Part shown: positions 1-64,000 of the stretch, piece by piece | Numbering within the stretch: position 1 is the stretch's first letter | How the letters are laid out: each line of letters begins with the position of its first letter | Assembly (NCBI GenBank): GCA_038731975.1 | Contig: JAVYQJ010000004.1 | Span: 61,592-125,591, forward strand | Origin: Thermofilaceae archaeon | GTDB lineage: Archaea; Thermoproteota; Thermoprotei; Thermofilales; Thermofilaceae | Direction of reading: 5' to 3' | DNA: 64,000 nucleotides | Notes under the pieces: generated by a model | What the model saw: the letters and a program-made list of their open reading frames with translations, nothing else | Told to the model about the DNA's origin: nothing | Database searches by the model: none | Position numbers and translations under genes: made by a program

Positions 1-1311
1 ACCCGCCAGCTCGCTGGAGGTTAGCGCGCCGTTGTAGGTGGCTACGATGATGTGCGCTACGACCTCGCTGCCGTCAAGGCCCTCCCAGATGAACGCGTGG
101 TAGGGGAACTCGTTCGTGTCGTTCCACATCACCTTGTGGGTGACGAAGACTTCAATCCCCGCCTTCCTCATCAGCTGCGGCAGCTGAGCCGTGAACCCGA
201 AGGTGTCGGGAAGCCAACCTATCCTGCTCTTCATACCGAACTTCTCCATGAAGTAGCGCTGCCCGTAGAGGAACTGCCTGGCGAGCGACTCACCTGTCAC
301 AAGCTGAGTGTCCGACTCGACCCACATGCCCCCGATCGGCAGCCAGAGCCCCTCCTTGACAAGCCTCTTGACCTCCTCAAACAGCTTCGGCGCCTGCTCC
401 TCGAGCCACTTGTAGTTCTGAGCCCCGCTCTGGACGTAGGTGAAGCGGTAGCCGAGTTTAGCGAGGCCGACGACAGTGGAGAACGTCCTTACGACCTTCC
501 TTCTCGTCTCGCTGAAGGGCCACAGCCAGGCCGTGTCGATGTGCGCGTGACCGAACAGGTACACCTTCCCAACTGGTTGCCCGCGGGGGAGCGCGGCCTT
601 CACCCTCTCGATAGTCTCGAGAACCTCTTTGATGCTCGGCCTGGGAGTGTCGGGCAGCTCGATTCTCGCGACGCTGGGACCGTAGACGTTGGCCACGTAC
701 GCGAGATCCCAGCGCAAGCCTCTGTACTCCGGCGACCCCTCCGGCAGGATGTGCCCGTAAAGCAGCCGCTGGAGGGTGTAGAGCTGGAGCACGCTGGGCG
801 TAATCTCGATTTCAGCCGCAGCCTTCGCCAAGTGCTGCATTAGCTCAGGGTTGCGTCGGGCTAAGCTCATCGCGTCGAGCAGGGCGAGGGAGAGGTGGAA
901 CCCCTCCCACAGCACAGCCGCCAGCGTGGAACCAGCGAACGCGAAGAAGTGGGGGCTCTCGCCAAAAAGCCTGCGGGGGGTAGCCTCCAACCTGACCGCA
1001 CGATTCCCGGGCTCGAGCACAGCGATCTTGTGCTGCTCATCCACACCCTGGTACGGCTCCCCGTCAACCAGCAGAAGCCCGTTCCCGCTGATGTCAAGCC
1101 TCAAAAGCCACTTCGCGCCTTCATGCTTCGGAAGGTTGAAGCGGTTCTCGAAGACCTGGACGTCATCAGGTCGCGCCTCGGTCAGGAAGGGTAGCTTAAC
1201 CCTTTGACCGTTTCTAACCCACTCGTCCACGAAACGGGAGTCGATTATCGTTGAGGCGAGAAGGTCGAAGAAACGCCGGTCAACCTCCTGTGGCGTAAGC
1301 TTTACTGCCAC
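1..1311 (-). CDS. Alpha-mannosidase, glycoside hydrolase family 38 (C-terminus missing)
   Basis: The gene runs off the left edge; about 437 N-terminal residues are visible. GH38 enzymes are retaining, metal-dependent exo-alpha-mannosidases. A beta-rich N-terminal domain without signal peptide precedes the catalytic domain, whose metal-binding motif GHAHIDTAWLWP is at about residues 254-265. The nucleophile region WLPDTFGFTAQLPQ follows, with Asp near residue 368, and then THKVMWND. The GTG start at 1311 is chosen because a purine-rich GAGGGATGGG lies just upstream and no better start is in frame. Absence of a signal suggests a cytoplasmic role, perhaps in turnover of mannosylated glycans. The family call is firm; the substrate is not known. 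Confidence 0.93.
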   Translation of the reverse strand, partial: MAVKLTPQEVDRRFFDLLASTIIDSRFVDEWVRNGQRVKLPFLTEARPDDVQVFENRFNLPKHEGAKWLLRLDISGNGLLLVDGEPYQGVDEQHKIAVLEPGNRAVRLEATPRRLFGESPHFFAFAGSTLAAVLWEGFHLSLALLDAMSLARRNPELMQHLAKAAAEIEITPSVLQLYTLQRLLYGHILPEGSPEYRGLRWDLAYVANVYGPSVARIELPDTPRPSIKEVLETIERVKAALPRGQPVGKVYLFGHAHIDTAWLWPFSETRRKVVRTFSTVVGLAKLGYRFTYVQSGAQNYKWLEEQAPKLFEEVKRLVKEGLWLPIGGMWVESDTQLVTGESLARQFLYGQRYFMEKFGMKSRIGWLPDTFGFTAQLPQLMRKAGIEVFVTHKVMWNDTNEFPYHAFIWEGLDGSEVVAHIIVATYNGALTSSELAG

Positions 1312-1383
1312 GATCCCATCCCTCGAAACAGCCGTTATTAACCCTTACCTCACAACCTCAGCCTCTTGAAGCCCCTCCCACAC

Positions 1384-2538
1384 TTAGAGGGTGGGGATCT
1401 TCTCCTCAGGTGGCGGAGACCAGCTCTTCGTGAGGGCTGCTAGCCTCCTGAGAGCTGAAGGGTTCTTCACCTTGCGCGTCAGCTCACCGAGGATTGTGAG
1501 CAGCTCGTCGTACGTCTTCCTGTCCACGGGGAAGGGGATGCCGTCCTTCCCGCCGACAGCGTAGGCGAACTTGAAGGGGTCGGGTGGGTGCGTGACGGGA
1601 TCCCTCCAGCTGGGAGGGGTCTCGTAGACGAGCTCGGCGACGAGGGCCAAGGCTCTGATCGTGCTCGGGCCTAAACCCCTCACGCCGAGCAGCATCTCGT
1701 AGTTGCGCACGTCAAGCTCCCTGGCGGCCAGCAACGACCTCCTGTTGACGGAGATGCCGCCGAGCCTGCTGTAGCGCTTGAGCAGCTCCCTAGCCTTCTC
1801 CGGCCTGTAGGGCTCGTAGCTGACCAGCGGTGTTACGCCGCGCGCGACCGCTAGAGCCTGCTTAACCAGCCCCTCCACTTTCCTCGGATCCTCCTTCGCC
1901 AGGTCGACCAGGAGCCTCTGGTGCTGCGCTAAGTTGGCGTCAACGGTGTTGAGAGCGAGACCCGCGACTCCGCTGACTCCGCTGTGCGGTGTTTCAACGA
2001 AGCTGTGTAGTGACTCGGAGAACCAGTGGTAGCGGCGGGCGAGCCTGGCTTGCGGGTTCATGCCCTGCTGCACGACAGCCCACCTACCCTCAGCGTCCAC
2101 GAAGAAGGCGTGGTGGTACAGCTGGTAGCCGGCCTGCAGGGCCGCACTATCAACCTTCGCGACCAAGTAGGATGCTTCAACGAGCCTCTCAGCGTCCAGA
2201 TCTAGCCTCGACGCGATGCTACGCAGCTCCTCGGGCGTTTTCAAGCTGGCATCGCCCTTACCCCCAGCGGCGTAAACCCCCAGCTCAACCCTGGAGAGCG
2301 CATCCTTCAGCACGGCGGTGGTCACGGTGGTAGAGCCCGATGAATCCCAGTCCATCCCAATCAAGTTGTTCAACGCCTGAAACCAGACGGGGTCGGCGAC
2401 CCTCTCGAGAAAGCCCTTCGTACCGAACTCGTCAACGACGAGCCTCACCACTATCTCCGCCAATTCCTTCATCCGTGCGATGAGCCACGGGGGTACGCGC
2501 CCCCCATGCAGCGGCAGCTCTGCAACCCCTCTCCGCAC
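1384..2538 (-). CDS. DUF763 family protein
   Basis: A 384-residue protein with the hallmarks of the DUF763 family found in archaea and some bacteria: HGGRVPPWLIARMKELA near the N-terminus, DPVWFQALNNLIGMDWDSSG about residues 49-68, and a helix-hairpin-helix-like MLLGVRGLGPSTIRALALVAEL near residues 283-304. The function of the family is not established; the helix-hairpin-helix-like part hints at nucleic-acid contact (inference). It lies on the same strand as the mannosidase with a gap of about 70 nt, so cotranscription is possible but unproven. Confidence 0.85.
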   Translation of the reverse strand: MRRGVAELPLHGGRVPPWLIARMKELAEIVVRLVVDEFGTKGFLERVADPVWFQALNNLIGMDWDSSGSTTVTTAVLKDALSRVELGVYAAGGKGDASLKTPEELRSIASRLDLDAERLVEASYLVAKVDSAALQAGYQLYHHAFFVDAEGRWAVVQQGMNPQARLARRYHWFSESLHSFVETPHSGVSGVAGLALNTVDANLAQHQRLLVDLAKEDPRKVEGLVKQALAVARGVTPLVSYEPYRPEKARELLKRYSRLGGISVNRRSLLAARELDVRNYEMLLGVRGLGPSTIRALALVAELVYETPPSWRDPVTHPPDPFKFAYAVGGKDGIPFPVDRKTYDELLTILGELTRKVKNPSALRRLAALTKSWSPPPEEKIPTL

Positions 2539-2738
2539 TACAATGGTAAGGCTCCAATCAGGCTTTAAAACGATTGTTTAGAGGAACGAAAGTGCTCGTG
2601 CGAAAACCTTACCGAGCAACATCTCGCTAGAGACGCCCCTCGAACGCCTCTACGCCTCTCAGTTTCTAGCAAACATCTTTGAAGGTACCAGGCTTCAAAG
2701 GATGAAAACAGGCGCTTTCAATATCGCATTCGCTACGC

Positions 2739-3842
2739 TCACCACCTGTCAGGCTGCCAAACATAGGGTTCTCCTCTATTAAACAGGGTCGATAGGAGCC
2801 TTCTCTCCTCGCTGTCGGCTGCAACCGCTTCTGCCCCCATGAATCCTAGGATTAGCTGAGCTGCGCTACCAGGGTCGAGCTCGAGGATGCTATCGGCCTC
2901 GCAACCCTCGACCACTTCTACCAAACCGTCGTTAACCTTCAGCGTTGCCTCTTCGCCCCCTACACGAAGCGCGAGAGCCCCCTTGACCCCAAGAGATCTA
3001 AGCTGAAGCTCGCCCTTGATAGACTCGAGCAGCTCCTTTAACCTGATGACCCTCGCCATACCGCCGCCGCTCCACGGGTAGAAGCTCTCAACAGTGCAGC
3101 CGTAGGATCTCGCCACCCGAACAAAGGGGTGGTCGGGCGGTAAGTGGACCTTGATGTGGCTCTTCCTCTCTTCCAGTGCAATCTTGTAAAGGATCTTGAG
3201 GAGCGACTTGTAGAGGCTAGCGCTGTGGCCTTCGGCTCCCACCTCGGCGATCAAGAGCTCCTCTGGGCTCGGCCACCTCTCCAACGCAGCGTAAGCAACC
3301 AACTTTCCACCTTCCTTCACCACTAAAGGTTTAGCTGGATGCTCCCAAGACACCCCCTTCCTAAAACCGCTCCAGCTCGCGGAGTCCCGCACCCTGGCCC
3401 CCGGCCAGCGCGTGTTCACGCTCTCGTATAGCTGGGCGATCTCACTCCTGTAGTAGCCCTGATCCTCGGAGACCTCCCACTCGAGCTCCTCCGCTTCAAC
3501 GCGGGATGCGTTCCTTAAGCTCAAGGTGACGGTGTGTTCACCCATGAAGGTGGCGTAGCCGAACCTGTGGTAGTACTCGAAGATGCCGAAGAGGGCCGAT
3601 AGGGGGTAGCCCCGCTCCCTCATCCACTCGACGGTGTACCTGAGGGTTGCGGCAGAGAAGCCCCTCCCCCTGTACTCGCGGGGCGTGTAGACTCCGGCGA
3701 CCCCGCCCGCCAAAACCTTGGAGGCGCCATAGTGGAGCCGCACGTCGATTACGTACAGCCAGCTGACCGCCTTATCCCCATCGAAAGCCGTCACTTTGTG
3801 GACGTCCTGCTCTACGCGTTCGACGGAGAAACGCAACCCCAT
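2739..3842 (-). CDS. GNAT N-acetyltransferase, Eis-like, with C-terminal SCP2-type domain
   Basis: About 367 residues. The N-terminal GNAT fold shows the acetyl-CoA-binding signature GVYTPREYRGRGFSAAT (about residues 50-66) and the Eis-type sequence ALFGIFEYYHRFGY. A second GNAT-like half follows, and the last ~100 residues (ALRVGGEEATLKVNDG and onwards) resemble a sterol-carrier-protein-2-like domain, the three-part layout of Eis-type acetyltransferases. The substrate is unknown; Eis homologues acetylate amines of proteins or small molecules. I chose the ATG at 3842 rather than the GTG at 3863 because a T-rich TATA-like element around 3866-3877 lies about 29 nt upstream, which fits a leaderless mRNA. 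Confidence 0.8.
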   Translation of the reverse strand: MGLRFSVERVEQDVHKVTAFDGDKAVSWLYVIDVRLHYGASKVLAGGVAGVYTPREYRGRGFSAATLRYTVEWMRERGYPLSALFGIFEYYHRFGYATFMGEHTVTLSLRNASRVEAEELEWEVSEDQGYYRSEIAQLYESVNTRWPGARVRDSASWSGFRKGVSWEHPAKPLVVKEGGKLVAYAALERWPSPEELLIAEVGAEGHSASLYKSLLKILYKIALEERKSHIKVHLPPDHPFVRVARSYGCTVESFYPWSGGGMARVIRLKELLESIKGELQLRSLGVKGALALRVGGEEATLKVNDGLVEVVEGCEADSILELDPGSAAQLILGFMGAEAVAADSEERRLLSTLFNRGEPYVWQPDRW

Positions 3843-3955
3843 GTGCCAATCATTCCGAAGCACCCTGTAAAAACACTATCGCGTGCCCCACTGCTGTGAG
3901 CGGTTAGTCTCGGGTTGACATCGGTTAGCTAGTAGCGAGCTAACCAGTACAAGCA

Positions 3956-3967
3956 AACAATATAATG
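3956..3967 (+). promoter_or_regulatory. TATA box of tRNA-Val
   Basis: An AATATAAT element centred about 28 nt before the first base of the tRNA gene, the usual distance for an archaeal TATA box. Predicted by position and composition only. Confidence 0.5.
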
Positions 3968-3989
3968 CCCCGCTTAAAGCCCTTCAGAG

Positions 3990-4094
3990 GGGCCCGTGGT
4001 CTAGCGGCTAGGACGCCCGCCTCACGAGCTCACGATCAAGCAGCCGGGTTGAGAGCGCGGGAGGTCCCGGGTTCGAATCCCGGCGGGCCCACCA
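3990..4094 (+). tRNA. tRNA-Val (CAC) with intron, CCA encoded
   Basis: The acceptor stem GGGCCCG (3990-3996) pairs with CGGGCCC (4084-4090), followed by A73 and a genomically encoded CCA. D arm, T arm (CCGGG, TTCGAAT, CCCGG) and 5-nt variable loop are standard. The anticodon stem CCCGC (4016-4020) pairs with GCGGG (4057-4061). The loop begins CTCACG, giving anticodon CAC at 4023-4025 once the 29-nt intron at 37/38 is removed. Confidence 0.92.
4027..4055 (+). other. tRNA-Val intron (29 nt, position 37/38)
   Basis: Removing these bases restores a 7-nt anticodon loop. The flanks form a bulge-helix-bulge: exon CTCA (4021-4024) pairs with intron TGAG (4050-4053), with 3-nt bulges CGA and AGC that contain the two cut sites. 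This is the canonical substrate of the archaeal tRNA splicing endonuclease. Confidence 0.85.
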
Positions 4095-4471
4095 GGCTGT
4101 GCTAAATCGATGTACTAGTTGTACATATTAGAGTGGAAAATAAGTGGAAAATATCAAGTTCATTAACCACTTCTTCCAATCGATGGGCCCGCGTAGGACG
4201 CACAGAGGGAGCTAACCTATATTAGTGTCATCCGGGGACTCTTCCCGAGCCCTAGCCTAGGGGGGCTGTGAAAGAATGCGAGCTTGAGAAAACCGGTTCA
4301 CTCTCTAGGCGCTCGGGTAACCGGACTCTCAAGCTTAAGAAAGGAGAGTGGCCTATTCAGACGACAGAATTCCCCGAACTCTTTAGCGTTCTAGCGGCTT
4401 GACGTTCATGGTTGTGATCCTCTCGCGCGGCTGGGAAGACCTGACGGCAATCTAGCGCTGCATCCCATTGA
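4095..4471. other. Intergenic, no gene recognised
   Basis: About 380 nt without a convincing coding frame. It holds a short resemblance to the 5' half of the neighbouring tRNA (GGGCCCG followed by TAGGACGC at 4185-4201) and the similar strings ACCGGTTCACTCTC and CCGGACTCTCAAGC, but no hairpin or small RNA I can name. Confidence 0.5.
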
Positions 4472-6607
4472 TTAACCCTTCTGACCATTTCGGCAGAGCC
4501 TTCTGAAGCCTAACCGGAGGGCCGGAGAAGAATCTCTAAGCGTGAAGTCTCTGAGCTCCACGCTCGCGAAGAGGGGGTCGTCAACGATGGAGAGCCTGTC
4601 GTAGCCAAGCGCTCGCCACTCGTCGAGCGTGTACTCCCTTCCCGTCGCCTGCTCGCGGCACACCGTCAGCCTGCCGGTGAGGTCCCAGTAGACGTTCCTG
4701 TCGCTCACGATGTTGCGCATCGAGTAGCGCTGGGCATAGCCGCCCTGAAAGATCGGCGAGCCGTTGGAGAGGACGATGTTCCGCTCGAAGATGAACGCGA
4801 CTTGACCCTCTTCACCCCGGCTCAGGACTATGTTCGCTTCGCGGCCGAGGGCGAAGATGTTGTCCCTCACGATGTTCCAGCGGCCGTAGTGCTGGTGGAA
4901 GCCGCCATGCGTCGTATCGTACACCACGTTGCCTTCCACTACGATGTAGCTGCTCCCCTCGTCGAGGTAGACGCCCCAGCCGCCGTACTGGTAGGCGCTC
5001 ACGTTGTAAATGATGTTGCACCTCACAGCGGTACCGGGTTGAACGCCCAGCGTGTAGACCCCACCCATGTCGCTGAGCAGGCCGGCCCCAATATCGTGGA
5101 TCACGTTCCCTTCTATCAAGTTGCAGCAAGCGAAGCTCTCCCCGTACCCCCACGTCCAGCCGACCGATACCCCTGTGTAGAACAGATCGGCGATCTCGTT
5201 GGCCACAACCCTAACGAACCGCGCTTGCCCCACCCAGACTCCGACAGCGCTGTGGAAAACCCTTCCACCCCTCTCTATCCTGTTGCCCGCAACTTCGATG
5301 AACTCCACCTTCTCCCACTCGCTGCGGGGGACGTGCTGCGTCCCCACTTTGATCCCTCCCGCCCCAAGGTCGTAGAGCCTGCACCCCTCAACTCTAACGC
5401 CCCTACACCCCTCCCCGATCTCGATCGCGTAGCCCCCGACGTGCCTGACTGTGCAGTCCTCGATAACCACGTTGCGCGCCCCCCTCAAGTAGATGGCACC
5501 CGGCACGTTCACAGCCGCCTGCGGGGAAAGGGTGTGCGCCCAGTCGGTGCACTCGAAGGTCAAACCCCTGATGACGATGTTCTCGACGAATCTACCCCGC
5601 TCCGGTTCGCCCTTCACCTCCAGGAGCCTCCACACAAGGCGGGGTGCTACGACCACTGAGGAGCTGGGGTCTTCTCCGGGCTTCGGAAGGTAGTACAGAA
5701 ACCCCTCGGCTGCATCCAGGTACCACTCACCCGGCTCGCTCAAGGCTTCAAACACGTTCTCAACGTAGTACCGGGGGTACTCCTCCGCAAACCCGTCCCT
5801 GATGGCAAAGACCGTTTTGGCGGAAAGCCTTGCGACCCCCCTTGATTCATCGACGCTTCGCAGCGGTATGCGCTCCTCAACCCAGAAGTGGAGGATTACG
5901 ACATCGACCTCCTGGAGGTTCCTCCAAGCCCTCAGCTGCCCCGGCTCGAAGCTGAACTCGTCCGCACCCTCGAACAGCTGGAGCTCGAGAAGCCTTTTAC
6001 CAGCGTAGCTCGGCACGCCCGCGATCTTGTAGAAGCCCTCCTTCGGCAGCCTCGATCGAGGCCTCCTCTCCCCGTTGACAAAGAGTTGCTTAAACGTCCA
6101 CCCCCTCGGAACCTCGGCGACCCAGGCTGACCTTCCGCCCAGGTCAACCTGTCTGAACCCCGTGATCCTCAACCCTCCGCTGATGATTGGTTCCTCCCCC
6201 GGATACGCCTGCCACACCACGGGGCAGCCCTCGCCGCCCGAATCCTCAGGCCCCAAGACGAGGGGGGCTGACAGGTGGTAGACGCCGCCCCGCAGGTAGA
6301 CGGTAACGGGCCTTCTCTGCCTCCTCAGTCCCCTCACCCGATCTCGCGCAGCCTCCAAGGTGGCTAAGGGCCCGTCGCTGCCGTCAGGAAGAGGATCGGG
6401 GAAGAGCCCGGACCACGAGTCTGAGCCTTTGGGAGAGACGTAAAGGGCAACCGCTTCGCCCACGCAGGGCCGACCCGTAAGAGCGCTCTCCGTCTCCACG
6501 CCCCGCATGCTCTCAGCTAGCGACTGTGGCCGTGAGAGGTAAAATAGCGTAGCGATTCCCGAAGCCAGGAGAAGCAGCACAGCTACAAGTACGGCCGCCA
6601 GCCTCAT
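4472..6607 (-). CDS. Secreted right-handed beta-helix protein (GH141-like)
   Basis: 711 residues. Residues 1-25 form a hydrophobic signal or anchor segment, so the protein is probably exported or membrane-tethered. After it comes LYVSPKGSDSWSGLFPDP and DGPLATLEAARDRVRGLR, the N-terminal pattern of right-handed parallel beta-helix proteins such as glycoside hydrolase family 141. The C-terminal half is a run of short beta-helix coils (repeated patterns such as NVVIEDCTVRHVGG, RVEGCRLYDLG, NLIEGNVIHDIGAG). GH141 members act on fucosylated or xylan polysaccharides; the substrate here is not evident. Transcription probably starts from a TATA element shared with the divergent gene at 6658. Confidence 0.75.
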   Translation of the reverse strand: MRLAAVLVAVLLLLASGIATLFYLSRPQSLAESMRGVETESALTGRPCVGEAVALYVSPKGSDSWSGLFPDPLPDGSDGPLATLEAARDRVRGLRRQRRPVTVYLRGGVYHLSAPLVLGPEDSGGEGCPVVWQAYPGEEPIISGGLRITGFRQVDLGGRSAWVAEVPRGWTFKQLFVNGERRPRSRLPKEGFYKIAGVPSYAGKRLLELQLFEGADEFSFEPGQLRAWRNLQEVDVVILHFWVEERIPLRSVDESRGVARLSAKTVFAIRDGFAEEYPRYYVENVFEALSEPGEWYLDAAEGFLYYLPKPGEDPSSSVVVAPRLVWRLLEVKGEPERGRFVENIVIRGLTFECTDWAHTLSPQAAVNVPGAIYLRGARNVVIEDCTVRHVGGYAIEIGEGCRGVRVEGCRLYDLGAGGIKVGTQHVPRSEWEKVEFIEVAGNRIERGGRVFHSAVGVWVGQARFVRVVANEIADLFYTGVSVGWTWGYGESFACCNLIEGNVIHDIGAGLLSDMGGVYTLGVQPGTAVRCNIIYNVSAYQYGGWGVYLDEGSSYIVVEGNVVYDTTHGGFHQHYGRWNIVRDNIFALGREANIVLSRGEEGQVAFIFERNIVLSNGSPIFQGGYAQRYSMRNIVSDRNVYWDLTGRLTVCREQATGREYTLDEWRALGYDRLSIVDDPLFASVELRDFTLRDSSPALRLGFRRLCRNGQKG

Positions 6608-6627
6608 CCGGAAGTTCTCGGCAGCTA

Positions 6628-6640
6628 TGCTCTTTAATGT
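6628..6640. promoter_or_regulatory. Shared TATA element of two divergent genes
   Basis: The start codons at 6607 (minus) and 6658 (plus) are only 50 nt apart. The only A/T-rich element between them, CTTTAAT at about 6632-6638, is about 28 nt from the minus start and 23 nt from the plus start. Read either way it resembles a TATA box, so one element could serve both leaderless genes. Confidence 0.45.
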
Positions 6641-6657
6641 GCGCTCTGCGTAAAACC

Positions 6658-7782
6658 GTGGGCATCATAGGCCGTGCGGCACAGCTCACGAGGAGGGAGC
6701 GCTTCCTGAGGGTTTTCACGTACAGGGACGTGGATAGGCTCCCCGACGTGGAGTTCGGCTACTGGAGCGACACGCTGAGGAGGTGGCACAGGGAGGGGTT
6801 GCCGGAGTGGGTTACGGACGACTACAAAGCCGACCTCTACTTCGGCTTCGAGAACTGGTTCTGGAACGAGGTGCCGTACCACATCCCGTTCAGGGGCTTC
6901 AAGGTGGAGGTGCTTTGGGAGGATGAGCGCAGGAGGGTCGTGAGGGATTGGCTGGGTGTAGTAAAGCTCGAGTTCAAAGAGGGGGTTGGGGAGTCCATCC
7001 CCACCTTCCTCGAGTACCCGGTTAAGGACTGGGATACTTGGGAGGCGTACAAGGAGCGCTTCGATCTCGACGCCATCAGCTACCCGGGCTGGGAGGAGAA
7101 CGTGGATAGGTGGAGGGATCGGGACTACGAGCTCGGCATCCATGCGGGAGGTTTCTTCGGCTGGGCCCGCGACTTGATGGGGCTTAAGCGCCTCTGCAGC
7201 GCGATCCTTAGGGAGCCGGAGTTGGTGAGGGACATGTTCGAGTTCAGGACGAGGATGATCCTGAGGGCGATCGAGAAGCCGGTGCGCGAGCTGCAGCTCG
7301 ACTTCTCGCACTGGTGGGAGGACATGTGCTGGAACGGGGGGCCTCTGATCTCGCCGAGGCATTTCAGGGAGCTGATGGTTCCCTGCTACAGGAGGATCAC
7401 CGAATTCCTCCGCGACCACGGCGTGAGGCTGAACATTATCGACTGCGACGGCAACATCGACCTGCTCATCCCCCACTGGCTGGAGGCCGGAATCAACTGC
7501 TTCTTCCCCTGCGAAGTGAGAGCGGGAAGCGACCCCCTGAGGTTGAGGGAGAAGTACGGGCGCGAAGCCCTCTTCATGGGCGGTATCGATAAGAGGGCTC
7601 TGATCGAGGGGCCGAAAGCCATCGAGAGGGAGATTGAGAGACTGAAGCCCTTGATGGAGGAGGGTGGCTTCATACCGCACGTTGACCATAGGGTGCCTGC
7701 AGACGTGCCCTACAGCCACTACCTTTACTACCTCAAGGTGAAGAGGAGAGCTATCGGATTGGGCGCAGCAGCGAGCGGCTAG
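6658..7782 (+). CDS. Uroporphyrinogen decarboxylase-family protein (methyltransferase-like)
   Basis: About 374 residues with the URO-D fold pattern: N-terminal LTRRERFLRVFTYRDVDRLP, a central LQLDFSHWWEDMCWNGGPLISPRHFRELM, VRLNIIDCDGNIDLLIPHWLEAGINCFFP, then GREALFMGGIDKRALIEG, and C-terminal GGFIPHVDHRVPADVPYSHY. Proteins of this divergent type are usually not heme enzymes but corrinoid-dependent methyltransferase relatives (MtaA/CmuA-like) or uncharacterised. No corrinoid protein is next to it, so the substrate is open. GTG at 6658 is preferred over ATG at 6637 because of its distance to the TATA element; URO-D proteins usually start close to the RERF motif. Confidence 0.82.
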   Translation: MGIIGRAAQLTRRERFLRVFTYRDVDRLPDVEFGYWSDTLRRWHREGLPEWVTDDYKADLYFGFENWFWNEVPYHIPFRGFKVEVLWEDERRRVVRDWLGVVKLEFKEGVGESIPTFLEYPVKDWDTWEAYKERFDLDAISYPGWEENVDRWRDRDYELGIHAGGFFGWARDLMGLKRLCSAILREPELVRDMFEFRTRMILRAIEKPVRELQLDFSHWWEDMCWNGGPLISPRHFRELMVPCYRRITEFLRDHGVRLNIIDCDGNIDLLIPHWLEAGINCFFPCEVRAGSDPLRLREKYGREALFMGGIDKRALIEGPKAIEREIERLKPLMEEGGFIPHVDHRVPADVPYSHYLYYLKVKRRAIGLGAAASG

Positions 7783-7825
7783 TTGGCGCGACCACGGAGC
7801 GGTGGAGCTACTGGGGAGCTACACT

Positions 7826-8389
7826 TCAGGGTTCGAGCAGTACGCTCTCGAGGGTTTCCCGAACCCTTTTGGGGAACTGCCTCGCGTAGAGCCTCAGTTT
7901 CCCCCGGTCTAGCAGGTCTAGGTTGAGGTCTGGCGGAGCGTACCCCCTTAAGTGCAGCGTATCGAGGAGGGCCTTCTCCGGCTCAGCCAGGCGGAGCTGC
8001 GGGTCGAAACCGAAGTACAGTCTGCTGCAGATCCTGTGCAATTCGAATGTGTAGGGCCTCCCTCTGACGATCTTCGGCTTCCCTAGCCAAGCCAGTGTCA
8101 CCATGGGCGGGGCCTGATCGAGTACGTCGTGGTAGTGGAGCGCCCATTCAAGCGTCACATAAGCCGATGGAAAGGCGGCTTTAACTATCTCCCAGAGCTC
8201 GCAGTCGCTGACGCACACCCAACCTCTCACAACCCTCCTTACGAGGCCTTCACGCTCAAGCCTCCAGAGCGCGACATTCAATGACTCTTCTTTGAGGCCC
8301 GTTAGAGCTCGGAGCGCGCTAACGTGAACCAGCGCGAACCCCTCCCTCTTCAAGCTCTCCAGCAGAAGGGCCCACTCGCGGAGTTTCAT
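7826..8389 (-). CDS. AbiEi-like antitoxin/transcriptional regulator
   Basis: 187 residues. The N-terminal ~60 residues form a winged-helix-like DNA-binding domain (VHVSALRALTGLKEESLNVALWRLEREGLVRRVVRGWVC), followed by the AbiEi-type middle region (AFPSAYVTLEWALHYHDVLDQAPPMVTLA) and FGFDPQLRLAEPEKALLDTLHLRG. In the AbiE systems this partner is the antitoxin that represses its own operon. Its ATG overlaps the end of the upstream AbiEii-like gene by 4 nt, so the two are translationally coupled, with the toxin gene first. Confidence 0.8.
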   Translation of the reverse strand: MKLREWALLLESLKREGFALVHVSALRALTGLKEESLNVALWRLEREGLVRRVVRGWVCVSDCELWEIVKAAFPSAYVTLEWALHYHDVLDQAPPMVTLAWLGKPKIVRGRPYTFELHRICSRLYFGFDPQLRLAEPEKALLDTLHLRGYAPPDLNLDLLDRGKLRLYARQFPKRVRETLESVLLEP

Positions 8390-9213
8390 ACAACCACTCT
8401 GACCGCCTCCTCTAAGACCGCGATCGCCGCTTCTAGGTAGCGCTCAAGCAGCTCGCGCTGAAGCAGCGAAGGGTTGAGCAGTCTAGAGAGCTCCCTCTCC
8501 GCAGCCTCCAGTAGCCCACCTCCAGCCTTCAAGTGCGCTGTTAGCTCGATTAGGTCGTGGGGGCGCTCCAGGTAGGTGCCGAACTCTTCCTTAAGATAGC
8601 TTTCGTCAAGCTGGGCGCCGTAGTGTTTCACAAGCCAGTACACGTCAAAGATGTCCCTCCACCTGACGAAGCCTCTACGCCAAGCCCCAGCGAGTGAGCA
8701 GACCTTGTCTGCCAGAATGCAACCCGCTTTCTTCACTCTGATCCCGACGGCTGTTTGAACCGGGTACTCGACCGTTAGCGCCCGAACTTCGAAGAAGGGG
8801 GTATGATAACTCCTGCTGAGCACCTCCACTTTAACCCTGATCCTCCTTCCCACGAGCCCCTCAGCCCCGAAGGTAAGAAAGTACCTGTGAAAGCCCCCTG
8901 CCTCGTCAAGGCGTTGACTCGAGACTGAGACACCGATACCATCGGGCGCTAGGACTCGCGACAGCACCCTTCCCAGTCTTCCGGCGTGCGAGAGGGAGTC
9001 GTTGATGGGACCCGACAGGGTGAAATCCAGATCGAGCGAAAACCTGGGCGACCCGTAAAACAGCCTGAGGGCGGCCCCACCCTGCAGCGTGTAGCGCTCG
9101 TAAAGCCCGAGCTGAGCGAGCGCATAGATCACGAGCTTATGAAGCAGCTCTCTAAGTACCCTGGTCGGCTCCACACCCTTCGCCGCCTCGCGCTCAACGA
9201 TTGATCTCAGCAT
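8386..9213 (-). CDS. AbiEii/AbiGii-family nucleotidyltransferase toxin
   Basis: About 275 residues. Near residue 43 the nucleotidyltransferase core reads LQGGAALRLFYGSPRFSLDLDF, the GG...SxDxD motif of AbiEii/DUF1814 proteins. Further motifs are a middle Lys segment VKKAGCILADKVCSLAGAWRR and RWRDIFDVYWLV. AbiEii toxins transfer nucleotides to RNA, in some cases tRNA, and block growth during phage infection. ATG at 9213 is chosen over an upstream TTG because a TATA-like TTATACTT sits about 26 nt before it. The downstream gene encodes the cognate AbiEi-like protein. Confidence 0.85.
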   Translation of the reverse strand: MLRSIVEREAAKGVEPTRVLRELLHKLVIYALAQLGLYERYTLQGGAALRLFYGSPRFSLDLDFTLSGPINDSLSHAGRLGRVLSRVLAPDGIGVSVSSQRLDEAGGFHRYFLTFGAEGLVGRRIRVKVEVLSRSYHTPFFEVRALTVEYPVQTAVGIRVKKAGCILADKVCSLAGAWRRGFVRWRDIFDVYWLVKHYGAQLDESYLKEEFGTYLERPHDLIELTAHLKAGGGLLEAAERELSRLLNPSLLQRELLERYLEAAIAVLEEAVRVVV

Positions 9214-9295
9214 TGTCGTACACTCGTTCCAGAAGTATAACAATTTTGCTATACTCCGAGAACAATGCGCGGTGCTGTGAGTATAGCAGGCAGCG

Positions 9296-10219
9296 CTAAC
9301 GTCCCCTCTCCCGAGTGGTTAAGCGTACCTCTGCGTCGAGAACTCTGTGCAGCAGCTCCAGCTTATCGATGAGGTACCTCTCCCCCCTTTGATCCTCAAG
9401 GACAAGCTCACCGGCCCAGTAGTCGATCAGCCTCAACTCTGCGCCCACCAGATCCTCTATGCTGCGCGCTTCCGCTCCAGCGAAGATTTCAAGCCCAAAC
9501 CTCGGCAGGATCGTCACAGCCTGAAACTCACCCTCGAGCCCCAACTCGAGCAACAGCGAAGCTAGCCTGCGCGCTAGAACCTCAAACCTCGACGCTGAGA
9601 GAGCCTTAACGGCCCGCTCAACCCTCTCCACCAACCTGATTCCCGCCCCCTCCGTTGCTGCCGGCCTACGGCCCAGCTCCCTTTCCAGGCACCTCATCTC
9701 CTCCAGCGAGCCTGTCGCGAGGAGTGCGGCAGCGACGTGAGGCTGCTCAGCGATCCTCCATGCAATCCTCCAGGACTGCGTCAATCCGATTTTCAGCTTG
9801 GACCCTCCGTAATCGAGAGCGTACACTGCGAACTTCTCCGCGAGAGACCCAGCTACCCTACTGCAGGCCTCGTCGTCACCCTGAGCGCACCTCTCGTAGA
9901 GCGCCTTCCAGCTCTCCGCGTGCTCCCTGCAGTAGCCGTCCCGCGTCACCGCCGGCTTCACGCAGTAGAATGGTTCGCCCTCCACGTCTTCGTGAAAGCG
10001 GCAGAGCCGGCCGCCCAACCTCTCCAACCTGACGACAGGCTCCCACACCGCTGTCGCCAGCCGGCTTGGTGGCTGCTGTATGAGAAGACCCAGCTTCGAC
10101 AACCGCTGGACGCTCAATCGCACCACCACTCTGCTCTCGCCGAAGAGCCCCCCGCTCGAGGAACCTTCGAACTCCCCCACCCCCTCAAGTTCAAAAACTA
10201 CAGCTCTGGCAACCGGCAT
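9296..10219 (-). CDS. DUF2797-like protein
   Basis: 307 residues. There is a Cys/His cluster in the N-terminal third (CRFHEDVEGEPFYCVKPAVTRDGYCREH), which may bind zinc. It is followed by AVYALDYGGSKLKIGLTQSWRIAWRIAEQPHV, which matches the DUF2797 pattern of a KxG motif and RI.EQ. The second half is helical and poorly conserved. Function unknown. It is divergent from the SLC13 transporter with a 90-nt gap. Confidence 0.6.
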   Translation of the reverse strand: MPVARAVVFELEGVGEFEGSSSGGLFGESRVVVRLSVQRLSKLGLLIQQPPSRLATAVWEPVVRLERLGGRLCRFHEDVEGEPFYCVKPAVTRDGYCREHAESWKALYERCAQGDDEACSRVAGSLAEKFAVYALDYGGSKLKIGLTQSWRIAWRIAEQPHVAAALLATGSLEEMRCLERELGRRPAATEGAGIRLVERVERAVKALSASRFEVLARRLASLLLELGLEGEFQAVTILPRFGLEIFAGAEARSIEDLVGAELRLIDYWAGELVLEDQRGERYLIDKLELLHRVLDAEVRLTTRERGR

Positions 10220-10308
10220 GGGCGTGGTAGGTGCGAAGCAACCAGTGATAGACCCATCGCTCAGCCCGGACGGATAGAGATTTTTAGTGTTCGGCAGGCC
10301 CCTCCCGC

Positions 10309-11790
10309 ATGGTTAAGAGGTGGATCAAGTGGCTGTTCGGGCCGGCGTTCTTCCTAGCCCTCGCGCTGGCGCCACCCCTCCCCCTCGTGGAGGAGGCCGC
10401 GCGCCTAACCGGCGTGTCGCTGAACAAAGCTCCGCAGATCGCCCTCGGGGGCCTCGTCTGGGTGGCCAGCTGGTGGATCACGGAGATTGTGCCTCTAGGC
10501 TTGACCGGCCTGCTCGCTGCGGCTCTCTTCAGCATCCTCGGGTTCGTGTCGTGGAGTAGCGCTCTCACCAGCTTCACCCACCCGATCATATGGATCTTCA
10601 TCGGTGGCTTCGTCTTAGCCAAGGCGTTCAGTAAGTGGGGTGTCGATAGGCGCGCAGCCGCAGCTGTCGCAAGGCTGTACAGGGGGAGGAGGCCTTCGCT
10701 GGCGGCCTTCTTCGCAGCCTGCCTACCCGCCTTCCTCCTGACCGTCACCGGATCGATCACGGCCTCAGCCAGCGTGGTCTACCCCATCGCGCTCTCCTAC
10801 CTCACCTCGATCAGAGCTTCGGACAGCTTCGTAGAAGCCACGATGCTCGCCCTCGGCGAAGCTGCGACAGCGGGTGCGATGTTCCTGCTCATCAGCACCC
10901 CTCCCAACCTGATAGCCAAGCAGGTGCTCGAGTCAGTTTTGCCCGGCTTCAAGCTGACCTTCTTCGACTGGTTCATCGTGGGGACTCCGCAGGCCTTCCT
11001 CGGGCTCTTCACCACGTGGCTGATCGTCTTCAAGCTGCTGAAGGTTGAGGAGAGGGAGGTGGCGGCACCCCACATTGCGATTGAGGCTCGAGCCAGCAGG
11101 GAGGAGAAGCTCGTGGTCGCGGTGTTCCTGGTTACGCTCGCGCTCTGGATGCTGCCCGGAGCTCTAGCCATCGCAGCGTCAGCCCTCCCCTCTCTTGAAC
11201 CGGTCTCGAAGACTGTGACAGTCTATCTACCGGAGGCTGCCCCCGCGGTACTTGCAATCCTAGCACTGGGCCTCATCCGCACAGAGAAAGGCCCACTGCT
11301 AACCTTCAAGGAGATCGCCGAGGGTGTTGACTGGAACGTCGTCTTCATGTTCGGGGGCGGCCTCGCGATGGGTCTGGCCCTAGACGCGAGCGGCTTCTCG
11401 CGCTGGATCGCCCTCGCGATCTCCAGCCTCGGCGCCCTCGACGCCTTCAGCCTATCAGTGATCGGAGCCCTCCTCGGCTTCCTCATCACGTTCCCAGCCT
11501 CCAACACCGCTGCCGCGATGATCTCAGTACCTCTCGTCGCATCGCTCGCCAAAGGCGCGGGGATCAACCCCGTGGGGCCGATCCTCTCGACTGCGCTAGC
11601 CTGCTCCATCTCGAGCGCACTCCCTTCAACCACACCCCCCATGGCGATCATCTACGGGTCGGGAAAAGTGAGGGTGTCCAGCATGTTCAAAGTCGGAATC
11701 GTATCAGACCTATTGCGTTTAGCGCTTCTCATCGCAACCCAACCAGTTCTCGTGAACTACCTTTTGACCATCAAGGGCCTCAAGCCTTGA
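10309..11790 (+). CDS. SLC13/DASS-family anion permease
   Basis: 493 residues with about 11-12 hydrophobic membrane segments. Motifs of the divalent anion:Na+ symporter family are present: WWITEIVPLGLTGLLAA near the N-terminus, HPIIWIFIGGFVLAKAFSKWGVDRR, STPPNLIAKQVLE in the first half and FPASNTAAAMISVPLVASLA plus SSALPSTTPPMAIIYG in the second half, the two SNT-type substrate-binding repeats. Members carry dicarboxylates, tricarboxylates or sulfate; the substrate cannot be read from the sequence. A TATA-like GATTTTTAG lies about 26 nt before the ATG. Confidence 0.88.
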   Translation: MVKRWIKWLFGPAFFLALALAPPLPLVEEAARLTGVSLNKAPQIALGGLVWVASWWITEIVPLGLTGLLAAALFSILGFVSWSSALTSFTHPIIWIFIGGFVLAKAFSKWGVDRRAAAAVARLYRGRRPSLAAFFAACLPAFLLTVTGSITASASVVYPIALSYLTSIRASDSFVEATMLALGEAATAGAMFLLISTPPNLIAKQVLESVLPGFKLTFFDWFIVGTPQAFLGLFTTWLIVFKLLKVEEREVAAPHIAIEARASREEKLVVAVFLVTLALWMLPGALAIAASALPSLEPVSKTVTVYLPEAAPAVLAILALGLIRTEKGPLLTFKEIAEGVDWNVVFMFGGGLAMGLALDASGFSRWIALAISSLGALDAFSLSVIGALLGFLITFPASNTAAAMISVPLVASLAKGAGINPVGPILSTALACSISSALPSTTPPMAIIYGSGKVRVSSMFKVGIVSDLLRLALLIATQPVLVNYLLTIKGLKP

Positions 11791-11876
11791 GACTTACGTA
11801 ATACGCCCCCAGCCGACTAGCTGGGAATGGTTTCGGAACGGTGCTGTGCGCCTCCAAACCCTATTTGACTCACAAT

Positions 11877-12581
11877 TTACGCGAGCCTCCTACCGAAACC
11901 TGCAGGTGTAGCACCGTTATCGTAAACTTCCTCCACGTGGAAGATGTACGCGGGCCTTAGGGAGCGCCTTTCGGGCGGGGTGTAGTGGAAGGCGTCGTGG
12001 ACCAGGTTCACGAGACGCCAGTACTCGTCGCCCTCGTGGATGGACACTGTGCACCTTACTTCGTAGCTGATCGATGGGGGTTGGAGGAAAACTATGCAGG
12101 CCTTCCTGGACCGCTGCAAGATCGACCAAGTATGCCTTGAGGAGTGCGGTACCCTCAAAGCGAGCTCCAGGCTCGCCAGCTTCTCGAAATCCACCCTTTC
12201 CTCGGCTAGGCCGGGCTCAAGGTACACGAGCTCGAGGAGCAGCTTCAACCCCCGCTCCGCGTGCTCCCGGAGCACCTCCTGCCTGCTCATACCGCCTGAG
12301 ATAAGAGCCTCATCGCTGAGCCTGAGGTGCTCCTCAAGCCTCTCAACCGCTTCACCGAGGAACTCGCGCTTCAGCACGTAGCCCACGCCGACCACCTTGC
12401 CGTTCACCTCAACACTCCCATCTGGCAGGCTCGCAGCCGTACAGAGCACGGCGTTGTGCCTAGCAGCAAGCTCCCTGAAGATGGCGCCCTGATCTCCTGC
12501 GAAACCTCGGAAAACCTTCAGGAGAAGCTCGCGGCGGGCGTAATAGTTCCATTCAAGAAACTCCTTCGGGAGACGAGCCAT
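11877..12581 (-). CDS. Conserved-looking hypothetical protein, possibly split-barrel fold
   Basis: 234 residues from the ATG at 12581, which sits about 25 nt after a TATA-like TTAAATAG; an upstream start at 12620 is less likely. I do not recognise the family. The N-terminal part is helical; the C-terminal 90 residues (SRHTWSILQRSRKACIVFL, then YEVRCTVSIHEGDEYWRLVNLVHDAFHYTPP and ends YDNGATPAGFGRRLA) alternate beta strands in a way that recalls flavin-binding split barrels such as DUF447, but the match is weak. No signal peptide or membrane segment. It stands alone between the SLC13 gene and the HEPN/MNT pair. Confidence 0.65.
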   Translation of the reverse strand: MARLPKEFLEWNYYARRELLLKVFRGFAGDQGAIFRELAARHNAVLCTAASLPDGSVEVNGKVVGVGYVLKREFLGEAVERLEEHLRLSDEALISGGMSRQEVLREHAERGLKLLLELVYLEPGLAEERVDFEKLASLELALRVPHSSRHTWSILQRSRKACIVFLQPPSISYEVRCTVSIHEGDEYWRLVNLVHDAFHYTPPERRSLRPAYIFHVEEVYDNGATPAGFGRRLA

Positions 12582-12827
12582 GCGGGCGAGTACCCCGATG
12601 CTATTTAACTCTTCCCGCACCGCTCAAGCATAGAAATATCCTCAGCGACTTTCAACATAGGATTTTGACGTTAAATAACCATGCAATAATTTTATGCTTA
12701 TACTCTGAAAGCCTAAGCTGCAATCATCTCCATGGCTTAATTGTAACTATCGGATGCCTCTTAGGTTCAGCAGAACCCGAGCTAATGGTTTATCGACGGT
12801 GCACAGGTGCAGCGTAAGCGAAAATGG

Positions 12828-13202
12828 CTATTGAGGTACTATTACTGAGGTTTCAGTCTTCCTTAACCCTCTTTTCACGAGTTCACGGTAGACTTCAACA
12901 AGCCTGCTGAACCTTTCGCTCGCGTAGAGGACCACGCCCTCTGAGAGAGCATCAACTATGATTGGATTCCCCTTCTTCAGCATCTCGATAGCCTCCTCCA
13001 GCGTGTACGGGTGAGGCTCTATGTTTAGGGTTAGATCCTTCGTTATTTCGAATATCCTTCCTATCCTGTCGAGGTACTTCTCCTCGAAATCGGCTAAAAC
13101 TAGGATATCGTAGTCGCTCCACGGCTTGTAATCCCCCCGCGCCCTAGACCCAAACAGCACTATCGCATCCACTCTCAAAACACTCGTAATCTTCTCAACC
13201 AT
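12828..13202 (-). CDS. MNT-type nucleotidyltransferase (antitoxin of HEPN/MNT pair)
   Basis: 124 residues. The minimal nucleotidyltransferase signature VDAIVLFGSRARGDYKPWSDYDILVLADF is at residues 10-38, with the GS motif and two catalytic Asp of the DxD triad. Such proteins pair with HEPN partners; in characterised pairs the MNT protein neutralises the HEPN ribonuclease by adenylylating it. The HEPN gene lies 13 nt upstream on the same strand, so the two form one operon. Confidence 0.88.
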   Translation of the reverse strand: MVEKITSVLRVDAIVLFGSRARGDYKPWSDYDILVLADFEEKYLDRIGRIFEITKDLTLNIEPHPYTLEEAIEMLKKGNPIIVDALSEGVVLYASERFSRLVEVYRELVKRGLRKTETSVIVPQ

Positions 13203-13215
13203 TCTACGAAGCTGT

Positions 13216-13626
13216 TCACGCTCCGAGCACTTCTCTGACGTAGCGGATCACCTCCCTAGCCGCGCTGAGCGCTCTTTTTGACGTTTCTTCATCGTAAGCT
13301 TCGTGAGGAGTCCCCGATGGGTGCGCGTTGGGGTATCTTGAGGGGATGTAGTGCCTATCCAGCTCCCTAGCGTAAATCATCAAGTCCTCCGGAGGACTTA
13401 CGCCGAGCTTGCTGAAATACCTCGCTAACAACTCTCTGACGCTGTGACCCCAAGGAGCTTCGTTAACGTGGTAGAGCAGCGCTTTACAGGCTTTCTCAGC
13501 AGCTTGGTGGGAGTAGAATGCTGAGGCATTATACCTCTTCTCCCTGTGTAACATCTCAGCAGTCTCAAGATCCCATAACGCTTCGCTCAACCATCTTAAG
13601 GCTTCACTTCTCACAGTAGCCACCAA
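13216..13626 (-). CDS. HEPN-domain protein (toxin of HEPN/MNT pair)
   Basis: 136 residues, all helical. The pattern ALRWLSEALWDLETAEMLHREKRYNASAFYSHQAAEKACKALL (given here only as a landmark from residue 10 on) is typical of PF05168 HEPN proteins. The later YARELDRHYIPSRYPN matches the family's conserved RYP region. The canonical RxxxxxH ribonuclease motif is not obvious at its usual C-terminal place, so RNase activity is uncertain. A TATA-like TTTAAGTAG-type element lies just upstream in the minus reading (TACTTAAATAG at 13643-13653). Confidence 0.85.
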   Translation of the reverse strand: MVATVRSEALRWLSEALWDLETAEMLHREKRYNASAFYSHQAAEKACKALLYHVNEAPWGHSVRELLARYFSKLGVSPPEDLMIYARELDRHYIPSRYPNAHPSGTPHEAYDEETSKRALSAAREVIRYVREVLGA

Positions 13627-14114
13627 GAGAACAGCCGCCGACTACTTAAATAGTGCGAGCGCGATGCAGCACGAAGGCAGTGAAGATGGCTTAGGCAGCA
13701 TTAACGTCTCCAAGCACTCTGTGAATCAACCTGCCCACGGACACCGACGTCTCAGGTTTCTTGGTGAGAACTGAGTTCACCTTATACTCCTGTAGAAAGT
13801 GCTCGCTGGTGGTAGGTGTGGACACTCCCTCCTCCTCCCTCTAAAAGGGCACCACGTCTCCGCTCGCTCACAGTACCACCTCGTCACGAAATTACTGGCG
13901 AACTGCGTGGAGTACACGACGACCCTCCGCGCGAAGGGGCACCGCTTACCCACAGATCTTCACTCTACACTGCCCGACTTCCTAAATTAACAATCGATTA
14001 AATTGGGGAAGCTGTACCTACGTGCAGCCACGTTCGCGTTCAGGCCGGCGCTCGACGAGTTCACGAAGTTACCCTTCAAAACCGGCTAAACGCCTATCAT
14101 GCTGCTTGGAATGT
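13627..14114. other. Poorly coding stretch with short gene remnants
   Basis: Nearly 490 nt without an intact gene. Two short pieces read like protein: on the minus strand 13691-13825 (44 codons, containing EHFLQEYKVNSVLTKK and RLIHRVLGDVN before a TAA), and on the plus strand about 13998-14090 (GKLYLRAATFAFRPALDEF). Neither can be assigned. The region looks like decayed accessory DNA. Confidence 0.4.
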
Positions 14115-14495
14115 TCAAAGCTTGGGTGGGTGTGTAAGGTTTCCAGTGGCCTTGAGCGCCCAAACGCCGTTCTCCTCAGCCTCCTTCACAGCGTCGCTAG
14201 TGGCAAGCGACGTGTAGATGACAAGCACTCTCCTAGGACGAAGCAGATTCGGGTAGAGCACCTCGAGATCCTTCACTTTCCGAACCAGCTCCTCCACACC
14301 CTCCTTACCCAAGCGGACTGTCGCTTCGCCGATCACGCAGACGTCGTTCGACGCACCGTAGAGATTGATCTCGAAGCCGGGTAGCTCGAGCCTCGTAAGC
14401 TCCACAATTACGCCCATCCCCCTCAACCTAAAGCCCAGCACCTCCCTCGCCTCCTCCTCAATGTCGAGAGTCAACTTGTCAAGCGTGCGCCCCAC
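14115..14495 (-). CDS. PD-(D/E)XK-like protein fragment (DUF3782-type), N-terminally truncated
   Basis: 126 residues from a GTG start; the same frame is open upstream only to a TAG near 14605. The sequence GFEINLYGASNDVCVIGEATVRLG around residues 54-77 has the layout of the nuclease core in DUF3782-type proteins, and the following helix and VLVIYTSLATSDAVKEAEENGVWAL complete the fold. Full-length relatives carry a long N-terminal coiled coil which is nearly absent here, so this is probably a truncated copy. The usual Lys after GEA is Thr, which argues against nuclease activity. A related protein lies at 28457-29173. Confidence 0.55.
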   Translation of the reverse strand: MGRTLDKLTLDIEEEAREVLGFRLRGMGVIVELTRLELPGFEINLYGASNDVCVIGEATVRLGKEGVEELVRKVKDLEVLYPNLLRPRRVLVIYTSLATSDAVKEAEENGVWALKATGNLTHPPKL

Positions 14496-14589
14496 CCTCG
14501 TGAGGCGCTCATCGATCCTAACCGAGTACTCCCACGTCCTAGCCTGCTCTCTGGCCAGCCGATACCGCAGAGAAATGGAGGGTTGGTAC

Positions 14590-14617
14590 TTGCAGTTTAG
14601 CGGCGCCTAAACTGCAA
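14590..14617. repeat. Perfect inverted repeat, 11-bp arms
   Basis: TTGCAGTTTAG (14590-14600) and CTAAACTGCAA (14607-14617) are exact reverse complements with a 6-nt spacer. It sits immediately upstream of the truncated DUF3782-like reading frame, where a promoter, operator or element end would be. No second copy was noticed in the window. Confidence 0.8.
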
Positions 14618-15182
14618 AACGGATCTCCGAAGAGGAGCGATGAGCCAGAAGGCTTTCGTCAGCCAAAGGGCCAATTTTGAGAACCCACGAGAGTTTGGTC
14701 AGCCTTTCCGCTCCAGAGTAGGCTTCCTCGAGATGTAACGAGTCGTAGGTAACGTTGGCAAACTCTGCGATATCTCGAGGAATGCTTGAGTGAGAGCTGG
14801 AAGGTCTGGGATGTTTCCAATGGCGATTAAGGGGAAACGTGGATCTGACTGTTAGTAGCGGTCGACCTTTCACAGTTCTGCTTTTCGCTGTTCAGAAGCT
14901 TGGGCGTCAAGCCGGAGAGGAAAGAGAAGCTGAGATCCACAGACGGCAGAGTGATGGAAAGTGGTGGGCATCGAGGTTGTTTCCGCTCATGTCCGCTCCC
15001 GCGGTGTTCGGGAGTGTGGTTACGCGGTTTTCATGGACTGAATCATAGTGTTCGACGCATACGGCTTCAAGGAGCAGCTGAAATACCCCCAAAGCGGGTT
15101 AAACCACTGAATGCGACTGGTGCTATGCCCGCCTAAATCATGATTGGAACCATTCCCTAGCCGCTACGTGGAGAGGCGCCTT
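14618..15182. other. Poorly coding stretch, probably decayed accessory DNA
   Basis: About 565 nt. Only short open frames exist on both strands, with base composition more balanced than in the real genes. A short plus-strand phrase VFDAYGFKEQLKYPQ near 15050-15095 looks protein-like but cannot be placed. No RNA gene or repeat array was seen. Confidence 0.4.
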
Positions 15183-15269
15183 TCACGGTTTACATTCACG
15201 CAGGATTTCTTCGCTCGACGATAGTTCCGGCCTCTTCCTCAGTATACCTGTCACAGTACTGATGTTCTC

Positions 15270-15632
15270 CTAGATTTTCCTCCTCAGCTTTACATCATCC
15301 GTCACCAGCACGGCATCATTCTCAGCGGTTGCGACCAAGTAGGAAGCGTCGTAGAACGTCACCCGGAGCTTGCACGCCAGCTCGAGGGCCTGGTCGACAC
15401 CTTTGAGATCAACTGTTTTCATCGCCTCTAAAATCCTACCCATCAGAAGCATTACCTCAAGCGCCTCCTCGACGCTTATCCTCCCCTGCAGTACTGCTTC
15501 TTTCCACAGCGCGTTCCCGACCTCGTACTTCGTGAGGCATAGGATCAGGGAATCCTTGAGCAAACCGTAGGCGTCCTGCTTGCGGAGCCTTATGACGTTC
15601 ATTAGGGCTGAGGCATCGTAGGGCAGCTTCAT
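15270..15632 (-). CDS. vapC: PIN-domain ribonuclease toxin VapC, possibly shortened
   Basis: 120 residues. The PIN core is visible: PYDASALMNVI at residues 4-14 (first Asp), the conserved Glu in CLTKYEVGNALWKE, and VTFYDASYLVATAENDAVLVTDD with the remaining acidic residues. VapC toxins are Mg-dependent RNases. The gene overlaps the upstream vapB by 4 nt. After the TAG at 15270-15272 the same frame stays open for 28 codons, ending ELSSSEEILRECKP, which resembles a normal VapC tail (SSEEFL-type), so the stop may be a recent nonsense change. Confidence 0.82.
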   Translation of the reverse strand: MKLPYDASALMNVIRLRKQDAYGLLKDSLILCLTKYEVGNALWKEAVLQGRISVEEALEVMLLMGRILEAMKTVDLKGVDQALELACKLRVTFYDASYLVATAENDAVLVTDDVKLRRKI

Positions 15633-15856
15633 CTCTCCTCCCGGCTCTCCCTTACCAGGGCTGCAAGCTCCTCTGGCGGTATCTTCTCCAGAAACCCCCC
15701 GACCCTCCCGAGAGCTTTCCTAACCTCCTCTTCCTCCGCCCTCTCAACCTCTTCCTCGAGAGCCCTCCTGATGAGCCTGCTAACTGGTATGCCGTACTTC
15801 CTCAACTTCTCGCGTAACTCCCTATCTATCTTGGCGGATAAAGTTACGTGCGTCAT
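15629..15856 (-). CDS. vapB: VapB-type antitoxin
   Basis: 75 residues from the ATG at 15856, where the protein reads MTHVTLSAKIDRELREKLRKYG, a ribbon-helix-helix DNA-binding N-terminus. The C-terminal half (GGFLEKIPPEELAALVRESREER) is the charged toxin-binding tail. A start 12 codons earlier is possible but adds an unconserved leader. It precedes and overlaps vapC, the standard order. Confidence 0.8.
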   Translation of the reverse strand: MTHVTLSAKIDRELREKLRKYGIPVSRLIRRALEEEVERAEEEEVRKALGRVGGFLEKIPPEELAALVRESREER

Positions 15857-15892
15857 GGTAACGCCTTTGGGAATACTGGGATAATGTAGCAT

Positions 15893-16504
15893 TTAATCGT
15901 GACGAAGAAACGTGTTGAAGCTCAAGCTTGCCAGGAGGCCGTCGCGTACAGCCCTTATCCAGAGAGCTTCCCTGTGGTAAACTTTTGTTTGCCTCAGTCG
16001 AGCGGGAAGAGCAAAGCTCGATTTGGCTCCCCCTAAAGGTTAAGCGGTGCTGGAGATGAAGCGTCTCTTGCCCGCTGACTCACTCTCAACTCCCGATTTG
16101 GGGCTCAACTTGACCTTAAGGCTTGGCAACCAGGTAAGCGATTCGCCCAGAGCCGTCGGGGCCAAAGTGGACGAAGTACAGGGGGGCACGGTTATCGTTA
16201 TGCTGATCTCAGACGTAACCTGCAGCCCATTCTTTTCTTCAGCTCCGCGATGGCACGACACGCCTCTCCCGTCACAGCGAATATTCCCTCCGCCACAAAA
16301 GCATTCGGCGCTGCATAACTCGGCGTATCTTACCGTAGCATAGCCTCTCGGAGCGCGCTTTCGTTCGGTAAACACTCATCTCAAGGAGTTCGAGGAGGTC
16401 CTAGGGAGGCCCGCGGCCCCGGTTTTCTGAATTTTCCCTTCCCCGCCAGGGTCAGGAGCTACTGGCAGAGAGCAAACCCCCTCTTGGGCACCGGCCTCTC
16501 CGCC
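15893..16504. other. Intergenic, about 610 nt, no gene assigned
   Basis: Two antiparallel open frames overlap at 16040-16375. The plus one contains LGLNLTLRLGNQVSDSPRAV and GGTVIVMLISDV, which look vaguely like coding remnants, but neither has a family match or a promoter I trust. Otherwise I see nothing. Confidence 0.4.
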
Positions 16505-16921
16505 TTAACGGTGTCCAGCCTCGAGTATGACGGCGCCTTGGAGCGCGTCCAGGACTGTCTTGAACTTATTCAGCAGCTCCCTTCCGACTAGGCTCCTCCT
16601 GGCGAAGATCGTCGTGTAAATGTCGCAGGGGATGCGCAATCCTCCGAGCTCCACAACCCCCCTTGAAACTCTCAGCTCGACGCGGTAGCCGCCCGCCACT
16701 AGGCCTGAGGCCTTCTCCGCTCTCTCGTAGAGCTGCAAGCCGAGCTCGAAGTACTTCTCGAAGGCCAGGAGGAGCGTACCTGAGAAGCCCGTGTCCACCT
16801 TAGCCTCTACTTCGACCCGCCTCCGGCCGGTGGGCGTGTAGACCACGAGGGGGATTACCGGCGCGGGAGGGCTCTCAGCGCTGCTGTAGTAGCCCCTAGC
16901 TACAATTCCACCAGGCTCCAA
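16505..16921 (-). CDS. Retropepsin-like (clan AA) aspartic protease homologue
   Basis: 138 residues. The segment VEAKVDTGFSGTLLLAFEKYFELGL contains the catalytic DTG of single-domain aspartic proteases (about residue 43), and the C-terminal RRSLVGRELLNKFKTVLD matches the conserved LGxxxL segment. Such proteins act as homodimers. It starts inside the last 22 nt of the upstream ribbon-helix-helix gene, so the pair is translationally coupled. Its substrate is unknown; cleavage of the partner is an attractive inference only. Confidence 0.75.
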   Translation of the reverse strand: MEPGGIVARGYYSSAESPPAPVIPLVVYTPTGRRRVEVEAKVDTGFSGTLLLAFEKYFELGLQLYERAEKASGLVAGGYRVELRVSRGVVELGGLRIPCDIYTTIFARRSLVGRELLNKFKTVLDALQGAVILEAGHR

Positions 16922-17301
16922 CCCAGCTCCACCTCAGCTCTCCCTCTCCTAGCCGCTGAGAGCTGCTCAATAACCCCCTGACTGGCTCCCACCCTCTCAA
17001 TGGCTGCCGCTGCCTCCTCAAGGGTTGGGAAAACTCCGAGGAGCTTGCCCCCCGCGAAAGCCGCGTAGAAGCCCTCGTGACTCCTCACGAGCTCCTCGCG
17101 AAGCTTCTCGAAAGCCCTCCTGTTCAGCTCCGCCTCCCTCTCCACTTCCTCTGCCAAGGCGTGAAACTCGGGCTTCACGGAGAGCCAGAGCCTCAAAGCC
17201 TCCTCAAACGCATCTTTAACCCTAATGCCTCTGAGAGCGGCAACTGCCTTAACCCTCCTGTAGAGCTCCTCGTCCAAACCCCTCACTCCGACTACCCTCA
17301 C
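16900..17301 (-). CDS. Ribbon-helix-helix protein with DUF5678-like domain
   Basis: 133 residues. The N-terminus (VVGVRGLDEELYRRVKAVAALRGIRVKDAFEEALRLWL, landmark residues 3-40) is a ribbon-helix-helix DNA-binding motif as in VapB-type antitoxins. After a charged helix comes RSHEGFYAAFAGGKLLGVFPTLEEAAAAIE, which resembles the small DUF5678 fold. The gene overlaps the downstream protease-like gene. I infer a DNA-binding regulator or antitoxin-like partner for the protease homologue. Confidence 0.7.
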   Translation of the reverse strand: MRVVGVRGLDEELYRRVKAVAALRGIRVKDAFEEALRLWLSVKPEFHALAEEVEREAELNRRAFEKLREELVRSHEGFYAAFAGGKLLGVFPTLEEAAAAIERVGASQGVIEQLSAARRGRAEVELGWSLVEL

Positions 17302-17720
17302 GCAATTGAAAACAAGTTTACATGTTATAAAGTTAACTAGTTAATTCACCTCTAGCTGAACCGAAAGCGCAGTGACGCTCCCCCTTAGGGCCTGTGGGGT
17401 TCCGTCCATGATCGGGGAGAGCGAGCATTTCAGTGTGACAAGGGACGCTCAGCCGGGTGCGACGCAGCGTACGTCGGCTACTTGCAGGCCTATTCGAGCG
17501 TACAATCAACGTGCCCGTTCCGGCCCGTTTCTCCCGGCTCCAGTCGGTGAGCGGGTTACTCTTTCTCGGCTGAGGCCAAGTGCTCGCTTTGCCTTTCACC
17601 GATGGAGCGTGATCCACCACTTCCTCGTAAAACAGTCTTCGAGCAGCGGCACGTTTTGTAGGGTGCGCGTTAGGGTTTTGAGGCACGTCCCGAGAGGCGC
17701 AGGCGATAGCCGGATGGGGT
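17302..17720. other. Intergenic, about 420 nt, no gene assigned
   Basis: Open frames on both strands have unusual composition and no recognisable motif. An A/T-rich TTTACATGTTATAAAGTTAA stretch (17319-17338) next to the ribbon-helix-helix gene start could hold its promoter. Confidence 0.4.
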
Positions 17721-17726
17721 TTGCGG

Positions 17727-18236
17727 ATGAGGGTTTTGGTGATTCTCGGTACGGGTAGGGAGGGGCGTAAGTCGGAGCTTGTGGCGAGGTTCGTTGTTGA
17801 GGGTCTTCGGGAGCTGGGTTTTGACGCTGAGCTGATCGATGTGAGGGACTACCCGTTCTGTTTTACGCGCAGGGGCGACGGCTCAGCGCAGGTTGAGACT
17901 TTTCGGAGGAAGATTGTTGAGGCTGAAGCCCTCGTGATCGTATCGCCCGAGTACAACCGGAGCTACCCTGGTGAGTTGAAGATGCTTCTAGATACGCTGT
18001 ACGACGAGTACGCCGATCTACCCGTTGGCATCGTAACCGTATCGGCTGGATGGGGTGGCTCCGGCGTCCTGAGCGAGCTGAGGCAGCTCTGCTTGAATCT
18101 AGGCATGCTCCCAGTGGGGCACTTTGCGGTCCAGAATGTCAACCAGTTCCGATCCGTGGATGATCTTTCTAAAATGTACAGGGATAGCCTGGTGGAGCTC
18201 GCTCAGCGCATGAACCGGTACGCAAGGGGGCGCTAG
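17727..18236 (+). CDS. NADPH-dependent FMN reductase-family flavoprotein
   Basis: 169 residues with a flavodoxin-like fold. MRVLVILGTGREGRKSE at the N-terminus is the phosphate-binding loop for FMN, and SPEYNRSYPGELKMLLDTLY about residues 75-94 is the family signature. The following VTVSAGWGGSG loop also contacts flavin. These enzymes reduce quinones, azo compounds or metals with NAD(P)H. ATG at 17727 is preferred to an in-frame TTG two codons earlier. Confidence 0.9.
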   Translation: MRVLVILGTGREGRKSELVARFVVEGLRELGFDAELIDVRDYPFCFTRRGDGSAQVETFRRKIVEAEALVIVSPEYNRSYPGELKMLLDTLYDEYADLPVGIVTVSAGWGGSGVLSELRQLCLNLGMLPVGHFAVQNVNQFRSVDDLSKMYRDSLVELAQRMNRYARGR

Positions 18237-18348
18237 CCTCGATCACGACTCAGGAGAAAAGTATTCAGTGGCGCTGCGCAACCGCTGCTTAATAGTTGAC
18301 GTCTGCGTTGGCCGCTAAGCATAATATCGTGGGATCCCCGCTCCATCA

Positions 18349-19227
18349 ATGTTCGTCTCGATAAGGGATTTCACGGTGAGATGGGTTGGCTACAGCAGCC
18401 TTTTCGAAGGTTTGAGAGATCTTGGCATCAGCAGTTTCGAGCTTTACGTGGATCGAAGCTTGAAGACCAGCAGGTACGTGGATATGGGGTACGAGGTTAT
18501 GCTGGGCTTCGATGTCTCCACGAGGGAGAACAGGGTGAAGCTGAGGCGCCTTCTGGAGAGCGAGGGGGTCGGTGTTTGCGCCGTGCTCGTGGAGAACGAC
18601 TTCTCCATGGAGCTGGAGAAGGAGGTCGAGTACGTTGTTAGAGCCTGTGAAGTGGCCTCGGATCTCGGTGTGAGCGTGGTGCGAATCAACGCTGTCATGA
18701 GGGAGGCCGCCGGCTACCTGCTGGAGGACTACATCGATAGGACGGCGAGGGCTGTGAAGGAGTGCTTAAGGGGGTGCAACGGTCTTGGAGTCAGCCTGGC
18801 CGTTGAGAACCACGGCACGATAGCTAACCGAAGGGAGTTCCTCGTCGGGCTCCTGGAGAGAGTTGGTAGCGAATACTTCGGGCTAACGCTGGATACGGGC
18901 AACTTCTACTGGTACGGCTACCCGCTAAACCAGGTGTACGAAATCATCAGCGAGCTGGCTGGCTACGTGAAGCACACCCATGTCAAGAACGCCCGCGCGC
19001 CACCCGGTAGAGCTCAGGAGGTGCGGAAGCCCGGTGAGGTTGAAATGGCACCCCTGTACGAGGGGGATATCGACCTCCCGCGAGTGCTATCGACGCTCAG
19101 GAGGGCGGGCTACGATTACGATGCAAACATCGAGGATGAATCCCTGGGGGGCTTCGCGGGGGAGGAGAGGAAGCTGGTCTTGAAGCGGGACATCTCTTAC
19201 ATCAAGAGCATCATAAGCAGCCTCTAG
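18349..19227 (+). CDS. Sugar phosphate isomerase/epimerase-like TIM barrel (AP endonuclease family 2 fold)
   Basis: 292 residues. The pattern SVVRINAVMR, LAVENHGTIANRREFLVGLL, FGLTLDTGNFYWYG, YVKHTHVKNA and YDANIEDES marks the metal-binding strands of the xylose-isomerase-like TIM barrel: Glu in VENHG, Asp and His in LDTGN/HTHVK, Glu in IEDE. Members isomerise or epimerise sugars or act on inositols. A TATA-like CATAATATC is centred about 27 nt before the ATG (leaderless). The ceramidase-like gene follows on the same strand. Confidence 0.85.
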   Translation: MFVSIRDFTVRWVGYSSLFEGLRDLGISSFELYVDRSLKTSRYVDMGYEVMLGFDVSTRENRVKLRRLLESEGVGVCAVLVENDFSMELEKEVEYVVRACEVASDLGVSVVRINAVMREAAGYLLEDYIDRTARAVKECLRGCNGLGVSLAVENHGTIANRREFLVGLLERVGSEYFGLTLDTGNFYWYGYPLNQVYEIISELAGYVKHTHVKNARAPPGRAQEVRKPGEVEMAPLYEGDIDLPRVLSTLRRAGYDYDANIEDESLGGFAGEERKLVLKRDISYIKSIISSL

Positions 19228-19349
19228 CAAGTTGCCGATAGATCTGCGTGCACCGACTCACGGGCTTTCACGATAGCCAGCCTCTGAACATTGGGTGGTC
19301 GGGCCTTTCGGGGCGAAAACCATTTTGCAGCCAGCGTTGGTGTGCATTC

Positions 19350-20531
19350 GTGAAGGCTGAAGTCTACGGCTTTGAGGTTTCCTTCAGCAGGGTGAGGGTT
19401 ACACCCGAGAAGCCCGTCTACCTGGCCGGTCTCGCGCGCCCTCGGGTCAGCAAGGGTGTCCACGACGACCTGTACGCGAGGTGCATGCTGATCTCGCTGG
19501 GCAACGCTTCTCTAGCTCTCGTGGGGGTCGACTCGATAGGGCTGCAGTACTGCGACGTGAAGGTAGTGAAGGAAAAGCTACTGAAGCGCAACATTCACGC
19601 GATAGTGGGGTCGACGCACGACCACAGCAGCCCCGACGTGATAGGGCTCTGGGGACCTGATACCGAGACCAGCGGTGTCGACCCCGAGTACGTCGGCTTC
19701 CTCCGCGAGTCGATCGTGGAGTGCGTTGAGAAGGCCGCAGAAGGGTTGAGGCGAGCCAAGCTGGAGATCGTACTAGCGCGCCTCCCCGACGGGGTTGCGA
19801 AGAACACCAGAGACCCGGGGCTCATCGACAGGGACGTTGTAGCGCTGTTCGCTGAAGCCCTCGACGGGGAGAGGCTGGGCGTACTGGTGAACTTCGGGCT
19901 CCACCCGGAGGTTCTTTGGAGCGATAACCTCCTGATCACCGCCGACTTCCCCTACTACATGTTGTCAAAGCTCGAGAGGGAGTACGGCGGGACGGGGGTC
20001 TTCCTCAACGGTGCTCTAGGCGGAATGGTGACCCCCGACGTTACGGAGCATAGCTTTGCTGAAGCGGAGCGGGTGGGTGCCTCGATAGCGGAATCGGTCT
20101 TGAAAGCCGCGGGAGCCAGATCCACGGCCTACTCCTCCCCCTCGCTCACGGTGGTTTCGAGAGAGGTTGAGCTGACCGTCCAGAACAAAGCCTTCCTGGA
20201 GCTGGCTGAGAAAGGCGTGGTGAGGAGGGCCGACCGACGGGGGGATAGGATCATTAGCGTCGTCAACTACTTCAGGATCACCCCCCTCCTCGAGGGAGTC
20301 AGCCTGCCGGGCGAGCCTCTCCCGAGGCTGGGGCTCGAGGTGAAGTCGATGCTTAAGGCACCGTTCAGGATGCTCGTCGGGCTGGGAGATGATGAGATTG
20401 GGTACCTAATCCCGGCTGAGGATTGGAGCGAGGATGGGTACGAGGAGAGTATGAGCTTAGGATACCACGCTGCGCCACTACTGCTGGAGGAGCTGAAGCG
20501 CCTCCTGGAACTGGCGGGTTGCACAAAGTAG
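19350..20531 (+). CDS. Neutral/alkaline ceramidase-like hydrolase
   Basis: About 393 residues from the GTG at 19350; an earlier start at 19248 would add an unconserved leader. The N-terminal domain of neutral ceramidase-type proteins is recognisable: RVRVTPEKPVYLAGLARP, HDDLYARCMLISLGNASLALVGVDSIGL, STHDHSSPDVIG (metal-binding His residues), VNFGLHPEVLW and FLNGALGGMVTP. True ceramidases cleave sphingolipids, which archaea lack, so this archaeal member probably hydrolyses another amide. No signal peptide is seen, so it is likely cytoplasmic. Confidence 0.75.
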   Translation: MKAEVYGFEVSFSRVRVTPEKPVYLAGLARPRVSKGVHDDLYARCMLISLGNASLALVGVDSIGLQYCDVKVVKEKLLKRNIHAIVGSTHDHSSPDVIGLWGPDTETSGVDPEYVGFLRESIVECVEKAAEGLRRAKLEIVLARLPDGVAKNTRDPGLIDRDVVALFAEALDGERLGVLVNFGLHPEVLWSDNLLITADFPYYMLSKLEREYGGTGVFLNGALGGMVTPDVTEHSFAEAERVGASIAESVLKAAGARSTAYSSPSLTVVSREVELTVQNKAFLELAEKGVVRRADRRGDRIISVVNYFRITPLLEGVSLPGEPLPRLGLEVKSMLKAPFRMLVGLGDDEIGYLIPAEDWSEDGYEESMSLGYHAAPLLLEELKRLLELAGCTK

Positions 20532-20647
20532 CAGGCAGCTAGTGCGGTTCCCGGCATGAACGGCTCCCCACTCCCAGGCCGCCGCGGTTCCTCCGCCCGC
20601 GCTTCTTTCATTGAAATGCTTTTACAGACTGCAATGCGAGTATAGCC

Positions 20648-20882
20648 GTGATCACAGTTCGAATCGACGAAGAGACGAAGAGGACGATGAAACAGATCAG
20701 GATCAACTGGGGTGAGCTCATCCGGAGCTCTGTGAAAGCCAATATAGAGGAGAAGAGGAGGAACCTCGCGAAAGCGCTCCTGTTGAGCGAGAGGCTCAGG
20801 GAAGAAGAGTGCGGGCGAGCCACCTGCTGAGGAGATCGTGAGAGCCTTCAGGGAGAGCCTCTATGCTCGAAGCGGTGGTTGA
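20648..20882 (+). pseudogene. vapB: vapB antitoxin, frameshifted
   Basis: From a GTG 24-28 nt after a TATA-like CTTTTACAG, the frame encodes MITVRIDEETKRTMKQIRI and a helical region, then ends early at 20830 as EECGRATC. The +1 frame carries the expected antitoxin tail (AGEPPAEEIVRAFRESLYA) to a TGA at 20882, so a single-base frameshift near 20808 seems to have split the gene. The shortened 60-residue form could still bind DNA. Confidence 0.65.
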
Positions 20883-20955
20883 CGCGAGCGTTGTTGTCAA
20901 GTGGTTTGTGGAGTAGGAGGGATCGGATAAGGCGCTGGAGTTCGAGGTTGACCGG
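20863..20955 (+). pseudogene. vapC: vapC toxin remnant
   Basis: ATG at 20863 opens a typical PIN N-terminus, MLEAVVDASVVVKWFVE, which overlaps the antitoxin end as in intact pairs. A TAG follows after 17 codons, the frame then continues briefly as EGSDKALEFEVD, and the rest of the PIN domain is gone. A dead toxin gene next to a frameshifted antitoxin. Confidence 0.75.
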
Positions 20956-21182
20956 GAAGTACTCAAACTACGTTACGCTACTAAAGTGACTTCGCTTCGT
21001 AGGCTGTGCATGACGTAGCGCCAGAGCGAAACGGTGACCCGCCGCGATCGTGCTCCGATTTGTCCGATGCGTTGGTAGGTGGGAAGTGGGAGGCTGCTCG
21101 ATGCACGCCCAAGCGCGCCGTGTCAAACCGATTACCGCTAAAGGATACATTAATCTGCGTTATTGATAAGCATAATCTTAGG

Positions 21183-21449
21183 ATGGGTAAGGCGAGGCCG
21201 AGGAAGTGCCCGGTGTGCGGGGCTCCGTTGAAAAGCGGAGCGGGAGCGTGGGGGCACGCTTACAGGCACTTGGAGGAGGCGGCTCGGGAAGGCATCATCA
21301 CGATGGAGAGAGTAGGCGGCTCATGGGTGATTCGTTACAACGATAAGACGATCATAGGGGCCGGCTGGACCGCTTTGGAGGAGCTAGCTCCAGTTCTACG
21401 GAGCAGGTGGAGAGTGTGGAGCGAACGAGATGCATCTTCTACCATTTAA
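21183..21449 (+). CDS. Small C2H2-type zinc-finger protein
   Basis: 88 residues from the ATG at 21183, preceded by an ATTAATC TATA-like element. The N-terminus reads RPRKCPVCGAPLKSGAGAWG followed by HAYRHLEEAAREG, so Cys-x2-Cys and His-x3-His could hold one zinc as in C2H2 fingers. The rest is a small alpha/beta tail. Short zinc-finger proteins of this sort are common in archaeal plasmids and viruses and usually bind DNA. It overlaps the next small gene by 43 nt. Confidence 0.65.
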   Translation: MGKARPRKCPVCGAPLKSGAGAWGHAYRHLEEAAREGIITMERVGGSWVIRYNDKTIIGAGWTALEELAPVLRSRWRVWSERDASSTI

Positions 21450-21592
21450 CCGCACAAGGGCTCCGATGCGTGCTCGCTAGCCCTGAGGAGTGGAGAGCCC
21501 TACTGGCAAACGGCCGTAAACCACCCTGTCTAGGCGGCCAGGACGTGTGCCCCTTCCGGAATAGAGTAAAGGCGAAAGCCGTTCAGCGGTGA
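21407..21592 (+). CDS. Small Cys-rich protein
   Basis: 61 residues from a GTG inside the preceding gene. Cysteines occur as CIFYH, GLRC, PPCLGG and DVCPFR, a spacing that would suit one zinc or iron-sulfur site. I do not recognise a family. The overlap with the zinc-finger gene and the position before parA suggest one accessory transcription unit. Confidence 0.5.
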   Translation: MESVERTRCIFYHLTAQGLRCVLASPEEWRALLANGRKPPCLGGQDVCPFRNRVKAKAVQR

Positions 21593-21724
21593 GGCGTGTT
21601 GGAATCCTCGAGCAAACAGTGGCTAGCAAGTCTAACACTGCTGGTGACTGCCTCAGCCGTCTTTGATAGTGAGGTAGCGGGAAGCTTTCCGTTAGAGTTG
21701 CTTGACTCCTGCGTTAACGAGGAA

Positions 21725-21737
21725 AAGATATTTTAAC
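21725..21737 (+). promoter_or_regulatory. TATA box of the parA operon
   Basis: AAAGATATTTTAAC is centred about 28 nt before the GTG start at 21759, the distance expected for a leaderless archaeal transcript. Confidence 0.5.
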
Positions 21738-21758
21738 TCGCTTCCCCCTCTATCCACG

Positions 21759-22670
21759 GTGTCGGGCAAATCAATTACTTTCATCAGCATTAAAGGGGGT
21801 GTCGGGAAGACAACCATCTCCGTCAACATCGCCCACGAGCTCGCGGAAAGGATCGGTGGCAGTGACAGGGTACTCGTCGTAGACCTTGATGCACAAGCAG
21901 GGAGCAGCCTCTACATTCTCGGCTATGACAGGTTGAGGCAGCTCGAACAGATGGGGAAGACGCTCTACCACCTGATGAAGGCCAAACTCGTCGAAGCTGG
22001 TGTTGACGCATCGGAGTACATCGTGCAGGCTGGAGGTTCTTGGAGTTCTAGACTCCACGTGCTGCCTGGCAGCGCGAGGATCCTAGAGATCGAGCAAGAA
22101 CTACTAGCCAGAAGAGGGGTTTGGCTGCTCGAGCTTCGCAGCATTATCGAGGAGCTTAAGAGGAAGGGGTTCCGCTACATCTTCGTTGACCCACCGGCTT
22201 CCTTTACCGCACTATCGAGAGCGGCTCTAGCGGCGTGCGACTACTTCCTCATCCCGGTCATCCCTGATGAGTTTGGGTTGAACGCGCTCGAGTTCTTTAG
22301 GAGCGACATCTTCAACAGCACGGTTTACGAGCTCGCTCGAATGCGTGATGCACTAGGATCGCGCCTGGAGCTTCCTGTTTGCGGTGGGATCTTCTTCAAT
22401 AAGGTAGAGCCTAAAAGCAAGTTTCACAGCGAAATGATGGAGAGGATAAGGAGGGAGGCAGGGAAACTCAAGTTGTACAACAAGATCCCCATACCTGTGT
22501 ATTCATCGTACCTACACGACTACATCGCGTACCCAAAGGCCCTTAACGAGCACGTACCCGTTAAGAAGCTGAGGGACGACTCGAGGAAGAAGCCCGTGGA
22601 GGAGTTAGCGAGGTTCTACGAGGAGTTCCATGAGTACGTGATCAACGATAGAGCTAGGGAGCTCAAATGA
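21759..22670 (+). CDS. parA: ParA-family ATPase
   Basis: 303 residues. The deviant Walker A motif KGGVGKTT at residues 12-19, VLVVDLDAQAGSS (Walker A' and switch I) and YIFVDPPASFTALSRAAL (Walker B) identify a ParA/Soj-type ATPase that moves or segregates DNA. The start GTG at 21759 places the P-loop 12 residues from the N-terminus as usual and fits the TATA position. The C-terminal third is longer and more charged than in minimal ParA. It overlaps the next gene by 4 nt (ATGA). No ParB-like gene is next to it, and the chromosomal context is accessory, so it probably belongs to an integrated element. Confidence 0.88.
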   Translation: MSGKSITFISIKGGVGKTTISVNIAHELAERIGGSDRVLVVDLDAQAGSSLYILGYDRLRQLEQMGKTLYHLMKAKLVEAGVDASEYIVQAGGSWSSRLHVLPGSARILEIEQELLARRGVWLLELRSIIEELKRKGFRYIFVDPPASFTALSRAALAACDYFLIPVIPDEFGLNALEFFRSDIFNSTVYELARMRDALGSRLELPVCGGIFFNKVEPKSKFHSEMMERIRREAGKLKLYNKIPIPVYSSYLHDYIAYPKALNEHVPVKKLRDDSRKKPVEELARFYEEFHEYVINDRARELK

Positions 22671-23140
22671 CTCGCGACTTCAGAGATGAAAGCGAGGCTC
22701 AAATGTTCATCGGCTTCGCACTGAGGACTCGCGGTACGGTGTACTTCAGGAAGAGGATTCCCGGCGCAGGACTACCGGACATCGACATCCTCCTCGAAGC
22801 CGGCGAACTGATCGGCTACGAGGTCAAGTACTTCCCCGTCAGAGAGTCCCTCAAAGCTCACGAGGGGGTCGGCGAGACGCTGGCCATCCTCCTCTACGGC
22901 CTTGACAAGGCCTACCTCGTCCACGTCTTCGACTCTGGGCTCGGCAGTAAGTATCAGGAGGCCGTCGCTCAGACCGCCAAGCTTGTCAGCCTACTCCCCA
23001 TCGGGTACCTCTACTGCATCGGTAGAGCAGAGCTGAAGACCGTCAAGGATCCTGAAACCAACCCCTTCCTCAACGATCCTCAAGTAAAAGGTATTAGGGA
23101 GAAGCTTCTGCAGGCGCTGAGCGGGCAACCCTCTTCTTAG
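22667..23140 (+). CDS. PD-(D/E)XK-type nuclease-like protein coupled to ParA
   Basis: 157 residues. GAGLPDIDILLEAGELIGYEVKYF at about residues 33-56 has the Asp40...Glu52-x-Lys54 arrangement of the PD-(D/E)XK fold, and the N-terminal ESEAQMFIGFALR helix supplies the upstream Glu seen in many such nucleases. A Holliday-junction-resolvase or restriction-like activity is possible. The ATG lies within the parA stop region, so both proteins are made together. The combination suggests a DNA partition or maintenance function in which this protein may replace a ParB-like partner (inference). Confidence 0.7.
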   Translation: MTRDFRDESEAQMFIGFALRTRGTVYFRKRIPGAGLPDIDILLEAGELIGYEVKYFPVRESLKAHEGVGETLAILLYGLDKAYLVHVFDSGLGSKYQEAVAQTAKLVSLLPIGYLYCIGRAELKTVKDPETNPFLNDPQVKGIREKLLQALSGQPSS

Positions 23141-23400
23141 TGCTGAGTACTTTGGCTACGGCACAGGTCGATCCACGTGCAAGCTGCACATGTCTGTAGC
23201 CGGGCAGGATGAACGCTACGATGCGGAAAACCTTCCTCTTTCCTCGCGCTCACGCCCTCGGGCTACCTGGTGAGTGTAAAAGGCCTCCGGCTGCCGGAGA
23301 GGTGTGGAAGAGCCGCGGGTCGGCTGGCTCTAGCCTGCGAGCTTGGCTCGCGGTACTGTTGCTCGGCGGTTGAAGCGGGTTGCGCCCCGCGAGGGCGTCG

Positions 23401-23445
23401 TAAAGCATATGAGTTCCGGTGCGGAACTGGGTTCCGGTGCGGAAC
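23401..23445 (+). promoter_or_regulatory. TATA element and two tandem palindromic operators
   Basis: A TATA-like AAAGCATAT (23402-23410) is followed by two exact copies of GTTCCGGTGCGGAAC at 23413-23427 and 23431-23445. Each copy is a palindrome (GTTCCG, GTG, CGGAAC) and flanking bases extend the arms to 7 bp. The copies are 18 nt apart and end 1 nt before the GTG start of the ATPase gene, so a bound protein would cover the transcription start. Probable repressor sites. Confidence 0.7.
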
Positions 23446-23446
23446 C

Positions 23447-24487
23447 GTGGCGCTCTTCGACCTTAGGCCGAAGACTTCAAGGAGGGATCTCTTCGGTAGG
23501 GAGAGGGAGCTTGAGCAGCTGCACAGGGCTGTGGAACGGGGCTTGCCGCTGATCGCGGTGCTTGGTGTGAGGCGTGTGGGGAAGACGAGCTTGCTGAAGA
23601 CTTTCCTCGGCGAGGTTGACGGGATCTACGTGGACATGAGGGGGGTTGTCCGGAGGGTTGACCTCGAGGTTAGGGTTTCGGACGCTCTGGGTGAGTCGCT
23701 GGGGAGGTTGAGGAGATTTCTTGAAGGCGTGAGGGGGGTGAGCGTCGCCGGCTTCTCGCTGGAGGTGAGGTGGAGGGGTAGGGACTCGGTGAGCTTGGCT
23801 GGGCTGCTCGAGGAGCTGAACAGGAGGGTTGAACGCTTCGTCTTCGTGCTTGACGAGGTGCAGGCTGCCCGCCCGCCTGTCTCGGCCGAGCTGAGGAGCT
23901 TGCTGGCTTACGCTTACGACAACCTTGACCGCGTGACGTTCATCGTGGCGGGCTCCGAGGTCGGGATGCTTAGGAGCTTCCTCAAGCTGGAGGACCCCTC
24001 CTCGCCTCTCTACGGGAGAGGCGTGCTCGAGCTCCCCGTGGAGCGGTTCAGCCCGGAGGAGTCGAGAGAGTTCCTCATCAGGGGGTTCAGGGAAGAGGGC
24101 GTAGAGGCGCCGCCCGAGGCGGTCGAGGAGGCAGTGAGCTTCTTCGACGGGATCGTGGGGTGGCTCGTCCTCTACGGGAGGATGTACGTCGACGGGGAGA
24201 GGAGCTTCGAAAGGCTGAGGAGAGCTGCAGTGGAGCTCGCCCTGGAGGAGCTCAGCAGGCTGAGCGAGAGGGAGAAGCTCGTAGTGAAAGCTGTAGCGCA
24301 CGGCTGCAAGAGCTGGGCGCAAGTGCGCAGCTACATTGCCGAAGAAACGGGGGTGGTCCTTCCTAAGGCCACTCTCTCCCGCATCATCGAAAAGCTGGAG
24401 AAGCTCAGCATCTTGAAGGATTACGAATTTCTAGACCCGGTGTACCGTGAGGCTTCCAAGAAGCTGTTGTCAGCTGTTAAACTTTGA
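23447..24487 (+). CDS. Archaeal AAA ATPase (PF01637-type) with C-terminal winged helix
   Basis: 346 residues from GTG 23447. After RRDLFGRERELEQL comes Walker A GVRRVGKTS (residues 40-48), then FVFVLDEVQ (Walker B) and TFIVAGSEVGML (sensor 1). The C-terminal ~80 residues (LSEREKLVVKAVAHG, TLSRIIEKLEKLSIL) form a winged helix. This is the architecture of the archaeal STAND-related ATPase family, whose roles are mostly unknown. A start 59 codons earlier would run through the operator repeats and is rejected. Its own winged helix could bind the tandem palindromes in front of it (inference). Confidence 0.88.
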   Translation: MALFDLRPKTSRRDLFGRERELEQLHRAVERGLPLIAVLGVRRVGKTSLLKTFLGEVDGIYVDMRGVVRRVDLEVRVSDALGESLGRLRRFLEGVRGVSVAGFSLEVRWRGRDSVSLAGLLEELNRRVERFVFVLDEVQAARPPVSAELRSLLAYAYDNLDRVTFIVAGSEVGMLRSFLKLEDPSSPLYGRGVLELPVERFSPEESREFLIRGFREEGVEAPPEAVEEAVSFFDGIVGWLVLYGRMYVDGERSFERLRRAAVELALEELSRLSEREKLVVKAVAHGCKSWAQVRSYIAEETGVVLPKATLSRIIEKLEKLSILKDYEFLDPVYREASKKLLSAVKL

Positions 24488-25275
24488 CAATAATTTGGGA
24501 ACTTTAAACCACGCTCCACCTCGATAGCAGAGGGACGGGTCTCAGGAGAACGCCAAACCCAAACTCGCCCAATTAGTTCCTTACCATTTCTTGCCGTTAC
24601 AGGACAGAAGGGTTGGTTGTCCTAGGCCTAAGGTAATCCAATATTGAATGGGGCTTTTTCCTAGAATAATGGCTGTACGCTATGCATTGTTTCTTTTTGG
24701 CTCGGAAGAGCTCTCCTCACGTTATTATGCGTCGGCGCGCACGTGCTTAAAGCTATGGGACACGCCAGCGCTAGGTAGCTGCGAAGTAACCTGTGTTGTG
24801 CAGGGGCGTGAACATTACTGCTTACCGAGATGAGCATCGTGCACCAACCTGCACCTAAGCTGTGGAGCGCCACGAGAACCATGAGCGCTGCTGGGAGTGC
24901 AGAGCTCGTTTGGTAGATTGGTAGGCAGCTGCTAGCGAGAGGAGCTGCTAACCTTTTTCATTGAAATTCATATGAGATCCTCTTTTTTCATATTCCTCGA
25001 TGGTAAGTCGAGGAGGATAATCTTCGGTTATCGATCATAAGGCTTACGAGTAGGATTTCTCGCACTGCCGAAAACGTAACTCCCCTTTCGCGAGACATAG
25101 TATGAATTGTAGCCGAGTAGGTCAAGCCTAGTTTTCTGTGAAAACAAGGACGAGGGGACCGCCGAAGATCGAGTTTTTGAAGAGCACGTCAAGCTTTACG
25201 TTGGCAGATCTGTGAGAGGGTTGAAGCTAAGCCCTCAAGGATCTTTACCTCTCCAGCGCGTAATCAGGATTCACG
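24488..25275. other. Long non-coding or decayed stretch, A/T-richer than neighbours
   Basis: About 790 nt with only short random open frames. Composition is visibly richer in A and T (for example TTTTTTCATATTCC near 24985), unlike the GC-rich genes nearby. I see no tRNA, CRISPR unit or convincing C/D-box RNA. It leads into the kinase remnant and probably belongs to the same decayed DNA. Confidence 0.45.
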
Positions 25276-25727
25276 ATGAGTGTGAGTGCTAATCGTATCT
25301 GGCGGTTTTTAGGCACGACCATGCTAGGTGTAGACAGGAGGGGGGTGAGCTACGCGTTAAAGATTTCGGCCGAAGATTTTCATGAGTTAACGTCTGAGGA
25401 CGACCCTCGTTTTACCCTCAGCTTGCTGAAGATCAGCGCAGAATGTTCGTTAGAGAGGGAGGTACTCGAGAGGGTTATGCAGCTTAATCACACCTGCATA
25501 GTCGGGTTTTACCGAGCGTTGGAGGCTACCGTGTATCGGCCTCCAGCGCTCGTTTTCGAGTACTGTGAGGGGGTTCGCTGAGGGATCTCCTACAGCGTGG
25601 GCTACTGAGGCTCAGAGGAGCTACTGAAGTTGTGGTTCAAATCGCCGGAGCTTCCCTTGATGCTGCTAAGTTAAGTGTTGCTGTTGTTATGGAAGTTAAG
25701 AGTATATTTTTGCATTGGAACTTTTAA
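25276..25727 (+). pseudogene. Serine/threonine protein kinase remnant, frameshifted
   Basis: The first frame (25276-25581) contains GVSYALKISAEDF, resembling the ATP-binding Lys of the kinase N-lobe, then LEREVLERVMQLNHTCIVGF and PPALVFEYCEG, matching the N-lobe helix C and hinge (LVFEYCEGGSL in active kinases). It stops as EGVR. The +1 frame resumes at once with SLRDLLQRGLLRLRGATEVV and QIAGASLDAAKLSVAVV, the start of the C-lobe, then decays and ends at 25727 before the catalytic HGD loop. One frameshift plus a missing C-lobe make this a dead copy. Confidence 0.65.
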
Positions 25728-25807
25728 AATGCCTGAAAGATACACGTGCTCAAGTGGTAGCGCAAGTTCAAGTTGCGAAGGTTTAAAGCTGGGAGGGCTA
25801 TTCGCAT

Positions 25808-26044
25808 GTGGCTTTGAGGAGGTTTGTGGCTAGGCGAGTGGTTGGCGAGCTTTTGACTGGTGTACACAGGGATGCCGCTCAGTTCCTTATCGAGCTCGGC
25901 CTTGTGACGGATGAGGTGGAGCTGCTTGAGCAGGCGTTGAGGGAGTTCATTGAGGGCGAGCTGAGGTATGTGGTGAGCGAGTGGCCTGAAGAAGCTGTGA
26001 AGAGGAAGGCTGGGGCACTGCTGGATAAGATTGCGTGGTTGTAA
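25808..26044 (+). CDS. Small helical protein of unknown function
   Basis: 78 residues from a GTG that lies about 25 nt after a TATA-like GGTTTAAAGC (25779-25788). The sequence is almost all helix with many charged residues (DEVELLEQALREFIEGEL, WPEEAVKRKAGALLDKI). No family is recognised. The promoter position and clean composition argue that it is a real gene. Confidence 0.55.
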   Translation: MALRRFVARRVVGELLTGVHRDAAQFLIELGLVTDEVELLEQALREFIEGELRYVVSEWPEEAVKRKAGALLDKIAWL

Positions 26045-26049
26045 AGCAT

Positions 26050-26061
26050 AAAGTTTAAACC
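26050..26061 (+). promoter_or_regulatory. TATA box of tRNA-Met
   Basis: AAGTTTAAAC is centred about 28 nt before the tRNA gene. Confidence 0.5.
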
Positions 26062-26083
26062 AACTCGATCTGAGAGTAGGAGG

Positions 26084-26160
26084 GGGCCCGTAGCTCAGCC
26101 AGGTAGAGCACCCGGCTCATAACCGGGGGGTCCCGGGTTCGAATCCCGGCGGGCCCACCA
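26084..26160 (+). tRNA. tRNA with CAU anticodon (elongator Met, or Ile2), CCA encoded
   Basis: 77 nt, intronless. Acceptor GGGCCCG pairs with CGGGCCC; anticodon stem CCGG with loop CTCATAA gives CAU. The acceptor is not that of an archaeal initiator (which starts AGCGGG). Elongator Met and the agmatidine-modified Ile2 tRNA cannot be told apart safely by eye. The last 32 nt are identical to those of the tRNA-Val at 3990-4094. Confidence 0.9.
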
Positions 26161-26250
26161 CCCACACGTTTAGGGGTAGCCCGAAACCTTTGGGAGGTCT
26201 CAGTGTTCTAGGGGCTGTAAAACCTGTGAAGCGCTAGGCTTAGCCGGCTT

Positions 26251-27213
26251 CTAAGAGGGGGATGCTTTCACTAATGCTACGCCTAGGGATTCAAGCCACT
26301 TTTCGATTTTAAAGCCGGAGCCTGTAAGAATTCTCCGTAGCTCGCTGCTCTCTGGGGGAGCTTGTACAGCGCCCAGCAGGTATCCCGGCACGCTCATTAT
26401 CAATCCAACGGACGAGTAAGTGGTTTGAGCCATAGCTAGGATTCCATCGTCCTTCAGCATCCTTCTAGCGTTTGCGAGCGCTAGGCGGGGGCTCGGAATC
26501 CAGTGGACAAGCTCTCCCATGAAGACCGCGTCAACCTTCTCCGGTAGTTCAGCTTCCTCCGGCGTTGAATGAACAAAGGAAACTCTGCTTTCCTGCCCAC
26601 GCAACTCTACCAATCTCCGGGTAATCTCGATGTTCTCCCTGTAAGGCTCGATAACCACGATGCGAGCCTTCGTTCGCTCGAGTAGGGTTAAAGTTGAGGT
26701 TCCGACCCTTGGGTGGATGTCGGCTATGGTTGAACCCGGCTTGAGCGAGCCAAGCCCCGCCTCATCGATAGCTGCTTCAAACTCCAGCTTTACCGCGAAG
26801 TTATCCAAGAGCTTTGCTGTCAAGGCTTGAGTTTTATCCCGGCTTGGCTTTTCACCTAACAGCAGGGCCCTCGGCAAGGCTTCCGCGGCACGGTCGATGA
26901 CGGGCAACATGTCCGCCGCCTCGATCGTGGTGATCGCCGGCTTCTCCGGCGACCGCTTCAACTTGATCCTATCCCCCTCCCACGCGGCCAGCCCCTCCTC
27001 GACGAGCGCATCGCACAGCAGCTTAGCTAGTACTTGATCCTTAAAGCTCCACCATGCCTGCGTCTGTAGGCTCTGAAGGATACCCTCCATCTCCAGCTGC
27101 GTGTAGATTCTCCAGACCGCGTACTCTCTTATCTCGTCGCCGGCCTTCTTGATCCTTAGGGCTTCCCTAGGGTTCGACAGGAATTTCCTCAGTATGTAGG
27201 AGCTTAGTGACAT
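26251..27213 (-). CDS. Class I SAM-dependent methyltransferase
   Basis: 320 residues. An N-terminal helical, winged-helix-like dimerisation region (about residues 1-95) precedes a Rossmann-type methyltransferase core: STIADIHPRVGTSTLTLLE (motif I, with the usual glycine-rich loop degenerate), RIVVIEPYRENIEI (motif II), VDAVFMGELVHWI (motif IV) and ANARRMLKDDGILAM (motif V). The layout resembles O-methyltransferases of small molecules. The weak motif I makes SAM binding less certain. It ends about 90 nt from the tRNA gene. Confidence 0.75.
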   Translation of the reverse strand: MSLSSYILRKFLSNPREALRIKKAGDEIREYAVWRIYTQLEMEGILQSLQTQAWWSFKDQVLAKLLCDALVEEGLAAWEGDRIKLKRSPEKPAITTIEAADMLPVIDRAAEALPRALLLGEKPSRDKTQALTAKLLDNFAVKLEFEAAIDEAGLGSLKPGSTIADIHPRVGTSTLTLLERTKARIVVIEPYRENIEITRRLVELRGQESRVSFVHSTPEEAELPEKVDAVFMGELVHWIPSPRLALANARRMLKDDGILAMAQTTYSSVGLIMSVPGYLLGAVQAPPESSELRRILTGSGFKIEKWLESLGVALVKASPS

Positions 27214-27377
27214 GCCTCGCCCAGCGATGAAGATCCTATATAAAAGCTAGAGTACCACTCAGCCATCGGGCTTGAGCCGAACCTCAAGACCTAAAGAACC
27301 TTTTTGTTCTGCACCGTAACAGCAGAGCCCCTGTGGTACGCCGTAAGCTCTTTAGGATCCGCTCTGCATGAGTTGGA

Positions 27378-27815
27378 GTGGCTTACGCGGCGATGAGGGC
27401 TAAATCGGGCTTGAGGGAGTGCGTAGCCTTGCATGAGCCTGTGGATGGGTGGGTTTGGGTCCGCTGCCCCGATGTGGGCGCGCTACTTCGGGATTGCGCG
27501 CGGATCATCAGTAGAGGCGGGGATCCAAGCCCACTTGTAACCGCTGGAGGCCAGTTGGTGGACGTGCTCGAGCTGGACAGGGTGGATCTAAGCGGGATCC
27601 TGAGAGGGGAGGCGGAGATCGTGCACCCGAAGAACCCCCCTCTAGCCGCCCTCAGGGAGCTGGTGGAGCTGGGAGCCCCCCGCGTCCTGTATAGGGAGGG
27701 GAGATTGACGGCCGACTTAACGGGCTTGCACGTTGAGATGTTAGTGAGCAAGGGGTTGATTCCAGCGGTTTGGAGAAGGCTTCTACGGCCGGCAGCCTCA
27801 ACGCCGGGCCGCTAG
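27378..27815 (+). CDS. Hypothetical protein
   Basis: 145 residues from a GTG about 28 nt after a TATA-like CTCTTTAGG. No known family. The central segment (GGQLVDVLELDRVDLSGIL, HPKNPPLAALRELVELGAPRVLY) is alpha/beta and looks like a small folded domain; the C-terminus is basic. It precedes the retropepsin-like gene at 27963 on the same strand. Confidence 0.55.
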   Translation: MAYAAMRAKSGLRECVALHEPVDGWVWVRCPDVGALLRDCARIISRGGDPSPLVTAGGQLVDVLELDRVDLSGILRGEAEIVHPKNPPLAALRELVELGAPRVLYREGRLTADLTGLHVEMLVSKGLIPAVWRRLLRPAASTPGR

Positions 27816-27962
27816 GTTGGCGTAGCCTCGACCGGCAGCTCGGCGGGGACAGGCAACTCTTTAAGGCGTTTCACGCTTGTTCAGGCGTGGTTAGGAGAGC
27901 TTTCGTGGGTTTGATCCGCGACCACAGGACGAGGGTGGGTAGGATCAGGGCGGTGGTCAAGC

Positions 27963-28391
27963 GTGGTCGTGAGAGTGAGGGTGAGGATCGAGAGCGCCTC
28001 GAAAGTGGTTGAAACGGTGGCGCTGGCTAACAGCGGCTACGAGGCTGAGACGCCGCAGATCATGATCCCTGTGCAGCTCGCCGGGGTGCTGGGGCTCTGG
28101 CCGCCGAAGGAGGGCTTCGAAGAGACCGAGTACGAGACAGCCGGAGGGCCTCTTAGGGTTTGGGTTGCGCCCAGGGCTTGCAGGGTGCGCGTAGTCGCCG
28201 AGGGGGTGGAACCTCCCCAGGTTGTAGCCGACGTTGTCATCTCCCCTCTCGCCAGCGAGGTGCTCCTCAGCGACGTGATGATCAGCGAGCTCGGCATCGC
28301 CCTGGAGGACGTGGGGAGGGGGTTGTGGAGGTTCAGGTGGGAGCCTAAGGAGGTTCTGAGGAGGAGCGAGCCGCCGAAGTACTGGAGGTAG
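27963..28391 (+). CDS. Retropepsin-like protein with Asn in place of catalytic Asp
   Basis: 142 residues. ETVALANSGYEAETPQIMIP and VQLAGVLGLWPP align with the active-site loop and flap-adjacent strand of archaeal single-domain aspartic protease homologues, and SPLASEVLLSDVMISELGIALED is the matching C-terminal segment. The catalytic DTG/DSG is NSG here, so proteolysis is unlikely. It may bind peptide only. A second, DTG-bearing relative lies at 16505-16921. Confidence 0.65.
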   Translation: MVVRVRVRIESASKVVETVALANSGYEAETPQIMIPVQLAGVLGLWPPKEGFEETEYETAGGPLRVWVAPRACRVRVVAEGVEPPQVVADVVISPLASEVLLSDVMISELGIALEDVGRGLWRFRWEPKEVLRRSEPPKYWR

Positions 28392-28456
28392 CAACGCGCT
28401 CCGCCGCTGCTCCGGTAGGAACGTTTATAGCTTCATTGCGTCATATGTGCGTCGAG

Positions 28457-29173
28457 ATGAGCAAGAGGTTGATCCTCGACTTCTGCCGGCTGATAGAGGA
28501 CGATCCGGAGGTGAGGCTAGCGGTCTCCAGCGCCCTCGGTATACAGGAGGTGAGGAGCGGGCTCGAGGAGTTGCGCGCTCAGCTCGCAGAAGTTGCAGGG
28601 GAGATCAGGGTGCTCCACGACACGGTCAGAAAACGGTTTGAGGACGTTGAAACCCTGCGATCCTTAGTCGCTGTCACGGATGCTCTGAGGGACCGCTTGG
28701 CGGAGCTGGCGGGGGAGGTTCGTAGGCTAGAGGCATCAGTTCAGAAGCTTTCGCAGGGGCTACCCGCAGTCGAAGCCGGAGCAGTCGGTCAGCTTGAAGT
28801 AGCGGTGCGTACACTCGCTGAAGGGGTTTTCGGTGCAAGGGTGGAGGAGTGGGAGTACTTCGACAGTGAGGGCTCCGTCTTCGGGAGGCCGTGCCAGATT
28901 CGATCCCTCTCGCTCTCAGTGGGGGGCGAGAAGATACTCCTCGCAGCTAGGGTCTGCGCGTCGAAGGGGGACGTCTACGAGCTGTGGGCAACAGGGCGGC
29001 TCTACGAGAGGGTGACAGGGTGTCGGCCGCGACTCATGCTCATCGCATCTCACGCCTGCGAGGATGCTAGGCGGTTGGCGAGGGAGCTAAACGTAGAGTT
29101 GCATGAGATCGTGAGCGCTTCGCAATCAAGTGCAACTACTTCGGGCGCTGGATGCGTACAGCCTAAGGGGTGA
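28457..29173 (+). CDS. Coiled-coil protein with degenerate PD-(D/E)XK-like domain (DUF3782-type)
   Basis: 238 residues. Residues 1-25 are helical, residues 30-110 form a long coiled coil (GLEELRAQLAEVAGEIRVLH, LRDRLAELAGEVRRLE), and the C-terminal ~100 residues follow the nuclease-fold order FDSEGSVFGRPCQIRSLSL, GGEKILLAARVCASKGDVYE, PRLMLIASHACEDARRLARE. The expected Glu-x-Lys is replaced by Ala-Ala-Arg, so it should be catalytically inactive. ATG at 28457 lies about 30 nt after GTTTATAG. The family is widespread in thermophilic archaea but without known role. Confidence 0.65.
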   Translation: MSKRLILDFCRLIEDDPEVRLAVSSALGIQEVRSGLEELRAQLAEVAGEIRVLHDTVRKRFEDVETLRSLVAVTDALRDRLAELAGEVRRLEASVQKLSQGLPAVEAGAVGQLEVAVRTLAEGVFGARVEEWEYFDSEGSVFGRPCQIRSLSLSVGGEKILLAARVCASKGDVYELWATGRLYERVTGCRPRLMLIASHACEDARRLARELNVELHEIVSASQSSATTSGAGCVQPKG

Positions 29174-29180
29174 CCCCAGC

Positions 29181-30488
29181 TTGGGGGAGAGCTACTCGGG
29201 TGGCAGCGCGCAGGAGGCGATCAAAGCTGCGAAGACGATTGAAGCAGCGTTCAGGAGTAACGCGCCTTTAGCGCGTAAACTGGTTGAGAAGATAAGGGGT
29301 TTAGCGATCGAGGCTGAGAGAAGGCTTGGAGACGCTTCAAGGTTCAAGATTATGGACTTCTGCGGTACTCACGAGTGGACGATCACGCACTTCGGGATCA
29401 GGAGCTTGATGCCGGAACAGATCGAGCTCGTCGCGGGCCCCGGTTGCCCAGTCTGCGTGACACCCTCGCTCTTCATCGAGGAGGCGATCAGGCTGGCGCT
29501 CGACGGCATCCACGTCTACACCTACGGGGACGTGTATAGGCTAATGTCCATCAGGAGCGTGAGAGGTGCTTCCTCGCTCAGCGAGGCAAGGGCTCTCGGT
29601 GGCAGGGTGAAGGTGGTGCACAGCCTGCTCGACGCGGCTCTCGACGCGCGCAGCCACGGCCGGGACTCGGTTTTCGTTGGAATCGGCTTTGAAACCGTCG
29701 CTCCCGGCTACGCTCACGCTGTGATCAGAGGCCTGCTCCCATCCAACCTCAAGCTGATGAGCCTCGTCAAGTTGACGCCACCCGCGATGTTCCACTCGAT
29801 AGAGATCCTGCGGGAGAAGCCGACAGAGCCACCGATCGTGGGGGTCATCGCCCCAGGCCACGTCTCAACAATCACTGGGGCAAAGGCTTGGGTTCCCGTC
29901 GCTGAGAACTACGGCATACCCGTCGTTGTCTCCGGCTTCGAACCGCTGGACGTTCTAGCGTCGATCGCAGAGATCCTCAAGCAGCTCTCGAGGGGTGAGG
30001 CGAGAGTGGCGATCGAGTACGCGAGAGCTGTCACGTGGCACGGGGATCTTAGGGCGCAGAGCATCGTGGGGAGAGCTTTTGAAACGGTTGACGACGCGTG
30101 GAGGGGGATCGGCTTCCTACCGAAGAGCGGGTTAAGGCTGAGGAGCGCATTCTCGAAGTACGACGCCTTCGAAACCTACGGCGTGAGGGAAGTGACGCCG
30201 GAGAATTGGTCCTACGACCTGCCGCCCGGCTGCAGGTGTGCGGAGGTTGTGATCGGGAAGGCTAAGCCCACCGACTGCCCCCTCTTCATGAAGAGGTGCA
30301 CGCCCTCGAAACCCTACGGCCCCTGCATGGTTTCGCTGGAGGGCGCCTGTGCGATCTGGGCGAGGTTCGGCTCGGGAGGCCTCGCGGACGAGATCGCTAG
30401 AGAGCTCGGCATAAGCCCATCCGCGCAGCCCGGTTCAACAAGCGGAGTGGGAGATTTTATGGGCGAGCAAGCCCCCCGGGGTGGTTGA
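29181..30488 (+). CDS. hypD: Hydrogenase maturation protein HypD
   Basis: About 435 residues. HypD carries a [4Fe-4S] cluster and, with HypC, holds the iron on which the CN and CO ligands of NiFe-hydrogenase are assembled. All signatures are present: DFCGTHEWTITHFGIRSLMP (CGTHE at about residue 61), GPGCPVC about residues 86-92, IGFETVAPGYAH, and the C-terminal cluster region CRCAEVVIGKAKPTDCPLF, CTPSKPYGPCMVS. The start is uncertain; TTG at 29181 has GGTGA about 8 nt upstream, while TTG at 29130 would overlap the previous gene. First gene of a hypD-hypC-hypE run. Confidence 0.95.
   Translation: MGESYSGGSAQEAIKAAKTIEAAFRSNAPLARKLVEKIRGLAIEAERRLGDASRFKIMDFCGTHEWTITHFGIRSLMPEQIELVAGPGCPVCVTPSLFIEEAIRLALDGIHVYTYGDVYRLMSIRSVRGASSLSEARALGGRVKVVHSLLDAALDARSHGRDSVFVGIGFETVAPGYAHAVIRGLLPSNLKLMSLVKLTPPAMFHSIEILREKPTEPPIVGVIAPGHVSTITGAKAWVPVAENYGIPVVVSGFEPLDVLASIAEILKQLSRGEARVAIEYARAVTWHGDLRAQSIVGRAFETVDDAWRGIGFLPKSGLRLRSAFSKYDAFETYGVREVTPENWSYDLPPGCRCAEVVIGKAKPTDCPLFMKRCTPSKPYGPCMVSLEGACAIWARFGSGGLADEIARELGISPSAQPGSTSGVGDFMGEQAPRGG
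30450..30463 (+). promoter_or_regulatory. Possible internal TATA box before hypC
   Basis: GAGATTTTATGGG at the end of hypD lies about 33 nt before the hypC ATG. The same 11-mer GATTTTATGGG occurs 27-31 nt before the FAD oxidase start at 34542, which supports a promoter role. Confidence 0.35.
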
Positions 30489-30489
30489 A

Positions 30490-30792
30490 ATGTGCTGGGG
30501 CACGATGGCTGTCGTACTGGAGGTTTCCGAGGACGGCGGGGTGGCCACGGTGGATTACGGTGACGGTGTTGCTAGGAGAGCCCTAGTCGGCATTACGAGG
30601 GAGAGGCTCGCGAGGGGCGACATAGTGATGGTGCACGCGGGCGTCGTGATCTCGAAGATGAGCGAAGAGGGGCTGCTCGAGCAGCTCGAGTTCTTCAGAG
30701 ATGTGCTGGGCGAAGAGGGGCGCGAGCTAGTAGCAACATACGAGGCCGTGCTAGCCCTCTCTCGCTCCCTCAGGGGTGGTGGAAGTGGGTAG
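30490..30792 (+). CDS. hypC: Hydrogenase maturation chaperone HypC
   Basis: 100 residues. It starts MCWGTMAVVLEV, with the essential Cys2 next to the initiator Met as in all HypC/HybG proteins, and contains DIVMVHAGVVISKMSEEGLLEQLEF, the conserved second half. HypC binds HypD and the hydrogenase large-subunit precursor. The usual Pro of MCLxxP is replaced here. The gene follows hypD by 1 nt and overlaps hypE by 17 nt. Confidence 0.93.
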   Translation: MCWGTMAVVLEVSEDGGVATVDYGDGVARRALVGITRERLARGDIVMVHAGVVISKMSEEGLLEQLEFFRDVLGEEGRELVATYEAVLALSRSLRGGGSG

Positions 30793-31837
30793 CGGCTTCG
30801 TGACCCTGGCCCACGGCTCCGGGGGTGTGGAGAGCTTCAAGCTGCTGGAGGAGCTGCTCTTCTCGAGGGTGGAGGATCGCTTCAAGCGGGTTGAGGGGGG
30901 AGTGGGGATCGACAAGCTGGACGATGGAGCCGCGATCCCCCTACCTGACGGCCGCTACCTAGTGGTTTCGATCGACGCGTACACCGTCAACCCACCCTTC
31001 TTCCCGGGGGGTAACATCGGGGTTCTCGCTGCAGCGGGAACGATCAACGACGTGCTCATGATGGGGGCTAAACCGCTCGCGATGCTCGACTCGATCGTCG
31101 TCGAGGAGGGCTTCCCCCTGAGGGACCTCGAAGCGATCATCGAGTCCCTCGTCGAGACCCTGAGGCGAGAGGGGGTGGCGCTGGTAGGGGGCGACTTCAA
31201 GGTGATGCCGAAGGGGCAGGTGGGTGGCATCGTCGTCACGACGGCCGGCATCGGAGTGGCGGAGAGGCTGATCGTTGACGAACCGAAGCCGGGGGATAAG
31301 CTCGTGGTTAGCGGCTGCGTCGGCGACCACGGGGCCGTCATCGCCCTCCTCCAGTCCGGCTTGTGGGGCTCGGTGAAGGAGCTCTCCGAGGGGCTTCTGA
31401 GGAGCGACGTGAAACCGCTCACCAGGCTGATGCTCCCCCTCCTCGAAAAGTACGGCTGGGCGATCACAGCCGCCCGCGACCCGACAAGAGGGGGTCTCGC
31501 TGGCGTACTGAACGAGTGGGCGTCGCGTAGCGGCACCGTCATCGTCGTTGAGGAGAGTAGCATACCCGTGCGTGAGCCGGTGAAAAGGTACGCTGAGATG
31601 CTCGGCATTGACCCGCTCTACCTGGCCAGCGAGGGCACGGCAGTTCTAGCGGTAAAGCCCGAAGCCGCGGAGGAGGTTGTCGAGTACATGAGGGGTCTGG
31701 GCTTCGAGGATGCGCGGGTGTTTGGAGAGGTAAGGTACAGCGAGAAGTACAGGGGCTTCGTGCTGGCAAGGACGAGTGTCGGGGGCCACAGGATCATTGA
31801 GCCTCCATCCGGGGAGCTCATCCCCCGGATCTGCTGA
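30776..31837 (+). CDS. hypE: Hydrogenase maturation protein HypE
   Basis: 353 residues of the PurM/SelD-like ATP-binding family. HypE dehydrates a thiocarbamate on its C-terminal Cys to thiocyanate, the cyanide donor. Motifs: LAHGSGGVESFKLLEEL, DGAAIPLPDGRYLVVSIDAYTV, NIGVLAAAGTINDVLMMGA and DPTRGGLAGVLNEWA. The last residues are PRIC with Cys at the very end, as required for activity. The GTG at 30776 or 30785 may be used. No hydrogenase structural genes or hypA, hypB, hypF are in the window. Confidence 0.95.
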   Translation: MVEVGSGFVTLAHGSGGVESFKLLEELLFSRVEDRFKRVEGGVGIDKLDDGAAIPLPDGRYLVVSIDAYTVNPPFFPGGNIGVLAAAGTINDVLMMGAKPLAMLDSIVVEEGFPLRDLEAIIESLVETLRREGVALVGGDFKVMPKGQVGGIVVTTAGIGVAERLIVDEPKPGDKLVVSGCVGDHGAVIALLQSGLWGSVKELSEGLLRSDVKPLTRLMLPLLEKYGWAITAARDPTRGGLAGVLNEWASRSGTVIVVEESSIPVREPVKRYAEMLGIDPLYLASEGTAVLAVKPEAAEEVVEYMRGLGFEDARVFGEVRYSEKYRGFVLARTSVGGHRIIEPPSGELIPRIC

Positions 31838-31847
31838 GGATGGGAGC

Positions 31848-32465
31848 TTGCGCGAGCTCAAGTTCAGGGGCCTCCGCGTGAGTGTCGAGGGCTTCGCGGG
31901 CGCCCGGCTGACATGGAAGCACCTAACGGTCTGCGTGGACGTGCCCAACCCCCAGGGCTGCGACTACGCCCTGTACACGCACCCGCACCCACGGCACTAC
32001 GCGGCTGGCACCCCCCTTGCGGAGCATCGCACTATCTCCCCCTGGCTCGGCCCGCGCGTGAAGCCCGGCGACACGCTCCGCTTAGGTGAGGGCGTGTCAG
32101 TTGAAGTGGTTGAGGCGTACAATAGACCTGACCGGGGCGGCACGGTAGCGCACCCGAAGGGGTTCGGCGTCGGGTACGTGCTGAGCTTCGAGGGGTTGAG
32201 GGTCTACCACATGGGTGACACCGACCTAGTGGACGAGGTTTTAGAGGTGGCTGAGGGGGGCGTGGATCTGGCCTTCGTACCCGTGGGTGGGGGAGCGGTG
32301 ATGACGCCCGATGAAGCGAGGGAAGCTGTAAGGAGCCTGAGACCCACGCTTACAATCCCCGTCCACTATGAGAGCGAGAGAGAGCTCTTCACCTTCCGGG
32401 ACATGGTTCAACCCTACACGCAGGTCGTCATCCTGGGTGAGCGTAAGTGGCTGAGGAGGTTCTAA
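31848..32465 (+). CDS. Metallo-beta-lactamase-fold hydrolase
   Basis: About 205 residues from a TTG with GAGG just upstream. The fold follows L-ascorbate-6-phosphate-lactonase-like (UlaG/COG2220) proteins: THPHPRHYAAG in place of HxHxDH, VGYVLSFEGLRVYHMGDTDL, DLAFVPVGGGAVMTPDEA and IPVHYES. The Asp of HxHxDH is Arg here, so metal binding is altered. It lies directly after hypE and its end overlaps the next gene by 19 nt, so the hyp run and the following gene may share a transcript. Confidence 0.78.
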   Translation: MRELKFRGLRVSVEGFAGARLTWKHLTVCVDVPNPQGCDYALYTHPHPRHYAAGTPLAEHRTISPWLGPRVKPGDTLRLGEGVSVEVVEAYNRPDRGGTVAHPKGFGVGYVLSFEGLRVYHMGDTDLVDEVLEVAEGGVDLAFVPVGGGAVMTPDEAREAVRSLRPTLTIPVHYESERELFTFRDMVQPYTQVVILGERKWLRRF

Positions 32466-34339
32466 GGCTCGTCTACTCAGAGGAAGCACTCGTAAGCCCG
32501 AGCACGCGGTGGAAGGCGATCACCGTCGAGGAGTACAAGGCCGTCTACGAGTCCAGCCTCAGGGACCTTGAAGGCTTCTGGGCTAAGGAAGCCTCCAAGC
32601 TCGAGTGGCGCTCGCCGTGGCTCAAGGTTCGCGAGGGAGCACCGCCGAGGACGCGCTGGTTTACCGGGGGCTTGATCAGCGCCTACGACAACGTGCTGGG
32701 CCAGCACAGGAGTAGCTGGGTGTGGAGCAAGCCGGCGCTCATCTGGGAGGGGGAGGACTATCAAGTGGAGGTTCTCACCTACGCGGACCTGGACTCGCTG
32801 GCTTCGAGGATCGCGGGCGCGCTGAAGGCCTTCGGCGTAGGCGCTGGGGACTGGGTGGTCTTCTACGCACCTCCGGTTCCGCAGGTGCTTGCAGCTATGC
32901 TAGCATGCGCGAAGCTGGGTGCCCCCTTCGAGCCGGTCTTCACCGGCTTCGGCTACGGAGTCCTCGCTGAGCGACTAGCTGCGAGAGGGGCGAAGCTGCT
33001 GGTGACTGTGGACGGCTTCTACAGGAGGGGTAAGCCCCTGAACACCCTCTCGGTGGCGAGGAAGGCGTTGGAGAGGTGCAACCGAGGGGTCGGAGTCGTA
33101 GTGGTCGAGAGAGTTGGGTCCGCGAGCCTCAGGGAGGGCGAGCTGAGCTTCGACGACCTGCTCCGCTCGGCGAAACCGATCGATGAGAGCTTCGCGGGCC
33201 CCTCCGAGCACCCACTCTTCGGCCTCAGCCCCGGCTACGAGGAGGGGTTCAAGCCTTTGACGCACGGCACGGGGGGCTACCTTACGCAGGTGTTCGCCAC
33301 GACCAGGTGGATGGGGCTTAGGCCGCGCGACACCTACTTCTGCACGGTCTGGCCCGGCTGGATCACCGGAGTCAGTTACGTGGTCTTCGGCCCCCTCATG
33401 GTGGGCTCCACGGTTGTCGCGTACGAAGGTGGGCCGGACTGGCCTCGGTGGGACAGGTGGTGGGACATCATCGAAACGTACGCTGTAACGGTCTTCCTCA
33501 CAACCGGCGGCGCGCTCAGGCTCCTCAGGAGGAGAGCGCCTGAAGCGCATAGGGGCCGCAACCTCGACACTCTCAGGGCGATCCTCGTGACCGCTGAACC
33601 GCTGGAGGTTGAAGTCTGGGAGTGGGCTTACAGGCACCTCGGCACGGGCACCACGCCGATCGTCGACTCGAACCCCTCAAAGCTCACAGGGCGCATACCT
33701 GTCGTCTGCATGTACGTGCAGAGCGAGCTGGGAACCTTCGTCACTGGGAACCTCCTCAACTACACCTTCCCACCCCTTGTTCCGGGCTCGGTGGGTCCAC
33801 CGATACCGGGCTTCCACCTCGACGTTGTGGATGCCGAGGGCCGCGCGGTCAGGGGGGAGATCGGGGAGCTGGTCGTTAGAGCCCCATGGCCCGCGATGCC
33901 GGTCGAGTACCCGGAGGAGTTTGAGAGGGCCTGGCGTGACGGCTTCTACAGGACTGGCGATTTCGCCCTCATGCGTCCTGACGGCTACCTCTTCGTCCTC
34001 GGCAGGAGGGATGAGGTCATGAAGGTGAGCGGCTACAGGTTGAGCCCCGGCGCCCTCGAGAGGGCTGCGGAAAGCCTCGCGGGGGTTGTATCAGCCGTAG
34101 TGGTTAAAGCGAGAGACGAACTCCGCTTTGAAGCCCCCTTCCTCGCCTTCCAGGGCTCCGCGGATCCGGAAACCGTCAAGCGAGCCGTGCGCGAGATCGT
34201 GGGGGCCATAGCGGAGCCCCAGACGGTCGCAAGATTCGATAGCCTGGGAGCATCGAAGGAGGAAGTACGATCGAGGCTCAAGCGGATCCTCCGCAAAGAG
34301 GCACCGGGAGAGCTGTTGGACGCTAGAGGAAGGGGTTAG
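32447..34339 (+). CDS. Acetyl-CoA synthetase-like protein with degraded catalytic motifs
   Basis: 630 residues. Overall it aligns with AMP-forming acetyl-CoA synthetase: LRDLEGFWAKEASKLEW, THGTGGYL, CTVWPGWITGVSYVVFGPL, QSELGTFVTGN, YRTGDFALMRPDG and GRRDEVMKVSGYRLSPGALE. Yet the phosphate-binding loop (TSGSTGKPKG in active enzymes) reads LSPGYEEGFKP at about residues 260-270, and the C-terminal PKTRSGK with the adenylation Lys reads ASKEEVRSRLKR near residues 602-613. It may bind acyl-CoA or AMP without normal catalysis. It precedes the glycerol operon by about 200 nt. Confidence 0.8.
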   Translation: MAEEVLRLVYSEEALVSPSTRWKAITVEEYKAVYESSLRDLEGFWAKEASKLEWRSPWLKVREGAPPRTRWFTGGLISAYDNVLGQHRSSWVWSKPALIWEGEDYQVEVLTYADLDSLASRIAGALKAFGVGAGDWVVFYAPPVPQVLAAMLACAKLGAPFEPVFTGFGYGVLAERLAARGAKLLVTVDGFYRRGKPLNTLSVARKALERCNRGVGVVVVERVGSASLREGELSFDDLLRSAKPIDESFAGPSEHPLFGLSPGYEEGFKPLTHGTGGYLTQVFATTRWMGLRPRDTYFCTVWPGWITGVSYVVFGPLMVGSTVVAYEGGPDWPRWDRWWDIIETYAVTVFLTTGGALRLLRRRAPEAHRGRNLDTLRAILVTAEPLEVEVWEWAYRHLGTGTTPIVDSNPSKLTGRIPVVCMYVQSELGTFVTGNLLNYTFPPLVPGSVGPPIPGFHLDVVDAEGRAVRGEIGELVVRAPWPAMPVEYPEEFERAWRDGFYRTGDFALMRPDGYLFVLGRRDEVMKVSGYRLSPGALERAAESLAGVVSAVVVKARDELRFEAPFLAFQGSADPETVKRAVREIVGAIAEPQTVARFDSLGASKEEVRSRLKRILRKEAPGELLDARGRG

Positions 34340-34508
34340 TGCGGCAGCCGCGTGCAGCCCAACCGGGGTTCACAATGCGGTTCTCGCGAGCGAAAACCCG
34401 GCCGCATCTGATGGACGTTTGCGCAGCCAAGGTGTTTTACGCCCTCGAGCCAGGAGAGCCAAGGTTTTTCACCGAGCACCCAACTTCGGTTAAGATTTTT
34501 TGGAAAGC

Positions 34509-34522
34509 AGGATTTTATGGGA
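34509..34522 (+). promoter_or_regulatory. TATA box of the glycerol-oxidation operon
   Basis: AGGATTTTATGGGA is centred about 27 nt before the GTG at 34542. It supports that start and a leaderless transcript for the operon that follows. Confidence 0.5.
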
Positions 34523-34541
34523 GAGGTCTGCGGCGAAGACC

Positions 34542-35969
34542 GTGAGCTTTAGGCTGACCCAGAGGCTGCGGAGAGAGGGTGTTCCGGCTGAAAGGGTGTC
34601 AGCCTTCATCGAGAGGGTGAAACCCGTTCTGGGCGAACGCTGCTCGACAAGATTCTCCGACCTCGTCTCCTACAGCAGGGACTACTGGCCGATCAGCCTC
34701 CACTGGCTCTTGAAGGGTGAGGTCCCTTCGCTGCCGGATGCTGTCGTGTGGCCCGAGAGCACGGAGGAAGTGGCACTCGTCGTGAGCGCAGCCAGCAGCT
34801 TGGGCATCCCCGTGTACCCCTACGGAGGGGGATCCGGAGTTCTCGGAGGAGCTGTGCCCGAGATGGGGGGTGTTGTGGTCGACTTGAAGAGGATGCGCAG
34901 CATCCGACTCTACGAGGAGGACTTCATCGTGGAAGCTGAAGCGGGCGTCAACGGCTACTACCTGGAGAGCTACCTGAACCACAGGGGCTTGACGCTAGGG
35001 CAGATCCCCCAGTCCCTCTACCCCTCCACGGTGGGAGGATGGGTGGCGACGAAGGCGACGGGGCAGTTCAGCACAAAGTACGGGGGGATTGAGGACATGG
35101 TGCTAGGCCTAGAGGTCGTTCTACCGACAGGCGAGATCGCCAGGTTCCCACCCCACCCGAGGAGCTCGACGGGGCCGGACCTCATGAGGTTATTCATCGG
35201 GAGCGAGGGGGCACTCGGGATCATCACTAGGGTCTGGCTGAGGGTGCAGCCCTACCCGGAGGAGAGAATCCTCCAGTCCTTCGTGCACGAGAGCTTCGAA
35301 GAGGCCCTGCAAGCCGTGAGGAGGGTTCTGGCGAGGGGCGCTAAACCGGCCGTCGTGAGGGTGTACGATAGGATCGAGACGAAGAGGCACTTCTACGCGT
35401 TCGAGGAAGCATACGGGAAGGTGCTAACCATCGTCATCCTCGAGGGCTCCTCCGAGGTCGTCAGAGCTGAGGCAGGGATCCTCGAGCGCGAGATGGGGGG
35501 TAAGCCTCTGGGGGAGGAACCTGTGAGGCACTGGTTGAGAACCCGCTTCGACGTTAGGGAGGCCCCCGAGTTCGCCCCTCTGGGCGTGGTCTTCGACACT
35601 ATCGAGGTGGCAGCCCCGTGGAGCCGAGTTGTCGAGCTCTACCACCGGTTCAAGGAGGCCGTGGGGAGTGTGGATGGAGTGCTCTTCGTCTCAGCCCACG
35701 CATCCCACTTCTACCTGCAGGGAGCTTGCCTCTACTTCACCTTCGCCGGTGTACCGAGGGGGGATCCGACGGAGTTCTACAACAGGGTTTGGGATGCGGC
35801 GATGCGGGCCACCCTCGAGTGCGGGGGTGCGATCAGCCACCACCACGGCATCGGTAGGCAGAGGAGGCCGTGGCTGAGGGACGCGCTTGGCGGCGGCTAC
35901 GCTGTTCTGGCGAGGGTCAAGGCAGCGCTCGACCCTAGGGGTGTAATGAACCCGGGGTGGGGTGCTTAG
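34542..35969 (+). CDS. FAD-linked oxidase (alkyl-DHAP synthase/GlcD-like)
   Basis: 475 residues. The FAD-binding PCMH domain is seen in VVWPESTEEVALVVSAAS, VYPYGGGSGVLGG and YPSTVGGWVATKATGQFSTKYG, and the cap domain ends GGAISHHHGIGRQRRPWL, ALDPRGVMNPGW. The HHHGIG segment is typical of alkyldihydroxyacetonephosphate-synthase-like and D-2-hydroxyacid dehydrogenases. Ether-lipid synthesis by this route is not used in archaea, so oxidation of glycerol phosphate, lactate or glycolate is more likely. Its stop codon is followed at once by the start of the Fe-S protein, the usual GlcD/GlcF-type pairing. Confidence 0.88.
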   Translation: MSFRLTQRLRREGVPAERVSAFIERVKPVLGERCSTRFSDLVSYSRDYWPISLHWLLKGEVPSLPDAVVWPESTEEVALVVSAASSLGIPVYPYGGGSGVLGGAVPEMGGVVVDLKRMRSIRLYEEDFIVEAEAGVNGYYLESYLNHRGLTLGQIPQSLYPSTVGGWVATKATGQFSTKYGGIEDMVLGLEVVLPTGEIARFPPHPRSSTGPDLMRLFIGSEGALGIITRVWLRVQPYPEERILQSFVHESFEEALQAVRRVLARGAKPAVVRVYDRIETKRHFYAFEEAYGKVLTIVILEGSSEVVRAEAGILEREMGGKPLGEEPVRHWLRTRFDVREAPEFAPLGVVFDTIEVAAPWSRVVELYHRFKEAVGSVDGVLFVSAHASHFYLQGACLYFTFAGVPRGDPTEFYNRVWDAAMRATLECGGAISHHHGIGRQRRPWLRDALGGGYAVLARVKAALDPRGVMNPGWGA

Positions 35970-37124
35970 ATGCCGGGCAGGTGGAGCTGGCTTCTCGAGG
36001 AGGTTGGGCTGAGGAAGCTCATCTTCAGCCCGCTCGTCTACAGGTACATCATGGGCGAGCTCCGCGGCGCCAGCGACCTGGTGAAGTGCGCCCTCTGCCC
36101 CAACATGTGCAGGCACGCCTGCCCCGTGAGCATAGTCGATGGGAGGGAGACGACGTCGCCTTCGGGGAAGGCGAGGCTGGGCATGCTCGTGGAGAGGGGT
36201 TACGTCGACCTCGATCGTGACGTTGCAGAGGCGATCTACGCGTGCCTCTCCTGCGAAGCTTGCAGAAGGTGGTGCTACTTCAGCTTCTCGGTCGATGAGC
36301 TCTTGAGGCCGCTCAGGGGTAGGAGCATCGAGGAGGGAAAAGCCCCAAGGGGCGTCCAAGCACTACTCTCGAACTTGAGCGAGCACGGGTACCCGTACGG
36401 TGAGCCGAGAAGCCAAGCGCGGCCGAGCGGGGGTGGCGTCGTGTACTTCCCCGGCTGTGTGACCACGGAGCACTTGCCAGAGCTAGCCGAGAGCGCGCTC
36501 CGGCTGCTCGAGCTCCTCGGCTTCAACGCACAGCCCCTTGAAGGGGTCTGCTGTGGCGCCCCAGCCTACTACGCGGGAGACGAAAGGCTGTTCAAGCGTT
36601 TAGCCGCGAGGCTAGCTGAGGCCCTCGAATCCGCTGAACCGCGCCTCGTGGTTGCTTCGTGCCCCTCCTGCGTTCACGCCCTCCGCAACCTCTACCCCAG
36701 TCTGGGCTTGAGAGTGCCACCGCGCGTGCTACACGTCGCCGAGCTCCTGGCGGAGCAACAGCAGTTCCCGGGTAAAGGTACCAGCCTAAGAATCACATAC
36801 CATGACCCTTGCAAGCTCGTTTACGCCCTGGGCAAGCCCAACCTCCTGAGGGAGCTCCTCGTGCGCTTGGGGGTCAGCGTCGTGGATCCAAGGAGGAGGG
36901 GGGATGAGACCTTCTGCTGCGGTTACGGTGGGACGCTGCCCTTCTCCCACAGAGAGTTGGCCGATTCCATTGCTAGGGAGCGGTTGGGCGAGCTCAAGGA
37001 GGCGGCGGAAACCGTGGTGACCGCCTGCCCAGCCTGCAAGCTGGCTTTCACCCGGAATGGTGGAAGGGTCCTCGACGTCGCTGAGCTTGCCGTTAGCCTA
37101 CTGGGTGGTGAGCGTGGGGGTTGA
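35970..37124 (+). CDS. CCG-domain iron-sulfur oxidoreductase subunit (GlpC/GlcF-like)
   Basis: 384 residues. The N-terminal half has two [4Fe-4S] motifs: CALCPNMCRHACP near residue 36 and CLSCEACRRWC near residue 92. Two CCG domains follow, FPGCVTTEH...GVCCGAPAYYAG and YHDPCKLVYA...FCCGYGGTLPF, then ACPACKLAF. Proteins of this type move electrons from a flavin subunit to quinone or another carrier. It is contiguous with the FAD oxidase and overlaps the GlpA-like gene, so it may serve either dehydrogenase. Confidence 0.9.
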   Translation: MPGRWSWLLEEVGLRKLIFSPLVYRYIMGELRGASDLVKCALCPNMCRHACPVSIVDGRETTSPSGKARLGMLVERGYVDLDRDVAEAIYACLSCEACRRWCYFSFSVDELLRPLRGRSIEEGKAPRGVQALLSNLSEHGYPYGEPRSQARPSGGGVVYFPGCVTTEHLPELAESALRLLELLGFNAQPLEGVCCGAPAYYAGDERLFKRLAARLAEALESAEPRLVVASCPSCVHALRNLYPSLGLRVPPRVLHVAELLAEQQQFPGKGTSLRITYHDPCKLVYALGKPNLLRELLVRLGVSVVDPRRRGDETFCCGYGGTLPFSHRELADSIARERLGELKEAAETVVTACPACKLAFTRNGGRVLDVAELAVSLLGGERGG

Positions 37125-38877
37125 GCGCAAGATCCGAGCAGTGCTGGAGAAGTACCGGGGCTACAACCTGTCCTTCGAGATCAGGGACGGGATCGTCTTC
37201 CTCTACGGGAGGGTTAACAGCCACGAGGAGTGGGTTCGGATCGGGCTCGAGGTCGGCAGGATCAGGGGGGTTGAGGGCGTTGTAAACAGGATCGTGTGGG
37301 ACGGCTACCCGGAGGAGGAAGCGAAAAAGAGGGAGGAGAGGCGCAGGAAGATCTTCGAGGAGAACAAGGACAAGGTGGTGGGCAGCTACGACGTTGTAAT
37401 CGTGGGCGGAGGCGTCGTGGGAGCTGCGATAGCACGGAGCCTGTCAAAGTACCAACTGAAGATCGCGCTCCTCGAGAAAGCTCCAGACGTGGGGGCTGGG
37501 ACGACAAAGGCTAACAACGGCATGATTCACGCTGGGGTCGAGCCGCCGCGGGGCACTCTCAAGCGGAAGCTAAACGTTGAGGGCTGCAGAATGTACGAGA
37601 AGTGGGCTCAGGAGCTGCGCTTCAAGTACAAGAGAGTTGGAAGCCTGTGGCTGATAACGCCGAGGACGCTGGCGAAGTACAAGAAGTACATCCCCGGCCC
37701 CCTCTACACGCTCATCCTCAAGTACGTGCTCCCCTACATCGTCGTTCTCAAGGGGTTGATTAACGGGGTTTCAGGGTTAAAGGTGGTGCGCGGTCGGAAG
37801 CTCTTCGAGATGGAGCCGTACGCGGCGCGAGACGCTCTCGCTGCAGTGTACGTCCCCTGGACCGGCATCGTCGATCCCTACGAGGTGGCCATCGCCCTCG
37901 CCGAGAACGCCGCTGCGAACGGCGTCGAGATACACACGAGCACGGAGGTTGTCGGCTTCGTCAGGGAGGGGGATGCGGTTAAGGGGGTTGTGACCAATCG
38001 CGGAACCTTCCTCTGCAGGTACGTGGTTAACGCTGCCGGCCTCTACGCTGACGAGATAGCCGAGCTCGCCGGGAGCCCCGAGTTCACCATCCACCCGAGG
38101 AAGGGGGTCATCGTGCTCTTCCACCGGTGCACCAGCCGGTACGTCAACCACTGCTTAGCCGAGATCATCCTCCCGCCACACCCACTGACGAAGGGCGGCG
38201 GGATTAACCCTACTATCCACGGCAACGTGATGTGGGGGCCTACAGCGGTGGAGGTGCCCGACAAGGAGGATACATCGGTGAGCAGCGAGGAGGTGGACCT
38301 GATCCTGAGCAAGTACTCCACGATCCTGAGCGAGTTCCCGAAAGACCGGGTGATCAGGTACTTCGCCGGTGTGAGAGCTGCCACTTTCAACGAGGACTTC
38401 ATCATCAGGCCGGCGAAGTGGGTTCGCAACCTGCTTCACGTGGCTGGCATCCAATCGCCCGGGCTCGCCGCTGCTCCCGCCATCGCTGAGTACGCAGTAA
38501 AGAAGCTGAAGGAGATGGGGTTGGAGCTCCGGGAGAAACCCGACTTCAACCCCTACAGGGAGCCGATCCCGTCCCTGAGGGAAATGAGCGAGGAGGAGAT
38601 CGAGGAGAGGGTGAGGAGCGACCCGAGGTGGGGGAACGTGCTCTGCGAGTGCGAGATGGTATCCGAGGCTGAGGTGGTCGAGGCAGTGAGAAGGGGTGCC
38701 CGCACGCTCGACGCGGTGAAGAGGAGGACGAGAGCCGGTATGGGTGAGTGCCAGGGCAGCAGGTGCTTGCTCAGAGTAGCCGAAGTGCTCGCCAGGGAAC
38801 TGGGAGTTCCGATGACCGAGCTGTTGAAGGAGGAGGCCCCCCTCTTCGACGGCTACGTGAGGGGTGAGGCGTGGTGA
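37108..38877 (+). CDS. glpA: GlpA-like FAD-dependent glycerol-3-phosphate dehydrogenase with BON and BFD-like domains
   Basis: About 589 residues. Residues 1-65 (VERKIRAVLEKY, EIRDGIVFLYGRVNSHEEW) look like a BON domain, an unusual addition. The dehydrogenase starts at DVVIVGGGVVGAAIARSL (FAD-binding) and contains TTKANNGMIHAGVEPP and GVRAATFNEDFIIRP. The C-terminus CECEMVSEAEVVEAVRRGA...GMGECQGSRC is a BFD-like [2Fe-2S] domain as in anaerobic GlpA. Product would be dihydroxyacetone phosphate. The exact start is uncertain among several in-frame GTGs at 37105-37114, all overlapping the previous gene. Confidence 0.85.
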   Translation: MSVGVERKIRAVLEKYRGYNLSFEIRDGIVFLYGRVNSHEEWVRIGLEVGRIRGVEGVVNRIVWDGYPEEEAKKREERRRKIFEENKDKVVGSYDVVIVGGGVVGAAIARSLSKYQLKIALLEKAPDVGAGTTKANNGMIHAGVEPPRGTLKRKLNVEGCRMYEKWAQELRFKYKRVGSLWLITPRTLAKYKKYIPGPLYTLILKYVLPYIVVLKGLINGVSGLKVVRGRKLFEMEPYAARDALAAVYVPWTGIVDPYEVAIALAENAAANGVEIHTSTEVVGFVREGDAVKGVVTNRGTFLCRYVVNAAGLYADEIAELAGSPEFTIHPRKGVIVLFHRCTSRYVNHCLAEIILPPHPLTKGGGINPTIHGNVMWGPTAVEVPDKEDTSVSSEEVDLILSKYSTILSEFPKDRVIRYFAGVRAATFNEDFIIRPAKWVRNLLHVAGIQSPGLAAAPAIAEYAVKKLKEMGLELREKPDFNPYREPIPSLREMSEEEIEERVRSDPRWGNVLCECEMVSEAEVVEAVRRGARTLDAVKRRTRAGMGECQGSRCLLRVAEVLARELGVPMTELLKEEAPLFDGYVRGEAW

Positions 38878-40130
38878 TGCGTGTCAAGCGGGACGTCATC
38901 GTCGTGGGCGGCGGCCCCTCGGGTCTAGCGGCTGCTACGAGGCTGGCCGAAAAGGGTTGCAGCGTGGCGATCGTCGAGCTGGAAGGCGAGCTGGGCGGGA
39001 TCCTGCTGCAGTGCATTCACGACGGCTTCGGGACTAAGCTCTTCGGTGAAGCGCTCTCGGGCCCGGAGTTCGCGGCGAAGTTCGTTGATCGGCTCCAGGA
39101 GCTCGGAGTTGAAAGCTACACGCGCACCTTTGTCACGAGGGTTCAGCAAGAGGGTGGCGCCTGGTCTCTGAGGGCTGTGAGCCCGAGGGGGCTCCTCGAG
39201 TTCAGCTGTAGGGCGCTGGTCTACGCTACAGGCTGCAGGGAGAGGACTCCCTTCGAGATAAGGGTTGGCGGGACCCGCCCCTCAGGCGTTTACACGGCGG
39301 GGATGGTGCAGCGGCTCGTGAACCTGTACGGCATCCTACCCGGAAAGAGGGTTCTGATAGTCGGCGGTGGTGACGTGGGGATGATCGTCGCTCGCCACCT
39401 CTACCTTGAGGGCGCCGAGGAGGTAATGATCGTTTTCCCCGAGCCCTGGTTCGCTGGGCTGCCCAGGAACGTGCAGCAGTGCGTCCTCGACTTCGGCATA
39501 CCCTTCAGGCCGAGGACCACCGTGAAGGCGATAGTGGGCAGGGAGAGGGTGAGGGGTGCCATCCTCGTGAGGGTGGACGAGCGGTGGAGGCCAATCGAGG
39601 GGACGGAGGAGTTCTACCCCTGCGACACCATCGTCTTCTCCGTCGGCCTCGTCCCCAACACCTCCCAGCTAGAGGAGCTGGGCGCTCAAATCGATCCCAG
39701 GAGCAGGGGTCCCGTCGTGAACGAGTTCTTCGAGACTACGCTCAGGGGGGTCTTCGCGGTCGGCAACCTCGTGACAGTGTTCGACTACGTCGACGACGCG
39801 GTGGAAACAGCGTTCCTAGCAGCGGAAGGAGTGTGTAAGCATCTGAGCGGTGAGCGGAGGAGGGAGAAACCGATCCCACTGGCCCCCGGCTCAAGCGTCA
39901 GGCTGCTGATCCCGCACCGGGTTGAGTGGAGCGATGGGGGCACTATAGTCGCCTTCTTCAGGCCTTCGGTCGAGAAGGAGAACGCGAGGATCTCCATGAT
40001 AGGGGAGGGAGGGTTGGAGCTTCTCTCGACTCGGCGCAGGTTTGTGCGCCCCTCCCTGCTGGAGAGGCTCGAGATCCCCCGAGAGCTGGTCGAGCGTTCG
40101 CCGGGCGGGGTGCGGGTGGATGTCGAGTAG
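38877..40130 (+). CDS. FAD/NAD(P)-binding oxidoreductase of the glycerol operon
   Basis: 417 residues. The FAD-binding N-terminus DVIVVGGGPSGLAAATRLAEKG and GGILLQCIHDGFG, the central NAD-binding GKRVLIVGGGDVGMIVARHL and the C-terminal GVFAVGNLVTVFDYVDDAVE define a pyridine-nucleotide-disulfide-oxidoreductase-like protein, but without redox-active CxxC. In bacterial and archaeal glp clusters such proteins sit between GlpA and a DUF1667 protein and probably pass electrons to NAD(P). The start ATG overlaps the glpA stop as TGATG. Confidence 0.87.
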   Translation: MRVKRDVIVVGGGPSGLAAATRLAEKGCSVAIVELEGELGGILLQCIHDGFGTKLFGEALSGPEFAAKFVDRLQELGVESYTRTFVTRVQQEGGAWSLRAVSPRGLLEFSCRALVYATGCRERTPFEIRVGGTRPSGVYTAGMVQRLVNLYGILPGKRVLIVGGGDVGMIVARHLYLEGAEEVMIVFPEPWFAGLPRNVQQCVLDFGIPFRPRTTVKAIVGRERVRGAILVRVDERWRPIEGTEEFYPCDTIVFSVGLVPNTSQLEELGAQIDPRSRGPVVNEFFETTLRGVFAVGNLVTVFDYVDDAVETAFLAAEGVCKHLSGERRREKPIPLAPGSSVRLLIPHRVEWSDGGTIVAFFRPSVEKENARISMIGEGGLELLSTRRRFVRPSLLERLEIPRELVERSPGGVRVDVE

Positions 40131-40500
40131 AGTGGTGTGCGTCAGGTGCCCGAAGGGCTGCGTAATCGACGTCACCATCGAGGGGGGTAGGGTGAAGGAT
40201 GCTAGAGGTTACGGCTGCAACATCGGGCTGGAGCACGTGAGGGAGGAGGTTGTCAATCCGATGAGGGTCGTCTGCACGACTGTTCGAATCCGGGGTGGCA
40301 GGTACCCGAGGCTGCCCGTGAGGACTTCCAAGCCCGTTCCGAGGGAGAGGATCAGGGGGGTGATCGAAGCTGTACGCGGCTTGGTGGTGGAAGCCCCAGT
40401 GGAGAGGGGGAGCGTGATCGTTGGGAACGTTGCTGGCACAGGTGCAGACATTATAGCCGAGACTTCAATGGAGCGTGAGGAGCGATGGAGTACTTCCTGA
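40120..40500 (+). CDS. DUF1667 Cys-rich protein of the glycerol operon
   Basis: 126 residues from the ATG at 40120 inside the previous gene. The N-terminus CVRCPKGCVIDVTIEGGRV followed by GYGCNIG matches DUF1667, where four Cys probably bind a metal or Fe-S cluster. The rest (PVRTSKPVPRERIRGVIEAV and GNVAGTGADIIAE) is the conserved tail. The protein regularly accompanies GlpA-type dehydrogenases and likely acts as an electron carrier subunit. Confidence 0.87.
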   Translation: MSSRVVCVRCPKGCVIDVTIEGGRVKDARGYGCNIGLEHVREEVVNPMRVVCTTVRIRGGRYPRLPVRTSKPVPRERIRGVIEAVRGLVVEAPVERGSVIVGNVAGTGADIIAETSMEREERWSTS

Positions 40501-41981
40501 TATTGGACGTCGGGACGACGAACGTTAAAGCCTGCGCCTTCTCCGGCGGGAAGCTCCTCGAAAGCGCGGAGGAGAAGCTTACCACGCTTCACCCTCAGCC
40601 GGGCTGGGCTGAGCTGGACCCGATGCAGGTCGTGAGGGCCGTCTACAGGGTGTCTGACGCGATCGTCTCGAAGCTCGGCACACCGAAGGCTCTTGGGATC
40701 ACGAATCAGAGGAGCAGCACGGCGGTTTGGTACAGGGAGACGGGGGAGCCGTTGTGCAACATCATCACGTGGCAGGACACCCGCACGATACAGCTGGTGA
40801 GGGAGTACTCGAGGAAGGGGCTTGTCGCGCTCGGCAGGTGCGTTGGGAGAGCCGCCGAGGCGTTGTCCACGATCGTGAGGCCGTTGAAGTTCACGAGGCG
40901 CGGGGCCTACCTGATCACCCTGGCCCACGCGTCCTTCGGCACGACCCACTCATCGATGCACTTGCGCTGGATCATGGACAACGTGGAGGGCGCTCGATCC
41001 GCGCTGGAGCGGGGGGCAGCGGTCTTCGGTACGATGGACTCGTGGGTTGCGTGGAACCTCACGGGGGAGCACGTCACGGACTACACGAACGCTAGCGCAA
41101 CCGGTCTATTCGACCCATACGCGATGAGGTGGAGCGTCACACTCCTCAAGTTGCTCGAGATCCCACAGCAGTGCCTACCCCGCATCGTCACTAACGACAC
41201 ACCCATCGGAAGGGTGAGCCACCTCAACGCCCCCCTTTTGACCATCATCGCCGACCAGCAGGCATCGCTCTACGTTGCGGGCGTCAGAAAGGGCGCGGCG
41301 AAGATCACTTGCGGCACGGGAGCCTTTATCGACGTAAACGTTGGGGCGCGACCGCCTCCCGCGGCCAGGGGGATCTACCCGATGGTCGCCCTCACGACGA
41401 GGAAGAATGCACTCTACCTCCTCGAGGGGTTCGTAACCACCGCGGGCTCCGCGATCGAGTGGCTGCTGAGGATCGGCGTGCTGAAGGACTACTCCGAACT
41501 CGACGAGGCGGCGACCAAGGGGCGCAGCGGCGTGATCTTCGTACCGGCTCTCGAGGGTTTGGGGACGCCCTTCATGAAACCGGACGCCAGGGCGGTTCTC
41601 GCGAACCTCTCAAGCGACACGACGAGGGAGGACTTGATCAGGGGGGTGCTCGAGGGTATAGCAGCCTGCTGCTCCCTCGCGATGAACCACCTGCAGAGAG
41701 CGTCGCACGTTGAGATCCCGGAAGTGTTCGCGGACGGCGGGTTAACCCAGTCCAACGTCTTCCTCCAGCTGCTCGCCGACTTCTCGGCGCGGAAGATCGT
41801 GAGAACGCACTACTCGAACAACTCCGCCTATGGCGCGTACATGCTGTGCGAGCGCATCATCAGGGGCGAGGACCCCATCGAGCACTGGACCCCACCCGGT
41901 ATCAGCCGGATCTTCGAGCCGAGAGGCGGAGGCGTTCTACCGGCTCGTCTCACAAGTCTACTGAAGCGGACAATGAGTTAA
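40485..41981 (+). CDS. glpK: FGGY-family kinase, probably glycerol kinase
   Basis: 498 residues. The FGGY fold is clear: LILDVGTTNVKACAF (phosphate 1), ALGITNQRSSTAVWYRETGEP and NIITWQDTR (glycerol-binding region), GTMDSWVAWNLTG, TDYTNASATGLFD, ITCGTGAFIDVNVG (phosphate 2) and FADGGLTQSNVFLQLLAD (adenosine). The sequence NQR and WQDTR with catalytic Asp in the SxTxLFD-type strand agree with glycerol kinase. The gene overlaps the DUF1667 gene by 16 nt and ends the operon. Together the genes would take up and oxidise glycerol to dihydroxyacetone phosphate. Confidence 0.88.
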   Translation: MEYFLILDVGTTNVKACAFSGGKLLESAEEKLTTLHPQPGWAELDPMQVVRAVYRVSDAIVSKLGTPKALGITNQRSSTAVWYRETGEPLCNIITWQDTRTIQLVREYSRKGLVALGRCVGRAAEALSTIVRPLKFTRRGAYLITLAHASFGTTHSSMHLRWIMDNVEGARSALERGAAVFGTMDSWVAWNLTGEHVTDYTNASATGLFDPYAMRWSVTLLKLLEIPQQCLPRIVTNDTPIGRVSHLNAPLLTIIADQQASLYVAGVRKGAAKITCGTGAFIDVNVGARPPPAARGIYPMVALTTRKNALYLLEGFVTTAGSAIEWLLRIGVLKDYSELDEAATKGRSGVIFVPALEGLGTPFMKPDARAVLANLSSDTTREDLIRGVLEGIAACCSLAMNHLQRASHVEIPEVFADGGLTQSNVFLQLLADFSARKIVRTHYSNNSAYGAYMLCERIIRGEDPIEHWTPPGISRIFEPRGGGVLPARLTSLLKRTMS

Positions 41982-42450
41982 CTGGCCCCGGCAGTCACTT
42001 TCGCAGGTTAAGATCCCGAAGAGTTCGACTCCATGAGACTTCTCCTCTACACGTTGAGGTACAAGGGGTTCTGCGGTAGCACAGCCTGAGTACCGCCCGG
42101 TTAGGAGGTGCAGATTGCACCGACGGGCTTCTATTGCCTGTTGGTGAAGCTGAGGTAAGGGATGCATAATTGTTCTGGATCGAAGGTGTTCGATCCGACT
42201 TATCGCTCTGGTCAACACTCAAAACCGTCCACAATGTTTCAGCGGGATAGAGGCTGATAGAACCCGAGCGGCCCAGATAGGATATTCTATTGTGAAAGCA
42301 TGGGAACTGTCATGCGTCAGCGGTTTGACGACCATCACGACGGAATTGTGAGGGAAATCGACCATCGATACTGAGGCAGCTGCAGTTGCATTCTTGGGGA
42401 GAAGGAGGTCCACACCGTTGCTCCCTATACCCGGTTCACGCTTTAAGCGG
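41982..42450. other. Intergenic, about 470 nt, no gene assigned
   Basis: Only short frames, interrupted on both strands. A plus-strand phrase HHDGIVREIDHRY around 42330-42370 looks protein-like but leads nowhere. The base composition is more even than in the operon before it. No RNA gene or repeat was seen. Confidence 0.4.
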
Positions 42451-43941
42451 CTAGGAGGCGATATCCCTCGTTCTTAGGATTTCTGAGATTAATTCGACGG
42501 ACAGGTAGTGCATCAAAGCCGCGAGCGCTAAGGATACGGCTGAGAATACGGGTAGCCACGGGGCGCCCGACCCCAGAAGTACCACGAAGATCATAAGGGG
42601 TACTGCAAAAACTGTCGCTCCACCCATTATGATAAGGAGTACGCTCTCCTCCAACGTTGTCAACCTCTCGACGTGTCTGACCAGCCTCCTCCTTGGAAGA
42701 AGGTAGGCTACCGCGAGGAGGATCGCAGCCGCCGACCCTTCTGCAGCGGGTAGCGCGGCTATCGGCACAAGCAGGTACTCGTACTTCCCGGTTAGGAAGA
42801 GGTTGAAGAGCGCCAGGCAAGCTGACAGCTCTAGCATATAGATTGTGAGTCTAAGCAGCAACGCGTTCACGATGGCCTTGAAGCTTCCCCCGTAAACTCG
42901 GTAAACCCAGATTGGCGCTATGTGAAACTGGATCGTGGAAACCGCCATAGCGGATACGATGGGGAACAACACGCCGGATAGAACGGCCACGAAGAGAGGA
43001 AGCATGCTTAAACCGTCACCTGCTCGCAGGAGCATGCGTAAAATGTTCCCCGCGAGGATTGATGCTGCCAAGCCTATGAACAGTGCCACCGCGTGGCGTT
43101 TAGATAGCAGAGGTTTCCAGAGCACTAGCCCGTAGATGACTGCGTCGGGTTTACCGTAGAGAGGCTGCCCAGCTTCCTCCTCTTCGGGCTGCGTGGATGC
43201 CTCGACTGGGAGCTTTAAGTGCTCGGGGTGCACTAGTCTCACGGCTCTCGCTTGAGCAAGCAATAGGAGGACTGTGACCACGTATATGGGCGCGCTTTCG
43301 ATCAAGACCTGCTCGAAAGGCTCGGTTATCGTGAAGCACAGCACGATTGGGCGGGCAACCCACCCGGTGGGGAGGGTGAGCAGTGGGGATGGCTCCATCA
43401 GGGCCATCGAGTGCAGTACAGAGAGGGCGAGGTAGACCAACGCTGCGGTAAGCGGCTTCTGGCAATCGCTGTGCAGGAGGATGAACTCCAGGTTTCTGAA
43501 TAGGAGGTTCGTCGCGGCTGCCACGAGTGTTATGAGGAGGGGGAGGTACAGGGCTTTAGCCAGGTTGCCTGAATTCACGGTGTACGCGATGTTGATCCAG
43601 TATACGCTGTAGGCGAAAGTCGTCAACGTGCTGTAAATCGTTTGAGCGGCGAAGTACTCGCTGAGCGAAACCGGGCACGTCAGCAGGATTTCGCGGTCAG
43701 CCTCTCTCGTGATCGCAACGAACCTCGTCCTACTCTTGAGCGTCACGTACAGCAGCAGCGAGACTGACAGAGCCGCGCTGAGGTATTTCTCCGCCTGCTC
43801 CTTCGTCACGATGAAGGGGATGGATCTAGCCGCAGGACGCTCTGAGGTGAAAACCGAAAGGGCGGTAGGTAGACCGAATACGAATAGGGCTACCGCCAAG
43901 ACGAGGTGCGCGCGCGAAGCCTTTAGAAGGTACCAGCTCAT
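42451..43941 (-). CDS. Polytopic membrane protein, ABC-2-permease-like
   Basis: 496 residues from the ATG at 43941 (MSWYLLKASRAHL); an upstream start adds a basic unconserved leader. About 12-13 hydrophobic segments alternate with a long charged loop in the middle (AVRLVHPEHLKLPVE and QPEEEEAGQPLYGKPD). This size and the internal repetition recall exporter-type permeases that work with a separate ATPase, but no ATPase gene is adjacent. Function unknown. Confidence 0.65.
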   Translation of the reverse strand: MSWYLLKASRAHLVLAVALFVFGLPTALSVFTSERPAARSIPFIVTKEQAEKYLSAALSVSLLLYVTLKSRTRFVAITREADREILLTCPVSLSEYFAAQTIYSTLTTFAYSVYWINIAYTVNSGNLAKALYLPLLITLVAAATNLLFRNLEFILLHSDCQKPLTAALVYLALSVLHSMALMEPSPLLTLPTGWVARPIVLCFTITEPFEQVLIESAPIYVVTVLLLLAQARAVRLVHPEHLKLPVEASTQPEEEEAGQPLYGKPDAVIYGLVLWKPLLSKRHAVALFIGLAASILAGNILRMLLRAGDGLSMLPLFVAVLSGVLFPIVSAMAVSTIQFHIAPIWVYRVYGGSFKAIVNALLLRLTIYMLELSACLALFNLFLTGKYEYLLVPIAALPAAEGSAAAILLAVAYLLPRRRLVRHVERLTTLEESVLLIIMGGATVFAVPLMIFVVLLGSGAPWLPVFSAVSLALAALMHYLSVELISEILRTRDIAS

Positions 43942-44092
43942 GATCAACGTCCTACGCGGGCGCCTTGACCTATCCGAACAGCGATGGATAGAAGTCACAG
44001 CAACCTTGACACGCCGTTTTCTTCGGCTTTAATAAGTCAACCGGCACCTGAGAGATCCTACAACCCGGTTTCGGCCTTGAGGAAGCCCGCTG

Positions 44093-44752
44093 CTACTCAT
44101 ACCACGCGGCCCTAAGCGTCTTAGCATGAACCTTTGTGAAGCTGCTGAGCTTCTCGATCAGCAGCTTGACCTTCGAGAGCGGCGGCTCAGGGAGCCTGTT
44201 GCCGTAGTTATCGTAGCCGATATAGACCTCCGCTGGCCTAACTTCCCTAAGGGCTGACACGAACTCGTCCAGCTCGAAGTCAAGGACGGGTTCGATAACG
44301 ATAACCTTCCTCGGCCACTCGAGCTCAGCCATCACCCTCAACCTCTCGCTGGGCTTAGGGGCGGCCGAAACCCTCTCGTAGCCATCATCGGTGCAGGTTT
44401 CAATCGTCGCGCCGAGCTCTACGTTCTCCGGCATGGCGGTGATGAACTCAAGGTAGCGGGAGGGGTTCTTCGTCAGGAAGAAGAAGGTGGTCTCCCTGTG
44501 TCTAGCGGCTACATCTAGCACCCTGAGGATCCAGTCGCGAGGAACCCAGCTCCCCCACAGGTCCCCCATGTCGCTCACGAAAACCCACTCCTCCGGCCTG
44601 AAGCGCCTGGAGAAGGCCCGCTCGTTGAGTGCCGGCTTAAACCTGTTTTCAGCGTAATGTGGGTGCTTCCTCAACCTGGTTGTAGCTAGTCTGCGCGCCC
44701 AGCAGTAGACGCAGTTGTGGAGGCAGCCAGTGACAGGATTCCACGAGGCCAC
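44093..44752 (-). CDS. DUF5131/Gp37-like radical-SAM-type protein
   Basis: 219 residues. It begins ASWNPVTGCLHNCVYCWARR, a CxxxCxYC cluster motif close to the N-terminus as in radical SAM enzymes, then EWVFVSDMGDLWGSWVP and FFFLTKNPSRYLEFI. It matches the DUF5131 (phage Gp37/Gp68-like) family. The reaction is unknown. The GTG at 44752 is the first start that keeps the Cys motif at its usual distance from the N-terminus. It lies 21 nt after the amino-acid permease gene and may be cotranscribed. Confidence 0.78.
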   Translation of the reverse strand: MASWNPVTGCLHNCVYCWARRLATTRLRKHPHYAENRFKPALNERAFSRRFRPEEWVFVSDMGDLWGSWVPRDWILRVLDVAARHRETTFFFLTKNPSRYLEFITAMPENVELGATIETCTDDGYERVSAAPKPSERLRVMAELEWPRKVIVIEPVLDFELDEFVSALREVRPAEVYIGYDNYGNRLPEPPLSKVKLLIEKLSSFTKVHAKTLRAAWYE

Positions 44753-44773
44753 ACATTGCGGTGGAGCGGCCTG

Positions 44774-46156
44774 CTAAAACGGTTGTCCTGCACACGAACG
44801 TGGAGCTACGCGCCTGTCAGCCCCCCTGTACAGCAGCAAGCCGAGGGCTGTAACTAGAGCAGTGCTGAGCCAGACAGCCCAGTCATTAAAGCCGGCGATG
44901 ATGAACGCTGCTATCAGCCCGCTGGAGGCGAGAGGTAGCAGTGGTAGGGAGCCCACGTTTAACGGCGTCCTGTAGTGCCTCTGAAGGTGGGGGGCTTTCA
45001 GCCTAAGAGCGATGAGGGAGAAGTTCACGAGCAGCGATGCTAGCAGCATGGCTAGGCTCGCTGTCTTGCCAACCAGGTCGATCAACTGGTACTCGAAACC
45101 GTTGATCTTGGGGCGCCAGCCGGTTGCAGCGGGCAACAGCTCGTTGAGTGCCACGATCGCGATGGCCATCAGCCCGGACAGGGCTACGCTGTAGTGGGGG
45201 GTGCGCCTCCACCTGCACACGGAGCCGAGCTTCCTCCAGGTGACCTCCTCCAGGGATAAGCCGTAGAGGAGCCTTGATGCGGCGACCATGTAGCCCAGCG
45301 CGCTGTTAGCGGTGGCGCTGAGCGCGATGAGCATCAAGAGCTGCGCGGCTTGAGGGATTGCTCGAGCCGCAGCGTCGACCAGCGGCGCCCTGCTCGCACC
45401 CACCTCCTCCCAGCTCATCAACCGCACCAGGGAGAGACTGAGGGCTACCGTCACGCCAGCCACTATGGCAACGGAAAGCACGATCGCCTTTGGCACGTTC
45501 CTCTCAGCGTCCCGAGTTTCCTCGCATAAGGTCGGCTGCAGCTCGAAACCCGAGCAGGCGAAGTATAGAATCGCGGCTCCCGCCATGATCGCCCCCAAGG
45601 GGTTGACGGTTGGGTTAAATGATGCGTAGTTCGCGCTCCTCGTGGGCCAGAGGGCTCCAGCCACAACGACTAAGCCGAGCCCAAAGAGCTCTACGAGAGT
45701 AAGGATTGCGGCAAAAAGCGCCGACTCTTCAATACCCCACCAGTTCAGCACCGTAAGGGAAGCGAGCAGCAACAGCGCGACCGGCAGCACAAGATCGCTT
45801 CTACCCGTGAGCTGGGCGACGTGGTTTGAGAAACCGATCGCGTCTGTAGACGCTCCAGCTGCAGCACCAAAGAACAGAAACCAACCCGCCAGGAAAGCTA
45901 GCAGCTTAAACCTGGGGAAAGCTTCCACTACGTACCTGTACACGCTCGAATCGTACGGAAACATCCCCGCCAACTCCGCGTAAGAGAAGGCCACAGTAAG
46001 GGCGATGACGCCCGCCAGGGCCGCGCTCACCCACCCAGCGTCTCCGACCAACCCGATAGCTCTACCTACCAGCACGTAGTTCCCAGCGCCCAAGATCAAG
46101 CCGATCCCGAACAGAGTGGCGTAGCCGAGTCCCAGCGCCCTTCTAAGTGAAGCCAT
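44774..46156 (-). CDS. APC-family amino acid permease
   Basis: 460 residues with 12 membrane segments. LGLGYATLFGIGLILGAGNYVLVG at the N-terminus is the glycine-rich unwound TM1 of the amino acid-polyamine-organocation family; SYAELAGMFPYDSSVYRYV (TM2-3), FACSGFELQPTLCEETRDAERNVPKAI (TM6) and ANSALGYMVAASRLLYGLS (TM8) follow. Substrate is probably an amino acid but cannot be specified. Confidence 0.9.
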   Translation of the reverse strand: MASLRRALGLGYATLFGIGLILGAGNYVLVGRAIGLVGDAGWVSAALAGVIALTVAFSYAELAGMFPYDSSVYRYVVEAFPRFKLLAFLAGWFLFFGAAAGASTDAIGFSNHVAQLTGRSDLVLPVALLLLASLTVLNWWGIEESALFAAILTLVELFGLGLVVVAGALWPTRSANYASFNPTVNPLGAIMAGAAILYFACSGFELQPTLCEETRDAERNVPKAIVLSVAIVAGVTVALSLSLVRLMSWEEVGASRAPLVDAAARAIPQAAQLLMLIALSATANSALGYMVAASRLLYGLSLEEVTWRKLGSVCRWRRTPHYSVALSGLMAIAIVALNELLPAATGWRPKINGFEYQLIDLVGKTASLAMLLASLLVNFSLIALRLKAPHLQRHYRTPLNVGSLPLLPLASSGLIAAFIIAGFNDWAVWLSTALVTALGLLLYRGADRRVAPRSCAGQPF

Positions 46157-46493
46157 GCGTCGAGCACCTTAGCGAAGGCTCCCCCCTCTTCTGGTTAAAA
46201 ACCTATCGTGTAAAAGCAATGAAATTATCAGAAAAAGAGTATAAAATGGTCAGAATGTACATAAATTAAATCAAATAGTATTCTTATAAAACGCCACTAC
46301 GCGTGACCGAGCTTTAAATCTCCTTGAATTTGCACACGCTACTAATTAAGATTCCTTCAAGGAATTTTCGGCTAAAAAGGTGTTCTGCTCCGGCAATGAA
46401 CAAAACCTGGTTGGCACGGCTTACTCAGCGGCGCGAGTCAGCGTGAGCATCAACTTCAGAAATGCTTTTTGGTCCTGCTCGCTGGACCACCTC
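46157..46493. other. A/T-rich intergenic stretch between divergent genes
   Basis: About 340 nt, strongly A/T-rich for this genome (TATAAAATGG, TTATAAAACG, TTTAAATCTC). It separates two divergent genes and holds several TATA-like elements, but no gene. TTCCTTCAAGGAA at about 46351-46363 is a short palindrome that could be a regulator site. Confidence 0.45.
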
Positions 46494-46961
46494 GTGCGGA
46501 AAAGGGATGTATTCGACAGGCTGCTTAGGGAGATAGAAGCCGTAGTGGACTCAAGCCTCGAGAGGGAGGAGAAGCTGAAGAGGGTCTGCGAGCTTTTAGC
46601 CAGCAGCGTGGATTACTACGATTGGGTCGGCTTCTACCTCGTTGACGAGGCTAAGGGTAACGAGCTGGTGCTGGGGCCCTTCGTCGGTGAACCAACCGAG
46701 CACGTCAGAATCCCCTTTGGGAGGGGCGTCTGCGGCCGCGCAGCAGTTGAGCTCAAGACGATCATCGTCCAGGACGTGTCGAAGGAGACTAACTACCTAG
46801 CGTGCAGTCCCCTCGTGAAGTCGGAGATCGTCGTCCCAATCTTCAGGGAGGGGAAGTTCATCGGAGAGCTCGACATCGATTCGCACCAGCTGGCTCCCTT
46901 CACGGAGGAGGATAGGGAGTTCCTGGAGAAGGTAGCGAACCTGGTGGCGAAGGTGCTCTAG
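46494..46961 (+). CDS. GAF-domain free methionine-(R)-sulfoxide reductase
   Basis: 155 residues from GTG 46494. One GAF domain: DWVGFYLVDEAKGNELVLGPF, GRGVCGRAAVELKTIIVQDV (Cys80) and NYLACSPLVKSEIVVPIF (Cys104), with GELDIDSHQLAPFTEEDREFL at the end. The two Cys are 24 apart, matching Cys94 and Cys118 of the E. coli enzyme, the latter catalytic. The enzyme reduces free methionine-R-sulfoxide with thioredoxin. The region upstream of 46494 is open but its composition is A/T-rich and unconserved, so the later start is preferred. Confidence 0.85.
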   Translation: MRKRDVFDRLLREIEAVVDSSLEREEKLKRVCELLASSVDYYDWVGFYLVDEAKGNELVLGPFVGEPTEHVRIPFGRGVCGRAAVELKTIIVQDVSKETNYLACSPLVKSEIVVPIFREGKFIGELDIDSHQLAPFTEEDREFLEKVANLVAKVL

Positions 46962-47112
46962 CGGCAGCGCGCTGAACCTCGCGCGGTAGTTCGGCAGAGA
47001 GTTTTCCAGGCAGCTCTCGCTCATGAACGTAAATCTTTTAAAGTTTTCTAAGGTTGCCCCTCCCCCCAAACTCACAATCCGTAATATTTAGGCGAATTAG
47101 TAGAAGGTTTCC

Positions 47113-47814
47113 GTGAGCAGTAAGCTCACGTTAGTTAAGGCGGAAGACGTCCGCCTGAAGCGTTTAAGCACGGGCTTGCGCGACCTCGACCGCTTAACGG
47201 GCGGGCTCGTGGGCGGAGCCGCGCACCTGTTCTACGGGCTTGAACCTGCGCTCTCGCGCTTGTTCAACACGATCGTCGGCGCAGCCGCCGTCTCCGAGCG
47301 GGTCCTCGTGTTGACGGCGAGAGACTACCACAGGGGTAGATCCCTCAGCACCTTCGACCTGGCTGAAGCCGTGTCGGCTTTCGGCGGCGACCCGCTGGAC
47401 TGCCTAGGCAGGATCCTCGTCGCTAACGCTTACAGCCGCGAGCAGCTGGCCGCTCTCGGGGGTTGGCTCGCCGCTCAAGCGCCGGAAGTCGGTCTAGCAG
47501 CCGTCCTCCACCTCACCGACCTCTACGAGCCCCACAGGTACGGGGAGCTCCAGCGCTTCCTGGGCGGGCTGCGGGGGCTGTTGGCCCGCGGAGCGGCGCT
47601 CGCCCTCTTCACCGGGCCCGCCTCGAGATCGCAGCTGCCCCGACCGGATGGCCCCCACTTCCTGAGGCACTTCTGCGCCACGATCGTTAGAGTGGAGAAG
47701 GCGAAGAGGGGCTTCGCTCGGCTGGTGGTGGAGAAGGGGCCTGTGGGCACCCCGGCTGTTGCGTACGCCAGGTGCACTGGCCCCATACTGGCGGACGTGG
47801 AGGGGTGGTTCTAG
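47113..47814 (+). CDS. RecA/RadA-like protein with degenerate ATP-binding site
   Basis: 233 residues. The N-terminal RLSTGLRDLDRLTGGLVGGA and LFYGLEPALSRLFNTIV match the start of the RecA/RadA core, but the Walker A (GxxGSGKT in RadA) is replaced by GLEPALSRL, and the Walker B strand (VGLAAVLHLTDLY) lacks the acidic residue. The strand VLVLTARDYHRGR and C-terminal TIVRVEKAKRGFARLVVEKGP keep the fold. It is probably a non-ATPase RadA paralogue. The next gene starts in its stop codon and the polymerase gene follows, so all three form one operon. Confidence 0.75.
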   Translation: MSSKLTLVKAEDVRLKRLSTGLRDLDRLTGGLVGGAAHLFYGLEPALSRLFNTIVGAAAVSERVLVLTARDYHRGRSLSTFDLAEAVSAFGGDPLDCLGRILVANAYSREQLAALGGWLAAQAPEVGLAAVLHLTDLYEPHRYGELQRFLGGLRGLLARGAALALFTGPASRSQLPRPDGPHFLRHFCATIVRVEKAKRGFARLVVEKGPVGTPAVAYARCTGPILADVEGWF

Positions 47815-48110
47815 TGGGTAGGGCGGTGCCCAGCCTGAGGGAGAAGCTCGCGGAAGTCTTGAGGAGCATTGAGGCGGAGATGCTCCCCCTTCTCTCCCGG
47901 GAGAGGAGGGTGGCTTACCAGAGGGTTTCGCGCGCCTGGGTTGAGGAGTACGCCGCAGTGTCGAACTGCTCGTACCCGCACGCGCTGGTGATGATGCTGC
48001 TCGTCTCGATCCTCGACCTGCAGGCCCAGCTTACAGAGCTTGAGGAGCGTTTGCGCAGGTTGGAGGGGGTTGAGGGTGGCGGGTGCGGCGCGCTTCCTGC
48101 TCGAGGTTGA
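47814..48110 (+). CDS. Small helical protein of the PolB operon
   Basis: 98 residues from the GTG that shares one base with the preceding stop. It is mostly helical with a C-terminal coiled-coil segment (VSILDLQAQLTELEERLRRLEG). No family is recognised. It overlaps the polymerase gene by 35 nt. Its place between a RecA-like protein and a polymerase suggests an adaptor (inference). Confidence 0.75.
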   Translation: MGRAVPSLREKLAEVLRSIEAEMLPLLSRERRVAYQRVSRAWVEEYAAVSNCSYPHALVMMLLVSILDLQAQLTELEERLRRLEGVEGGGCGALPARG

Positions 48111-50082
48111 AGTGAGCGGGGACCGCGCTAAGCTCTGGTTCAAGGATTTCGATGGAGGAGTCGAGGTGGAGGGGGCGGAGTTCAAGCCCTACTTCCTGGC
48201 CATGATGGATCTGGATTCAAGCCTCGCACAAACACTGCTGGAGGCGGGCTTCGAGCTGGAGCGTGTGAGCAGGAAGCTCTTCCCGAGCGGTGAAGCGGAG
48301 CTCACAAGGGTGGAGCATAGCTCCGTGAGAGCGCTCGCTAAGGCCAGGCTTCTCCTGGAGCAGAGCGGCATCACCCTGTACGACGTGGACGTGAGGAGCG
48401 AGCAGAAGCTTCTAGCCTCCCGGCGGCTCCTAGCGTTGACACCGCAGCTCGAGGATTGTGAGGCCCGGTTTGAGCCCCTACCCCTAACCGTTCTCTCCCT
48501 CAAGGTGCGCGAGAGCACCGCGGGGTTGAAGGTACTGGCGGGGCTCGAAGGGAGGGTTCGGCGATTAAAGGGCGGCGACGCTAGGGTGGCTAAGGGGTTG
48601 GCGGAGCTGGTTGAGAGCTTCGATCCCGACGTTATCTCTTCCAACGTCAGCGTGGGAGAGTTAGCCGGGATCGCGTCCCGCCTCCTGCGCGCGTGGGAAG
48701 GCTTCAAGCTGGGTAGGGGGAGCCTTATGGGCGGCCGGATCCTTGTCAGTGAAGGCGTGCTGGAACAGGTTGGGCTGGAGGGGTTGGAGGAGCGGTGCTG
48801 GTTCTCCGGTCTACCCCCCACGCTGGCCGCCGGTACGAGCTATGGGCTGCTGGTGGAGGCAAGGCAGACCTACCTTCTGCTCAGTAGGGGTTACGCGGTG
48901 CCGAAGAGGGGTAACGGGAACTTCGTCCTTCGCCCCGCTAACTTGCTCCACGCGCGGGATAAGGGCGGGTTGATCAAGAGGCCGATCGTCGGCGTCTACG
49001 AGAACGTGGCTGAGCTGGACTTCGAATCCATGTTCCCGGGCTTGATTGTCAAGCACAATATCAGCTACGAGACTGTCACCCACGAGAGTGTCGCGCCGGA
49101 GCCGAGGGGTCTCCTGGTGGACGTCGTTGAGCCGGTGCTCCGCAGGAGGCTCATGCTCAAGAGGTTGAGGGATCAGCTATCGGGCGGGGATCGGCTGCAC
49201 GCGGAGCTGCGGCAGAGGGAGTTGAAGATGCTGCTCGTCTCCTGCTACGGCTACAGCGGTAACAGCAGGAACCGTTTGGGCAACCCGCTGACCTTTGAGT
49301 GGATCAACAGGTTGGCCAGGGAGACCCTGATCAGAGTCTACGAGCACGTGGAAAGCAGGGGATACCGGGTCGTGTACGGGGACACGGATAGCGTCTTCGT
49401 CCAGAAGTCCGGCGCGAAACCGTCCGAGTACGCGGAGCTGGCTGGGGAGCTGGCGGCGCTGACGGGCCTCCCCGTGAAGCTCGAGCGAATCTACAAGTTC
49501 ATCGCGTTCCCAGCGGCTAGGAGCCTACCGGGCGCGCCTCTAAAGAGGTACTTTGGAGTCACCCTGGAGGGAGAGCTGGTCTTCAAGGGTGTCGAAGCGG
49601 CCAGGCGCGACACGCCTCCTGCAGCCAAGAGGCTGCAGAGGGAGCTGGTGGCCACGCTCTTCCGGGCGGAGAGCCTAGAGGGGGTTTACGCGAATCTCGA
49701 AGCCGCGATCCGGCTGGCCTGTGAGTACGTGGCGAAGGCTAGGAGGGGCGAGCTTGAGCCGGCCGACCTGGTCATCGAGAGGGTGCTGCGCAAGCGGGAG
49801 TATAAGACCACTCCAGCGCACCTGGCCGCAGCCGTGCTAGCCGGGAGGGTGGTAGAGGGGGCTACCGTCCGCTACGTCCCCGTTAACACCCGGCACCCCA
49901 ACCCGCTCCGGCGCGTAAGACCCTGGAGCCCCAGCGAGAAGCGCTACGATGCAGAGTACGCCTCTGAGCTTCTCTCTAGGGCTGCCGAGACGGTGCTATC
50001 CGCGCTCGGAGCTAAGCCGGACTGGAAGCGGCACGCACCCTTATACGTGCAGCTAGACTACTCGGAGATGCACCCCAGTTAG
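48076..50082 (+). CDS. Family B DNA polymerase lacking recognisable exonuclease motifs (PolB2-like)
   Basis: 668 residues from GTG 48076, with GGAGGGGG six nt upstream. Polymerase motif A is ELDFESMFPGLIVKHN (Asp315), motif C is YGDTDSVF (Asp436, Asp438), and the KRYFGVTLEGELVFKGVEAARRD segment near residue 490 supplies the KxY and RRD elements. Motif B reads KMLLVSCYGYSG with Val in place of Asn. The exonuclease domain is short: where ExoI (DIE) should be is LSLKVRES, and the ExoII Asn/Asp region is SSNVSVGELAGI, so proofreading is very likely absent. The size and operon suggest a PolB2-type, perhaps translesion, polymerase and not the replicase. Confidence 0.9.
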   Translation: MAGAARFLLEVEVSGDRAKLWFKDFDGGVEVEGAEFKPYFLAMMDLDSSLAQTLLEAGFELERVSRKLFPSGEAELTRVEHSSVRALAKARLLLEQSGITLYDVDVRSEQKLLASRRLLALTPQLEDCEARFEPLPLTVLSLKVRESTAGLKVLAGLEGRVRRLKGGDARVAKGLAELVESFDPDVISSNVSVGELAGIASRLLRAWEGFKLGRGSLMGGRILVSEGVLEQVGLEGLEERCWFSGLPPTLAAGTSYGLLVEARQTYLLLSRGYAVPKRGNGNFVLRPANLLHARDKGGLIKRPIVGVYENVAELDFESMFPGLIVKHNISYETVTHESVAPEPRGLLVDVVEPVLRRRLMLKRLRDQLSGGDRLHAELRQRELKMLLVSCYGYSGNSRNRLGNPLTFEWINRLARETLIRVYEHVESRGYRVVYGDTDSVFVQKSGAKPSEYAELAGELAALTGLPVKLERIYKFIAFPAARSLPGAPLKRYFGVTLEGELVFKGVEAARRDTPPAAKRLQRELVATLFRAESLEGVYANLEAAIRLACEYVAKARRGELEPADLVIERVLRKREYKTTPAHLAAAVLAGRVVEGATVRYVPVNTRHPNPLRRVRPWSPSEKRYDAEYASELLSRAAETVLSALGAKPDWKRHAPLYVQLDYSEMHPS

Positions 50083-50115
50083 TAGCCCGCCCGCTCAGGG
50101 AAAACTGTGGTGAAG

Positions 50116-50234
50116 TGGCGCCGGGGCCGGGATTCGAACCCGGGCGCCCCCGAAGGGGCAGTGGGTGGCTCACCAGGCTTGCTGCGGTTCAGCGGTCTCG
50201 AGCCCACCGCCTTGGACCACTCGGCCACCCCGGC
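50116..50234 (-). tRNA. tRNA-Ser (CGA) with intron, CCA encoded
   Basis: The acceptor GCCGGGG (50234-50228) pairs with CCCCGGC (50126-50120), followed by G73 and encoded CCA. It has the long variable arm of class II tRNAs (GCCCCTTCGGGGGC). The anticodon stem GTGGG pairs with CCCAC after removal of a 30-nt intron; loop CTCGAG plus A gives anticodon CGA, serine. Confidence 0.92.
50167..50196 (-). other. tRNA-Ser intron (30 nt, position 37/38)
   Basis: Read on the minus strand, exon CTCG pairs with intron TGAG (one G-U pair), flanked by 3-nt bulges AGA and CCA that contain the splice sites: a bulge-helix-bulge. The intron itself can fold through GCTG and CAGC. Confidence 0.82.
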
Positions 50235-50255
50235 GCTCACTGTGAGCTCGTGAGA

Positions 50256-50269
50256 GGCTTTTTTACTTT
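50256..50269 (-). promoter_or_regulatory. TATA box of tRNA-Ser
   Basis: On the minus strand AAGTAAAAAAGCC is centred about 28 nt before the tRNA gene. Confidence 0.45.
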
Positions 50270-50364
50270 TGCGGAGTTAGCGCGAAACTGCCCCGTGATA
50301 CGTACGCCTTACCCGAATGCTACCTTCTATGGCGAGCGCCTCCCTATTCTTACCTAAGTCTCCC

Positions 50365-51582
50365 ATGCATCTCGTGGAGCCGAGTACGCTGGACGAGCTC
50401 TTCGACCGGTTCATGATCGAGTCTAAGATCTTCAAGGATCGCGATAAGCTGCTGCCCGACTACGTGCCCAGCGAGCTCCCCCACAGGTCTAACCAGATCC
50501 TGCAGCTGGCGAAGATCCTTGCCCCAGCTTTAGCTGGCTCAAGACCCTCGAACGTCTTCATCTACGGCCTCACGGGCACGGGTAAGACGGCTGTTGCGAA
50601 GTACGTCTTGAGGAAGCTGGAGGAGAGGGCGCAGGATCGGGTTCTCTTCGCCTACGTAAACTGCCGGCAGAACGATACCAGCTACAGGGTGATGGCTGAG
50701 CTGGCGAGGAACCTGGGCACGAGGATCCCCTTCACCGGGCTTTCCACGAGCGAGGTTTACAAGCGGTTCATGACCGTCCTGGACCGCAGGTCGAGGATCA
50801 TGGTGGTGGTCCTCGACGAGATCGACCACCTCGTCAAGAAGAGCGGCGACGACGTGCTCTACTTCCTAACCCGCATCAACGAGCAGCTCTCCTCCTCCAA
50901 GCTCTCCCTCATAGGCATCACGAACGACTTGAAGTTCACTGAGTTCCTCGACGCACGCGTCAAGAGCAGCTTGGGGGAGGAGGAGCTCGTCTTCCCACCG
51001 TACTCTGCCAAGGAGCTGGAGGACATTCTCAGGCAGCGCGCTGCCGAGGCGTTCTACGAGGGGGTTTTGATGCCAGAAGTCATACCCCTCTGCGCGGCCA
51101 TCGCGGCGAAGCAGAACGGGGACGCGAGGCTAGCTCTGGACCTACTGCTTAAAGCAGCCGACATCGCGGAGCGCGAGGGGGCTAGCAAGGTTACTGCGGA
51201 CCATGTGCGCCAGGCGCAGAGGGAGATCGAGAAGAACGTAACGGTCGACGTGATCAAGTCGATGCCCCTCCACGTCAAGCTGGTGCTGCTCGCCGTCTAC
51301 CTGCTCGAGAAAGAGGGGGCGAGGAACATCACGACGGGCATGATCTACAACAAGTACTTGGAGATCACGAAGCTGCTCGGCATCGACCCTGTCACCCAGA
51401 GGAGGGTGAGCGACATCATCAACGAGCTCGACATGAGCGGGATCGTCAACGCGAGGGTCGTCAGCCTCGGCCGTTACGGCCGCACGAAGGTGATCAGGTT
51501 GAGCACCAGCCTCAAGAACATCGAGGAGGGCCTTCAGGAGGACCTCTTCCTGCTAGGCGCCATGGAAATGGTAACACGTTAA
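50365..51582 (+). CDS. cdc6: Orc1/Cdc6 replication initiator
   Basis: 405 residues from the ATG at 50365. AAA+ motifs: VFIYGLTGTGKTAVAKYVL (Walker A, about residues 67-77), IMVVVLDEIDHLVKK (Walker B), LIGITNDLKFTEFLDARVKSS (sensor 1), and GDARLALDLLLKAADIAE (sensor 2). The C-terminal ~100 residues form the winged-helix origin-binding domain. Archaeal Orc1/Cdc6 genes often lie beside an origin, but I could not see origin recognition boxes in the flanks. Confidence 0.95.
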   Translation: MHLVEPSTLDELFDRFMIESKIFKDRDKLLPDYVPSELPHRSNQILQLAKILAPALAGSRPSNVFIYGLTGTGKTAVAKYVLRKLEERAQDRVLFAYVNCRQNDTSYRVMAELARNLGTRIPFTGLSTSEVYKRFMTVLDRRSRIMVVVLDEIDHLVKKSGDDVLYFLTRINEQLSSSKLSLIGITNDLKFTEFLDARVKSSLGEEELVFPPYSAKELEDILRQRAAEAFYEGVLMPEVIPLCAAIAAKQNGDARLALDLLLKAADIAEREGASKVTADHVRQAQREIEKNVTVDVIKSMPLHVKLVLLAVYLLEKEGARNITTGMIYNKYLEITKLLGIDPVTQRRVSDIINELDMSGIVNARVVSLGRYGRTKVIRLSTSLKNIEEGLQEDLFLLGAMEMVTR

Positions 51583-51662
51583 AGCGTAGGGTACCCACAG
51601 CTACGTATCTCGAAGCCTACTAGCACCGAAGCGGGTGTTCCGCGATCGAGGCAGCGAAGCCC

Positions 51663-52076
51663 CTACTCCCCCTGACTCGCTTTAGCAGTTAGATAGTGTT
51701 GTAGCCTGTTGAGCATGTCCTCGATTCCATCGAATACGATGAACGTGGCCCTCTCTAACACCTCTCCCTCCGGGACTGCAACCTCTGGAAGAATATCTTG
51801 TACAAGCCTCTTTTCAACTACTATGAGGAAGTCGAAACCTCGCACATCTATGCGCTTAGCCAGCGAAGCCAGTAGCTCGAAGACGTCCCTTGGCACATCG
51901 ATTAGGATCCTTATTTCACCCCGCTGTGCGTAAAGGTGGAAATGGTGTTTGTACCCGCTCAAACCGTCAACCGTGTAGTCGGCAACCACTTTAAATCCGT
52001 TGCGAGCTAGAAAATCGCTGATCGCTCTTATGGTCCCGGTTCTCACGGATTCAGGCTCATTGCTGTACGAGCGCAT
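51663..52076 (-). CDS. Hypothetical protein, possibly nuclease-fold
   Basis: 137 residues. The order helix, strand, strand (RNGFKVVADYTVDGLSGYKHHFHLYAQRGEIRILIDV, landmark residues 25-61), helix, strand (GFDFLIVVEKRLVQDIL) recalls restriction-endonuclease-like folds, but a clear D...ExK set is missing. No family recognised. It follows the GPN GTPase gene on the same strand after about 95 nt. Confidence 0.55.
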   Translation of the reverse strand: MRSYSNEPESVRTGTIRAISDFLARNGFKVVADYTVDGLSGYKHHFHLYAQRGEIRILIDVPRDVFELLASLAKRIDVRGFDFLIVVEKRLVQDILPEVAVPEGEVLERATFIVFDGIEDMLNRLQHYLTAKASQGE

Positions 52077-52172
52077 GTACCAGCCGAAGATTAATGCAGT
52101 TTACTAACCTATTAAGGCTTGTCTGGTTGAAGCTATTCTCCCAGCGGCACCTATAGTAAGGAAACATTCACC

Positions 52173-52949
52173 TTAAGTGACGTCACCGCAGGCGCACCAG
52201 ATCTCGTGGAGTAGGTCGTAGAGCTCTCGGAAGCCTTCGCCCGTGGTTGCGGAAACGATCGGGACTCTAGCTGCGAGCCGGAACTCGTTGAGTACTTCGA
52301 CCAGCCTACTGGACAGCTCTGAGACAACGCCGGGCTCGAGCTTCAGTTCAGCGAGGAGCGCTTCGGGATCCCTAGCCCAAGCGATGGCGAGAGACGCTAC
52401 CCCTAAATCACCCTTGCTCAGCACCGCGACGGTAGGGACTTCCAGGCGGAGCTGCGCGACCATGGACATCAGCTTCAGCGTGACAAAGTGGGACGGCTTA
52501 GCGGCGAGGCTCGAGTCGAAGAGCATCACCGCACTGGCTGCTCCCAGCTTCGCCAGCTCCCTTGAGATCGCGGGGCCAGCCTCGTGGAAGAGGAAGAGCT
52601 CCATCTGGCCAGGCGTATCAACGATGACGATCTCAGCCTCCAGGTTGGCGATCTCCCTCATCAAATCGCTTCTCCTCGCGTAAACCTCCTCCATGCTGGC
52701 TATGAGTGCACCGTTGGGGCCCAGCCCCTTCTCCCTCATCAGTTGGCTCACCGTCACCCACTCCCTCACATCGACGTCCGGCTTGTACGGCAGCTGGTCG
52801 GCCCCCGGATCCAGGTTTACATAGGCCACCCGGAAGCCCTGGTTCTCCTCAATCCACCTCCCAAAGGCCGCCGTGAGAGTAGTCTTTCCGCTGCCTGCGG
52901 GGCCGATCACGATGAGGTACAGCGACCTCCCCAGCGACAGCCTGTGCAC
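52173..52949 (-). CDS. GPN-loop GTPase
   Basis: 258 residues. Walker A GPAGSGKTT (about 16-24), AYVNLDPGAD, the family-defining Gly-Pro-Asn in GLGPNGAL near residue 79, VIVDTPGQMELFLFHE (G3) and VLSKGDLG (G4, NKxD variant SKGD). GPN proteins are dimeric GTPases; eukaryotic relatives help assemble RNA polymerase II, the archaeal role is unclear. The gene starts 25 nt after the surface-protein gene and may be its cotranscribed tail. Confidence 0.93.
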   Translation of the reverse strand: MHRLSLGRSLYLIVIGPAGSGKTTLTAAFGRWIEENQGFRVAYVNLDPGADQLPYKPDVDVREWVTVSQLMREKGLGPNGALIASMEEVYARRSDLMREIANLEAEIVIVDTPGQMELFLFHEAGPAISRELAKLGAASAVMLFDSSLAAKPSHFVTLKLMSMVAQLRLEVPTVAVLSKGDLGVASLAIAWARDPEALLAELKLEPGVVSELSSRLVEVLNEFRLAARVPIVSATTGEGFRELYDLLHEIWCACGDVT

Positions 52950-52974
52950 GAGCAGAAGATTTAGGGGTGTAGTT

Positions 52975-55467
52975 TTAACCTCTGCTACCCGATCCGATGG
53001 TGGTTCTGACCAGCCTGGCGATGGTGCTCCGCTTGTAGTAGGCTAGGAGCGCTAAGGCCAGGAGCGCAACGGATGTAACGATCAGGAGGTTGGGCTCAGC
53101 CGGCTTCTCGACCACGATGTAGCTCCTTGAGTACTGGGATAGGCTCCTCTGCTGCTGAGTCCAGCTGACCTTCACGTCGATGGGTAGTTGACCGAGAGGG
53201 GCTGCAGGATCCACGTTCACCTCAAATATCGCCAGCTTCCGCTCACCGGCCCATAGGGTGCCCAGGTACACGCTCGTCGTACCCGTGATGAAGGGTGAGA
53301 ACACCTCAACTCTCACGTCCTCGGCCGTTGAGTTGGAGAGGTTCTCAACCTCGTACACCAGCTTGTAGCCTCTTCCTCCGCGCACCACGTTGAGGCTTGA
53401 GGCGTTCCTGACGGCGAAGGAGGCCTTCTCGAGCACGGTCATGGTGAAGTAGAGCAGCCGCCCGGAAGCCTCGATCGCCAGCCTGTGGTTGCCGATCGGC
53501 GCCCGCTCGTCCACACCGACTAGGAAGGTGAGAGTAACTGTCTGGCCGACCGGAAGGTAGGGTAGGTAGGCTTCAGCAGCCCCGGCGGAAACCGGCTTAA
53601 CCCACTCGTTCCCCACGAACTTGACATCAACGTCCCTCGCCATGTAGTCGCCCGAGTTGACCAGCGTGACAATCAGCTGAACCAGGCTGTCGCCCGGGAA
53701 CACGACGGGGGGCATTGTGACCGCTGCAGCGACGCTCAGCTCCCAATCGCCCCTCACCTCGAAGCCCAGCGTGTACAGGTCTCTGCGTAGCATTCCGTCG
53801 TCCCCGCTGTACGTTACAGCGGCGAGCAGCTGCAGTGCCCCGTAGATCCTCGGCTGGATGAACACCTCGAATGGGAGGAGCGCGGACCCCCCCGGCTCAA
53901 GGGCGTCGAGCCTGAGGGTTGAGGGGCCTATGACGGCGCCGATCTCAAGGTTCTGGGACGTGAGAGCCACGCTCGCGTTGACCGCTCTGGCCGACCCGGT
54001 GTTGACCACCCTCAGTAGCAGCCGGTTGACCCTGTTCGGGTGCAGCGTCCTGTTGAGCACCTCCAAGCTCAGCAGCGGCCCCCTCCTCGTCACGTTCAGG
54101 GAGACTTGGACCAAGTCGTTGTACTCGTACCCGTACTCGTCGTAGTAGCGCAGCCTGAAGGTGGCTGTCACTGAGTCTGCCACGGTCTCCACTCTGACGA
54201 GGAGGGGGACGACGACAGCCCTCCCCGGTTCAACCGATTCGATCCTGAACCTGGTCTGGGAGATCACGTACAACCCACCGCCCGGCACGGCGTCGACCAG
54301 CACGTCGAGCGCCCTCGCGCCCCCTATGTTGACGACTTTAGCAGCTAGGAGCGCGTTAACGCCGTAGGGCAGGCTCGAGTTGAGGAGCTCTGCGGATAGA
54401 ACGGGTTGGGGAGAGCGTGCGACTTCGAAGCCGACGCTGACTGTGCTGACCCTAGCGTCGCCGTACTCGTCGTAGTAGGAGATTGAAACCTGCAGCTGGG
54501 CGACGCCGACGGCGGTTCGATCGGCCCTCAGCGTTAAGCCCACGACCTTGCTTCCCCCCGGGTTAAGGTCGCCCAGGTAGGCGGATGCGCCGGAGAGGAG
54601 GGCGACGCCGGGCGAGAGGCTGGTGATGGAGACCCTCACGTCTCTAGCCGCAGTAGCGCCAACGTTTGAGACTACGAGCGCGACGTTGACTCTCTGGCCC
54701 GACGGCACTCTGCTGGGCGATAAGTAGCAGGAGAGGCTGGGAGACCCCTTACCTCTGACCGCTTGAAAGCCCACGGTGGTCGTCAGAGTTCCCGGTGCTC
54801 TGGAGAAGTCCTCGTAGGAGACCGTCACCGTGAGTGCGACGCTGTCGCCAGCCGCGCTGTCCACCTGCACTGCTAGCGGAACCTGCAGGCGCTCGCCGAC
54901 CCCCACGAGACCCTGCCTGCTCAGCGAGCCTCCGATGACCGTGACGAAGGCGCTAGCCGGAGTTACGCGGATCTCCACGTTCCTCGCCGGTGCGTCACCC
55001 AGCTCGACGCTCAGGAGAACCTGGTTGCTCTCCCCCTTCTTTAGAGTCTGCGGGCTTGCTGACACCCTGAAGCTTGGTCGACCGCCGAAGCCCACCTGGA
55101 AGCCCATGACCTGCGTTGAGCCATCAACGGTTAGGGTTAGCGTGGCCGGATAGTAGGAGGCGTAGGGCCCCTCGGGTAGGGTGAGGTTGAAATCGAGGTT
55201 GATCGTTGAGCCCTGCGGCAGGTAGCCCGTGTAGCTAGCGCTGCTCTCCAGGCTCTGCCCTCCGATGCCCGCTATTCTGAGCGAGGCGTTCAGGTTCACT
55301 GAGCGGCTAGCCCCCGAGTACCTAACGATCACCCTCAGCAAGCTGGTTACGTTGGGAGCGGGACCAACGACCCAGTAGGAGTCCACGAGCTCGAAGCTGG
55401 GCTCCGCGTACGCTACCAACGGGATCGAGGCGAAGAGCAGGGCTAAGAGCAGGATTCGCGCCTGCAT
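52975..55467 (-). CDS. Secreted, membrane-anchored multi-domain surface protein (COG1361-like)
   Basis: 830 residues. A signal peptide (about 1-21, ending AYA) is followed by some six Ig-like beta domains of ~115 residues that repeat the pattern VVNxGxAxAxDVxV...LxPGxSxxVxxxxxV (CARDB/NPCBM-associated type), for example VVSNVGATAARDVRVSI, VVNIGGARALDVLVDA, VVNTGSARAVNASVAL and LVNSGDYMARDVDVKF. A single membrane segment (LLIVTSVALLALALLAYY) and a basic tail end the protein. The gene is 1 nt from the ABC permease gene. COG1361 proteins linked to ABC-2 exporters are frequent in archaea; I infer an extracellular scaffold or substrate-handling role. Confidence 0.82.
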   Translation of the reverse strand: MQARILLLALLFASIPLVAYAEPSFELVDSYWVVGPAPNVTSLLRVIVRYSGASRSVNLNASLRIAGIGGQSLESSASYTGYLPQGSTINLDFNLTLPEGPYASYYPATLTLTVDGSTQVMGFQVGFGGRPSFRVSASPQTLKKGESNQVLLSVELGDAPARNVEIRVTPASAFVTVIGGSLSRQGLVGVGERLQVPLAVQVDSAAGDSVALTVTVSYEDFSRAPGTLTTTVGFQAVRGKGSPSLSCYLSPSRVPSGQRVNVALVVSNVGATAARDVRVSITSLSPGVALLSGASAYLGDLNPGGSKVVGLTLRADRTAVGVAQLQVSISYYDEYGDARVSTVSVGFEVARSPQPVLSAELLNSSLPYGVNALLAAKVVNIGGARALDVLVDAVPGGGLYVISQTRFRIESVEPGRAVVVPLLVRVETVADSVTATFRLRYYDEYGYEYNDLVQVSLNVTRRGPLLSLEVLNRTLHPNRVNRLLLRVVNTGSARAVNASVALTSQNLEIGAVIGPSTLRLDALEPGGSALLPFEVFIQPRIYGALQLLAAVTYSGDDGMLRRDLYTLGFEVRGDWELSVAAAVTMPPVVFPGDSLVQLIVTLVNSGDYMARDVDVKFVGNEWVKPVSAGAAEAYLPYLPVGQTVTLTFLVGVDERAPIGNHRLAIEASGRLLYFTMTVLEKASFAVRNASSLNVVRGGRGYKLVYEVENLSNSTAEDVRVEVFSPFITGTTSVYLGTLWAGERKLAIFEVNVDPAAPLGQLPIDVKVSWTQQQRSLSQYSRSYIVVEKPAEPNLLIVTSVALLALALLAYYKRSTIARLVRTTIGSGSRG

Positions 55468-55468
55468 G

Positions 55469-56569
55469 CTAGTCCACCCTCAGCCTGAGAAGCCTAATGG
55501 CCAGCGCGAGGAAGGCTAGCGTCAGGGCTAGGAGGGCCGCGCAATCCTGAGCCACGTCCGGTAGCCCCCAGCCGCGCAGCTGGACGTTCCTGAAGGCCCT
55601 GAGGAAGTAGTAGAGGGGGAGCACTCTGCTCGCTGTTCGGACGGCAGGGGAGAGCATTTCGACTGGCATGAAGAAGCCGGAGAAGAGCATTGAGGGGATG
55701 AAGAAGAAGATCGCTGCCTGGTAGGCCTGCAGCTGGTTCCTCGAGATCGCCGATATCAGGAGCCCGAGGCTGAGGGAGCAGCTGAGGAGCAGGAGCGACA
55801 CGATGATGAGCGCGGATATGGGGCCCCGCACCTTGACCCCCAGCACGTAGACCGCGAAGCCGAAGGTAGCCACCATGTCGGTTATTGTCACGAGCGCGTA
55901 AGCGATGAACTTCCCGACGACGATCTGCCAGCCTGAGACGGGGGCCATGATCAGCTGCTCGAAGGTCCTCCTCTCCCTCTCCCTGCTGATCGAGACGGCG
56001 ATGAGGCTCATCGGTACGAGGTGCAGGAGGACGCCCATTATGGTCGACGTGAATGTGTCCACCGAGCTGACCCTCGGCCCGTACACAGTCTGCCGCACAA
56101 CCTCGATGTTGAAGGTCCCGTACATCTCGGCTGCGGTCTTCATGAATGATTGAACCATGACGACGGCCGCCTGCCAGACGAGCTCCGATATCGTGGCGTA
56201 AGCGGCATCAAGTATAGTGACTATCCTCGTGCTACGCCCGCTCAGCACGCTAGAGCTAAAGTCCTCCGGGATCACGAGGGCCGCGTAGGCCTCACCCTTA
56301 CGGACCAGCTCTGTACCCGCCTCGATCGTCGGAGCCACGGCGACGATCTTGAAGGAGCCGCTCGAGCGGAGCAGCTCGATGAGCTGCCAGGAGACAGTCC
56401 CCCGATCCAGGTTCACGATCACAATAGGCACCTCCGACCTCTCCTCACCGTAACCCGCGACGAACATCGCCATGACGGCTAAGGGCATGAATAGGACCAT
56501 CATCAGCGAGCGCGGGTCCCGCAGCAGCTGCTTGATGTCCTTCACTACTAGGGCGAGTAGGGCGCCCAT
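55469..56569 (-). CDS. ABC-2-type transporter permease
   Basis: 366 residues. One N-terminal membrane helix (MMVLFMPLAVMAMFVAG) precedes a large extracytoplasmic domain (to about residue 170), then five helices: the ABC-2/YhgE-Pip-like layout of drug or polysaccharide exporters (ERRTFEQLIMAPVSGWQIVVGKFIAY is the cytoplasmic coupling segment). The ATPase gene is 2 nt upstream. Confidence 0.9.
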   Translation of the reverse strand: MGALLALVVKDIKQLLRDPRSLMMVLFMPLAVMAMFVAGYGEERSEVPIVIVNLDRGTVSWQLIELLRSSGSFKIVAVAPTIEAGTELVRKGEAYAALVIPEDFSSSVLSGRSTRIVTILDAAYATISELVWQAAVVMVQSFMKTAAEMYGTFNIEVVRQTVYGPRVSSVDTFTSTIMGVLLHLVPMSLIAVSISRERERRTFEQLIMAPVSGWQIVVGKFIAYALVTITDMVATFGFAVYVLGVKVRGPISALIIVSLLLLSCSLSLGLLISAISRNQLQAYQAAIFFFIPSMLFSGFFMPVEMLSPAVRTASRVLPLYYFLRAFRNVQLRGWGLPDVAQDCAALLALTLAFLALAIRLLRLRVD

Positions 56570-56571
56570 CC

Positions 56572-57507
56572 CTAGCCCACCCCTCCGCTAGCCGTCAACC
56601 GGATGAAGGCGTCCTCGAGGCTCACGGGGACAGGGTAGGCGCGAACAACCCTTACTCCCCGTGCCTCGAGCGTGCGGGTGATCGGGATCAGCGCTTCCGA
56701 CGCGTCCGGAACCAGCAGGCGAAGCCTGCTGTAAGCCCCGTCTCCTTCGAACTCCACCACCCTCGCGGTCAACCCGTTGAGCGTGGGGCGAGGGTCACCT
56801 TCGACCACGAACTCGATGAGGTCTCCGCCGTATGCGAGACGCTTAATCTCGAGCGGAGACCCTTCGGCAGCCACCCGGCCTCTGCTCATAAGGGCTATGC
56901 GGTCGCAGTTCTCAGCCTCATCCATGTAGTGGGTGGTGACGAGGATCGTAACACCGCTCCTCTTAAGCTCCCTGAACTTCTCCCAGAAGTACCTGCGGAG
57001 CGGGGGGTCGACGCCAGCTGTAGGTTCGTCTACGACGAGGAGCTTCGGGCGGTGTATCAGCGCGACGGCTAGAGCGAGGCGCTGCTTCATGCCTCCGCTC
57101 AACTTTCCGGCGAGCCTTCCCTTGAACTCGCGGAGCATGAACTCGTCCAGTAGCTCCGCTATCCGCTCCTCGGCTTCCCTCCCCTTCAATCCGAAAAGCG
57201 AGGCGTAGAGGCGCATGTTCTCCTCCACCGTCAGATCCTCATACAAGCTGAAGTGCTGCGGCATGTAACCCGTAATCCGTAGCACGCTCGCCCTATCCTT
57301 CTCCACGTCGATCCCGAACACCCTGATGTACCCGGAGGTGGGCTTCAGTAGGCCGAGGATCATCCTGATGGTTGTCGACTTGCCCGCACCGTTCGGCCCC
57401 AGCAGCCCGAAGATGACGCCCTCCTCTACCTTCAGTGTGATGTTGTCCACTGCCTTAAAGCTCCCGAAGACTTTAGTCAGGTTCACTGCTTCAATCGCTA
57501 GCGGCAT
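56572..57507 (-). CDS. ABC transporter ATP-binding protein
   Basis: 311 residues. Walker A GLLGPNGAGKSTT (about 34-46), Q-loop YMPQHFSLYEDLTVEEN, signature LSGGMKQRLALAVALIH, Walker B LLVVDEPTAGVDP and switch His in VTTHYMDEAENCDR. The C-terminal extension is of the DrrA type. With the permease and surface protein it forms a three-gene exporter operon transcribed divergently from a TrmB regulator. Confidence 0.95.
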   Translation of the reverse strand: MPLAIEAVNLTKVFGSFKAVDNITLKVEEGVIFGLLGPNGAGKSTTIRMILGLLKPTSGYIRVFGIDVEKDRASVLRITGYMPQHFSLYEDLTVEENMRLYASLFGLKGREAEERIAELLDEFMLREFKGRLAGKLSGGMKQRLALAVALIHRPKLLVVDEPTAGVDPPLRRYFWEKFRELKRSGVTILVTTHYMDEAENCDRIALMSRGRVAAEGSPLEIKRLAYGGDLIEFVVEGDPRPTLNGLTARVVEFEGDGAYSRLRLLVPDASEALIPITRTLEARGVRVVRAYPVPVSLEDAFIRLTASGGVG

Positions 57508-57529
57508 TCCTAGCCCTTGGTGCCAGCAA

Positions 57530-57543
57530 TGCTTTTATACTTA
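57530..57543. promoter_or_regulatory. Shared TATA element between the ABC operon and trmB
   Basis: CTTTTATACTT is the only TATA-like element in the 54 nt between two divergent start codons. Its centre is about 29 nt from the ATPase start (minus) and 25 nt from the TrmB start (plus). A short palindrome ACCG-CTTTAA-CGGT at 57543-57556 next to it could be the TrmB-protein site. Confidence 0.5.
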
Positions 57544-57561
57544 CCGCTTTAACGGTGTACG

Positions 57562-58278
57562 GTGAATGCGGAAAAAACCTTAGACGTACTTCGAAGGCTC
57601 GGGCTGTCGGACTACGAGGCCAGAGCCTACGTAGCCTTGCTCACGATGGGGCAGCTCACGCCTGCTGAGGTTAGCAGCGCCGCGAACATCCCCTACACGA
57701 AGACTTACGAGGTGATGCGGAGGCTTGAGCGGAAGGGCTGGGTCATGGTGGTCTCCAAGTCTCCGCTCATCTACGCTCCCGTGAAACCGGAGGAGGTGCT
57801 AGCTAAGCTCAAGCGAGATTTCGACGCGGTGCTTCAGGAGGCTTTGGGCGCCTTGAAGTCGCTGGAGCGGGAGGGCGCTGGTACAGCCTTGATGGGGCTG
57901 TACGTCCTGCGCAGCTTCGAAGCTCTGAGACGGGTTGCCCGTAGCATCGCCTCAGAGTCGGAGGAGATCCTAGCTCTGATATCGGACCCCAGGCTCGTCG
58001 AGGAGCTCAACCCGATCCTCCCCGGGAAGGTCGTCAAGGGCGTGCTAGAGGAGGGGGTCCCGAAACCAGGCGTCGGCGAGTGGAGGAAGGCCCGCGTCCT
58101 ACTGCCGCTCGACCTGCTGATAGTGGACAGGGAGAAGGTGCTCTTCCACTTCGGGCTGCTCAGCTTACACGGCAGCTTGAGCGGAGTCCTCGTCTCCGAC
58201 AGGGAGATCGCTGAGGCCGCCGCAAGGTACTTCGAGAGGATATGGGAGATGTCGGAGACCCTCGATTTACCCGGCTAA
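57562..58278 (+). CDS. TrmB-family transcriptional regulator
   Basis: 238 residues. The N-terminal winged helix LRRLGLSDYEARAYVALLTMGQLTPAEVSSAANIPYTKTYEVMRRLERKGW (landmark residues 10-60) is diagnostic for TrmB proteins; a coiled coil and an effector-like domain (ESEEILALISDPRLVEEL, VLLPLDLLIVDREKVLFHF) follow. It most likely controls the divergent ABC exporter operon and itself. Its end overlaps the end of the convergent MFS gene by 12 nt. Confidence 0.9.
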   Translation: MNAEKTLDVLRRLGLSDYEARAYVALLTMGQLTPAEVSSAANIPYTKTYEVMRRLERKGWVMVVSKSPLIYAPVKPEEVLAKLKRDFDAVLQEALGALKSLEREGAGTALMGLYVLRSFEALRRVARSIASESEEILALISDPRLVEELNPILPGKVVKGVLEEGVPKPGVGEWRKARVLLPLDLLIVDREKVLFHFGLLSLHGSLSGVLVSDREIAEAAARYFERIWEMSETLDLPG

Positions 58279-59565
58279 CTCCTCGAGAGACTTCCCCCTC
58301 GTTTCAACACCTAGGAGTGCCACGGTGGCTGCTGAAACGAGGTGGCCAACCGCGAACATGATGAATGGGGCGAGGGGGTCGCGGTAGGCCAGCATAAGGG
58401 CTCCAGCCAGGTAGGGGCCGACGATCCCGCCGATCCTGCCGAAGGCGTTAGCCCAGCCGCTGCCCGTGCCGCGCAGCCTCGTGGGGTAGAGCTCGGGGGT
58501 GTAGGCATAGGTCACCCCCCAGGCACCCAGGTTGAAGAAGGATACGAGGATCCCCCAGAGCAGCACCTCAGCCTCGCTGCTAGCCGCCCACATGCCCAAG
58601 CTGGCTGCTCCAGCCCCCAGCATGTAGCCTACAAGCACCCACTTCCTCCCCACCACCTCGATGAGGTACGCCGTCGACAGATAGCCAGGGATCTGCGCGA
58701 GCGTGATTGCAATCGAGTAGTCGAGGCTCCTGACGAAGGGTAAACCTCTTGCGTAGAGCACGTCCGTCAGCCAGAGGAAGATGCCCCAGTAGGTCAGGAC
58801 GATCATGAACCAGTGGACCCACAGCATCACCGTCCTCCTCGCGTAGGGCTTCCTCAGAAGGTCGCCAACGCTTGCGCGCTTCACCGGTTCCACCGCTGGT
58901 GCTGCAACGCCCAGCCTCCTGGCCAGCAGCTCCGCATCCCGCTCCCTCCCCTTTGAAAGGAGGTAGCGGAGGGACTCTGGAACCAGTAGGTAGAGGGCCG
59001 GTAGCAGGGCCAGGCCGAAGCTTGAGGCGGCGAAGACGCTCCTCCAGCCGTGCGCCGGGGCGAGGAGGCGGGAGAGCAGGAGCGCCGCCAGCCAGCCGAA
59101 GGCCCAGGCGCTCTCGAGGATTGCAACGCTCCTCCCCCTCACGCGGGTCGGGGCGTACTCGCTCATCAGGACGCTGGCCGTCACCATGTAGCCCGCGTTC
59201 CCCGCGCCCGCTAGAACCCTAAACAGCGCGAGGTCGAGCCAGCTCCTCGCTGCAGCGCTTAGCGGCGTGAAGACTCCCATTAGGGCGCTCGACGCCAGTA
59301 TGGAGAAGCGCCGGCCGTAGCGGTCAGCAACGTAGCCGAGCAGGAAGGCTCCCAGCAGCATCCCGAGTAGCCAGGCGCTGAGCACTCGACCGGCTTCCTC
59401 CGGGTTGAGGCCCAGCTCGGACCTTATCAGAGGGAGGGTTCCGCTAACGAGGCCTGCGTAGAGCGCTCCAACCCCCCAACCCACCATCAGGACGACCAGC
59501 AGCTTGCTCTCGAATCGCCCAGCCACAACCCGCGGATCGATGAGCCGGTTTATAAGCATTGACAC
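58267..59565 (-). CDS. MFS transporter
   Basis: 432 residues and 12 membrane segments in two halves. The conserved loop 2-3 motif is GYVADRYGRRFSI; the second half has EVVGRKWVLVGYML in the equivalent place, and PELYPTRLRGTGSGWANAFGRIGG is typical of the sugar-porter/general-substrate group. A central cytoplasmic loop (about 195-230) separates the halves. Substrate unknown; aromatic acid or sugar transport is plausible. Confidence 0.9.
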   Translation of the reverse strand: MSMLINRLIDPRVVAGRFESKLLVVLMVGWGVGALYAGLVSGTLPLIRSELGLNPEEAGRVLSAWLLGMLLGAFLLGYVADRYGRRFSILASSALMGVFTPLSAAARSWLDLALFRVLAGAGNAGYMVTASVLMSEYAPTRVRGRSVAILESAWAFGWLAALLLSRLLAPAHGWRSVFAASSFGLALLPALYLLVPESLRYLLSKGRERDAELLARRLGVAAPAVEPVKRASVGDLLRKPYARRTVMLWVHWFMIVLTYWGIFLWLTDVLYARGLPFVRSLDYSIAITLAQIPGYLSTAYLIEVVGRKWVLVGYMLGAGAASLGMWAASSEAEVLLWGILVSFFNLGAWGVTYAYTPELYPTRLRGTGSGWANAFGRIGGIVGPYLAGALMLAYRDPLAPFIMFAVGHLVSAATVALLGVETRGKSLEELAG

Positions 59566-59571
59566 TGGAAT

Positions 59572-60504
59572 CTACAGACTTCGGAGGAGCCTCGCTTCGA
59601 CCCTACCCTCGCGGGCGTAGCCCACTAGCATCGCCTCCGTGTTGAAGGCGAAACCGACGCGGCCCGCAGCATCAACCGCGATGACGCCCGCCAGCCCTCT
59701 GCCCAGGCTACTGCTCATCTCGGCGATGGCTCTGTCCGAGGCTGCTTGAGCGTCGACACCGGTCGCCATGTAGTCACAAACTCTCCTGCACAGCATGAAG
59801 CGGATGATCGCCTCACCGATGCCTGTCGCCGAGCAAGCCCCAGCACCCTTCAAAGCGTAGAAGCCAGCCCCGGGTATCGGGGTGTCCCCCACCCTACCCC
59901 TCAGCTTCAGCCAGTAGCCGCCCGTTGAAGTCGCGGCTGCAACACCCCCTCCACCATCGAGGGCGGCCGCGCCCACCGTACCGAAGTAGCCGGGGTGCTG
60001 CTCAACCAGCTTCCTCAGCTTCACAAGCCAGTTGAAGTCCTCGCCCCTCGCCCACCTCGCCTTCAGCTCCTCGAGCCTCTTCAGCTTGGCCTGCGTAACC
60101 AGCTGCTCCTCGGGCACCGTCAACCCCAGCAGTTCGGCAAGCCTCTCCGCCCCCTCGCCGACGAGGAGAACGTGGTCGGTGAGCTCAGCCACCTTCCGCG
60201 CCAGGAGAACCGGGTTCTTTACGCGCCTGACAGCTGCCACAGCACCTATGAGCCCTTCACCCGTCATGATGCCGGCATCCAGCTCCGCCACCCCATCGAA
60301 GGTGAGTGCGCTGCCGAGACCCGCGTTTAGGAGACCGGAGTCCTCCATCGCAACAACGGCCTCAACAACAGCGTCGAGAGCCGAGCCCCCACTCCTCAGA
60401 ACCTCGAAACCCCTAGCGGCAGCCTCGCGAAGAACCCGAAGCCGCGCTTCCACGTCATCGCGCACTCTACCCGCGCCACCGTGCACGACTATAACGGGCT
60501 GCAC
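59572..60504 (-). CDS. Isoaspartyl peptidase/plant-type L-asparaginase (Ntn hydrolase)
   Basis: About 310 residues. The family pattern is complete: VVHGGAG near the N-terminus, GGSALDAVVEAVVAMEDS, LNAGLGSALT, YFGTVGAAALD with the catalytic Thr (about residue 176) that becomes the N-terminus of the beta subunit after self-cleavage, TSTGGYWLKLRGRVGDTPIPGAG, and SATGIGEAIIR. It removes isoaspartyl residues or hydrolyses asparagine. GTG at 60504 is preferred over TTG at 60519 because TTTTTAAAATC lies about 26 nt upstream. Confidence 0.92.
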   Translation of the reverse strand: MQPVIVVHGGAGRVRDDVEARLRVLREAAARGFEVLRSGGSALDAVVEAVVAMEDSGLLNAGLGSALTFDGVAELDAGIMTGEGLIGAVAAVRRVKNPVLLARKVAELTDHVLLVGEGAERLAELLGLTVPEEQLVTQAKLKRLEELKARWARGEDFNWLVKLRKLVEQHPGYFGTVGAAALDGGGGVAAATSTGGYWLKLRGRVGDTPIPGAGFYALKGAGACSATGIGEAIIRFMLCRRVCDYMATGVDAQAASDRAIAEMSSSLGRGLAGVIAVDAAGRVGFAFNTEAMLVGYAREGRVEARLLRSL

Positions 60505-60769
60505 AGGCCCCCTAACCAAGCTGATTTTAAAAACGTCAACGGATTATTCGAACAGAGCGCTTACAACGTCAGGTTGGGGCTTGACCAGGCTTCCGGGAAC
60601 CCGTTTGCTTGCGCTAAACGGAACAGCGTAGCTGGACACGCTTAGCGCTGTTCCCTTGAACCCGCAGTAGCCGTGTAGGCCTCAGCCTGTCGGCTATAGA
60701 CGATGCTCGCGGGTGCCCGTGCTCGCTAAGACTACCTGACGCGAACCCCTACTCTCGGTAGTCAAATGC
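60505..60769. other. Intergenic, no gene recognised
   Basis: 265 nt. GCGCTAAACGGAACAGC (60612-60628) and CGCTTAGCGCTGTTCC (60640-60655) are partly complementary and could form a hairpin with AACAGC/GCTGTT, but its role is unclear. It also holds the promoter of the asparaginase gene. Confidence 0.4.
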
Positions 60770-61531
60770 TCATTGGGGTTTGACAGGCTTGAGAACGTGC
60801 AGCTTGCCCTCGATGATCGCGAAAGCGTATCGCCTCTCGTCGACTTTCGGGTACCGGTTCCGGTACTCGGCGTACGTGTCGTTGCTCAGGATGTAGGCGT
60901 CGAGCTGCTCCGCGAGCTCCAGAATCACTTCGTCGGCTTCAACCCCAACGGTGTAGAGGATGCCGCTCCTCTTCAACTGCCTCGCTGCGTTCCTATCGTC
61001 GAGCCGCTTGAAAACACCCCTTTCAATGATTATGACGGGGTGGAGGCCCTGTTCCCTTGCCCACTCCACAGCCAGCTGGAGGTTCCTGACAGAGGGAGTT
61101 GAACCGGGGCTGAGGCGGGCGACGTTTGACCCATCGATGATAACGGCCTGGCGCGGGCTTAAATTCCTCGGGAGCATGGTGAGGATGCGTTTCACCTCGA
61201 GCACGGGGAATGCGCTCAGCCTCCTTTGCACGCTCTCGAGGGCGTGCATCATGACTTTGTGAAACGTGTCGAGCCTTGCCTTCTGTTCGAAAACTTTGTC
61301 GTTCACAGCTCTTATCTGCTTCCATACCTCCGCGATCTGCCGCGACTGGTACTGCACATCGCGATCTAGCATTCCTAGCCTGCGCTCCAGCTCCTCCACT
61401 CTCCTCTCGAGAGCGTGAATCCTCGCGGCTCGCGAAGCACGTCTCAAAGCTCCTACTGCAACGATGAGCGCAACGAACGAGAGAATAAGGGGGAGCTGGC
61501 TTAATATCTGCTCCAAGCCTTCAGCCTGCAC
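60770..61531 (-). CDS. Membrane-anchored coiled-coil protein with NYN/PIN ribonuclease domain
   Basis: 253 residues. Residues 9-27 (LSQLPLILSFVALIVAVGAL) are a membrane segment, residues 36-115 a coiled coil (ALERRVEELERRLGMLDRDV), and residues 128-250 a Zc3h12a-like NYN domain: AVIIDGSNVARLSPGS with the first catalytic Asp, then GVEADEVILELAEQLDAYILSNDTYAEYRNRYP with the other acidic residues. Regnase-type domains cut RNA. A GTG start at 61531 lies about 28 nt after ATTAAATAC. This architecture would tether an RNase to the membrane. Confidence 0.82.
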   Translation of the reverse strand: MQAEGLEQILSQLPLILSFVALIVAVGALRRASRAARIHALERRVEELERRLGMLDRDVQYQSRQIAEVWKQIRAVNDKVFEQKARLDTFHKVMMHALESVQRRLSAFPVLEVKRILTMLPRNLSPRQAVIIDGSNVARLSPGSTPSVRNLQLAVEWAREQGLHPVIIIERGVFKRLDDRNAARQLKRSGILYTVGVEADEVILELAEQLDAYILSNDTYAEYRNRYPKVDERRYAFAIIEGKLHVLKPVKPQ

Positions 61532-62457
61532 GGATTAAATAACTGACAATAGGAGTATTTAATGCCAGCGACGGTTCCCATCCCGTGTAGTCTTCTCCCA
61601 CCTGACAATTGCTGAGCTGCCGATGCTGGCGCCGGGTTTTAGATGAAGTTTCACGGCGCTGTGGTTATTTGTGGACTTTAACCCCGAGTAGCTGTTGGCG
61701 AAAGTTATCGTCGCTGCGTAACGATATGCAGGTACTCTACGCTAGTTTGTGATCGAGAAAACAACGATATAGCCCTAGTGATGGGCTGAGGTTGGCACTC
61801 TCACGCATCGGTAATCGGGGTAAGCTGAAATGAACTCCTCTCGCCGGAGTCCCGTAGGTTTTTCGCAACACAGTATTCTCCGTTAACTCTTGTCTAACGA
61901 GCACTATCAGCGAAGCATTAAGAACATGGGATCGCTAAAACCAATCTAATCTCTCCAGGTGCGAAGCTGAAATTCTACTATCATCGTACAAAGGAAAAAA
62001 TAAATAACCCAGATTCAACAACTTCTCTAAATGAAAGAGTTACGCTGCAAACCCTTCCGCGCAGCTAGTGGCTTGACAATGAGCACATTGAAGGGGTTTG
62101 GCAAGGCCGCGAGAATTCTGGCCGCTATTAGCGATGCTCCCTGGATGTACGCAGACCCGGGATGCCTGCCAGTGCGTACAAGAAACTTGAAGCTCGCGTT
62201 GACCCAGCATTCGTTAAACCGACGAAGCACCTGCTCCTCAATCGCTCTGCCTCTCTTCCATGCGTTAACTCCGACTCGATTGGGGCCCACGTATCCCTTA
62301 CGCAAGCTAGAGGGATTCCGTGAGGAAGCGGATAGGCGTCCCAATGGCATCGAGACCCCGGGCGGCCCCTACTGGAGGGCGGGGGACTGACGTGCCTGCG
62401 CAGGAAGGGTTCTCACAGTCGCCGAAGAGTATACAGGATGGGGGCGAAGGCTCTAGG
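61532..62457. other. Long stretch before the TnpB-like gene, no gene assigned with confidence
   Basis: About 925 nt. The first 450 nt are A/T-richer and non-coding. An AAAAAATAAATAACCC element at 61996-62011 sits about 28 nt before an ATG at 62031 that opens a 119-codon frame to 62390, but the opposite strand is open over the same bases (62350 to 62027) and I cannot tell which, if any, is real. If an RNA partner of the TnpB-like protein exists, this stretch or the 3' flank is where to look. Confidence 0.4.
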
Positions 62458-63699
62458 ATGCTTCAGATCGAAGTCAACGCTGAAACACGGTCTAAGCTCT
62501 CCTCTCTCTACACCGAGCTAATCAGGATGGCACGTTCCGGCGATTCAAAGCTGACAGTGGAAGTGTCGATCCGCACGGCGAGCGCCCATAACGGTAGTCA
62601 AGATGTGGCGGGTAGTAGGAAGAGGATGGGGAGGAGTACGTCAAGCAAGGATCTCCCTCCGATTCAGATGCCCGTCAAGTTCAAATACGGTGGTCGGGTG
62701 TACGGTGACGTTGATGCCGACTGCATTGTCGATCTGGACAGTTGCCTTCTGAAGATCGGCAGTGTAATGACCATTCCCCTGCGAAAGGGGTTGTGCGAGG
62801 CTCTAAAGGAGGAGCTCTCTCTGAGCCCTCCACCGCTGTTCAAGCTTCTTATCACAGCGGATGGGGAGCTGAAGTTGTTTGCGCGTCGAAGCCCGCCTCC
62901 ATGGTGGGTGGTTGTACGTGAAGAGTGCGACGATTTTAAGGACGTGCACCTACCCATTCCAATCAGGGTTGTGGGGGTAAGCGTGAACAACCGCACCGGT
63001 GTGGCAGTGGTAGCCTTCGATGTTAGCGATGAGGGGGCGAAAATGATTTACCTTGCGCGCTGGCGTCCGCCGGGGAAGCCTCAAGCGTTAATAGAGGCGC
63101 TGCGGAGCTACGCGGAGAAGCCAGACTCTGAGAAGCGGGAAAGAGTTCTCAGGCTTCTGCCGGAGCGGCTTCGGGAAAGGCTAAGGCTCGGGTTGACTAC
63201 GGTGAGAGCGAGAAGCCTGGCGAGGAAGATCGAGAGGGGTTACGAAAGGAAGGTTGTCTACTGGGAGCGGCGTCTCGTTCACCAGCTGAGAGTAATGGTA
63301 AGGGAGGTTAAGGGTAGAGCGGTCATCGCTGTGGATGCATCGGGCTTCGAACCCTCGGGTGAGACGACCTCGCAGGGTGCAACCCTACGAATTGCGCGCC
63401 GTATCGAAGTTATGGCTAAGTATGAGGGCGCATACCTTCGGAAAACGAGGGTTGAGGGTGAGCGATGCCCGTTGTGCGGAGGTCTCGGTGTACGATACCC
63501 GCAGCGGGGGAAGGGGGGAAGGATTCGGGTTTACTACGGTTGCGGAGAATGTTACGTGTACTGGGATCGAGACTACGGAGCGTCTTTCGGTGCGGTATTG
63601 GCTGTAGTGCCGGAGGCCGCTTCGCAACTGAGAACTTGGCTGCGAGGCCACCCCCTGGCGCTAGCTCGCAATCTCGAGATCCCCAGTGCTGCCCGCTAG
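62458..63699 (+). CDS. TnpB-like protein (IS605-family OrfB type), probably nuclease-dead
   Basis: 413 residues from ATG 62458; the frame is open from a GTG at 62320. A beta-rich N-terminal domain (MLQIEVNAETRSKLSSL; PVKFKYGGRVYGDVDAD) leads to a RuvC-like core. RuvC-I reads VVGVSVNNRTGVAVVAF with Ser175 where the catalytic Asp is expected; RuvC-II reads AVIAVDASG with Val292-Asp293 where Glu-Asp is expected. The zinc finger is Cys337-x2-Cys340...Cys362-x2-Cys365, and RuvC-III is YWDRDYGAS with Asp372 kept. No TnpA gene is adjacent. TnpB proteins are RNA-guided nucleases; this one looks inactivated. Confidence 0.75.
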   Translation: MLQIEVNAETRSKLSSLYTELIRMARSGDSKLTVEVSIRTASAHNGSQDVAGSRKRMGRSTSSKDLPPIQMPVKFKYGGRVYGDVDADCIVDLDSCLLKIGSVMTIPLRKGLCEALKEELSLSPPPLFKLLITADGELKLFARRSPPPWWVVVREECDDFKDVHLPIPIRVVGVSVNNRTGVAVVAFDVSDEGAKMIYLARWRPPGKPQALIEALRSYAEKPDSEKRERVLRLLPERLRERLRLGLTTVRARSLARKIERGYERKVVYWERRLVHQLRVMVREVKGRAVIAVDASGFEPSGETTSQGATLRIARRIEVMAKYEGAYLRKTRVEGERCPLCGGLGVRYPQRGKGGRIRVYYGCGECYVYWDRDYGASFGAVLAVVPEAASQLRTWLRGHPLALARNLEIPSAAR

Positions 63700-63865
63700 A
63701 AATAGTTGCGTAGTGATAGCTTCCTCGCGTTCCTGAAGGGAGGGTCAAGAGTCACGCCGTTCTGTGTACGATGGCTTGAGCGCTTAGTGCGGAACCTGGA
63801 AGAATTGCCTGGCAGTGCACATGTTGTAGGCTCCCTCGTTTTTTAATTAGCGTCAAACGTAAAAG

Positions 63866-64000
63866 GTGGCTGCACGACGGGAGGCGCGAGCCCCCTTGCT
63901 GAAGTGCTTCGATAGGATCGTGGTTCACGACGTTAGAGTGGGCGAGATGGGGTTCTCAGCCACCTACACGCTTGAGATGGAGGGGGTGAGGAAGAGCTAC
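63866..64000 (+). CDS. Start of an unidentified gene, cut by the window edge
   Basis: An open frame from GTG 63866 (or TTG 63896) to the end, containing LLKCFDRIVVHDVRVGEMGF and TYTLEMEGVRKSY. TTTTTTAATTAG at 63838-63849 is a probable TATA box. Too little is visible to name the product. Confidence 0.45.
   Translation, partial: MAARREARAPLLKCFDRIVVHDVRVGEMGFSATYTLEMEGVRKSY

What the first reader, a model, noticed from the sequence alone, without database searches (positions are those of the whole stretch)
47113..50082. Possible archaeal mutasome: degenerate RecA-like protein, helical adaptor and exonuclease-less PolB in one operon
Three overlapping genes encode a RadA/RecA-like protein without Walker A or B residues, a 98-residue coiled-coil protein, and a family B polymerase with intact motifs A and C but no ExoI/ExoII residues. 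Known: bacterial ImuA (RecA-like)-ImuB-DnaE2 form a damage-induced mutagenic polymerase set, and archaeal PolB2 proteins lack proofreading and have been tied to DNA damage responses. Inference: this operon is an archaeal counterpart in which the polymerase is still catalytically competent, with the small protein as link.
Basis: partly seen in the sequence, partly recalled or inferred. Interest (0 to 1): 0.8.

Follow-up and report, generated by a model that had tools for sequence, protein, structure and literature searches.

The report
PolB2 mutasome operon, full catalytic motif
Three overlapping genes in a Thermofilaceae archaeon encode a RadA relative without the ATP-binding motif, a small partner protein and a DNA polymerase that lacks the proofreading residues; this is a kind of gene set already described as the PolB2 mutasome, likely to copy past DNA damage, here in the less common form whose polymerase keeps both aspartates of its catalytic motif.

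Summary

New, as far as I could read: (1) in three Infirmifilum genomes (same family) PolB2 lies 161-207 kb from an iRadA-PPB2 pair, yet in 14 good genomes of the order all three genes are present together (7) or absent together (7). (2) In 8 of 24 evaluable DxD-intact loci a second RadA with Walker A precedes iRadA; the profile found none near PolB2 in 63 other loci. (3) No Y-family polymerase was found in 27 of 27 genomes of the order. Complex, damage induction and lesion bypass remain inferred for this locus.

The parts
47113..47814 (+). iRadA: Rad51/RadA-fold protein, 233 aa, no N-terminal helical domain, no Walker A; C-terminus LADVEGWF (candidate PCNA-binding tail)
47814..48110 (+). PPB2 (arCOG07300 type), 98 aa, N-terminus MGRAVPSLR with Arg3 and Arg9
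   Evidence: MGR motif and the two Arg as described in PMC11791011
48076..50082 (+). PolB2 DNA polymerase, 668 aa from GTG 48076; exonuclease residues lost; motif C YGDTDS intact
48922..48963 (+). PolB2 residues 283-296 (FVLRPANLLHARDK): strand-helix element followed by D295-K296, where the published iRadA-docking motif and PPB2-binding D(K/R) lie
   Evidence: strand 285-287 and helix 288-294 in the tethered model; D295 in 97 of 97 scored PolB2 rows
49018..49041 (+). motif A (D315 FESMFPG)
49225..49251 (+). motif B (K384 MLLVSCYG; canonical Asn site is Val388)
49375..49392 (+). motif C (Y434 GDTDS), both Asp present
47081..47091 (+). TATA-like AT-rich element (GTAATATTTAG) about 25 bases upstream of the iRadA start; candidate promoter, leaderless mRNA inferred
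   Evidence: sequence by eye
50317..51582 (+). neighbour, not counted in the operon: Orc1/Cdc6 family protein (421 aa), separated by a tRNA gene on the - strand
   Evidence: Cdc6_C 9.2e-30; tRNA 50119-50234 -

Best explanation
The three overlapping genes encode the iRadA, PPB2 and PolB2 proteins of a PolB2-mutasome-type operon, and their products likely assemble into one complex that would extend DNA past lesions without proofreading. Shown here: family membership of all three, loss of the iRadA P-loop and of the PolB2 exonuclease residues, retention of the polymerase aspartates of motifs A and C, and joint presence or absence of the three genes in good genomes of the order. Predicted here: iRadA docks on PolB2 (tethered AlphaFold2 model), with a strand-helix element of PolB2 (residues 285-294) where the published RadA-oligomerisation-like motif lies. 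Inferred from the published models of relatives: a PPB2 trimer that pushes one MGR arm into the PolB2/iRadA cleft close to the DNA. Inferred from the Sulfolobus relative Dpo2: induction by DNA damage and a role as extender after lesion bypass. This member belongs to the DxD-intact PolB2 clade, so it should be catalytically competent.
For: Profile and fold matches: iRadA to RadA/Rad51; PolB2 to archaeal B-family polymerases. Linkage: iRadA and PPB2 both near PolB2 in 63 of 87 evaluable loci of the phylum set, 20 of 24 DxD-intact loci. Co-occurrence: of 14 genomes of the order at least 90% complete and at most 5% contaminated, 7 have all three and 7 have none (Fisher p 5.8e-4, not corrected for kinship), including three Infirmifilum genomes in which PolB2 lies 161, 199 and 207 kb from the pair. 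D(K/R) element: D295 in 97 of 97 scored PolB2 rows; Tyr or Lys there in 10 of 10 PolB1/PolB3 rows. Tethered model pTM 0.82: a hand estimate gives about 0.71 at most if iRadA floated and about 0.85 if fully placed. No Y-family polymerase in 27 of 27 genomes of the order (11 of 14 controls ring). Papers: Dpo2 is the only damage-induced polymerase of four and is required for targeted mutagenesis (PMC7390963, listing and passages; PMC11791011 introduction), and is active without exonuclease (PMC8764526, passages).
Against: No expression, binding or activity data for this locus. No ANTTTC damage element (Sulfolobus type) in the 200 bases upstream of iRadA. PolB2 stands without iRadA or PPB2 nearby in 10 of 87 evaluable loci and with PPB2 only in 14 of 87; except for the three Infirmifilum genomes I did not look for the partners elsewhere. 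Strong PolB2 matches are missing from 18 of 27 genomes of the order, so it is dispensable. Motif B differs from the PolB1/PolB3 rows. The model output gave no PAE or coordinates, so the interface rests on pTM and secondary structure; no non-partner control was run; PPB2 was not modelled.
Confidence: 0.85

Rival explanations
1. A recombination polymerase: iRadA caps or attaches to RadA filaments and brings PolB2 to D-loops or stalled forks, so that the main job is extension of recombination intermediates, not lesion bypass.
For: iRadA is a Rad51-fold protein; in 8 of 24 evaluable DxD-intact loci a second RadA with Walker A sits 14-47 bases upstream of iRadA.
Against: The window's genome has its RadA genes elsewhere; the Sulfolobus homologue is tied to targeted mutagenesis and mismatch extension (PMC7390963, PMC8764526). 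A RadA-PolB2 complex scored poorly in PMC11791011.
Confidence: 0.12
2. A catalytically silent, regulatory polymerase homologue in replication control, as first proposed for PolB2.
For: PMC4104785 argued for inactivation because catalytic residues are replaced; Orc1/Cdc6 lies next door in the window.
Against: This member keeps the aspartates of motifs A and C, and even Dpo2, which lacks the first Asp of motif C, is as active as the replicase in nucleotide incorporation (PMC8764526, passages). Orc1/Cdc6 is separated by a tRNA gene on the other strand.
Confidence: 0.02
3. A homologue by descent of the bacterial ImuA-ImuB-DnaE2 mutasome.
For: Similar logic: RecA-fold protein, helper and polymerase.
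Against: B-family polymerase; no Y-family match in the genome; the middle gene is of the PPB2 kind.
Confidence: 0.01

Closest known systems
PolB2 mutasome (PolB2-PPB2-iRadA; PMC11791011, PMC4104785)
   Same: Same three families, gene order iRadA-PPB2-PolB2, exonuclease loss, D(K/R) element, MGR start of PPB2, loss of the iRadA P-loop.
   Different: Motif C is intact (YGDTDS), as in the TACK members that PMC11791011 reports; GWF tail on iRadA; close relatives with PolB2 far from the other two genes.
Sulfolobus Dpo2 (PMC7390963, PMC8764526)
   Same: PolB2 without proofreading residues, D(K/R) element.
   Different: Dpo2 lacks the first Asp of motif C and is shorter (540-582 aa in Sulfolobales by PMC7390963, against 668). 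Dpo2 of S. islandicus was not itself in my tree; the DxD-less PolB2 rows there lie on the other side of a branch with support 100.
E. coli Pol V (UmuD'2C-RecA)
   Same: Polymerase plus RecA/Rad51-fold protein plus small partner, by the parallels drawn in PMC11791011.
   Different: Y-family polymerase and active RecA; not homologous as a system.
ImuA-ImuB-DnaE2
   Same: RecA-fold protein with a mutagenic polymerase.
   Different: C-family polymerase and a Y-family ImuB (recalled); the genome has no Y-family match and this polymerase is B-family.

Membership tests
PolB2 mutasome | B-family polymerase of the PolB2 group (D(K/R) element, apart from PolB1/PolB3) | tested here: met
   D295-K296 present; the tree of 105 rows separates 95 PolB2 rows from 10 PolB1/PolB3 rows; element scored
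PolB2 mutasome | exonuclease active site lost | tested here: met
   ExoI FDIE reads LKVR, ExoII Phe-Asp missing; activity itself not tested
PolB2 mutasome | iRadA: Rad51/RadA core, no N-terminal domain, no ATPase residues | tested here: met
PolB2 mutasome | PPB2: small protein with N-terminal MGR(T) motif | tested here: met
   MGRAVPSLR; Gly2, Arg3, Ser7 in 6 of 6 rows of A2; helical fold not modelled here
PolB2 mutasome | three genes adjacent, same strand | tested here: met
   window; also G018, G013, G006, G208; not so in three Infirmifilum genomes
PolB2 mutasome | PolB2 binds iRadA through a strand-helix, RadA-oligomerisation-like motif | tested here: inconclusive
   tethered model pTM 0.82, strand 285-287, helix 288-294; no PAE or contact list available
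PolB2 mutasome | clamp-binding motif in iRadA or PolB2 (present in some members only) | tested here: inconclusive
   iRadA ends LADVEGWF, similar to QxxLxxFF but without Gln; GWF end in 6 of the 8 window-subclade iRadA, not in L054 and L055
PolB2 mutasome | PPB2 trimer and five-chain complex | not tested
   no multi-chain folding was offered; PPB2 is in another frame than the other two and was not tethered
PolB2 mutasome | damage-induced expression, lesion extension | not testable with these tools
   no expression or biochemical data; no ANTTTC element in 200 bases upstream
ImuA-ImuB-DnaE2 | Y-family ImuB and C-family DnaE2 | tested here: not met
   no PF00817 match in the genome; this polymerase is DNA_pol_B

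The most novel reading that the evidence does not exclude
The DxD-intact clade keeps the founding form of the mutasome: a four-gene operon RadA'-iRadA-PPB2-PolB2 with its own ATP-competent RadA paralogue. iRadA arose by tandem duplication of a radA beside a B-family polymerase, RadA' loads or switches on the polymerase as RecA does for Pol V, and the window's three-gene operon is a trimmed version that works in trans with the cell's RadA.
Probability: 0.25. Interest if true: 0.65.

Novelty: new member of a known kind. Interest (0 to 1): 0.36.

Why it matters
It places a locus read blind within a translesion system worked out mainly in Sulfolobus, and in its DxD-intact form. Two results make open questions testable. 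Three Infirmifilum genomes have the genes 161-207 kb apart yet keep all three, while kin lack all three, so co-induction and complex formation can be tested without the confounder of a shared transcript. The extra RadA paralogue in sister operons suggests where iRadA came from and how the polymerase might be switched on. No Y-family polymerase was found in the order, so PolB2 may be its only specialised translesion enzyme, and half or more of its genomes lack even that.

Tried and rejected
ImuA-ImuB-DnaE2 by descent: rejected. Viral or defence origin: no relative in viral contigs (none of 7 candidate stretches confirmed), no PHROGs family for iRadA or PPB2 (PolB2 was not given), and among the three proteins one PADLOC match, a model named homing endonuclease that matches PolB2 residues 389-648; not pursued. 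Orc1/Cdc6 as part of the operon: 4 of the 106 stretches scanned hold an ORF similar to the window's Orc1/Cdc6 (window, L054, L166, L169), and a tRNA gene lies between in the window; left as a neighbour. Sulfolobus ANTTTC damage element: absent upstream of iRadA; one copy on the other strand upstream of Orc1/Cdc6. PPB2 against solved structures: only weak matches, chance as I read them (best E 0.0071). Low genomic GC as a PolB2 hallmark (PMC7390963): DxD-intact loci have median locus GC 0.56 (29 loci) against 0.44 (71 loci), but this is locus GC without PolB2-less controls; not pursued. My first PPB2 profile drifted into iRadA through fusion genes; a clean one was built from 67 small proteins. 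Rows dropped: six fragments before the polymerase tree; three PolB3-like loci (L157-L159) before the linkage table, and 13 truncated or contig-end loci before the linkage count. Loci came mainly from matches with E up to 1e-70, so more distant PolB2 are missing. Two of the ten loci that one search counts as '+RadA WA' (L098, L117) are KaiC-like proteins and were not counted as RadA.

Full report
What is there. Three + strand genes overlap head to tail: 47113-47814 (233 aa), 47814-48110 (98 aa) and 48076-50082 (668 aa). The first and second share one base, the second and third 35. I take GTG 48076 as the polymerase start, from a Shine-Dalgarno-like sequence before it (by eye) and from the start region of homologues. 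The window lies in G000, a 1.85 Mb assembly, 95% complete. Genomes of its family include 'Thermofilum sp. NZ13' (L008, the same 319,057-base contig as G022:C1) and Infirmifilum (G026 PolB2 is 99% identical to P0017, named Infirmifilum sp.), so I take the host to be a member of Thermofilaceae.

Second gene. It starts MGRAVPSLR; Gly2, Arg3 and Ser7 are the same in 6 of 6 aligned rows. PMC11791011 describes an N-terminal MGRT motif with conserved Arg3 and Arg9 for PPB2 (arCOG07300); both Arg are present. The family profile finds it beside PolB2 in relatives. Its fold was not modelled here.

Third gene. DNA_pol_B. ExoI FDIE reads LKVR and the ExoII Phe-Asp is gone. Of the rows with a letter at the site, D315 (motif A) is Asp in 97 of 97 PolB2, K384 (motif B) Lys in 100 of 100, D438 (motif C) Asp in 100 of 100, but D436 Asp in only 29 of 100; the window has it. 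The motif B Asn site is Val (93) or Cys (7) in 100 of 100 PolB2 and Asn in 10 of 10 PolB1/PolB3 rows. I did not see this substitution discussed in the passages I read of PMC8764526. In a 105-row tree the DxD-intact PolB2 (27 rows, plus one YGAVDS row) form one side of a branch with support 100; the window's nearest rows are G018 and G208, within a 9-row subclade (quick method, SH-aLRT only).

Relatives and linkage. In the order, 27 genomes: strong PolB2 matches (E below 1e-50) in 9, iRadA (E below 1e-30) in 7, PPB2 (E below 1e-18) in 8. The two PolB2 genomes in which a partner was not found are G005 (PolB2 cut by the contig start; neither found) and G014 (PolB2 runs to a contig end on its downstream side; PPB2 found, iRadA not). 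Among the 14 genomes at least 90% complete and at most 5% contaminated, 7 have all three and 7 none (Fisher p 5.8e-4, kinship not corrected). In three Infirmifilum genomes PolB2 stands alone and an overlapping iRadA-PPB2 pair lies 161, 199 and 207 kb away. The iRadA of all three pairs keeps the GWF tail, the two PPB2 printed contain the MGR or VGR start, and the lone PolB2 keep D(K/R)GG. So shared transcription is not required for co-inheritance. Four other genomes of that genus show none of the three, one of them only 81% complete. In a phylum sample of 398 genomes, 99 had a match at E up to 1e-70. Of 100 PolB2 loci (from these 99 genomes plus G005 and G027; three PolB3-like loci removed), 87 had PolB2 of 500 aa or more and at least 1.4 kb upstream: iRadA and PPB2 nearby in 63, PPB2 only in 14, neither in 10. 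For the 14, and for 7 of the 10, I did not search elsewhere in the genome.

Complex. I let AlphaFold2 fold iRadA and PolB2 as one chain, joined by a read-through tether (59 sequences, 16 relatives paired the same way). Mean pLDDT is 85, pTM 0.82; residues 232-321, the tether, are below 50. A hand estimate gives about 0.71 at most if iRadA floated and about 0.85 if it were fully placed, so I read iRadA as having a definite place on PolB2 in the model. PolB2 residues 285-287 form a strand and 288-294 a helix just before D295-K296, as in the docking motif published for S. islandicus. I had no coordinates or PAE, and ran no non-partner control.

Operon RadA. In six genomes of family f40 and in G367 and G136 a gene 14-47 bases upstream of iRadA encodes a RadA of 282-361 aa with a Walker A. 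The four of these eight that I scanned score above the NF003301 RadA cut-off (three of the four also above TIGR02236's), and one search finds the operon copy over the NF003301 cut-off in all eight genomes. L167 (G123) has the same arrangement, 98 bases apart, but part of the gene is masked, so its Walker A is unknown. Each of the nine genomes holds another RadA with a higher score elsewhere. In a 29-row tree the seven operon RadA of f40 and f38 are one side of a branch (95/90), apart from the highest-scoring RadA of the same genomes; so in these it is not a recent copy. L167 and L169 do not join them: they group with the highest-scoring RadA of G123 (91/91), so a second origin is possible, and the label 'operon' needs two changes on the tree. 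The gene occurs in 8 of 24 evaluable DxD-intact loci; once two KaiC-like matches are set aside, the profile found none in the flanks of 63 others. It is not in the window or its 9-row subclade. G208 (L006, a Thermogladius MAG) holds two complete operons, one DxD-intact and one not (L165, L148); the DxD-intact copy lies on a 6.9 kb contig, so contamination is possible.

Translesion context. No Y-family polymerase (PF00817) in 27 of 27 genomes of the order, while 11 of 14 control genomes ring.

What is known. PMC4104785 (passages) described the PolB2-arCOG07300-inactivated RadA operon. PMC11791011 (abstract, introduction, section 2.1, sections 3.1 and 3.2, part 1 of 2 of section 3.3, discussion, and passages) modelled 40 complexes and reported DxD-intact PolB2 in TACK archaea, enrichment of orc1/cdc6 nearby, and clamp motifs in iRadA. 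PMC7390963 and PMC8764526 (listing and passages) give the genetics and biochemistry of Dpo2; PMC9738581 (passages) the Orc1-2 damage element. A search for iRadA, PPB2 or arCOG07300 gave 160 papers; of the 15 listed two concern this system. I saw neither the operon RadA nor the Infirmifilum split in what I read; supplements were not readable, so I cannot say they are unpublished.

Verdict. A well-defined member of a recently described system, in its DxD-intact form. The more interesting results lie in its relatives: the split operon and the extra RadA.

Noticed in passing
L172-L177, L166, L169 (and L167, partly masked): A RadA paralogue directly upstream of iRadA in DxD-intact PolB2 operons, with Walker A in eight; each genome has another, higher-scoring RadA.
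   Followed up: partly
G022:C1, G023:C1, G026:C1 (L050-L052, L160-L162): Three Infirmifilum genomes have PolB2 161-207 kb from an iRadA-PPB2 pair; four other genomes of the genus show none of the three.
   Followed up: yes
L148 and L165 (G208): One Thermogladius MAG holds two complete PolB2 operons, one DxD-intact and one not; contamination not excluded.
   Followed up: no
48076-50082, motif B: The Kx3N motif B Asn is Val or Cys in 100 of 100 scored PolB2 and Asn in 10 of 10 PolB1/PolB3 rows.
   Followed up: partly
27 genomes of the order: No Y-family polymerase match in any, and strong PolB2 matches in only 9, so many may have no translesion polymerase of these two families.
   Followed up: no
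3990-4091 (+) and 50119-50234 (-): Two tRNA genes found by Rfam that ARAGORN did not report; perhaps intron-containing.
   Followed up: no
50317-51582: Orc1/Cdc6 beside the operon; ORFs similar to it also lie near PolB2 in L054, L166 and L169, all DxD-intact.
   Followed up: partly
44093-44752 (-): DUF5131 protein upstream.
   Followed up: no
L008 8057-8458, L014 3502-3903: A 133-aa protein with a Cys-His cluster (SWIM-like by eye, recalled) follows the lone PolB2 in two Infirmifilum genomes.
   Followed up: no
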